Positions 1-20,868 of a stretch of DNA of 20,868 nucleotides are shown here, one piece after another. Below the pieces are notes generated by a model, which was given only the letters and a program-made list of their open reading frames with translations, had not been told where the DNA came from and did not search any database. How positions within the stretch are numbered: the first letter of the stretch is position 1; each line of letters starts with the position of its first letter. Where the stretch lies: positions 1 to 20,868 of IMG/VR virus record IMGVR_UViG_3300020118_000119, one strand, 5' to 3'. The position numbers were made by a program, and so were the translations under genes. The DNA is from a virus.

Positions 1-46
1 CCACTATTGGGTTCAATCGACGGTTTGCATTTCGGGGGCCAACTGA

Positions 47-355
47 TCAACCTGCATTGTATACAGACCCATTAAACGATAACGCCGCATAGTTCCCGTT
101 GGCCACGGCGTCCCATGATTCTCTGGTGTCTAGGCCGTACTCCTGTTGAGTGTCAAATAGAGTATTCCCTATGCTCACCCTCAGCCGTTGAAACGCGTCC
201 AGTTGGGCATTGTCTTCATATGATACTGAGGCCACAAGCTCCCCCCCCGCAAGTAAGTTATACAGCTGATTGATCCAACGAATCCACTCTGGGGATGGTT
301 TAGGGGCGTTTGCGTCAAACGGCGATGATACCGGAGGGGGGTTTAAGTTAGCCAC
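47..355 (-). CDS. Virion/tail-associated protein, N-terminal part, interrupted by TGA
   Basis: The 102-aa frame starts at a GTG that overlaps the end of the gp10-like gene by 8 nt and has a strong GGGGAGGGG ribosome site. Residues 1-40 are a Pro-rich leader and a short WIRWINQLYNLL helix, as seen at the start of many phage particle proteins. Residues 52-66 carry the DAFQRLRVSIGNTLFD signature, which I recall from phage virion/tail proteins of the form DAFxRLRVSxPxTLFD that usually run to several hundred residues. Here the frame stops at TGA (47-49). The same frame stays open to the window edge and reads SVGPRNANRRLNPIV, which looks like the natural continuation of the domain. It may be a nonsense mutation, a sequencing error, readthrough, or a genuinely short protein. 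The role is probably a tail or particle protein. The assignment is from memory of the motif only. Confidence 0.6.
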   Translation of the reverse strand: MANLNPPPVSSPFDANAPKPSPEWIRWINQLYNLLAGGELVASVSYEDNAQLDAFQRLRVSIGNTLFDTQQEYGLDTRESWDAVANGNYAALSFNGSVYNAG

Positions 356-1826
356 CAGACCCCTCCCCTTGGGCCAGCGTGGCGGCTCCCCTGACCAAAG
401 TGAACTTTACGGGATCGGTCATGGTTAGCCTGAACACAAAATCCCTTCCCCGGCCCAGTCTTCGGAATATCACACGGGGAGATCTGTACTGGCCGACAGC
501 CCCCAGGCTTGCGTATCTTTCAGGCCCCCATGTCCGGCCATCGTCTTTGGAGGACTGCAGCATTACTTGCGGGGACATTCCCTGTCCAGCCTGCAGCCCC
601 ACCCCAGTTTCCATGTCGAACAACAACTCGGATATGCCGAAGTCATTGCCATCGTTGGTCACGTGGCGGGTAACTACTTGCCGCTTGATCGGGGTTCCGT
701 TATCGGTGTAGGCAGTGTCGGTGAGTAAGTACACGTTTCCGGTGGTAGAATCAGAAACCAAATCAGACACGCCGAATGTGACGCTTAGATTGGCGATATG
801 CCGGGATTGCAAATCTAGCCCGGTCTGTACTTCCGACCACATATCGCTTAGCGTGTCGTACAGGAACGACCGGTTGGCGGAAGGGAAAGTTGTCTGGTAC
901 ATCGGGTGACCGTCGATCACATACGACATGGACACTGCGTCAGACACTACCGGCAAGGACGAAAAAATGTTCTCTACGTCACTGGTGCTTACTCTCTTGG
1001 GCGAGTATCCCTCCAGCATCACCACCTGTATGCCGCCTTGAGGGTTGTGGCCCAAGAATATCATAGTGTTGTTTAAGAATGCCCTTGAGTTAACCGCAGC
1101 TAGCCCCCAAGTTTGGGAAGCACCATTGATTCTAGCAAACGGTAGGGGGAACGTGCCGACGTCCTGCCAGAACTCTATGCTCTGGGCACCCCACAGAATT
1201 ATTGTGCCGTTCAGCACATCGTTAGCAACAGAGTTATCCGACGAATTCTGTTTAGTGAAAAACGTCGGTATGGAGGAGACGCTTGTCCAAGCGGTAATGT
1301 CCAAGTTATTACTTACGTAGTGCTGACGACTATTCGGCCTCACGGCAATCAGGAAACCGTCTAAAAAAGCGAGACTGAGGGAACCGTTCGGAAAATTGGC
1401 GTCTGTGACAGACCCGAACGAACCCGCCGCGTTCAAAGAAGATTGAGAATAACTTCCGGTAACTATAGTGTAACACCACAACGAAACCCCGTCTGCTATG
1501 CCCAACTGGACGCCATTATCTTGCATGGACACAAGGCCAGAGGCCGAGTTAGTCATGGTGCCCAAGGCCATCACTGTTCCGGTGGAGTCTCTGGAATACA
1601 GAACACTACCAGCCACTATGTACAACAGCGACCCAACCACCCTCCATCCCCGGATTGGAGCGCTAGGTAAAGTGAACAATAAACTAAGGCCGGGGGTGCC
1701 ACGAAGAATGATGTTGTGTTTATCGTTGTCTTTACGGACTTCGGCAAAAACATTCAGTCTGCGTTGAGCGGACACAGCAGCTGAATATGCTGAGATACTG
1801 TTCCCGAATAGGGGGATTACTTTCAT
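348..1826 (-). CDS. P22 gp10-like packaged-DNA stabilisation / tail hub protein
   Basis: This 492-aa protein opens with IPLFGNSISAYSAAVSAQRR, then LNVFAEVRKD and ILRGTPGL, the typical start of the P22 gp10 family (about 470 aa in P22). In P22, gp10 forms part of the connector between portal/gp4 and the needle, and plugs the head after packaging. The rest is rich in beta-strand and Gly/Ser, as expected for a propeller-like particle protein; examples are ILWGAQSIEFWQDVG near the middle and SYVIDGHPMYQ in the last third. There is no signal peptide. Its ATG overlaps the TGA of the gp4-like gene (ATGA), so the two are probably translated together. It ends in TAA inside the start of the next virion gene. 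Family membership is fairly secure from the N-terminal block; the exact position in the tail is inferred from P22. Confidence 0.85.
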   Translation of the reverse strand: MKVIPLFGNSISAYSAAVSAQRRLNVFAEVRKDNDKHNIILRGTPGLSLLFTLPSAPIRGWRVVGSLLYIVAGSVLYSRDSTGTVMALGTMTNSASGLVSMQDNGVQLGIADGVSLWCYTIVTGSYSQSSLNAAGSFGSVTDANFPNGSLSLAFLDGFLIAVRPNSRQHYVSNNLDITAWTSVSSIPTFFTKQNSSDNSVANDVLNGTIILWGAQSIEFWQDVGTFPLPFARINGASQTWGLAAVNSRAFLNNTMIFLGHNPQGGIQVVMLEGYSPKRVSTSDVENIFSSLPVVSDAVSMSYVIDGHPMYQTTFPSANRSFLYDTLSDMWSEVQTGLDLQSRHIANLSVTFGVSDLVSDSTTGNVYLLTDTAYTDNGTPIKRQVVTRHVTNDGNDFGISELLFDMETGVGLQAGQGMSPQVMLQSSKDDGRTWGPERYASLGAVGQYRSPRVIFRRLGRGRDFVFRLTMTDPVKFTLVRGAATLAQGEGSGG

Positions 1827-2779
1827 CAGTCCACCCCGGCTTGGAAGTACATCACGCTTCTTTCAGCGTCTTTATTCCCCGCTATTCGCAACGCCGTCGA
1901 CAGGCTTGATTCTAGAACAGCAGTCCACGGGGCGTTGAACATCGGGGCGATCAGCTTGGCCAGCCCTAACGACAGGGGCAAGAACCACTCTTGAGAATAC
2001 TCAAAATTGTCTGCCGGGTTGGATAGATCTTGAATCGGCTCGAGGTAAGTGAGGACCAAGAATTTAGTGACGTCGTTTGCCGCACCACAGTCCGTATAGA
2101 GGAAACTGTTCCCCAGTTGATTTTCGTAGTAAATAGATACCGGGTCACCGATGTTGGTCGGGTCAGCTTTGTTCGGTAGCCAGTCGTATTCCGGCTGTTG
2201 CATGATCGTCATCGGGGTGTCGGAATTCGAGTGGTCCCGAAGCACCGCCGCTTCGATTTGCAACGGCTGAGTTCCAGTGGTTTGGTAACAATATATCACC
2301 GAACCGGGGGAAGATGACATGGGCAGTGTTCCTGCGATATTGACGACCAGCCCTACCACGGAAAGAACTGTAGCCCAATACAGAACATTAGTGTCGCACT
2401 GAATGCCGATATTATATCCAGCAACGATCCCCGAAGTGGATTTCACCTGCACCGAATTGGCCGCTGCTGCTGCGCTGGCCGTGGTGGTGGTTTGGGAAAA
2501 ACTGTTGGTCCACCCGGTGGCGGTCTGACCCACAGAATACTGGCCTGTGGTTCCGTTGAGAAATAAATAACCCCGGCGACGGGTAAAGGTCTTTAGACCG
2601 GGAGCGAAATCCGTTTTGCCCTGCCACTGTTTTACCATCATGTTGAGATACATGGAGCAATCAGTGACTTCTTGAGCAGTGGGAGTTTCCACCTCGTCCA
2701 ACTTACCGATATTCATCATCGCCAGCCGAATGATTTGGTCGCGATTTACAGTAAAGGTGAAAGTCCCACTGGTAGGCAT
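1826..2779 (-). CDS. P22 gp4-like head-completion / portal adaptor protein with insert
   Basis: The N-terminal block has RDQIIRLAMMNIGKLDEVE, then a Pro-Thr turn and YLNMMVKQWQGK. This is the usual helical opening of P22 gp4-like head-tail adaptors, which bind the bottom of the portal ring after packaging. At 317 aa it is about twice the length of P22 gp4. The extra part (about residues 75-175) is Ser/Thr/Ala/Val-rich and looks like an inserted beta domain; the helical fold resumes with a PEYDWLPNK segment and an FLPLSLGLAKLIAPMF helix. The gene lies two bases after the upstream transferase gene and overlaps gp10-like by ATGA. Order and spacing match a P22-type connector module. Longer gp4 homologues with such inserts occur in other podovirus-like phages as far as I recall, so the insert need not be a recent event. 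Confidence 0.75.
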   Translation of the reverse strand: MPTSGTFTFTVNRDQIIRLAMMNIGKLDEVETPTAQEVTDCSMYLNMMVKQWQGKTDFAPGLKTFTRRRGYLFLNGTTGQYSVGQTATGWTNSFSQTTTTASAAAAANSVQVKSTSGIVAGYNIGIQCDTNVLYWATVLSVVGLVVNIAGTLPMSSSPGSVIYCYQTTGTQPLQIEAAVLRDHSNSDTPMTIMQQPEYDWLPNKADPTNIGDPVSIYYENQLGNSFLYTDCGAANDVTKFLVLTYLEPIQDLSNPADNFEYSQEWFLPLSLGLAKLIAPMFNAPWTAVLESSLSTALRIAGNKDAERSVMYFQAGVD

Positions 2780-2781
2780 AA

Positions 2782-4353
2782 TTAGTCCTTCTTGGCGTCA
2801 ATCACTTCATTTAGCATGGAATAAACGTTTTCCCACACTGCTCCTACCGGAATGTCCGCTTGACACTGGGCTACGCCGCTGTTTTCGTCCTTTTTACAGA
2901 ACTCCCAGCCGTAGTGCAACTGGTGACAGGCCGGGGCCTCGTTGTTACCGCGACCCGGACAATTGGTGCTGCCGGAGTGGATAGCGGTGCAATTCTCCCA
3001 GTCCCTCGACAAATTTTTATGGGTGCTGTGGGACAAGAACAAAATCTTGCGAACTTGGTCGTGAGAGGCCGCATTCATAACGCCGGTTTCAGGACCTATG
3101 ATCAGGTCGCTCTCGGTAATGAACGCCAACGACTGACGGATGCTCCACTTGCCACAGGTCTCATGAACACGAGGTTCGTTTTCCCAGCCAGCTTCGAGAA
3201 TTTTACATTCAGGACCGCCGACCAGCACAATATGAGCATCCCTGAATCCGGTCAGGATGGAGGCGATAATGTTGTCCAGCCCTGACCATGTTTTGTGGAC
3301 CGAGCTTCCCGCCAGTGACCACATCACAACGGGGCCTTTTCCCATCTTCTTGCGTTCTTTCGACGCCCACTGTTTCTCGTCGAGGGTCGGGTAGAACTTG
3401 ACCGCCGGAGAATGCGGAATTCCCGCAATCTCATGAGAGAATTGCACGTAATTGTGATTCATGTACTTGTGACGAAGGCCAGCTGGCCATTCGAATTGGG
3501 AACGGCCCTTGATCGCCAAGAACGTGCCCTCGACGGATTCGGACAGGTTGACGAACTTGTCAAACTTGTTTTTCTGGTGCCCCCAAAAGTTGCCCAGATC
3601 GGCATTCGGCACTTGATCCTTGTCGAACAGGACAATCTTGTCGATGTTCGGGTCTTCGGTAATTACCTCAGCGCCGGGCAACGACGCGAACACCGTAACG
3701 TGGTACCCTTGTTTCTTGAGTCCGGCCCATACTGAGGAGGCCATCATCATGTCGCCAAACGCCCCGTACCGCACAACACAGGCAGTCTTCTCGGGCTTAC
3801 GGCGGCGGTAACTGAATTCGTGAGGACCGTTTTGCTTCTTGCGGAACACCATCAAGAACGAATATTCCTCGTCTTGGTCGCGAACTTCGCAGACTTCCAG
3901 GTCCCACTTGCCAGCATCCTTCATCCACTCAATGACCTTGGTTTCATTGAGGTTGTGCTTGTGGTCGGTGTTCGCGCCGGGTTCGCCCATCTTCGGGTAC
4001 AGGTCCTCGTGCGGCAGATACATGACCAACACGCCCTTCGGCTTGAGCAGACGCCACCACTCTTTCAACGCCTTGTCGGGGTTGACCAGATGCTCCAATA
4101 GATGGCTGGAATACACGAAGTCCATCGACTGAGACCCAAACACGCTCAAGTCTTCGGCATCCTGAACCTTCACATCCGGCTTGATGAACTGGCCGAAAAT
4201 CTCATGATGGCCGTTGTCGACGGAAATAGCGTGCGGAAGTATCTTGAAGGTGCCAGCACCGACATCCAAACCTCTTCCGCGCAGATACGGAGCTACTTCC
4301 CAAACAATCTTGGTGCTCTCCGGACGAAACTCTTGATCAGCTTTCCAAACCAT
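2782..4353 (-). CDS. Fused SAM methyltransferase and GT9 (heptosyltransferase-like) glycosyltransferase
   Basis: The 523-aa protein has two domains. Residues 1-180 form a class I SAM methyltransferase: motif I GLDVGAG at 28-34, a SMDFVYSSHLLEHL segment at 76-89 and LKPKGVLVMYLP at 103-114, the pattern of Methyltransf_11 proteins. Residues 190-510 resemble glycosyltransferase family 9: the start VVRYGAFGDMMMAS (193-206) matches the GxxGD entry of heptosyltransferases, IVLVGGPE (375-382) the middle strand, and GPETGVMNAAS (420-430) the nucleotide-sugar site. The tail (455-497) has five Cys residues, which is unusual for GT9 and could bind metal. The start has a GGGAGAG site and overlaps the upstream methyltransferase by 17 nt. 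The acceptor is unknown; host surface sugar or a virion protein are both possible. Catalytic type is well supported and biological role is not. Confidence 0.8.
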   Translation of the reverse strand: MVWKADQEFRPESTKIVWEVAPYLRGRGLDVGAGTFKILPHAISVDNGHHEIFGQFIKPDVKVQDAEDLSVFGSQSMDFVYSSHLLEHLVNPDKALKEWWRLLKPKGVLVMYLPHEDLYPKMGEPGANTDHKHNLNETKVIEWMKDAGKWDLEVCEVRDQDEEYSFLMVFRKKQNGPHEFSYRRRKPEKTACVVRYGAFGDMMMASSVWAGLKKQGYHVTVFASLPGAEVITEDPNIDKIVLFDKDQVPNADLGNFWGHQKNKFDKFVNLSESVEGTFLAIKGRSQFEWPAGLRHKYMNHNYVQFSHEIAGIPHSPAVKFYPTLDEKQWASKERKKMGKGPVVMWSLAGSSVHKTWSGLDNIIASILTGFRDAHIVLVGGPECKILEAGWENEPRVHETCGKWSIRQSLAFITESDLIIGPETGVMNAASHDQVRKILFLSHSTHKNLSRDWENCTAIHSGSTNCPGRGNNEAPACHQLHYGWEFCKKDENSGVAQCQADIPVGAVWENVYSMLNEVIDAKKD

Positions 4354-4903
4354 CTTTACTCTCCCGTGAATCGTTGATAAACCTTACAAAAGCCTTCTTG
4401 CATTTAGGAGCAAACTCAATTCTACCACTGTACAACTCTTCTACGGCTTTGTTCGCCCCGTCGAGGCAACCATAGTCGTCAAACCACATAATACCGCCGT
4501 CTATCATCAACGGCTCAAGAAACAAAGCTGCTTCTTTTATGGACTGATATTGGTCACAGTCCAAATGGGCAAAAGCTACCGGGGGCATCGGAACGGAACT
4601 CTCGGGGAATATGCCCTTAACCAGCATCACATCGGGTAAGTTGGCTTTAACGTGTTCGTACGAAGTGTTGCGAAAGTCCCCCACTCTGTGGGAATCATTG
4701 GGTCCTTGGTAAGGAATTCCCTCGAAAGTGTCGTATGCGAACATTTCCCTGCCCTGCCTCACGGCACCGACAGACAGCAACTGGGCGCTTCCGCCCTTGT
4801 ATACGCCTACTTCCACGACGCACCCGGGACCCAATTTCTTCATCATGCTGACCATTTCTTGGGCTACGTTCTCCCCGATGATCATTCCCAGACGATCAGC
4901 CAT
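4337..4903 (-). CDS. TylF/macrocin O-methyltransferase-like SAM methyltransferase
   Basis: This 188-aa protein has the SAM-binding strand VVEVGVYKGGSA (29-40), an acidic residue after the second strand in AYDTFEG (56-62), HLDCDQYQS (113-121) and FDDYGCLDGANKAVEE (141-156). The two Asp clusters at 115-117 and 142-143 match the metal-binding Asp set of TylF/NovP-type sugar O-methyltransferases. At 188 aa it is shorter than antibiotic-pathway members (about 250) and lacks their N-terminal lid. Its start overlaps the stop of the 105-aa gene (TGATG), and its own stop lies within the methyltransferase-GT9 fusion gene, so the two enzymes are likely made together. The simplest reading is that both act on one glycan: transfer of a sugar and its methylation. 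The substrate cannot be read from the sequence. Confidence 0.78.
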   Translation of the reverse strand: MADRLGMIIGENVAQEMVSMMKKLGPGCVVEVGVYKGGSAQLLSVGAVRQGREMFAYDTFEGIPYQGPNDSHRVGDFRNTSYEHVKANLPDVMLVKGIFPESSVPMPPVAFAHLDCDQYQSIKEAALFLEPLMIDGGIMWFDDYGCLDGANKAVEELYSGRIEFAPKCKKAFVRFINDSRESKDGLES

Positions 4904-5220
4904 CAGTAGCTACCTAGCTTCCACAGGGTGGCCGACCCTGCTTTCTCAGACACAATACCCATGTCCCGGAATGCCCGTTCAATATCGATCCACGGAATGC
5001 CACGATTCTCGGCTTCCTTAACGATTGACGTTTTCCCCATCCTGCCTCCGGCCAAAATCTCGGCTAAAAACTTCTTTGCGTCGGGGGTTTGAGGGGGAGG
5101 AACGTCGCCGTCGTCAGTCACTTCCCCGAAATCGGCTCCGAACAACTTGCCGTCTTGCTCATATGAAGCGTATGGGTGGCCCGAAACGGTGCCAAAATCT
5201 TTTGAGCGATCAAGTTTCAT
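4903..5220 (-). CDS. Hypothetical 105-aa phage protein with helical C-terminal domain
   Basis: I do not recognise a named family. The N-terminus (LDRSKDFGTVSGHPYASYEQDGKLF, with start and end varied) has the look of a small domain I recall from phage proteins in structural clusters. An acidic Pro-rich linker follows (about 38-48). Residues 50-95 form a compact helical region, FLAEILAGGRMGKTSIVKEA then IPWIDIERAFRDMGIV, which resembles a helix-turn-helix or winged-helix fold but lacks a convincing recognition pattern. An AGGA-type site lies about 10 nt upstream of the ATG. It sits 10 nt after the 147-aa gene and is coupled by TGATG to the methyltransferase. A DNA-binding or adaptor role is possible; nothing firmer can be said. 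Confidence 0.7.
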   Translation of the reverse strand: MKLDRSKDFGTVSGHPYASYEQDGKLFGADFGEVTDDGDVPPPQTPDAKKFLAEILAGGRMGKTSIVKEAENRGIPWIDIERAFRDMGIVSEKAGSATLWKLGSY

Positions 5221-5230
5221 TTTGTGGGTC

Positions 5231-5674
5231 CTATTCCCGGTCTAAGTAATTGTTACGTTCTGCGAAGCCCTCGATTTTCTTGCCATTGTCGTCCGTGCCA
5301 TAAGCGACCCCGTAAAAATGGTCCATATGTTCCCCGGTGTACTGGTCGTCGTCCCCCTTCATATCAATGTGCGTATAGCCCATGTGAACGGATTCGAGTG
5401 AGGCCAGCTTGCCGCTGACATCCTGATCCCCGCCCCAACCTTTGACAAAATGGGACTGGTCCGGACGCATCTGGTTGTCGATTTCCATACCGGGGGGTAA
5501 TTGGTTGAACTTAGGAGCAACCTCCTCGTCGGCGGTAGAGTTGTTGCGGTGAGGGTTGTCGATACCCGGATCAGGGCGGGTGTACGACTTTTCCCCGAAC
5601 ACCCAATTGGAATCGGTGGCGGTTTCCTGTTTAGGGGGAACTACTATCTGAAACTTCTCTTGAAGGGACATCAT
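5231..5674 (-). CDS. Hypothetical 147-aa protein sharing an LPPGM-I-NQ motif with its neighbour
   Basis: This acidic, hydrophilic protein has no membrane segment or known domain. Residues about 53-66 read KFNQLPPGMEIDNQM, nearly the same as LNFLPPGMDISNQY in the next gene upstream (5718-6170). Both proteins also have a Gly/Asp-rich unstructured character, so they look like distant paralogues or partners that bind the same surface. It starts with two ATG codons in a row after AGGAGA. A UUCG hairpin separates it from the upstream paralogue, so expression of the two may differ. Its place between capsid-linked genes and the transferases suggests a particle or assembly protein, but this is inference from position only. 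Confidence 0.72.
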   Translation of the reverse strand: MMSLQEKFQIVVPPKQETATDSNWVFGEKSYTRPDPGIDNPHRNNSTADEEVAPKFNQLPPGMEIDNQMRPDQSHFVKGWGGDQDVSGKLASLESVHMGYTHIDMKGDDDQYTGEHMDHFYGVAYGTDDNGKKIEGFAERNNYLDRE

Positions 5675-5685
5675 GTTCTCCTAAA

Positions 5686-5705
5686 ACGGGGGCCGAAGCC
5701 CCCGT
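5686..5705 (-). terminator. UUCG-loop hairpin, intrinsic terminator-like, between two paralogous genes
   Basis: On the minus strand an 8-bp perfect stem ACGGGGGC/GCCCCCGT closes a TTCG tetraloop (C-UUCG-G type, very stable) and is followed by TTTTAGG. It lies between the stop of the 150-aa gene (5718) and the start of the 147-aa gene (5674). The short T run makes it a partial terminator or an RNA-processing and stability element that would lower expression of the transferase, connector and tail genes relative to the capsid genes. Confidence 0.65.
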
Positions 5706-5717
5706 CTAATTGCCCGA

Positions 5718-6170
5718 TTACTCGGGAACGTCTTGCGGAGCCGGACTCCAGCCATCGCCGGGGTAAGACTCGTCAACGATTTTGCGCAACGGCATCTCGT
5801 TGATTTCGGCGATGTACTGATTGCTGATATCCATTCCCGGAGGAAGGAAATTCAACTTGGCCGCTTCGCCGTAAGGGGTGTCGCCCTTGTCGAGATAGCC
5901 ATCGGTAATGAAACCGGACATTTCACCGATGTCATTGTGAAGGCCACTGATGCCGCAAATTTCGGCAGAAACGCCGCCCTTGTTCAGGGGTTGAGCGAAC
6001 TCGTCCCCCTTGCCTTGGGTGCCGGAAATCTCGCCTTGATACTGGGCCTTCTTGTTGGGGGAGTTGGCGAAACGCGGCTTCCCGGCATACTCAACCGGGG
6101 AGTCAGCAATGTCGCCATACTTCTTGGCGGTGCTGACGTTGGAAGGGCCGCTTGCTTTTACTTGTGCCAT
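5718..6170 (-). CDS. Hypothetical 150-aa protein, paralogue-like to the 147-aa gene
   Basis: This Gly/Ser/Asp-rich, hydrophilic protein has no recognised domain. It carries LNFLPPGMDISNQY around residue 110, shared with the downstream 147-aa protein. Flanking sequence differs, so similarity is local. The middle (about 55-90) is rich in G, N and D, with ISGTQGKGDEF and EICGISGLHNDIGEM. The start is well defined by TAAGGAGATTACT before ATG. It directly follows the 175-aa gene (11 nt) and precedes a strong hairpin. Its position after capsid and putative decoration genes suggests a minor virion or head-assembly role, which remains a guess. Confidence 0.72.
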   Translation of the reverse strand: MAQVKASGPSNVSTAKKYGDIADSPVEYAGKPRFANSPNKKAQYQGEISGTQGKGDEFAQPLNKGGVSAEICGISGLHNDIGEMSGFITDGYLDKGDTPYGEAAKLNFLPPGMDISNQYIAEINEMPLRKIVDESYPGDGWSPAPQDVPE

Positions 6171-6180
6171 AGTAATCTCC

Positions 6181-6708
6181 TTAGGCAGTTACGTTAGCGA
6201 GCGGGGCCACACCGTATTCAATGGCGTAAGCCGCGACAGCAGTCGCGTCAGTGCCACGAACGATGTGAACCGTATCGCCTTGGTTGATGGTGAAGCCCCC
6301 CGCCGCCGTGTTGGAACCGACGCCGGTCTGGGACAAGGCTACGTTGTTGCTGAACCCCGCCACAGCGGTTTGGGTGCCGGTGGCAGTGCCATTGTACAGG
6401 GACAAGGCGTACGGGCCATAGGTGGAAGTGGACAGCGCAGGGGCCGCCCCGGCAGCAGCCGTGTTGGTGACGCGGATCAAGGAGAATTGGTCGCCGTTGA
6501 TTGCCGTGGTAGTTGCCGTGCCATTCCAGGCCGTGTAGGTGCTAGTGCCTGCTGCGATCAGAGTGCCGGTGATCGACAGGATTTGGAGCGCAGTGAACGC
6601 CACAAACTTGCCGAAAGCGGTACTCGCACCCGCAGCATTCTGGCCGAATGCGTGGGTCAACCGGGAAGCATAAGCGGCGTGGTCATACGCCATATTTTTG
6701 GTGGTCAT
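6181..6708 (-). CDS. Putative head decoration or minor capsid protein
   Basis: This 175-aa protein lies 15 nt downstream of the major capsid gene with its own TAGGAGATAGCAC ribosome site. Its composition is typical of a beta-rich virion surface protein: very high Ala, Thr, Gly and Ser and very few charged residues or Cys. The N-terminal 30 residues (MAYDHAAYASRLTHAFGQ region) may be helical, and the rest alternates Thr/Ala/Gly strands, ending INQGDTVHIVRGTDATAVAA. Position right after the capsid gene is where phages often place decoration, cement or head-fibre proteins. I recognise no specific family, so decoration is inferred from composition and location. A capsid-associated structural protein of another kind is equally possible. 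Confidence 0.65.
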   Translation of the reverse strand: MTTKNMAYDHAAYASRLTHAFGQNAAGASTAFGKFVAFTALQILSITGTLIAAGTSTYTAWNGTATTTAINGDQFSLIRVTNTAAAGAAPALSTSTYGPYALSLYNGTATGTQTAVAGFSNNVALSQTGVGSNTAAGGFTINQGDTVHIVRGTDATAVAAYAIEYGVAPLANVTA

Positions 6709-6722
6709 GTGCTATCTCCTAA

Positions 6723-7712
6723 TTAGGCTTGGCTGTCCCACTTGACAATGCGAGCATTGGAAGCGAGAGTGTGAACGATACCAAAACCGCCGAGGTAATA
6801 CCAGGCGACGCCCTTGGAACGACCATAATCGGTCGGAATCTTACCACGCATTTCTTCGGGCACGGCGATGGCTTCTGCCACCGTATCGTTGCCGAAGAAG
6901 AACAGCCAGTCGGATTGACCGTTGGTCCAGGGGTTCATGTCGCCGCCAGCAGCAGTAGCGATGCCGGTGGTGCCGTTGCCCTTGGCGATGTTGGTCTGCT
7001 CGACATAACGGACGTTTTCGTAGCGACCGATTTCGCCGTTCATGATCAACTTGAAACCGGTGTCCGAGTACTGGTGGATGGTTTCGAGGTTGTTCTTGAA
7101 CGAACGCAGGGTGGTCGGCCATGCCAACGCGTAGTAATCATCACCGAGGTAAGCCGGAATGTTACGTTCCTTCATCAGGTCAACAACGCTCTTTGCGTGG
7201 GCGTTGTTGAAGGCAATGGAGTTGGTGCCGGTGACGGTGCCGTTGGTGAACAGCGTGATGGCGGAGGTGTTGGTGCCTGCCGTAGGAATGGCACGGAGCA
7301 ACGTTTGGTTGAACTGGTTCCAAGCGAAGCGGTCAAAAGTCTTGACGGCATCGTTCTTGAGGACCTTCTGGATCAGCTCCATGACCGGGAACTTGGACAG
7401 GTTGTCCAGCTTGCCGGAGTAAGGAACCGAGTTACCGGCTTCGGTAATCGTCAGGGTGCCCTGAACGATAGTGAAGTTGGTTTCCGGCATGGTGTTGGTT
7501 TCGACCAGAACACCACCAGCGACGGCGACATCAGAGAAGACGTCCCACGTGAAAACGTCGCCCTTTTTCTTGCCCTGCTGGGAAGCGTCGCGGACGTCCG
7601 CGAATTGACGAAACTTCACGAGCGGCTGAACCGCCATGCGAAGCACATTGGACAGTTGGCGGGAGTACATGAAACCCCCGAGACTGTTTACCGACCATAC
7701 TTGACCTGCCAT
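6723..7712 (-). CDS. Major capsid protein, HK97-type fold, N4 gp56/P22 coat-like
   Basis: The 329-aa protein follows the scaffold gene, as major capsid genes do. Signature stretches are the N-terminal SVNSLGGFMYSRQLSNVLRM, then FADVRDASQQGKKKGD, TLTITEAGNSVPYSGKLDNL and, near the C-terminus, a VAWYYLGGFGIVHTL segment. The TxTxxxxGxxVPYxGKLD pattern recalls the N4-gp56-type capsid family, which shares the HK97 fold with P22 coat; I cannot separate these without a profile search. It is shorter than P22 coat (430 aa). No N-terminal protease-cleaved region is apparent, and no protease gene is visible, so assembly probably uses the separate scaffold and leaves the coat uncleaved as in P22. The ATG has GGAG about 9 nt upstream. 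Confidence 0.88.
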   Translation of the reverse strand: MAGQVWSVNSLGGFMYSRQLSNVLRMAVQPLVKFRQFADVRDASQQGKKKGDVFTWDVFSDVAVAGGVLVETNTMPETNFTIVQGTLTITEAGNSVPYSGKLDNLSKFPVMELIQKVLKNDAVKTFDRFAWNQFNQTLLRAIPTAGTNTSAITLFTNGTVTGTNSIAFNNAHAKSVVDLMKERNIPAYLGDDYYALAWPTTLRSFKNNLETIHQYSDTGFKLIMNGEIGRYENVRYVEQTNIAKGNGTTGIATAAGGDMNPWTNGQSDWLFFFGNDTVAEAIAVPEEMRGKIPTDYGRSKGVAWYYLGGFGIVHTLASNARIVKWDSQA

Positions 7713-7745
7713 TTGGAATATCTCCGAAAGATTTAGGTTAAAGAA

Positions 7746-8717
7746 TCACGAGCGCATCCACTGCGGTCCACCGCGAGCTTTCGCAATGTTGGCGATGATA
7801 TCGGACGTAGATTCCTCTTTTTCCTCGTCATCCTTGGGCGGGGTCGTCTTGGACGAAGCCACCGTAGGAACCTTGGGTGCCGAGGATTTGCGCGACTGCT
7901 TATCGACCGGTGCGAGTATTTCGGCTTTGGCGGACTTTCCGGAAATTCCTTCCTTCCATGCCCGAAGTTCATTGCCGATATCTTCGTACCTATCCCAGTA
8001 TCCGCGCCGGTCGCCCCGAGCAATCAGTTCTTGGTCCTTGCGAAGGGCGATGTCCTTCAGCATGGGGTCGGAAAGAATGTCGGAATACTCGGTTTGGAAC
8101 CTGCTTACAGCCTCTTTGAAGGTCAATCGCTCATCAATGGACTTAGCAACATCGGCCTGTGTGACGGATGGTTGTTGCAGTTGAATAAGTTCATCGATTG
8201 CTGCCATTGCTTCATCTTCGCTGCCCATTTGTATGGCTCGGACAAGCTGCCTGCGCCTTTCGGCTTGTTCCGCAGCATGATCCTCTTTCGGGGGTACTTG
8301 CTGCTGAGTCTGTTGCTCGGCTTCGCGTTTAATTCGCGCCGCCTCAGCTAAATAAGTGTCCGCAGCTTCAACCTTCTGAGCGCGAGCAATAAGTTCGTCT
8401 TCGGTCAGTTCCTTCTCGACGCCATTGACCTTGATCTTGAATTTTCGGGGAGCCTGAATTTGCTCCTCTTCGTCGTCGGCTGTGGTAAGCACAGTTTCCG
8501 GGGCGGCGGTCTCTTCTGCCGCATTCTCGTCATCACCGTAGATGCCGTCAAATTCTGCAGCACGACTTTCGTCCAGACCGTCGTTTATTCGGCTCAATAG
8601 CGCCAACCGTGCATCGTTCTGTGTGCCAACTGTCTCTTCCTCGTTTCCGCCGCCTTCCTCGTCAACGATGTGGAATTGGACCAGACCGAACAATAGCCAT
8701 TTCAAAAGTTTACTCAT
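7746..8717 (-). CDS. Scaffolding protein
   Basis: Taken from the ATG at 8717 the product is 323 aa. It is acidic and almost entirely helical or disordered: Glu/Asp-rich start, a KFKIKVNGVEKELTEDELIA block, a long charged coiled coil (KREAEQQTQQQ, AEQAERRRQLVRAIQ), then a Ser/Lys/Pro-rich linker and a short basic-hydrophobic tail (IIANIAKARGGPQWMRS). Scaffolds of this kind bind coat through the C-terminus and leave the procapsid before or during packaging. It lies between portal and capsid genes as in P22. Start choice: ATG 8717 overlaps the TAA of the 94-aa gene (ATGAGTAA), favouring reinitiation; ATG 8726 would add three residues, and upstream frame up to 8765 begins only with TTG. The hydrophobic N-terminus KLLKWLLFGLVQF is odd for a scaffold and could be a capsid- or membrane-contacting helix. 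Confidence 0.85.
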   Translation of the reverse strand: MSKLLKWLLFGLVQFHIVDEEGGGNEEETVGTQNDARLALLSRINDGLDESRAAEFDGIYGDDENAAEETAAPETVLTTADDEEEQIQAPRKFKIKVNGVEKELTEDELIARAQKVEAADTYLAEAARIKREAEQQTQQQVPPKEDHAAEQAERRRQLVRAIQMGSEDEAMAAIDELIQLQQPSVTQADVAKSIDERLTFKEAVSRFQTEYSDILSDPMLKDIALRKDQELIARGDRRGYWDRYEDIGNELRAWKEGISGKSAKAEILAPVDKQSRKSSAPKVPTVASSKTTPPKDDEEKEESTSDIIANIAKARGGPQWMRS

Positions 8718-8994
8718 TTCCTTCATCCCTATCGTCAAGTACCTCAGTGGCGCTAAGTCCGGCAATAACTGCCTCGCTCAGCCAATCTTTAATGGAGCTT
8801 GCTCTCCACGCCATGTTTTGAAGGTGAGTTATGGCAACGCGATCGGTAGCCGCCACTGTCCTCAACCTGTTTAATGCTTCAACTTCTTCCTTCGATGCCT
8901 TCTGCATCAAATATGACCCGACTCGGGATTCAAGAAATATTTCTACTTGCTTCCCGAGAACGGCGATGTCAACCAATTCTTCGACCTTGTTCAT
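8710..8994 (-). CDS. Hypothetical 94-aa helical protein between portal and scaffold
   Basis: No family is recognised. The protein is predicted to be all-helical, with charged amphipathic stretches (MNKVEELVDIAVLGKQVEIF, KASKEEVEALNRLRTV, IKDWLSEAVIAGL). Its start overlaps the portal stop (ATGA) and its end overlaps the scaffold start, so it is locked into the portal-scaffold translation unit. In several podovirus-like phages a small helical gene occupies this slot, and it may assist procapsid nucleation or packaging. This is inference from position. Confidence 0.75.
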   Translation of the reverse strand: MNKVEELVDIAVLGKQVEIFLESRVGSYLMQKASKEEVEALNRLRTVAATDRVAITHLQNMAWRASSIKDWLSEAVIAGLSATEVLDDRDEGNE

Positions 8995-11147
8995 TTCATG
9001 CCCTCAGCCATTCGCTGTTGAGTAGAGATATCTTTCTGGTGGGCATGCTCTTTTTCTTGGCCTTGGATGGCTCTGAAATGGGTGGCCAGCGACCGCTTGT
9101 TCTCGTTTTCTTGGCGAAGCTTTTCTTTCTGCAATTCGGTGACGTTCCTGCTCTGAGCGATGGCCAGCTTGACCTGATTGGCCTCTTTCTTGTCGGCCAG
9201 AATTTTTTGCACCTGCTGCATCTGCTGCTGCATTTGTTGCATCTGCTGCTGCATCTGGTCGATTTGCGGGTTCTTGGAGCTAAAGAATCTGGAGCCGTCG
9301 CTGTATCCGAGGTTGCCGAAGATTTCCTTGCCGACTTCCAACATATCTATGCCCGGAACCGGATGCTGCAACATGCCTGTGTAAGCTGACATTGCCGCCA
9401 TGAATTTCTGCAGCTTCTGGGCCGGGTCGGTGGCACCCATGCCGACATTAACTGTCAAGGTAAGCTCGTTGTTCAACAGTTGGTCGGTCACATTGTCGAT
9501 CCCGTATTTCTGGAACACTTCGGCCCGGTTGGCGGCAATTTTTAACACCACTTGGTCAGTTTCGTATTCCTGCTCCAACAAGACTATCTGGCGCAATACG
9601 GGCTGAACAAAAGTCTCGACGTAAGTCCTGATCAAATACTCGGTAAGGGTTCCCTGCGAGTTACTCAGGATGGCCATGTTTCTGGCGGGACTGTTGGCCC
9701 CACTTTGGGACATCATGGCGGCGGGGTTGAAGTTGCCTAACAGTTCGTCAAGTTCCTGATTAAGGCCTTGATGTTCTTGATAGCTGGAAGCCGTGACGTC
9801 AGGCCACGTAACTTCTCGAACGTCATTTTGCGGGTCGTCCAGCATAACCACGCCACCCGGCACATTTCGTACCAATCCTGCCACATCTGCTTCTTTGCCC
9901 CGTTTAACAAACCACTTCTTGTTCAGCACGAATTTGACATTATCGATGCGTTGATTGGCAATTTCGTTGATTTCGTCCTGCAGGCCCTTACCCAATAATG
10001 GCAACGGGGCTGGCATGGTTTTATGGGCCTCAAGGATGCAGCACCCAATGACGTATGGGCGTTTCCCGTGGAACACTTCTTGTTTCAGCTCGACCGGATC
10101 AGATAGCATTGCCAAATCGCTGAGGGTATAGAAGGTCCAGTCCTTGTTGTTCCTGCGATGAATGTGTCGTTGCACCCACACGATTTGGTAGTCATCGACC
10201 GACACTGAATCAGAGGACATCGGGTCATCGCCGCGATTGCGAGCAAGCCGAGTGGTATTGACCACTGATTCCACAGCGTTGCCGATAACACTGTCGCCAT
10301 ACGTATGCCATTCCCCCGTTTCCATCTTCTCCTTCACATCTAGCACGTACATCGGCATGAGATGAATGAAGTATGGGGAAGTTCCGACAGGATCGGTCCA
10401 ATTGGCAGCGGGGTCGAACCGAATGTTTTCAATGGGGATCAATTCCACTACCGGCTTGTCTACCCGGACGTTTGGCTTGACTTCGACGTTGACTTGGGCA
10501 ACAATAGCCGCCGCAGGCTGGCCCAACGAATCGCCGTCCTCAGCGACTACTGTTCCTTCGGGAATGGAATTGGGATCTTGAGCTGGGTATTCTTCTTCGG
10601 CGTCGTCCGAGGCCTTGGGCGTTTCTTCGACGGCGGAAGACATTTCTATTTCCGGCTCGTCTTCCTGATAGTCCCAATGTACGTGGGCGCAGGCAACGCC
10701 AGTGGTCTGCGCATCCTGCAGACCACCCAAAACGATTTGGTACCAAGGGATGGATTTGGTCAGCCGGTATTGGAGCAATTGCTTCATGATTTCAGCTGAC
10801 GCCACTTCCGGTTTGTTGGAGGTGTCTTGGGCTTGGACCGACACTACGTCCATGTTTGAGAAGAAAGCGGCGGCGGCAGCGGCTTCATTCTTACGGATAA
10901 CTGCGCGGGTGCGGGGGCGAAAAATCTTGGAACGCTTGTCGTACGAAGTTTGATTATACTTAGAGTCAGTTGAGTGTTGATTGTTGAACGCCCTCAAGGA
11001 GTCCTCCCAGATTTTCCGGTAGTTTGTGTCCACATAACTGGTGGACCCCCGAAAAGCTTTGGACGCTAGGTCAAGCCAGTCTTTATGTGGCGAATCGGCC
11101 TCAGCTGTCTGGGCTGTCGGAGCGTGATTTCGCGGATCTGGTTTCAT
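8991..11147 (-). CDS. Portal protein, P22 gp1-like
   Basis: At 718 aa this matches the size of P22 portal (725). The N-terminal part has WLDLASKAFRGSTSYVDTNY and KRSKIFRPRTRAVIRKNEAA, typical of large podovirus portals. The stem/wing region has VELIPIENIRFDPAANWTDP, and the crown-side helices run LGKGLQDEINEIANQRIDNV and NMAILSNSQGTLTEYLIRTY. Residues about 160-220 are a highly acidic insert (Glu/Asp/Ala/Pro). Residues about 628-700 are a Met/Gln heptad-like coiled coil followed by a Lys/Glu/Gln helix; these may form the long barrel seen in P22 portal. The dodecameric portal occupies one capsid vertex and is the DNA channel. Promoter 11174-11202 lies just upstream, and AAGGAAG precedes the ATG. 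It ends ATGA with the 94-aa gene. Confidence 0.9.
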   Translation of the reverse strand: MKPDPRNHAPTAQTAEADSPHKDWLDLASKAFRGSTSYVDTNYRKIWEDSLRAFNNQHSTDSKYNQTSYDKRSKIFRPRTRAVIRKNEAAAAAAFFSNMDVVSVQAQDTSNKPEVASAEIMKQLLQYRLTKSIPWYQIVLGGLQDAQTTGVACAHVHWDYQEDEPEIEMSSAVEETPKASDDAEEEYPAQDPNSIPEGTVVAEDGDSLGQPAAAIVAQVNVEVKPNVRVDKPVVELIPIENIRFDPAANWTDPVGTSPYFIHLMPMYVLDVKEKMETGEWHTYGDSVIGNAVESVVNTTRLARNRGDDPMSSDSVSVDDYQIVWVQRHIHRRNNKDWTFYTLSDLAMLSDPVELKQEVFHGKRPYVIGCCILEAHKTMPAPLPLLGKGLQDEINEIANQRIDNVKFVLNKKWFVKRGKEADVAGLVRNVPGGVVMLDDPQNDVREVTWPDVTASSYQEHQGLNQELDELLGNFNPAAMMSQSGANSPARNMAILSNSQGTLTEYLIRTYVETFVQPVLRQIVLLEQEYETDQVVLKIAANRAEVFQKYGIDNVTDQLLNNELTLTVNVGMGATDPAQKLQKFMAAMSAYTGMLQHPVPGIDMLEVGKEIFGNLGYSDGSRFFSSKNPQIDQMQQQMQQMQQQMQQVQKILADKKEANQVKLAIAQSRNVTELQKEKLRQENENKRSLATHFRAIQGQEKEHAHQKDISTQQRMAEGMK

Positions 11148-11173
11148 CTAGTGCTTCCTTAGTGTCTACTACA

Positions 11174-11202
11174 AGTATACCACACCGAGAGCTTTCTGTC
11201 AA
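11174..11202 (-). promoter_or_regulatory. Strong sigma70-type promoter in front of the portal gene
   Basis: On the minus strand TTGACA (11202-11197) and TATACT (11179-11174) are separated by exactly 17 bp, both hexamers at or one base from consensus. The base run before the -10 is GGTGTGG, shared with the other two promoters in this window. Initiation would fall near 11167, about 20 nt before the portal ATG, giving a short leader with the AAGGAAG ribosome site. It lies after the stop of the HAD gene (11212). Confidence 0.88.
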
Positions 11203-11211
11203 GTGTAACAG

Positions 11212-11568
11212 TCACTTTTCCCAAACTTGTTGCTCGTTGTCCCCCGAGAAGGCAACGCCCTCATTCCTTACTACTCCAACGGCCCGATCATCGTAAATTG
11301 CCTGTGTATGCGAGTCTTTGGTGTTAGTTATTGGCAACACTTCGCCTAAATGTTCTTTCATCCAACGTCGGATGGCGGGGTGAGGTTTGCGAGCGGTGAA
11401 CAGCCTCACATCCCTTCCTTCCCGCAACCACTTCCTTACCTGCTTGACCATCGGCTCAATCGGTGCGCCAATGTGTTCGTCCCCGCGCCAATGGTCGTAA
11501 TGCGCCAAAGTGCCGTCAAGATCCACCCCCAGCCAACCATTTCCTTTATCGCGGGGCATTGTGGTCAT
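11212..11568 (-). CDS. HAD-superfamily hydrolase, small phosphatase/nucleotidase-like
   Basis: From the ATG at 11568 the product is 118 aa. It carries the HAD motifs in order: WLGVDLDGTLA (12-22; Asp16 nucleophile, Asp18 acid-base), LFTARK with Thr58, Lys84 in TNTKDSH, and IYDDRAVGV with Asp93/Asp94. Lack of a cap insert and small size resemble phage and bacterial mini-HADs near 5'-nucleotidases or polynucleotide-end phosphatases. The substrate is unknown. Roles in nucleotide recycling or removal of 3'/5' DNA phosphates are possible; its place between packaging and portal genes gives no direct clue. Start: the ATG 11568 overlaps the TGA of the upstream 65-aa gene (ATGA); an in-frame ATG at 11586 would add MEGHLQ but is inside the upstream gene. 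Confidence 0.85.
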   Translation of the reverse strand: MTTMPRDKGNGWLGVDLDGTLAHYDHWRGDEHIGAPIEPMVKQVRKWLREGRDVRLFTARKPHPAIRRWMKEHLGEVLPITNTKDSHTQAIYDDRAVGVVRNEGVAFSGDNEQQVWEK

Positions 11569-11762
11569 TTGAAGGTGTCCTTCCACTTCTTCCCGGCTTC
11601 TCCGGCATCGACACCTGATTTGGGCCTTTCGCCAGTGGCTTGATCAATGGCCGTGTCAATTTGAATTTGACGCTTAGACCGAGCGTCCTTTTCTGCGGCT
11701 TCCTTTTCGGACGGAGTTTGCATTCCCGTCTTTTCCCGTAGCCATTTGCCGATTTCCATCAT
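11565..11762 (-). CDS. Hypothetical 65-aa protein with C-terminal KSG-DAGE-GK-FK tail
   Basis: This is a small, highly charged (Lys/Glu/Asp) helical protein. The last 18 residues read KSGVDAGEAGKKWKDTFK and closely match the last 18 of the 101-aa protein at 13514-13819 (KSGKDAGELGKPYKEYFK), while the rest of the two proteins differs. It starts with two ATGs that overlap the TGA of the 70-aa gene and ends with ATGA into the HAD gene. No function is recognised. The shared tail suggests a docking or targeting sequence for a common partner. Confidence 0.7.
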   Translation of the reverse strand: MMEIGKWLREKTGMQTPSEKEAAEKDARSKRQIQIDTAIDQATGERPKSGVDAGEAGKKWKDTFK

Positions 11763-11971
11763 GCACCTCCTGCGGAAGAACCCGGATTAGGGGAGTCGGC
11801 CACCACATCGAAGGGAGTTTTCTTAGAAAAGAAGTCGTGCAACCGGGTTAGTAACGACACCTCCACGTTGTGCAATTCTTGCGGAATCGACTCAAGCTGA
11901 CTTTTGAGTCGTTGAACTTCGTACTCGGCTTCCTTGATGCGAAGCTCGATTTCCTCTTTTACGGTTCTCAT
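11759..11971 (-). CDS. Hypothetical 70-aa coiled-coil protein
   Basis: Residues 4-45 form a long charged helix with heptad-like spacing (VKEEIELRIKEAEYEVQRLK then LESIPQELHNVEVSLL), followed by a short hydrophobic FFSKKTPFDVV segment and a Pro/Ser/Gly tail. It probably dimerises. It overlaps both neighbours by ATGA-type junctions. No family is recognised. Confidence 0.68.
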   Translation of the reverse strand: MRTVKEEIELRIKEAEYEVQRLKSQLESIPQELHNVEVSLLTRLHDFFSKKTPFDVVADSPNPGSSAGGA

Positions 11972-12315
11972 TTTGTTGCTCCTTCGTATTTAAGACCGAA
12001 ACCTTCGCCGTCCCATGCTCCACGGGCCATACCCATGCGTTCCAGCAACTCGCCCCCGCCCATAACGATAGCGTGTTCCAACTCCGAAATGGTAGCGGCT
12101 TTACCGGCATCGACAGTGAAGCCGTAGCGGTTATCGCCGGCCATATGCTTAATAACCAGAACAGCACCGGGTGCCCAGCCGATCATCCATAGGTGGTTTG
12201 CATAATGGCGGCTGAGAAGGGTCGCCGCCATTTTAGCGACTAATTCCATCTGCTGAGACTCTTTGTCGTGAGAGGTTATCTCAACAGTCTGGATGTCCAG
12301 CAAGTCCTCGGTCAT
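11968..12315 (-). CDS. Hypothetical 115-aa protein
   Basis: No known domain is recognised. The middle is hydrophobic and mixed alpha/beta (MELVAKMAATLLSRHYANHL, then LWMIGWAPGAVLVIKHM). A GDNRYGFTVDAGK turn and a Gly-rich MGGGELLERMGMARGAWDGE segment follow. The composition suggests a compact globular protein rather than a membrane one. It starts within the stop of the 76-aa gene and ends by ATGA overlap with the coiled-coil gene, so it belongs to the same translation chain. Confidence 0.68.
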   Translation of the reverse strand: MTEDLLDIQTVEITSHDKESQQMELVAKMAATLLSRHYANHLWMIGWAPGAVLVIKHMAGDNRYGFTVDAGKAATISELEHAIVMGGGELLERMGMARGAWDGEGFGLKYEGATK

Positions 12316-12542
12316 TGTGCAGGCTCAGCGATGGGGGCGGGGTCTTCGGCAACCGGATTGGTGCCGGGTTCGGTGAAACCGGAGGTGAGATCCTCAAAAA
12401 TTTCCTCCTCGGCAACCGGGCCTTCCGGCTTCCCGGTTACTTCCTCGATTCCTTGAACGCGACCGGCTTGGAAAACAGCCTCAATGGCGGCTTCTTGGGA
12501 ATGGCCGTAATAGGCCCGGAATACTTCTTCTGCTCTGCTCAT
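12312..12542 (-). CDS. Hypothetical 76-aa acidic protein
   Basis: Residues 1-35 form a helical, compact part (EEVFRAYYGHSQEAAIEAVF, then QAGRVQGIEEV). The last 40 residues are Glu/Pro/Ala-rich and probably disordered. A clear AAGGAG lies upstream of the ATG. Small acidic proteins in this slot could be assembly chaperones or DNA-mimic proteins, but nothing in the sequence decides. No family is recognised. Confidence 0.65.
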   Translation of the reverse strand: MSRAEEVFRAYYGHSQEAAIEAVFQAGRVQGIEEVTGKPEGPVAEEEIFEDLTSGFTEPGTNPVAEDPAPIAEPAQ

Positions 12543-12579
12543 TTGTTTCTCCTTGAAGTAGGGAATATGATGCCGCTGG

Positions 12580-12876
12580 TTAGGACTCTCGGGCCGCTTG
12601 ATTCACCGACACCGTTACCGACACGCCGGAAAATTCGGGCATTCCCTCCGGCACAGGTTGCGGGTACTTCCAGCTGAGGTATCCGTTCATGTTGATGACG
12701 ACATCCTTAGACTCGTCGGGGTGAAGGATTCCGGCCAACGCTTCGGCAGTAGCGAGGGCCGGGGCCTTGTCGGCAGCGTGGTTGGGCTGGCTGGCGACAA
12801 CTTCTTCAAAAGCGGTGGCGGCGAGGGCGAGGGCGGCGGCGATTGAAGCGCCGCGAACTTGGAATGAGTAAGACAT
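12580..12876 (-). CDS. Hypothetical 98-aa phage protein
   Basis: The protein starts MSYSFQVRGASIAAALALAA, followed by a helical AFEEVVASQPNHAADKA stretch, and ends in a beta-like part with VVINMNGYLSW and FSGVSVTVSVN. I recall small phage proteins with this arrangement (helix, then a VVVxMNGxLSW strand) in several proteobacterial phages, without any assigned function. The N-terminal Ala/Leu run is amphipathic helix rather than a signal peptide, since no charged-start/cleavage pattern is seen. An AGGGAAA site precedes the ATG. Gaps of 37 and 49 nt flank it, larger than usual for this operon. Confidence 0.68.
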   Translation of the reverse strand: MSYSFQVRGASIAAALALAATAFEEVVASQPNHAADKAPALATAEALAGILHPDESKDVVINMNGYLSWKYPQPVPEGMPEFSGVSVTVSVNQAARES

Positions 12877-12925
12877 TGATGTTTCCCTATGGTGATTGAT
12901 GGATTAAACTGCTGACTTGACTGCG

Positions 12926-13123
12926 TTACGGCGGAATGCCGCCGTCGTAAATGCCAGTGGAACCCCGGTCAGTGCTGTCATAGCTGCGACCGTTGCTGAA
13001 CTGGTAGACGTTGTGATCGGGGGCGTTCCACTCGCTGCCCCAAGCGTTCTGGACCAGCGACGCCCAAGACAGAGTGCGGGTAGCTACCTTGTTCCCTAGA
13101 TTGCTAAGGTTCGGAGCGCTCAT
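12926..13123 (-). CDS. Hypothetical 65-aa protein
   Basis: This small protein is rich in Asn, Ser, Trp, Tyr and Gly (WASLVQNAWGSEWNAP, VYQFSNGRSYDSTDRGS), with no known domain. Its start overlaps the stop of the basic 60-aa gene (ATGA), which supports it as a real gene. The composition fits a virion-linked or adhesive peptide, but there is no firm evidence. Confidence 0.6.
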   Translation of the reverse strand: MSAPNLSNLGNKVATRTLSWASLVQNAWGSEWNAPDHNVYQFSNGRSYDSTDRGSTGIYDGGIPP

Positions 13124-13302
13124 GATTTCTTTCCTTTCCCGGTCTTACGTTTAACAGCGGCGTTCGCTATTTTGATCGCCTTCGCATCGTCCCCAGTTTT
13201 CTTCAAGACTGCATTTGCCGTCGCCGCCCATTGCTTCTTCTTGGCTGGCGTACTAGCCTTCTTCGTCTTTCCTATGGCATCTTTCAATGTCCACGGAGGC
13301 AT
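13120..13302 (-). CDS. Small basic protein, 60 aa
   Basis: This Lys-rich protein has the pattern WTLKDAIGKTKKASTPAKKK, then QWAATANAVLKKTGDDAKAI and KIANAAVKRKTGKGKKS. I recall short modules of the form W-A-x-I-A-N-x-L-x-K-T-G-D-x-x-x-A-I-x-x-A-N-A in many phage and bacterial proteins, either alone or at the start of larger head proteins. Their function is not established. The basic charge suggests contact with DNA or acidic partners. It lies two bases after the 70-aa gene and overlaps the 65-aa gene by ATGA. Confidence 0.7.
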   Translation of the reverse strand: MPPWTLKDAIGKTKKASTPAKKKQWAATANAVLKKTGDDAKAIKIANAAVKRKTGKGKKS

Positions 13303-13304
13303 GG

Positions 13305-13517
13305 TTAATTGTCCTTGCCGTAGGAGTGATAGCCATTGTAAGCCGTATTGGGGCCATAGGCCGTGTCGTTCTCGGCAAACATTTTCAGTCGGTCGGGCAC
13401 GTTCTTGTTCTTGGTGCGCAGGATGGCGGCATCCAACTCGTAGCTACCGGTAATGTCCGTGGTGTGCCTCCAGTCGGCGGGGCAACACTCATGGCACTTT
13501 CCTTTGGGATTTCTCAT
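13305..13517 (-). CDS. Hypothetical 70-aa protein with N-terminal CxxCC
   Basis: The start MRNPKGKCHECCPADWRHTT has three Cys and a nearby His that could form a small metal site, though four good ligands in a standard knuckle are not seen. The C-terminal half is Asn/Tyr/Gly-rich (TAYGPNTAYNGYHSYGKDN). Its ATG overlaps the stop of the 101-aa gene. No family is recognised. Confidence 0.62.
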   Translation of the reverse strand: MRNPKGKCHECCPADWRHTTDITGSYELDAAILRTKNKNVPDRLKMFAENDTAYGPNTAYNGYHSYGKDN

Positions 13518-13819
13518 TTGAAGTACTCCTTGTAAGGTTTGCCTAGTTCACCGGCGTCTTTGCCGGACTTGTTTTCCGCCGCCGCCTGATCAGCCCGGTA
13601 GCGTTCCCGGCGATCAACGTTGTCCATCTCATTGTTGGCTTGGCGCACCTGACGATTGGTGAGGTGCGAAGCATCCTTGCCGGTCATGGACTTGGCGTTG
13701 GTGGCCACGCTTTCAACGTCGTAAGCCACCCCGGTGCGGTAGTTACGGTCGTCTGATTTCTTGTATTTCTCAGAATTGGAGAGGTCCGCCTGTCCTTCGG
13801 GGGTGTTGATTCTTGCCAT
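13514..13819 (-). CDS. Hypothetical 101-aa protein with shared C-terminal tail
   Basis: This charged, mostly helical protein is the first gene after terL, nine bases away, with its own AGGAGATTAAA site. The last 18 residues (KSGKDAGELGKPYKEYFK) match the tail of the 65-aa protein at 11565-11762, with the same spacing to the stop. The DNA of the two tails has diverged more than the protein, so the tail seems kept by selection. The body (NYRTGVAYDVESVATNAKSM, NRQVRQANNEMDNVDRRERY) has no known domain. Confidence 0.7.
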   Translation of the reverse strand: MARINTPEGQADLSNSEKYKKSDDRNYRTGVAYDVESVATNAKSMTGKDASHLTNRQVRQANNEMDNVDRRERYRADQAAAENKSGKDAGELGKPYKEYFK

Positions 13820-13828
13820 TTTAATCTC

Positions 13829-15427
13829 CTACACAAATTCGGGTTCAGCGTAACGTTCTTCGTACGAACGGGGCGCAACAGGGTTCATGTCATATATGCG
13901 AGCAAAGGCGTCGATGGCATCTTTTTTCCCTACTGGGAAGTAATGGAATTGAAGCCGGATCTGTTCTGTCAAGTCGTATATTTGTCCATTTTCATCCTTA
14001 CGTCGAATTGCCCGGCTGATGCGGTAATCGTACCCGGTGTCTTTCATGTGCTTCTGGTTAGACGTCAACCGATTCGGATCAGTGGGCCGGGGGAACAACA
14101 ATTTTCCGGTACGACAGTCCGGCACCAGACGTTGAACTCGGTCGTTTTTGGACCCTTCCCCGTCCCGAGGCCATGCCAGTTCATGGACGTCGAATCGCGG
14201 GTTTCCCGGAAGCCGCATTTGTTCTTGGAAGTAATCCATGTCGGCCTGAGCGCCGAACGTTTCGTACCCCATCTTGATCATCTGAACACCGGGTGCTTTG
14301 CTCCACTTCTTGTACATCAGCGAGAAGTGTTCCCAGCGTTCTTTCAGGTCCATCTTGTGGTTGAACCCGTCCAGCAAGTACTTGTTCATCTGGGAGTCTA
14401 GTCCCAGCACGATTACAGCAGTGTTGGCTGAATCCTTTTTCTTACTACGAGCGGGGTCGCACATCACGTACACTGAAAGCGTAGATGGCCGGACGTCGTA
14501 TTCCCCTAGTTGTTGAACGTCGAACATTCTTTGTTCGCCGGACAGTGGATTCATGAGGTACTGACAGGCAATGTCGGAGTCAGTATTTTTTACCAGCCGC
14601 TTTTTCCACTCTTGCTCGCTAAAATATACTGGATTACCTTCACGGGTGCCGTCGTGTGTCGCGGGGTAGATGCGGGGTTTCAGCGCTCCTCGTTTCAATA
14701 CCCAGTCATAGAGGTCCGCGAACGAGTAGATCGTTCCGCACATCCATTCGTGCCCACCGACCACTCCAAGTGATTGTGACATGGAATAGTTGTTGATCGA
14801 CTTTTGTATCTGTTCGGGGGTGGAAACCGACTCAGGAACCACGGCATCATCGTAGATCCGAAGACGGTAATGTTTGCCGATCGGTTGCGAATCCAGCCCC
14901 GAAGCCTCAATAGTACATTCTTTCGGGTTGCCTTTCCGCTTGATTGTAATGCCGTAATTTGACCATTGCTTTGCTTCTTTGGACGGGTTTTTCCAGAAAA
15001 TTTCCGGGAATGCTGTTTTGAGGATCTCATTCCGCTCAAACTCCGCCTTGATTTGCTTAAGAAATGGTTCAGCGATCACGTTGCTGTGCCCAAAGATTCC
15101 TATTGTGATTTCAGGGTCGCGCAGGATTTCTTGTATGCAGCCGCCGAACGTAATGATCGTTGATTTGTAATGTTCTCGGCTCCAGAGGTCCAAGTATCCT
15201 GATGGATCGACCTCTACTTCCCTGCAACGATCGTAAATCCATGGGTGCAACATGTCATGGCGACCGCACACTTTTACCAGCAAGTAGTACCTATCCGTCA
15301 GGCAAAGTGCCCTTATGCCGGGGATGTAGGTGCCTTTTTGATCGATTTCGTCCCAGTACAACAACAGCTCCGGTAGCGGCAAGTTTGCCGGGGGAACCAG
15401 TGATGCTGCGGGGACGGGAGCGTTCAT
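13829..15427 (-). CDS. terL: Terminase large subunit
   Basis: The 532-aa product has the ATPase and nuclease parts of a packaging motor. LWSREHYKSTII (81-92) sits at the Walker A position but lacks the usual Gly before Lys. RLRIYDDAV (188-196) is Walker B with Asp-Asp in place of Asp-Glu. GGHEWMCGTIYSFADLY (224-240) follows where the coupling motif is expected. The nuclease domain begins YVMCDPARSKKKDSANTAVI (320-339) with Asp324, and MGYETFGAQADMDYF holds Glu389. It drives DNA into the procapsid through the portal and cuts concatemers. The ATG overlaps the terS stop (ATGA), and it ends in TAG before the 101-aa gene. Assignment is firm; packaging type (headful or cos) cannot be read. Confidence 0.92.
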   Translation of the reverse strand: MNAPVPAASLVPPANLPLPELLLYWDEIDQKGTYIPGIRALCLTDRYYLLVKVCGRHDMLHPWIYDRCREVEVDPSGYLDLWSREHYKSTIITFGGCIQEILRDPEITIGIFGHSNVIAEPFLKQIKAEFERNEILKTAFPEIFWKNPSKEAKQWSNYGITIKRKGNPKECTIEASGLDSQPIGKHYRLRIYDDAVVPESVSTPEQIQKSINNYSMSQSLGVVGGHEWMCGTIYSFADLYDWVLKRGALKPRIYPATHDGTREGNPVYFSEQEWKKRLVKNTDSDIACQYLMNPLSGEQRMFDVQQLGEYDVRPSTLSVYVMCDPARSKKKDSANTAVIVLGLDSQMNKYLLDGFNHKMDLKERWEHFSLMYKKWSKAPGVQMIKMGYETFGAQADMDYFQEQMRLPGNPRFDVHELAWPRDGEGSKNDRVQRLVPDCRTGKLLFPRPTDPNRLTSNQKHMKDTGYDYRISRAIRRKDENGQIYDLTEQIRLQFHYFPVGKKDAIDAFARIYDMNPVAPRSYEERYAEPEFV

Positions 15428-15933
15428 TTTTGCTGGATTTTAGACAACAAGTCGTTGGTGTCAGCCACCAATTTCATTATCAGGGGCGCATCCTTGTCGT
15501 GCTGAATCACGACAGGGGCCTGTTTCTTCGGCGCCACGTAATCCAGAATCTTCATGGCGATATCAGGGTAGAATTTGCAGGCCGCCACTTCCTCCCCCTG
15601 GTTTGTTACGAACGCCGCCGGCTCTTCGCCCATTACCATCGGGAACAGCTTCAGCAGCTGTGCCTTTACCCACTTTTCATTCAGGAAGTCCAAATCGTTG
15701 AGTTCCGATTGCACTTCGAAGATTGCCCCCCTTACCCCTTGGCTCTTCAGCATTTTAGCTGCAGCGCCGTGGCTCATTTTCAGGGACTCGGCCGCTTCCC
15801 TCAGGGAATAGGAGCTTTCCACATAAGCAGTAACGAAAGCTTGTTCAGCGACAGACAGCTTTGGCCAGAAGACCAGCGGTGCCGCTTCTGCTTCCGGGGG
15901 AGATTTGTCGCTTTCCGTGGTGATGGAATTCAT
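15424..15933 (-). CDS. terS: Terminase small subunit
   Basis: From ATG 15933 the product is 169 aa. After a Glu/Pro-rich 20-residue lead it has FWPKLSVAEQAFVTAYVESS, then YSLREAAESLKMSHGAAAKM and LKSQGVRGAIFE. This is the helix-turn-helix pattern of terminase_2-type small subunits, which bind the packaging site. The C-terminal half (about 85-165) is helical with a basic-hydrophobic end that probably contacts TerL. It is followed by terL with ATGA overlap. The frame is open to a TTG at 15981, but ATG 15933 has GGAGAAA about 10 nt upstream and fits the family length better. Promoter 16105-16133 lies upstream. Confidence 0.85.
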   Translation of the reverse strand: MNSITTESDKSPPEAEAAPLVFWPKLSVAEQAFVTAYVESSYSLREAAESLKMSHGAAAKMLKSQGVRGAIFEVQSELNDLDFLNEKWVKAQLLKLFPMVMGEEPAAFVTNQGEEVAACKFYPDIAMKILDYVAPKKQAPVVIQHDKDAPLIMKLVADTNDLLSKIQQK

Positions 15934-16069
15934 AGATCGATTTCTCCAGCATTCTGCGGCGTTCAGCAGGTTGAGCTTCAATTCGCAGTCGTAAATTTAG
16001 CAGCCAGCGTCTCAAGAAGAGTTCGTTGATTCCGTATCCAGCAGGGAGAGGAGTTTCAGCTACTTTCAT
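15845..16069 (-). CDS. Candidate 74-aa leader gene overlapping terS
   Basis: An ATG at 16069 with AGGTG upstream lies about 29 nt after the expected start point of promoter 16105-16133. Its first 45 residues (AETPLPAGYGINELFLRRWL, then LRLRIEAQPAERRRMLE) have a natural amphipathic composition and fill a stretch otherwise without a gene. The remaining 29 residues overlap the 5' part of terS in another frame. It may be a short basic helical protein or a leader whose translation affects terS. The long overlap makes it uncertain. Confidence 0.42.
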   Translation of the reverse strand: MKVAETPLPAGYGINELFLRRWLLNLRLRIEAQPAERRRMLEKSIYEFHHHGKRQISPGSRSGTAGLLAKAVCR

Positions 16070-16104
16070 GTGACACCTATTTGGCGACGAGCGCCTATAG
16101 GAAC

Positions 16105-16133
16105 AGTATACCACAGGCGGCGATTCTTGTCAA
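16105..16133 (-). promoter_or_regulatory. Strong sigma70-type promoter for the terminase/late block
   Basis: On the minus strand TTGACA (16133-16128) and TATACT (16110-16105) are 17 bp apart. The bases before the -10 are GCCTGTGG, the same TGTGG seen at the other two promoters. The start point would be near 16098, next to a CCTATAGG palindrome. It would transcribe the 74-aa candidate, terS, terL and the small genes behind them. Confidence 0.88.
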
Positions 16134-16177
16134 GTACCTGAATCCATCGGCGGGAAGAAACTGTAGGTGACGATAGA

Positions 16178-16316
16178 ATCTACTCTCGAAGCTAATTGAA
16201 CAGCAGCGGAGCGGGGAAAGAGAAACCGGGAAAGGTCGAAAGAGAAACCGGGAAAGGTCGAAAGAGAAACCGGGAAAGGTCGAAAGAGGACAGCGGATGG
16301 GGGATCTACTCTCGAA
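16178..16316. repeat. 13-bp direct repeat pair flanking the 22-bp array
   Basis: ATCTACTCTCGAA occurs at 16178-16190 and again at 16304-16316, one on each side of the 22-bp tandem array. The copies are identical and in the same orientation. They may be protein-binding sites or remnants of a larger duplicated unit. Confidence 0.6.
16217..16290. repeat. 22-bp tandem repeat, three full copies plus a partial
   Basis: Three exact 22-bp units start with AAAGAGAAACC and end GGGAAAGGTCG, at 16217-16238, 16239-16260 and 16261-16282, followed by AAAGAGGA (16283-16290) as a broken fourth. One strand is almost purely purine. A 22-bp period is about two helical turns and resembles iterons. Exact identity suggests recent expansion or strong constraint. 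Confidence 0.85.
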
Positions 16317-16611
16317 AACCATGGTTGATTTTCGGCGGACGGGGAAAATAGCGACCTCCGAGTACTCTCTATCTTCCGTCCGACGAGGGCTTGCTCCCGG
16401 AAGTACCCCCCTATTCCCCGCCCCGGAAAAATATACCCCTATTCCTACGTCATATGTTTCTGTCATACCTCCTTTATGCGACCGCCATACGCAATCGATG
16501 GCGTTTCACGTGTTCCACGATATCCGCTGGTTGTCCGATTTCCTGTGACGACAGACCCGGCCCGGCCCGACCCCCGACCGGCATCGAGCGACGGCGACCG
16601 GGGGCGACGGA

Positions 16612-16672
16612 GACCCATCGTCGGGGGTCGGGTGGCGGGGCGGCGACCCATCGTCGGGCCATCGGGTGGCGG
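16612..16672. repeat. GC-rich direct repeat, two copies
   Basis: Two copies of a 27/28-bp unit, GACCCATCGTCGGG followed by four variable bases and CGGGTGGCGG, lie at 16612-16638 and 16645-16672. Only the central GGTC/CCAT bases and one length change differ. They sit directly before the 42-bp array. Confidence 0.75.
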
Positions 16673-16678
16673 CTGTAT

Positions 16679-16804
16679 CTGGTTACCTGTTGCCTGAAAT
16701 TTGGCACGTTTCATGCTTTTACTGTTTGATGTAAGCCGACGTCTGGCACGTTTCATACTTTGCTGGTTGCCTGTTTCCTGAAATCTGGCACGTTTCATGC
16801 TAAG
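16679..16804. repeat. 42-bp tandem array, three units
   Basis: The core TGGCACGTTTCAT starts at 16702, 16744 and 16786, exactly 42 bp apart (four helical turns). The outer units (39 bp compared, 16679-16717 and 16763-16801) differ at only three positions. The middle unit keeps the core but has diverged in its first half. On the minus strand the unit would encode 14 residues (MKRARFQETGNQ-like three times), because 42 is a multiple of three. The conserved core and diverged middle flank favour DNA-binding sites over coding. Confidence 0.85.
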
Positions 16805-16820
16805 GCAACAACCGTGCCAT

Positions 16821-16832
16821 GTAAGCGCTTAC
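16821..16832. repeat. 12-bp perfect palindrome GTAAGCGCTTAC
   Basis: A perfect palindrome lies 17 bp after the 42-bp array; a related ATGTAAGC half-site occurs at 16729-16736 within the middle unit. It is a candidate operator for a dimeric regulator. Confidence 0.5.
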
Positions 16833-17174
16833 TAACCCCGGAAACCGCGCCCCTGGCTGAGCTTGCAGGAAGCTACCGCCCTTGGCCTTGCGCCAACTGG
16901 CCGGTAGGTCAGCCCCAACTGCCGTGAAACGTTGAAGAGAGATAGTGTGGAACGCCCGTGGAACCGTGAAACACATGGAACGAATCTTGCTACGTGCGTC
17001 CGCGTGCGTGTTTCGTTGATTGTGGCAGCAGACGAGGGGAGAAAGTAGGGGGCGAACGGCCTCGAATCGGGGACAGGGAGCGAGGAAGGCGGATGGCGGC
17101 CTTCGACCACCTGCTGTGGCCCAGCAACTCGGGGCTTCCGTCCGGGGCGATCAGCCTGCGTGTCTCTTCTGCTT

Positions 17175-17211
17175 GGGTCCCCCTCGTCCCAGCCCTCGTC
17201 GAGGGGGACCC
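17175..17211. other. 12-bp perfect hairpin with 13-nt loop
   Basis: GGGTCCCCCTCG (17175-17186) pairs with CGAGGGGGACCC (17200-17211). It is very stable but has no T run on either side, so it is not a classical terminator. It could stabilise an RNA, block transcription crossing the region, or bind a protein. Confidence 0.6.
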
Positions 17212-17317
17212 CCCAACCACCACCATCCTCCCTCAGAAGGGGGGGATCTTATCGGGTCGCTCCGGACGACGAGAGAAAAGGTATACGCCCCTATCCGAGA
17301 CCGGATCCTTAAATCTA

Positions 17318-17329
17318 CCGATATATCGG
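17318..17329. repeat. 12-bp perfect palindrome CCGATATATCGG
   Basis: This self-complementary AT-centred site lies 22 bp after the third CCCCTATCC octamer. It is a candidate dimeric-regulator site, though palindromes of this length are not rare by chance in a 1.7-kb region. Confidence 0.4.
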
Positions 17330-17577
17330 ACCCGAACTTCGATCACACTTCGGTGCCAGAGTATCTATCCACCTATCTCGTGATGGGATGACCACTATCT
17401 CCCTCATCGACGGTCCGACGCCCTCGTCGGGCTGTCCTCAATGTCTGCCGCCCGTGACCGATAGGGGAGTCCTCTGTTCAAACGTGGCGTGACCGGAGGG
17501 GACGATACCGAATCGCCACGAGGGGGGCACCTCCTATCTCAAGTGTCTCTCTCGTAATCGAGATGAGAGTATGCCTC

Positions 17578-17592
17578 GGATCGGCCCGATCC
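17578..17592. repeat. 7-1-7 palindrome GGATCGG-C-CCGATCC next to an octamer
   Basis: Two perfect 7-bp arms with one central base end two bases before the GATAGGGG copy at 17594. The close pairing with an octamer makes it a candidate composite operator. It also contains two GATC sites. Confidence 0.5.
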
Positions 17593-17741
17593 CGATAGGG
17601 GTTAGTCCCGGTGTCGCATGATGTCGTCATAGGATTGTTTGATCCCGTTCGCGATATGTCTGAGACCAGAGGGGATAGGGGAGACCCCTCGTACCCTATA
17701 GTACACATCTACCACGCCTTCTTCTGTCTGTAAATAGTCGC

Positions 17742-17783
17742 CCGACGAACGGTAGGTCAGAAGTGTCTTTGGCCGTTCGTCGG
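17742..17783. promoter_or_regulatory. 11-bp perfect inverted repeat upstream of the early promoter
   Basis: CCGACGAACGG (17742-17752) and CCGTTCGTCGG (17773-17783) are exact inverted copies 20 bp apart. The right arm ends about 30 bp before the early promoter -35 box. Arm centres are 31 bp apart, close to three helical turns, so two dimers or a looped regulator could bind one DNA face. As RNA it would form a hairpin with a 20-nt loop but no T run follows. Confidence 0.62.
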
Positions 17784-17812
17784 CTGAATGATCGGCCTGT
17801 GTTCGGGGGGGA

Positions 17813-17841
17813 TTGTGTGCTGGCTCGGCCTGTGGTACAAT
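17813..17841 (+). promoter_or_regulatory. Sigma70-type early promoter
   Basis: TTGTGT (17813-17818) and TACAAT (17836-17841) are 17 bp apart. The bases before the -10 are GGCCTGTGG, repeating the TGTGG element of the two late promoters. TCGGCCTGTG also occurs at 17790-17799. The -35 is two bases from consensus, so an activator or the extended element may matter. It would start near 17848, leaving a leader of about 55 nt before the first early gene. Confidence 0.8.
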
Positions 17842-17903
17842 AGAGTCTCGGTGGTGCTGGGGCTGGCCACCGAACTTCCAGACAGCCCCTCAAGGAGATC
17901 GAG

Positions 17904-18638
17904 ATGACCAAGAGCACCAAGGCAACCAAGAACGCCCCGACCAGCACCGCATCTTTCGAGATCGGCAATCGGGTTATCGCCACCACTGCAGCGACCAACC
18001 AAACGCCTGCTGCTGGCACTATCACCAACAAGTCCAGCACCGGCTGGTTGATCGTGACACTGGACAGTCCGGACCAGTTTTCCGGCTGTAAGGGCGGCAT
18101 CCTGTCGGCCCGTGCGTCGAGCCTCAAGTTGGAAGCCAACGAGGCCGGAAAGTTGGTCGCACCGGCAACCCCAGCACCCGTCGCGGCCGCTGACAAGAAG
18201 GAAACCAAGAAAGAACCGAAAGCTGCTCGCAAGATCCCTGACGAGTGCCCCGAATGCGGTTCTGGCGAGTTGGAATCCGACGAGGAAGGCGAGAAGGAAG
18301 AGAGCAAGATGGCCGGGGCATTGCGCAAGGCACGTGCCCATTACACGAAAGATGTGCGACCTGACGGCAGTGCCACCGCCCACAACGGCGACCTGATCGC
18401 AAAAGAACTCCGTTGGTATGAGCCACTGGAAGTCTGCGAGTTGGCTGATCGTTGCCTGCTCTGCGCCCCCGGTTACCACGCCGATCGTTATGCGGATCTG
18501 AATCCGGGCCAAAAGCGCATGAATTCCGGCAATCGGATCCGTGCGGCGTACCGCAAGGCCACTGAAGACAACGATTCCGTGGTACTGGCGCGCATCAACA
18601 AGGCCCTGCAGCTGGCCATCCTACCCGATAACGAGTGA
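17904..18638 (+). CDS. Early 244-aa protein with SH3-like start and split cysteine cluster
   Basis: This is the first gene behind the early promoter, with AAGGAGATCGAG before the ATG. Residues 18-70 (FEIGNRVIATTAATNQTPAA, then GTITNKSSTGWLIVTLDS) read like a small SH3/KOW-type beta barrel. A Lys/Ala/Pro-rich linker follows (80-110). CPEC at 115-118 and C178, C184, C187 (CELADRCLLC) could bind one zinc, with an acidic stretch between. The C-terminus (205-240) is helical and basic. I recognise no family. Being first in the early operon, it may act on host transcription, translation or DNA, or regulate the phage itself; this is inference. It ends four bases before an in-frame GTG and 12 nt before the next ATG. 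Confidence 0.75.
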   Translation: MTKSTKATKNAPTSTASFEIGNRVIATTAATNQTPAAGTITNKSSTGWLIVTLDSPDQFSGCKGGILSARASSLKLEANEAGKLVAPATPAPVAAADKKETKKEPKAARKIPDECPECGSGELESDEEGEKEESKMAGALRKARAHYTKDVRPDGSATAHNGDLIAKELRWYEPLEVCELADRCLLCAPGYHADRYADLNPGQKRMNSGNRIRAAYRKATEDNDSVVLARINKALQLAILPDNE

Positions 18639-18649
18639 AAGGAAGCATC

Positions 18650-18949
18650 ATGGCTGCAACAAAGAAGAACACCCCGACCGTCTGCAAGGTATCCGACGGG
18701 GCCAATCTGGACGGGGCCAATCTGGACGGGGCCAATCTGCGCGACTGCCCCTTGGTGACCAGTGAATGGAACGGCGACGAGTCCATGCTGGTCAAGTCCG
18801 GCGATCGCGTGGAAGTTGAGATGGACCAGTTCGAAGTGTTGGACCGCGACACGTACGAGGCGATCTGTGACGCCAAACGCGCAGAAAAGGAAGTCGAGAA
18901 GGCTGCTGCTCAAAGTGCTGTCGAACCCGCGCAGGGCAGCTGCTCGTAA
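18650..18949 (+). CDS. Early 99-aa protein with a short pentapeptide-repeat insert
   Basis: The ATG at 18650 has AAAGGAAG about six bases upstream; an in-frame GTG at 18635 would add five residues but overlaps the previous stop. Residues 14-30 hold [17 protein letters not shown], three units of the A(D/N)LxG pentapeptide repeat, too few to form a stable beta-helix. The rest (SEWNGDESMLVKSGDRVEVE, then DQFEVLDRDTYEAICDAKRA) is an acidic mixed fold with no known family. The repeat DNA (18688-18718) is identical over 31 nt to the start of the repeat in the gene at 20640, although the flanks are unrelated. The repeat therefore looks like a transferred minisatellite inside another gene. Confidence 0.72.
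   Translation: MAATKKNTPTVCKVSDGANLDGANLDGANLRDCPLVTSEWNGDESMLVKSGDRVEVEMDQFEVLDRDTYEAICDAKRAEKEVEKAAAQSAVEPAQGSCS
18688..18733 (+). repeat. 15-bp pentapeptide-coding repeat, short copy
   Basis: Units of GACGGGGCCAATCTG repeat three times, in frame with the 99-aa gene. The segment 18688-18718 is identical to 20723-20753. Confidence 0.88.
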
Positions 18950-18956
18950 CAACAAG

Positions 18957-18977
18957 GGGGGCGCGTCGCTGGCCCCC
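18957..18977 (+). other. GC hairpin between early genes
   Basis: GGGGGC (18957-18962) can pair with GCCCCC (18972-18977) across a 9-nt loop, 8 nt after the stop of the 99-aa gene. There is no T run, so it is at most an attenuator or mRNA-stability element. It lies in the only sizeable gap (73 nt) of the early operon. Confidence 0.35.
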
Positions 18978-19022
18978 GCTACCCTAGTACCGACCAATCA
19001 ACGAGAGAACAAGGAAAGTACC

Positions 19023-19196
19023 ATGAAAACAGACGCAACAGCATTCTCGATCACCCGCCACCCCCTCGCGACAGCAGCACTGCAAGCTGTCGCGATTCGC
19101 CGTCGCTGTGGCCGCCAACTGGCCTCCGATTTCGCCCGTTCGCGTGGCGCATCAGCCCTGTACCGGCTGGCCCTCCAACTGGAGGCAACCAAATGA
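19023..19196 (+). CDS. Small Arg/Ala-rich early protein, 57 aa
   Basis: An ATG at 19023 with AAGGAAAG upstream opens a 57-aa frame that ends at TGA overlapping the next start (ATGA). It is rich in Ala, Arg and Leu (ATAALQAVAIRRRCGRQLAS, then RSRGASALYRLALQLEATK), with a net positive charge and two amphipathic helices. No family is recognised. The frame is open further upstream, but only this ATG has a ribosome site. Confidence 0.7.
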   Translation: MKTDATAFSITRHPLATAALQAVAIRRRCGRQLASDFARSRGASALYRLALQLEATK

Positions 19197-19513
19197 ACTA
19201 CAAAGAATTCTTTGCCAAGGTAGAGAAAGACCTTGGCGTTTCGCCCATCAGGATCGAGAAGCAAAAGCTCAACCACGCAATGCTTACAGACGGAGGTACT
19301 GCCTGTGGTCCTGATCTGGGTCACAGCCTCCATAACGACACCTACGTTTATACGAACCCGCAGGGCTGGTCCTTGGTCCTGATCGACGGCGAGTGGTTCA
19401 AAGTACCGAACGGAATGTTCGGCTGGTGGCAAGGAGAAAACCCTTGGCCGCTGCGGTTCGCTGATGTGTCGAAGGGCTACAATCTTTTTTCTTACACACA
19501 CGACGAGGAATGA
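19193..19513 (+). CDS. Hypothetical early 106-aa protein
   Basis: The start overlaps the previous stop (ATGA) and follows GGAGG. It is a mixed globular protein with MNYKEFFAKVEKDLGV at the start, a central HSLHNDTYVYTNPQGWSLVL segment and an aromatic PNGMFGWWQGENPWPLRF segment. Four Trp in a 106-aa protein is high. No known domain, signal or membrane segment is seen. It is followed by the 138-aa gene after three bases. Confidence 0.72.
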   Translation: MNYKEFFAKVEKDLGVSPIRIEKQKLNHAMLTDGGTACGPDLGHSLHNDTYVYTNPQGWSLVLIDGEWFKVPNGMFGWWQGENPWPLRFADVSKGYNLFSYTHDEE

Positions 19514-19516
19514 ATC

Positions 19517-19933
19517 ATGGGTTACACACTTAAAATAGGAAACGCCGTTGCTGGCGATCTGCCGACCAAGCGTGAAGTAATTGAAGATTGGGGCGGGCAA
19601 ATTGAAGTTCAAATCGGCATCAAAACAGTTATCCTCGACAACGCCCCAGCTGATGGCAGTCCGACCGACCACGAGAACCAGCGCTGGCCCAGTTACTCGG
19701 CATGGCACGACTTTGCACAGGAAACAGGACTGCATCGGCTGTTTTTTGATGAACAAGAGGGTCTGATGCGCGCCCACCCCGGGTGTTTCATCCCCACGCC
19801 CGATCATTTGACAACGATCAAGTCAGTAGCCACGCGGGTGCCCGAGCTGCACCGGGGGCGTTACGATTGGCTCCTGTTTTGGGTCGAGTGGGCGTTGGCT
19901 AATTTCGACCCTCCTGCTATCAAAAACACATAA
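19517..19933 (+). CDS. Hypothetical early 138-aa phage protein
   Basis: GAGGAA lies upstream of the ATG. The central block (about residues 50-92: DHENQRWPSYSAWHDFAQET, GLHRLFFDEQEGLM, RAHPGCFIPTPDHL) is strongly patterned in Trp, His and acidic residues. I recall phage proteins of unknown function with the same order. The C-terminus is aromatic (YDWLLFWVEWALANFDPPA). His/Asp/Glu residues in the central block could form an active site, but no known catalytic motif is complete. The function is unknown. Confidence 0.75.
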   Translation: MGYTLKIGNAVAGDLPTKREVIEDWGGQIEVQIGIKTVILDNAPADGSPTDHENQRWPSYSAWHDFAQETGLHRLFFDEQEGLMRAHPGCFIPTPDHLTTIKSVATRVPELHRGRYDWLLFWVEWALANFDPPAIKNT

Positions 19934-19945
19934 CGGAGATAAATC

Positions 19946-20092
19946 ATGAAACCTGAAGGAGGGAGCAAAATAAGCAAAAGTTACAAACCCTTCACCACGG
20001 CATACTTGCCGCTGGCTGGAATGAAACGCGATCGGTTCAACGCGGTCTCCCATGCGCACGGCCACACGTTCGAATTGGAGGAAGTGAAATGA
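19946..20092 (+). CDS. Hypothetical early 48-aa protein
   Basis: ATG 19946 has ACGGAGATAAATC upstream, and the frame ends in TGA overlapping the next gene start (ATGA), so it fits the coupled chain. The product has a Lys/Ser/Gly-rich start, a YKPFTTAYLPLAGMKRDRF centre and a His-rich AVSHAHGHTFELEE end. The HAHGH cluster could bind metal. No family is recognised. Confidence 0.65.
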   Translation: MKPEGGSKISKSYKPFTTAYLPLAGMKRDRFNAVSHAHGHTFELEEVK

Positions 20093-20277
20093 AATTTTAC
20101 CACATAGGGGTGTGGCAATACCGGTACGACCCCAGTACCAAGTGCTGGTGGGCAGCGGAATACGACGCCGAAGGCAACCAGATAGGTGAAGCCATCGATT
20201 CATACGCCAAAGACGACATCATCCGTTCTGTTAAAATGGAAATCAACGCCGCTCTATTGGCGGCAAAAGGAGCCTAA
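20089..20277 (+). CDS. Hypothetical early 62-aa protein
   Basis: GGAGGAAGTGAA precedes the ATG. The sequence starts with beta-like aromatic strands (FYHIGVWQYRYDPSTKCWWA) and ends with an amphipathic helix (DDIIRSVKMEINAALLAAK). It may be a small WW-like or beta-hairpin-plus-helix fold. No family is recognised. Confidence 0.68.
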   Translation: MKFYHIGVWQYRYDPSTKCWWAAEYDAEGNQIGEAIDSYAKDDIIRSVKMEINAALLAAKGA

Positions 20278-20279
20278 TC

Positions 20280-20531
20280 ATGGGAAAGAAAGTTTGGACA
20301 GTAAGGTTTAGTGGTTGGCCATGGCAGCGAACGACGTCGTTTTGGGCTAGCGAGTTGGACAGAACAGTAGGAGAGAAATGGGGATGGAACCCGTTTGTGG
20401 TTAAAGGAATGGGCAGGTTTGGCGGGGGCTGGGGCTTCAAGATCGGAATAGTTGCCTCTAAAACGATGCAAGATTTCGTGATCGATTTGGTCATCGGATC
20501 GATTCGTGTGACCAAGAAGGAAGTAAAATGA
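20280..20531 (+). CDS. Hypothetical early 83-aa Trp/Gly-rich basic protein
   Basis: AAAAGGAGCC precedes the ATG by about five bases, and the start lies two bases after the previous stop. The protein is basic, with WTVRFSGWPWQRTTSFWASE, a Gly-rich VVKGMGRFGGGWGFKIG loop and a C-terminal helix or strand ([18 protein letters not shown]). Six Trp residues stand out. It ends in ATGA overlap with the 41-aa membrane protein gene. The function is unknown. Confidence 0.68.
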   Translation: MGKKVWTVRFSGWPWQRTTSFWASELDRTVGEKWGWNPFVVKGMGRFGGGWGFKIGIVASKTMQDFVIDLVIGSIRVTKKEVK

Positions 20532-20653
20532 CCGAAACCCAAATGTGGGTCGTCATTGGCCTATTAACGCTGTTGGTCATCTCGTTGATGATGATCAGCG
20601 GCACCCTTGAACGTATTGACAGAAACTTGGGGAGCAAAAATGATCACCATTAA
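20528..20653 (+). CDS. Small single-span membrane protein, 41 aa
   Basis: The ATG overlaps the previous TGA (ATGA) and has AAGGAAG upstream. Residues 7-23 ([17 protein letters not shown]) form one clear membrane helix, with a short acidic/polar N-terminus and a charged C-terminus ([15 protein letters not shown]). The Glu/Arg/Lys pattern suggests the C-terminal part is cytoplasmic or peripheral, but topology is not decided. The end overlaps the start of the pentapeptide gene by 14 nt. Small early membrane proteins in phages can act in superinfection exclusion, membrane takeover or lysis control; none is shown here. Confidence 0.68.
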
Positions 20654-20868
20654 GCATAGATTTTCAAACGCAACGCTGTGTGAGTTCGACGTTCCGACGT
20701 TGAAAGAGGCCGTCGTTAAGGCGGTATCCGACGGGGCCAATCTGGACGGGGCCGATCTGCGCGGGGCCAATCTGCGCGGGGCCAATCTGCGCGGGGCCAA
20801 TCTGGACGGGGCCGATCTGCGCGGGGCCAATCTGCGCGGGGCCAATCTGCGCGGGGCCAATCTGGACG
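20640..20868 (+). CDS. Pentapeptide-repeat protein, N-terminal part (runs off the window)
   Basis: GGGGAG lies about six bases before ATG 20640. Residues 1-30 ([20 protein letters not shown], then [12 protein letters not shown]) match the short leader I recall from phage pentapeptide proteins (ITIKxRFxxxxLFExExxxLKxAVExAVxxGANL). Repeats follow to the window edge, [15 protein letters not shown] and so on, nine units visible, consistent with a right-handed quadrilateral beta-helix. Some members mimic DNA and bind gyrase, but most have no known role. The repeat DNA has a 60-bp higher-order period. The C-terminus is not in the window. Confidence 0.85.
20723..20868 (+). repeat. 15-bp pentapeptide-coding tandem repeat with 60-bp higher-order period
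   Basis: Basic units are 15 bp (GACGGGGCCAATCTG or GCGCGGGGCCAATCT in shifted phase). The order D-D-R-R-R-D-R-R-R gives a 60-bp superunit: 20761-20808 is identical to 20821-20868. The first 31 nt (20723-20753) equal 18688-18718. Confidence 0.9.

Follow-up and report, generated by a model that had tools for sequence, protein, structure and literature searches.

The window, meaning the whole stretch of DNA that was analysed, comprises the 20,868 bases of IMG/VR virus record IMGVR_UViG_3300020118_000119, which is a fragment. Genes were called with a home-made, hexamer-based caller. A left operon on the minus strand holds the terminase, an SU10-type portal, and head and connector genes, while a right operon on the plus strand runs from 17904 and starts with a gene related to phrog_8878. 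These divergent operons are separated by a noncoding gap of about 1.8 kb (approximately 16070-17903), which houses the repeats. The genes and promoter candidates bordering the gap are listed here.

13829-15427, minus strand: terminase large subunit (PHROG 38).
15424-15933, minus strand: probable terminase small subunit, from the gene call, its place ahead of the large subunit and its likeness to a protein of locus L011.
15845-16069, minus strand: gene of 74 aa, probably the first of the left operon, from a similar frame in L011, judged by eye.
16105-16133, minus strand: sigma-70-like promoter of the left operon, TTGACA-17-TATACT plus TG, 11 of 12 matches.
17813-17841, plus strand: sigma-70-like promoter of the right operon, TTGTGT-17-TACAAT plus TG, 8 of 12 matches.
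17904-18638, plus strand: first gene of the right operon, phrog_8878-related, with relatives in L011, L012, L013 and L183.

A family search with the small subunit candidate found no match; the 74-aa frame overlaps its start in another frame. The left promoter recurs in L011 with identical hexamers and spacing, and the right promoter aligns there with TTGTGC-17-TATAAT. Searches with the noncoding region found no match in Rfam or among phage DNA. Elsewhere in the window, pentapeptide-repeat genes (GANLDGANL) with perfect 15-bp and 60-bp DNA repeats lie at 18650-18949 and 20607-20867. Two adjacent genes of the structural operon occupy 2782-4903, the first with a methyltransferase domain; its C-terminal part and the second gene resemble, by eye, sugar-modifying enzymes.

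An earlier note on this DNA had described TGGCACGTTTCAT as recurring at 16702, 16744 and 16786, with a period of exactly 42 bp. Direct search bears this out, the 36/39 identity of the outer 39-nt units is reproduced, and the gene calls agree that the array lies between divergent operons. TRF places it at 16679-16798. The 22-bp array that had been put next to it is real, a perfect tandem repeat of 3.3 copies (GAAAGAGAAACCGGGAAAGGTC) at 16216-16288 in the same gap, but it lies about 390 bp away and is therefore not adjacent. A GC-rich repeat of 33 bp and an inverted repeat of 13 bp (CCCGACCCCCGAC), in part similar to L011, also lie in the gap, at 16566-16672.

Compared with the other two units, the middle unit keeps 15-16 of 17 positions inside the repeated box and 10 of 22 outside it. 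Since this unit has diverged outside the box and not inside, the box is the part that has been retained. When the copies of TGGCACGTTTCAT are lengthened by three bases each they read TGGCACGTTTCATGCT, TGGCACGTTTCATACT and TGGCACGTTTCATGCT, with one, two and one mismatches, respectively, to TGGCACG-N4-TTGCW. Judged by its sequence, the repeat is a sigma-54 (RpoN) -24/-12 element, TGGCACG-N4-WTGCW. The features found in this part of the gap are as follows.

16679-16801, plus strand: the three 42-bp units of the earlier note (TRF, repeat search, unit comparison).
16702-16717, plus strand: sigma-54-like -24/-12 site 1, TGGCACGTTTCATGCT, 15 of 16 positions matching TGGCACGNNNNTTGCW.
16744-16759, plus strand: sigma-54-like site 2, TGGCACGTTTCATACT, with two consensus mismatches; the box is kept and the rest of the unit has diverged.
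16786-16801, plus strand: sigma-54-like site 3, TGGCACGTTTCATGCT, at the same position as a perfect site in L011.
16804-16819, minus strand: sigma-54-like site 4, TGGCACGGTTGTTGCC, facing site 3, its position conserved in L011.
16976-16991, plus strand: sigma-54-like site 5, TGGAACGAATCTTGCT, one mismatch.
16786-16819, no strand: face-to-face site pair, 34 bp, a type found in 103 viral stretches and in none with the wrong spacing.
16786-16917, no strand: best-conserved noncoding block common to the window and L011 (69 percent identity, E 2.7e-16).
16821-16832, no strand: perfect 12-bp palindrome, GTAAGCGCTTAC, from reading the sequence, with a similar one in L011.

Sites 4 (minus) and 5 (plus) were absent from the earlier note's list. 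The -24 GG and the -12 GC are present in sites 1, 3, 4 and 5; in site 2 the GC is replaced by AC, which probably makes it weaker. Four sites with at most one mismatch to TGGCACGNNNNTTGCW fall within the 1 kb from 16460 to 17459, while Markov shuffling of that segment gave even one such site in only 16 of 2000 versions. We read the repeats as a cluster of at least four, and probably five, putative host sigma-54 sites, two of which are paired face-to-face. In the pair (16786-16819) the two possible transcripts diverge and the -12 elements are almost in contact. Four sites of the window point right and one left, each toward an operon but 0.9-1.2 kb off. The palindrome beside the pair is possibly a separate operator or activator site.

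L011 has the same layout: its plus site at 4267 is perfect and the minus partner at 4285 weaker, both lying within the part that aligns to the conserved block. There the counterpart of site 4 is TAGCACGGTTTTTGCC, in which one G of the -24 GG is gone. Its own palindrome, similar to GTAAGCGCTTAC, is at 4303-4318, and three direct repeats resembling GYGARCGCTTAC lie upstream at 4005-4070. L013 has 11 sites, all aimed at the gene that opens the right operon, the last lying about 120 bp upstream, and L183 has six between the terminase and a member of the phrog_8878-related gene family. The array is often present in relatives of the first right-hand gene. Several of the 12 loci from the gene-family alignment have no site (e.g. 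L330, L333, L334, L336 and L337), so that the array is patchy even within the family. Terminase and portal relatives (L004-L010, L015-L067) have no such clusters, and the array therefore does not track the structural module. Other arrays are seen in L005 (744-1059 and 1201-1260), L006 and L007, where CCATGCCCTA-like repeats and a 13-bp repeat, ACTCACGTTGCT, occupy the matching noncoding gap; none of these repeat arrays of terminase relatives contains the sigma-54 motif. L012 encodes two predicted proteins of a cysteine-rich repeat (CTNCTDCTGC-like) at 2087-2428 and 2703-3440.

Minus-strand coding of a 14-aa repeat peptide had been offered as an alternative for the 42-bp array. An open frame does span 16463-16798, and a 42-bp period is divisible by 3. 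The gene caller, however, did not choose this frame, which has no family match and scores 0.04 per codon by hexamers against 0.40-0.49 for the real neighbouring genes. In L011 and L013 the sites lie between genes, in noncoding DNA there too. Coding is the least probable of the explanations that we weighed.

The motif used for scanning viral sequences was chosen from knowledge of sigma-54 after the window had been read, and because the search was seeded with the sigma-54 consensus, the general form of the motif is imposed. Independent evidence comes from the controls on spacing, from the additional sites and from the comparison with bacteria. Tandem pairs, defined as two elements 10-40 bp apart, occur in at least 120 stretches of viral contigs with the N4 spacer and in two with N5. 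Face-to-face pairs occur in 103 stretches with N4 and in none with a spacer one base longer. In the tandem loci listed, sites with at most one mismatch number 582 with N4 (about 240 of them present by search selection, the remainder unselected), nine with N3 and six with N5.

The classical sigma-54 consensus is CTGGYAYR-N4-TTGCA. C6>T and G7>A are the substitutions seen most often among the matches listed from 140 non-redundant array loci, and they correspond to the degeneracy of that consensus. T12>A is also common in the 140 loci, as it is in the window, and so are changes at the weakly constrained last position. Taking composition and substitutions together, the 648 sites of these 140 non-redundant loci agree with the wider consensus YTGGCAYR-N4-TTGCW. 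From this likeness we infer that host sigma-54 would bind the sites.

About 90 percent of the sites are intergenic, compared with about 26 percent of random positions, and divergent gaps account for 60 of the 113 multi-site regions, compared with some 30-35 percent of intergenic length. Among the matches listed for the tandem loci, same-strand neighbours have a modal spacing of 26-28 bp, or about 2.5 turns, and back-to-back neighbours are mostly 23-26 bp apart; face-to-face neighbours, for which the listed tandem loci were not selected, are mostly 17-22 bp apart. The phasing by four helical turns that the earlier note had proposed does not carry over: 42 bp is not a preferred spacing in other viral arrays, so four-turn phasing is no rule.

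That note had seen the array as suited to a replication initiator, with the repeats as iterons of an origin. Iteron arrays of plasmid and phage origins are likewise direct repeats in noncoding DNA, and the region is rich in repeats. Here, though, the sites are in both orientations with variable spacing, and in its wider motif, 4-bp spacer and pattern of substitutions the element corresponds to sigma-54. Searches with proteins of the window, which is a fragment, recognised no initiator gene, and the cumulative GC skew, suggested as a check for an origin, is nearly flat across 15-19 kb of that fragment. We consider an origin very unlikely, only slightly less so than coding.

A different protein of host or phage, such as a repressor or a partition protein, might read the same sequence. 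The face-to-face pairs and alternating arrays do resemble operator clusters, and some array loci also carry parS sites for host ParB. On the other side, the motif equals the sigma-54 consensus at every informative position, the degenerate ones included, and the phages with arrays are diverse, belonging to several terminase PHROG families, as would be expected of a widespread host factor more than of a single phage protein. This explanation is improbable, if less so than an origin. The wider idea of repeated sites for one DNA-binding protein, which the earlier note put forward, thus survives, but the protein that it named and the geometry do not fit.

Sequences matching parS (TGTTTCACGTGAAACA) surround the triple sigma-54 array of L183 (3252-3492; two perfect, one with one mismatch and one with two), and also occur in L197 (903, perfect) and L011 (4090, two mismatches); ten shuffled palindromes used as a control gave 0-2 matches in 1.2 Mb of array loci. 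In L137, the repeats GTTGGTTAAAGCTGACCA and ACAAGCCGTTGTGGT at 601-960 lie beside a ten-site sigma-54 array and are possible further operators.

In bacterial and archaeal genomes (257 Gb) face-to-face pairs were found six times, compared with the 103 viral stretches; these are raw counts, not scaled to the number of bases in the viral collection. The sigma-54 DNA-binding domain (PF04552) was found in none of 90 array records, and the enhancer-binding activator domain (PF00158) in none of 50. The lack of a viral sigma-54 in the array records checked implies a host factor. The terminases next to arrays fall in PHROG families 38, 2, 979 and 15, so the arrays seemingly arose or spread in several lineages. 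No array was found in 17 named or circular phage records, each of which has at most two isolated near-matches; Alteromonas phage ZP6 and Stenotrophomonas phage BUCT555 have the downstream gene family and not the sites. Dense clusters, many with mirror-image pairs, occur in more than 100 unrelated viral sequences and hardly ever in bacterial genomes; this suggests hijacking or soaking up of sigma-54 by phages.

The main rival to soaking up is that the sites are working promoters, used by host sigma-54 polymerase with an activator from the host, such as one responding to the stress of infection. On this account a face-to-face pair would serve two divergent operons as a compact two-way promoter, and occupancy would rise with tandem copies. 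The -24/-12 elements are perfect, the sites strongly prefer noncoding and divergent regions, the array of the window lies between divergent operons, and the arrays of L142 and L143, like all 11 sites of L013, are aimed at the next gene. Orientation argues the other way. Outside divergent gaps, eight same-strand arrays face the next gene and 15 face away from it, and a complete or partial reading of eleven array phages counted 18 toward against 33 away. Divergent gaps show no sorting of plus and minus sites by nearness to the gene that each points to (p = 0.10). No A+T-rich, melting or start-site signal was seen downstream of isolated sites, in a comparison that had no known sigma-54 promoters as controls. 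Sigma-70-like promoters of their own are present in the window and L011, and similar ones are enriched beside arrays, lying upstream of 39 of 138 array-flanking genes where about 17 were expected. The lack of a viral activator in the 50 records searched also counts against promoters. We regard this account as possible but doubtful. The switch regulator of the earlier note could still hold, only in the form of sigma-54 promoters.

An orientation signal in favour of promoters that appeared initially was rejected as an artefact of divergent regions, where every site is gene-directed; it is gone elsewhere.

The lack of gene-directed orientation, the separate sigma-70 promoters, the confinement of clusters to one locus (all 6-10 sites of G044, G042 and G039 are at a single locus) and the absence of a viral sigma-54 or activator from the records checked together favour docking of host sigma-54 over ordinary promoters. 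Titration would be the most economical use of such docking sites, which favours it and is not proof. We therefore prefer, with a probability of roughly one half, the reading that this phage uses the sites mainly as a DNA sponge for host sigma-54. Somewhat more tentatively, many unrelated phages may carry natural sponges of this kind, near-perfect arrays that would soak up RpoN polymerase and silence the sigma-54 responses of the host.

The sigma-54 holoenzyme binds DNA in a transcriptionally inactive state, as described in PMC4591121. On the phage sites, sigma-54 polymerase would dock as a closed complex and stay silent without an ATP-driven activator. Replication of the phage DNA would multiply the sites and draw sigma-54 off host promoters, while the phage operons would start from their own sigma-70 promoters. 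Titration of host sigma-54, with a benefit to the phage, would be the outcome.

Several observations count against a sponge. The arrays prefer divergent intergenic regions, where promoters are expected. Of two sites that face each other 17-22 bp apart, only one can be filled at a time, and that would be a waste in a sponge. Many sites without gene-directed orientation, as a decoy should have, are seen by sequence in the viral set, but the number in the window is only 4-5, and one of these has a damaged -12 element.

The arrays share with bacterial sigma-54 promoters the consensus, the 4-bp spacer between CACG and TTGC and the substitution profile. They differ in lying in phage noncoding DNA, in their density (up to 10 or more sites), in the face-to-face pairs, which are nearly absent from bacterial genomes, and in having no gene-orientation rule. 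Two-way palindromic sigma-70-type promoters, in which opposed elements use one short stretch, are comparable, but here the elements are those of sigma-54 and whole -24/-12 boxes face each other. The datA locus titrates DnaA, its clustered sites in noncoding DNA holding a host factor; the phage arrays would likewise be clustered noncoding sites for a host factor, with a different protein and motif. Synthetic decoy sites for transcription factors have been built in E. coli, as PMC7826281 describes, and by analogy the extra sites of the phages, their high affinity being predicted, could titrate a regulator; here the sites are natural, phage-borne and directed at a sigma factor, and titration would follow from their number and likeness. 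A full-text search of the open-access literature, with subscription papers mostly outside it, did not turn up any account of sigma-54 site arrays in phages.

In many bacteria sigma-54 governs stress, motility, surface and nitrogen functions. If the sites are promoters, many phages would link their gene expression to a host regulator that requires an activator. If they are a sponge, a host sigma factor would be taken over by DNA alone, without a protein.
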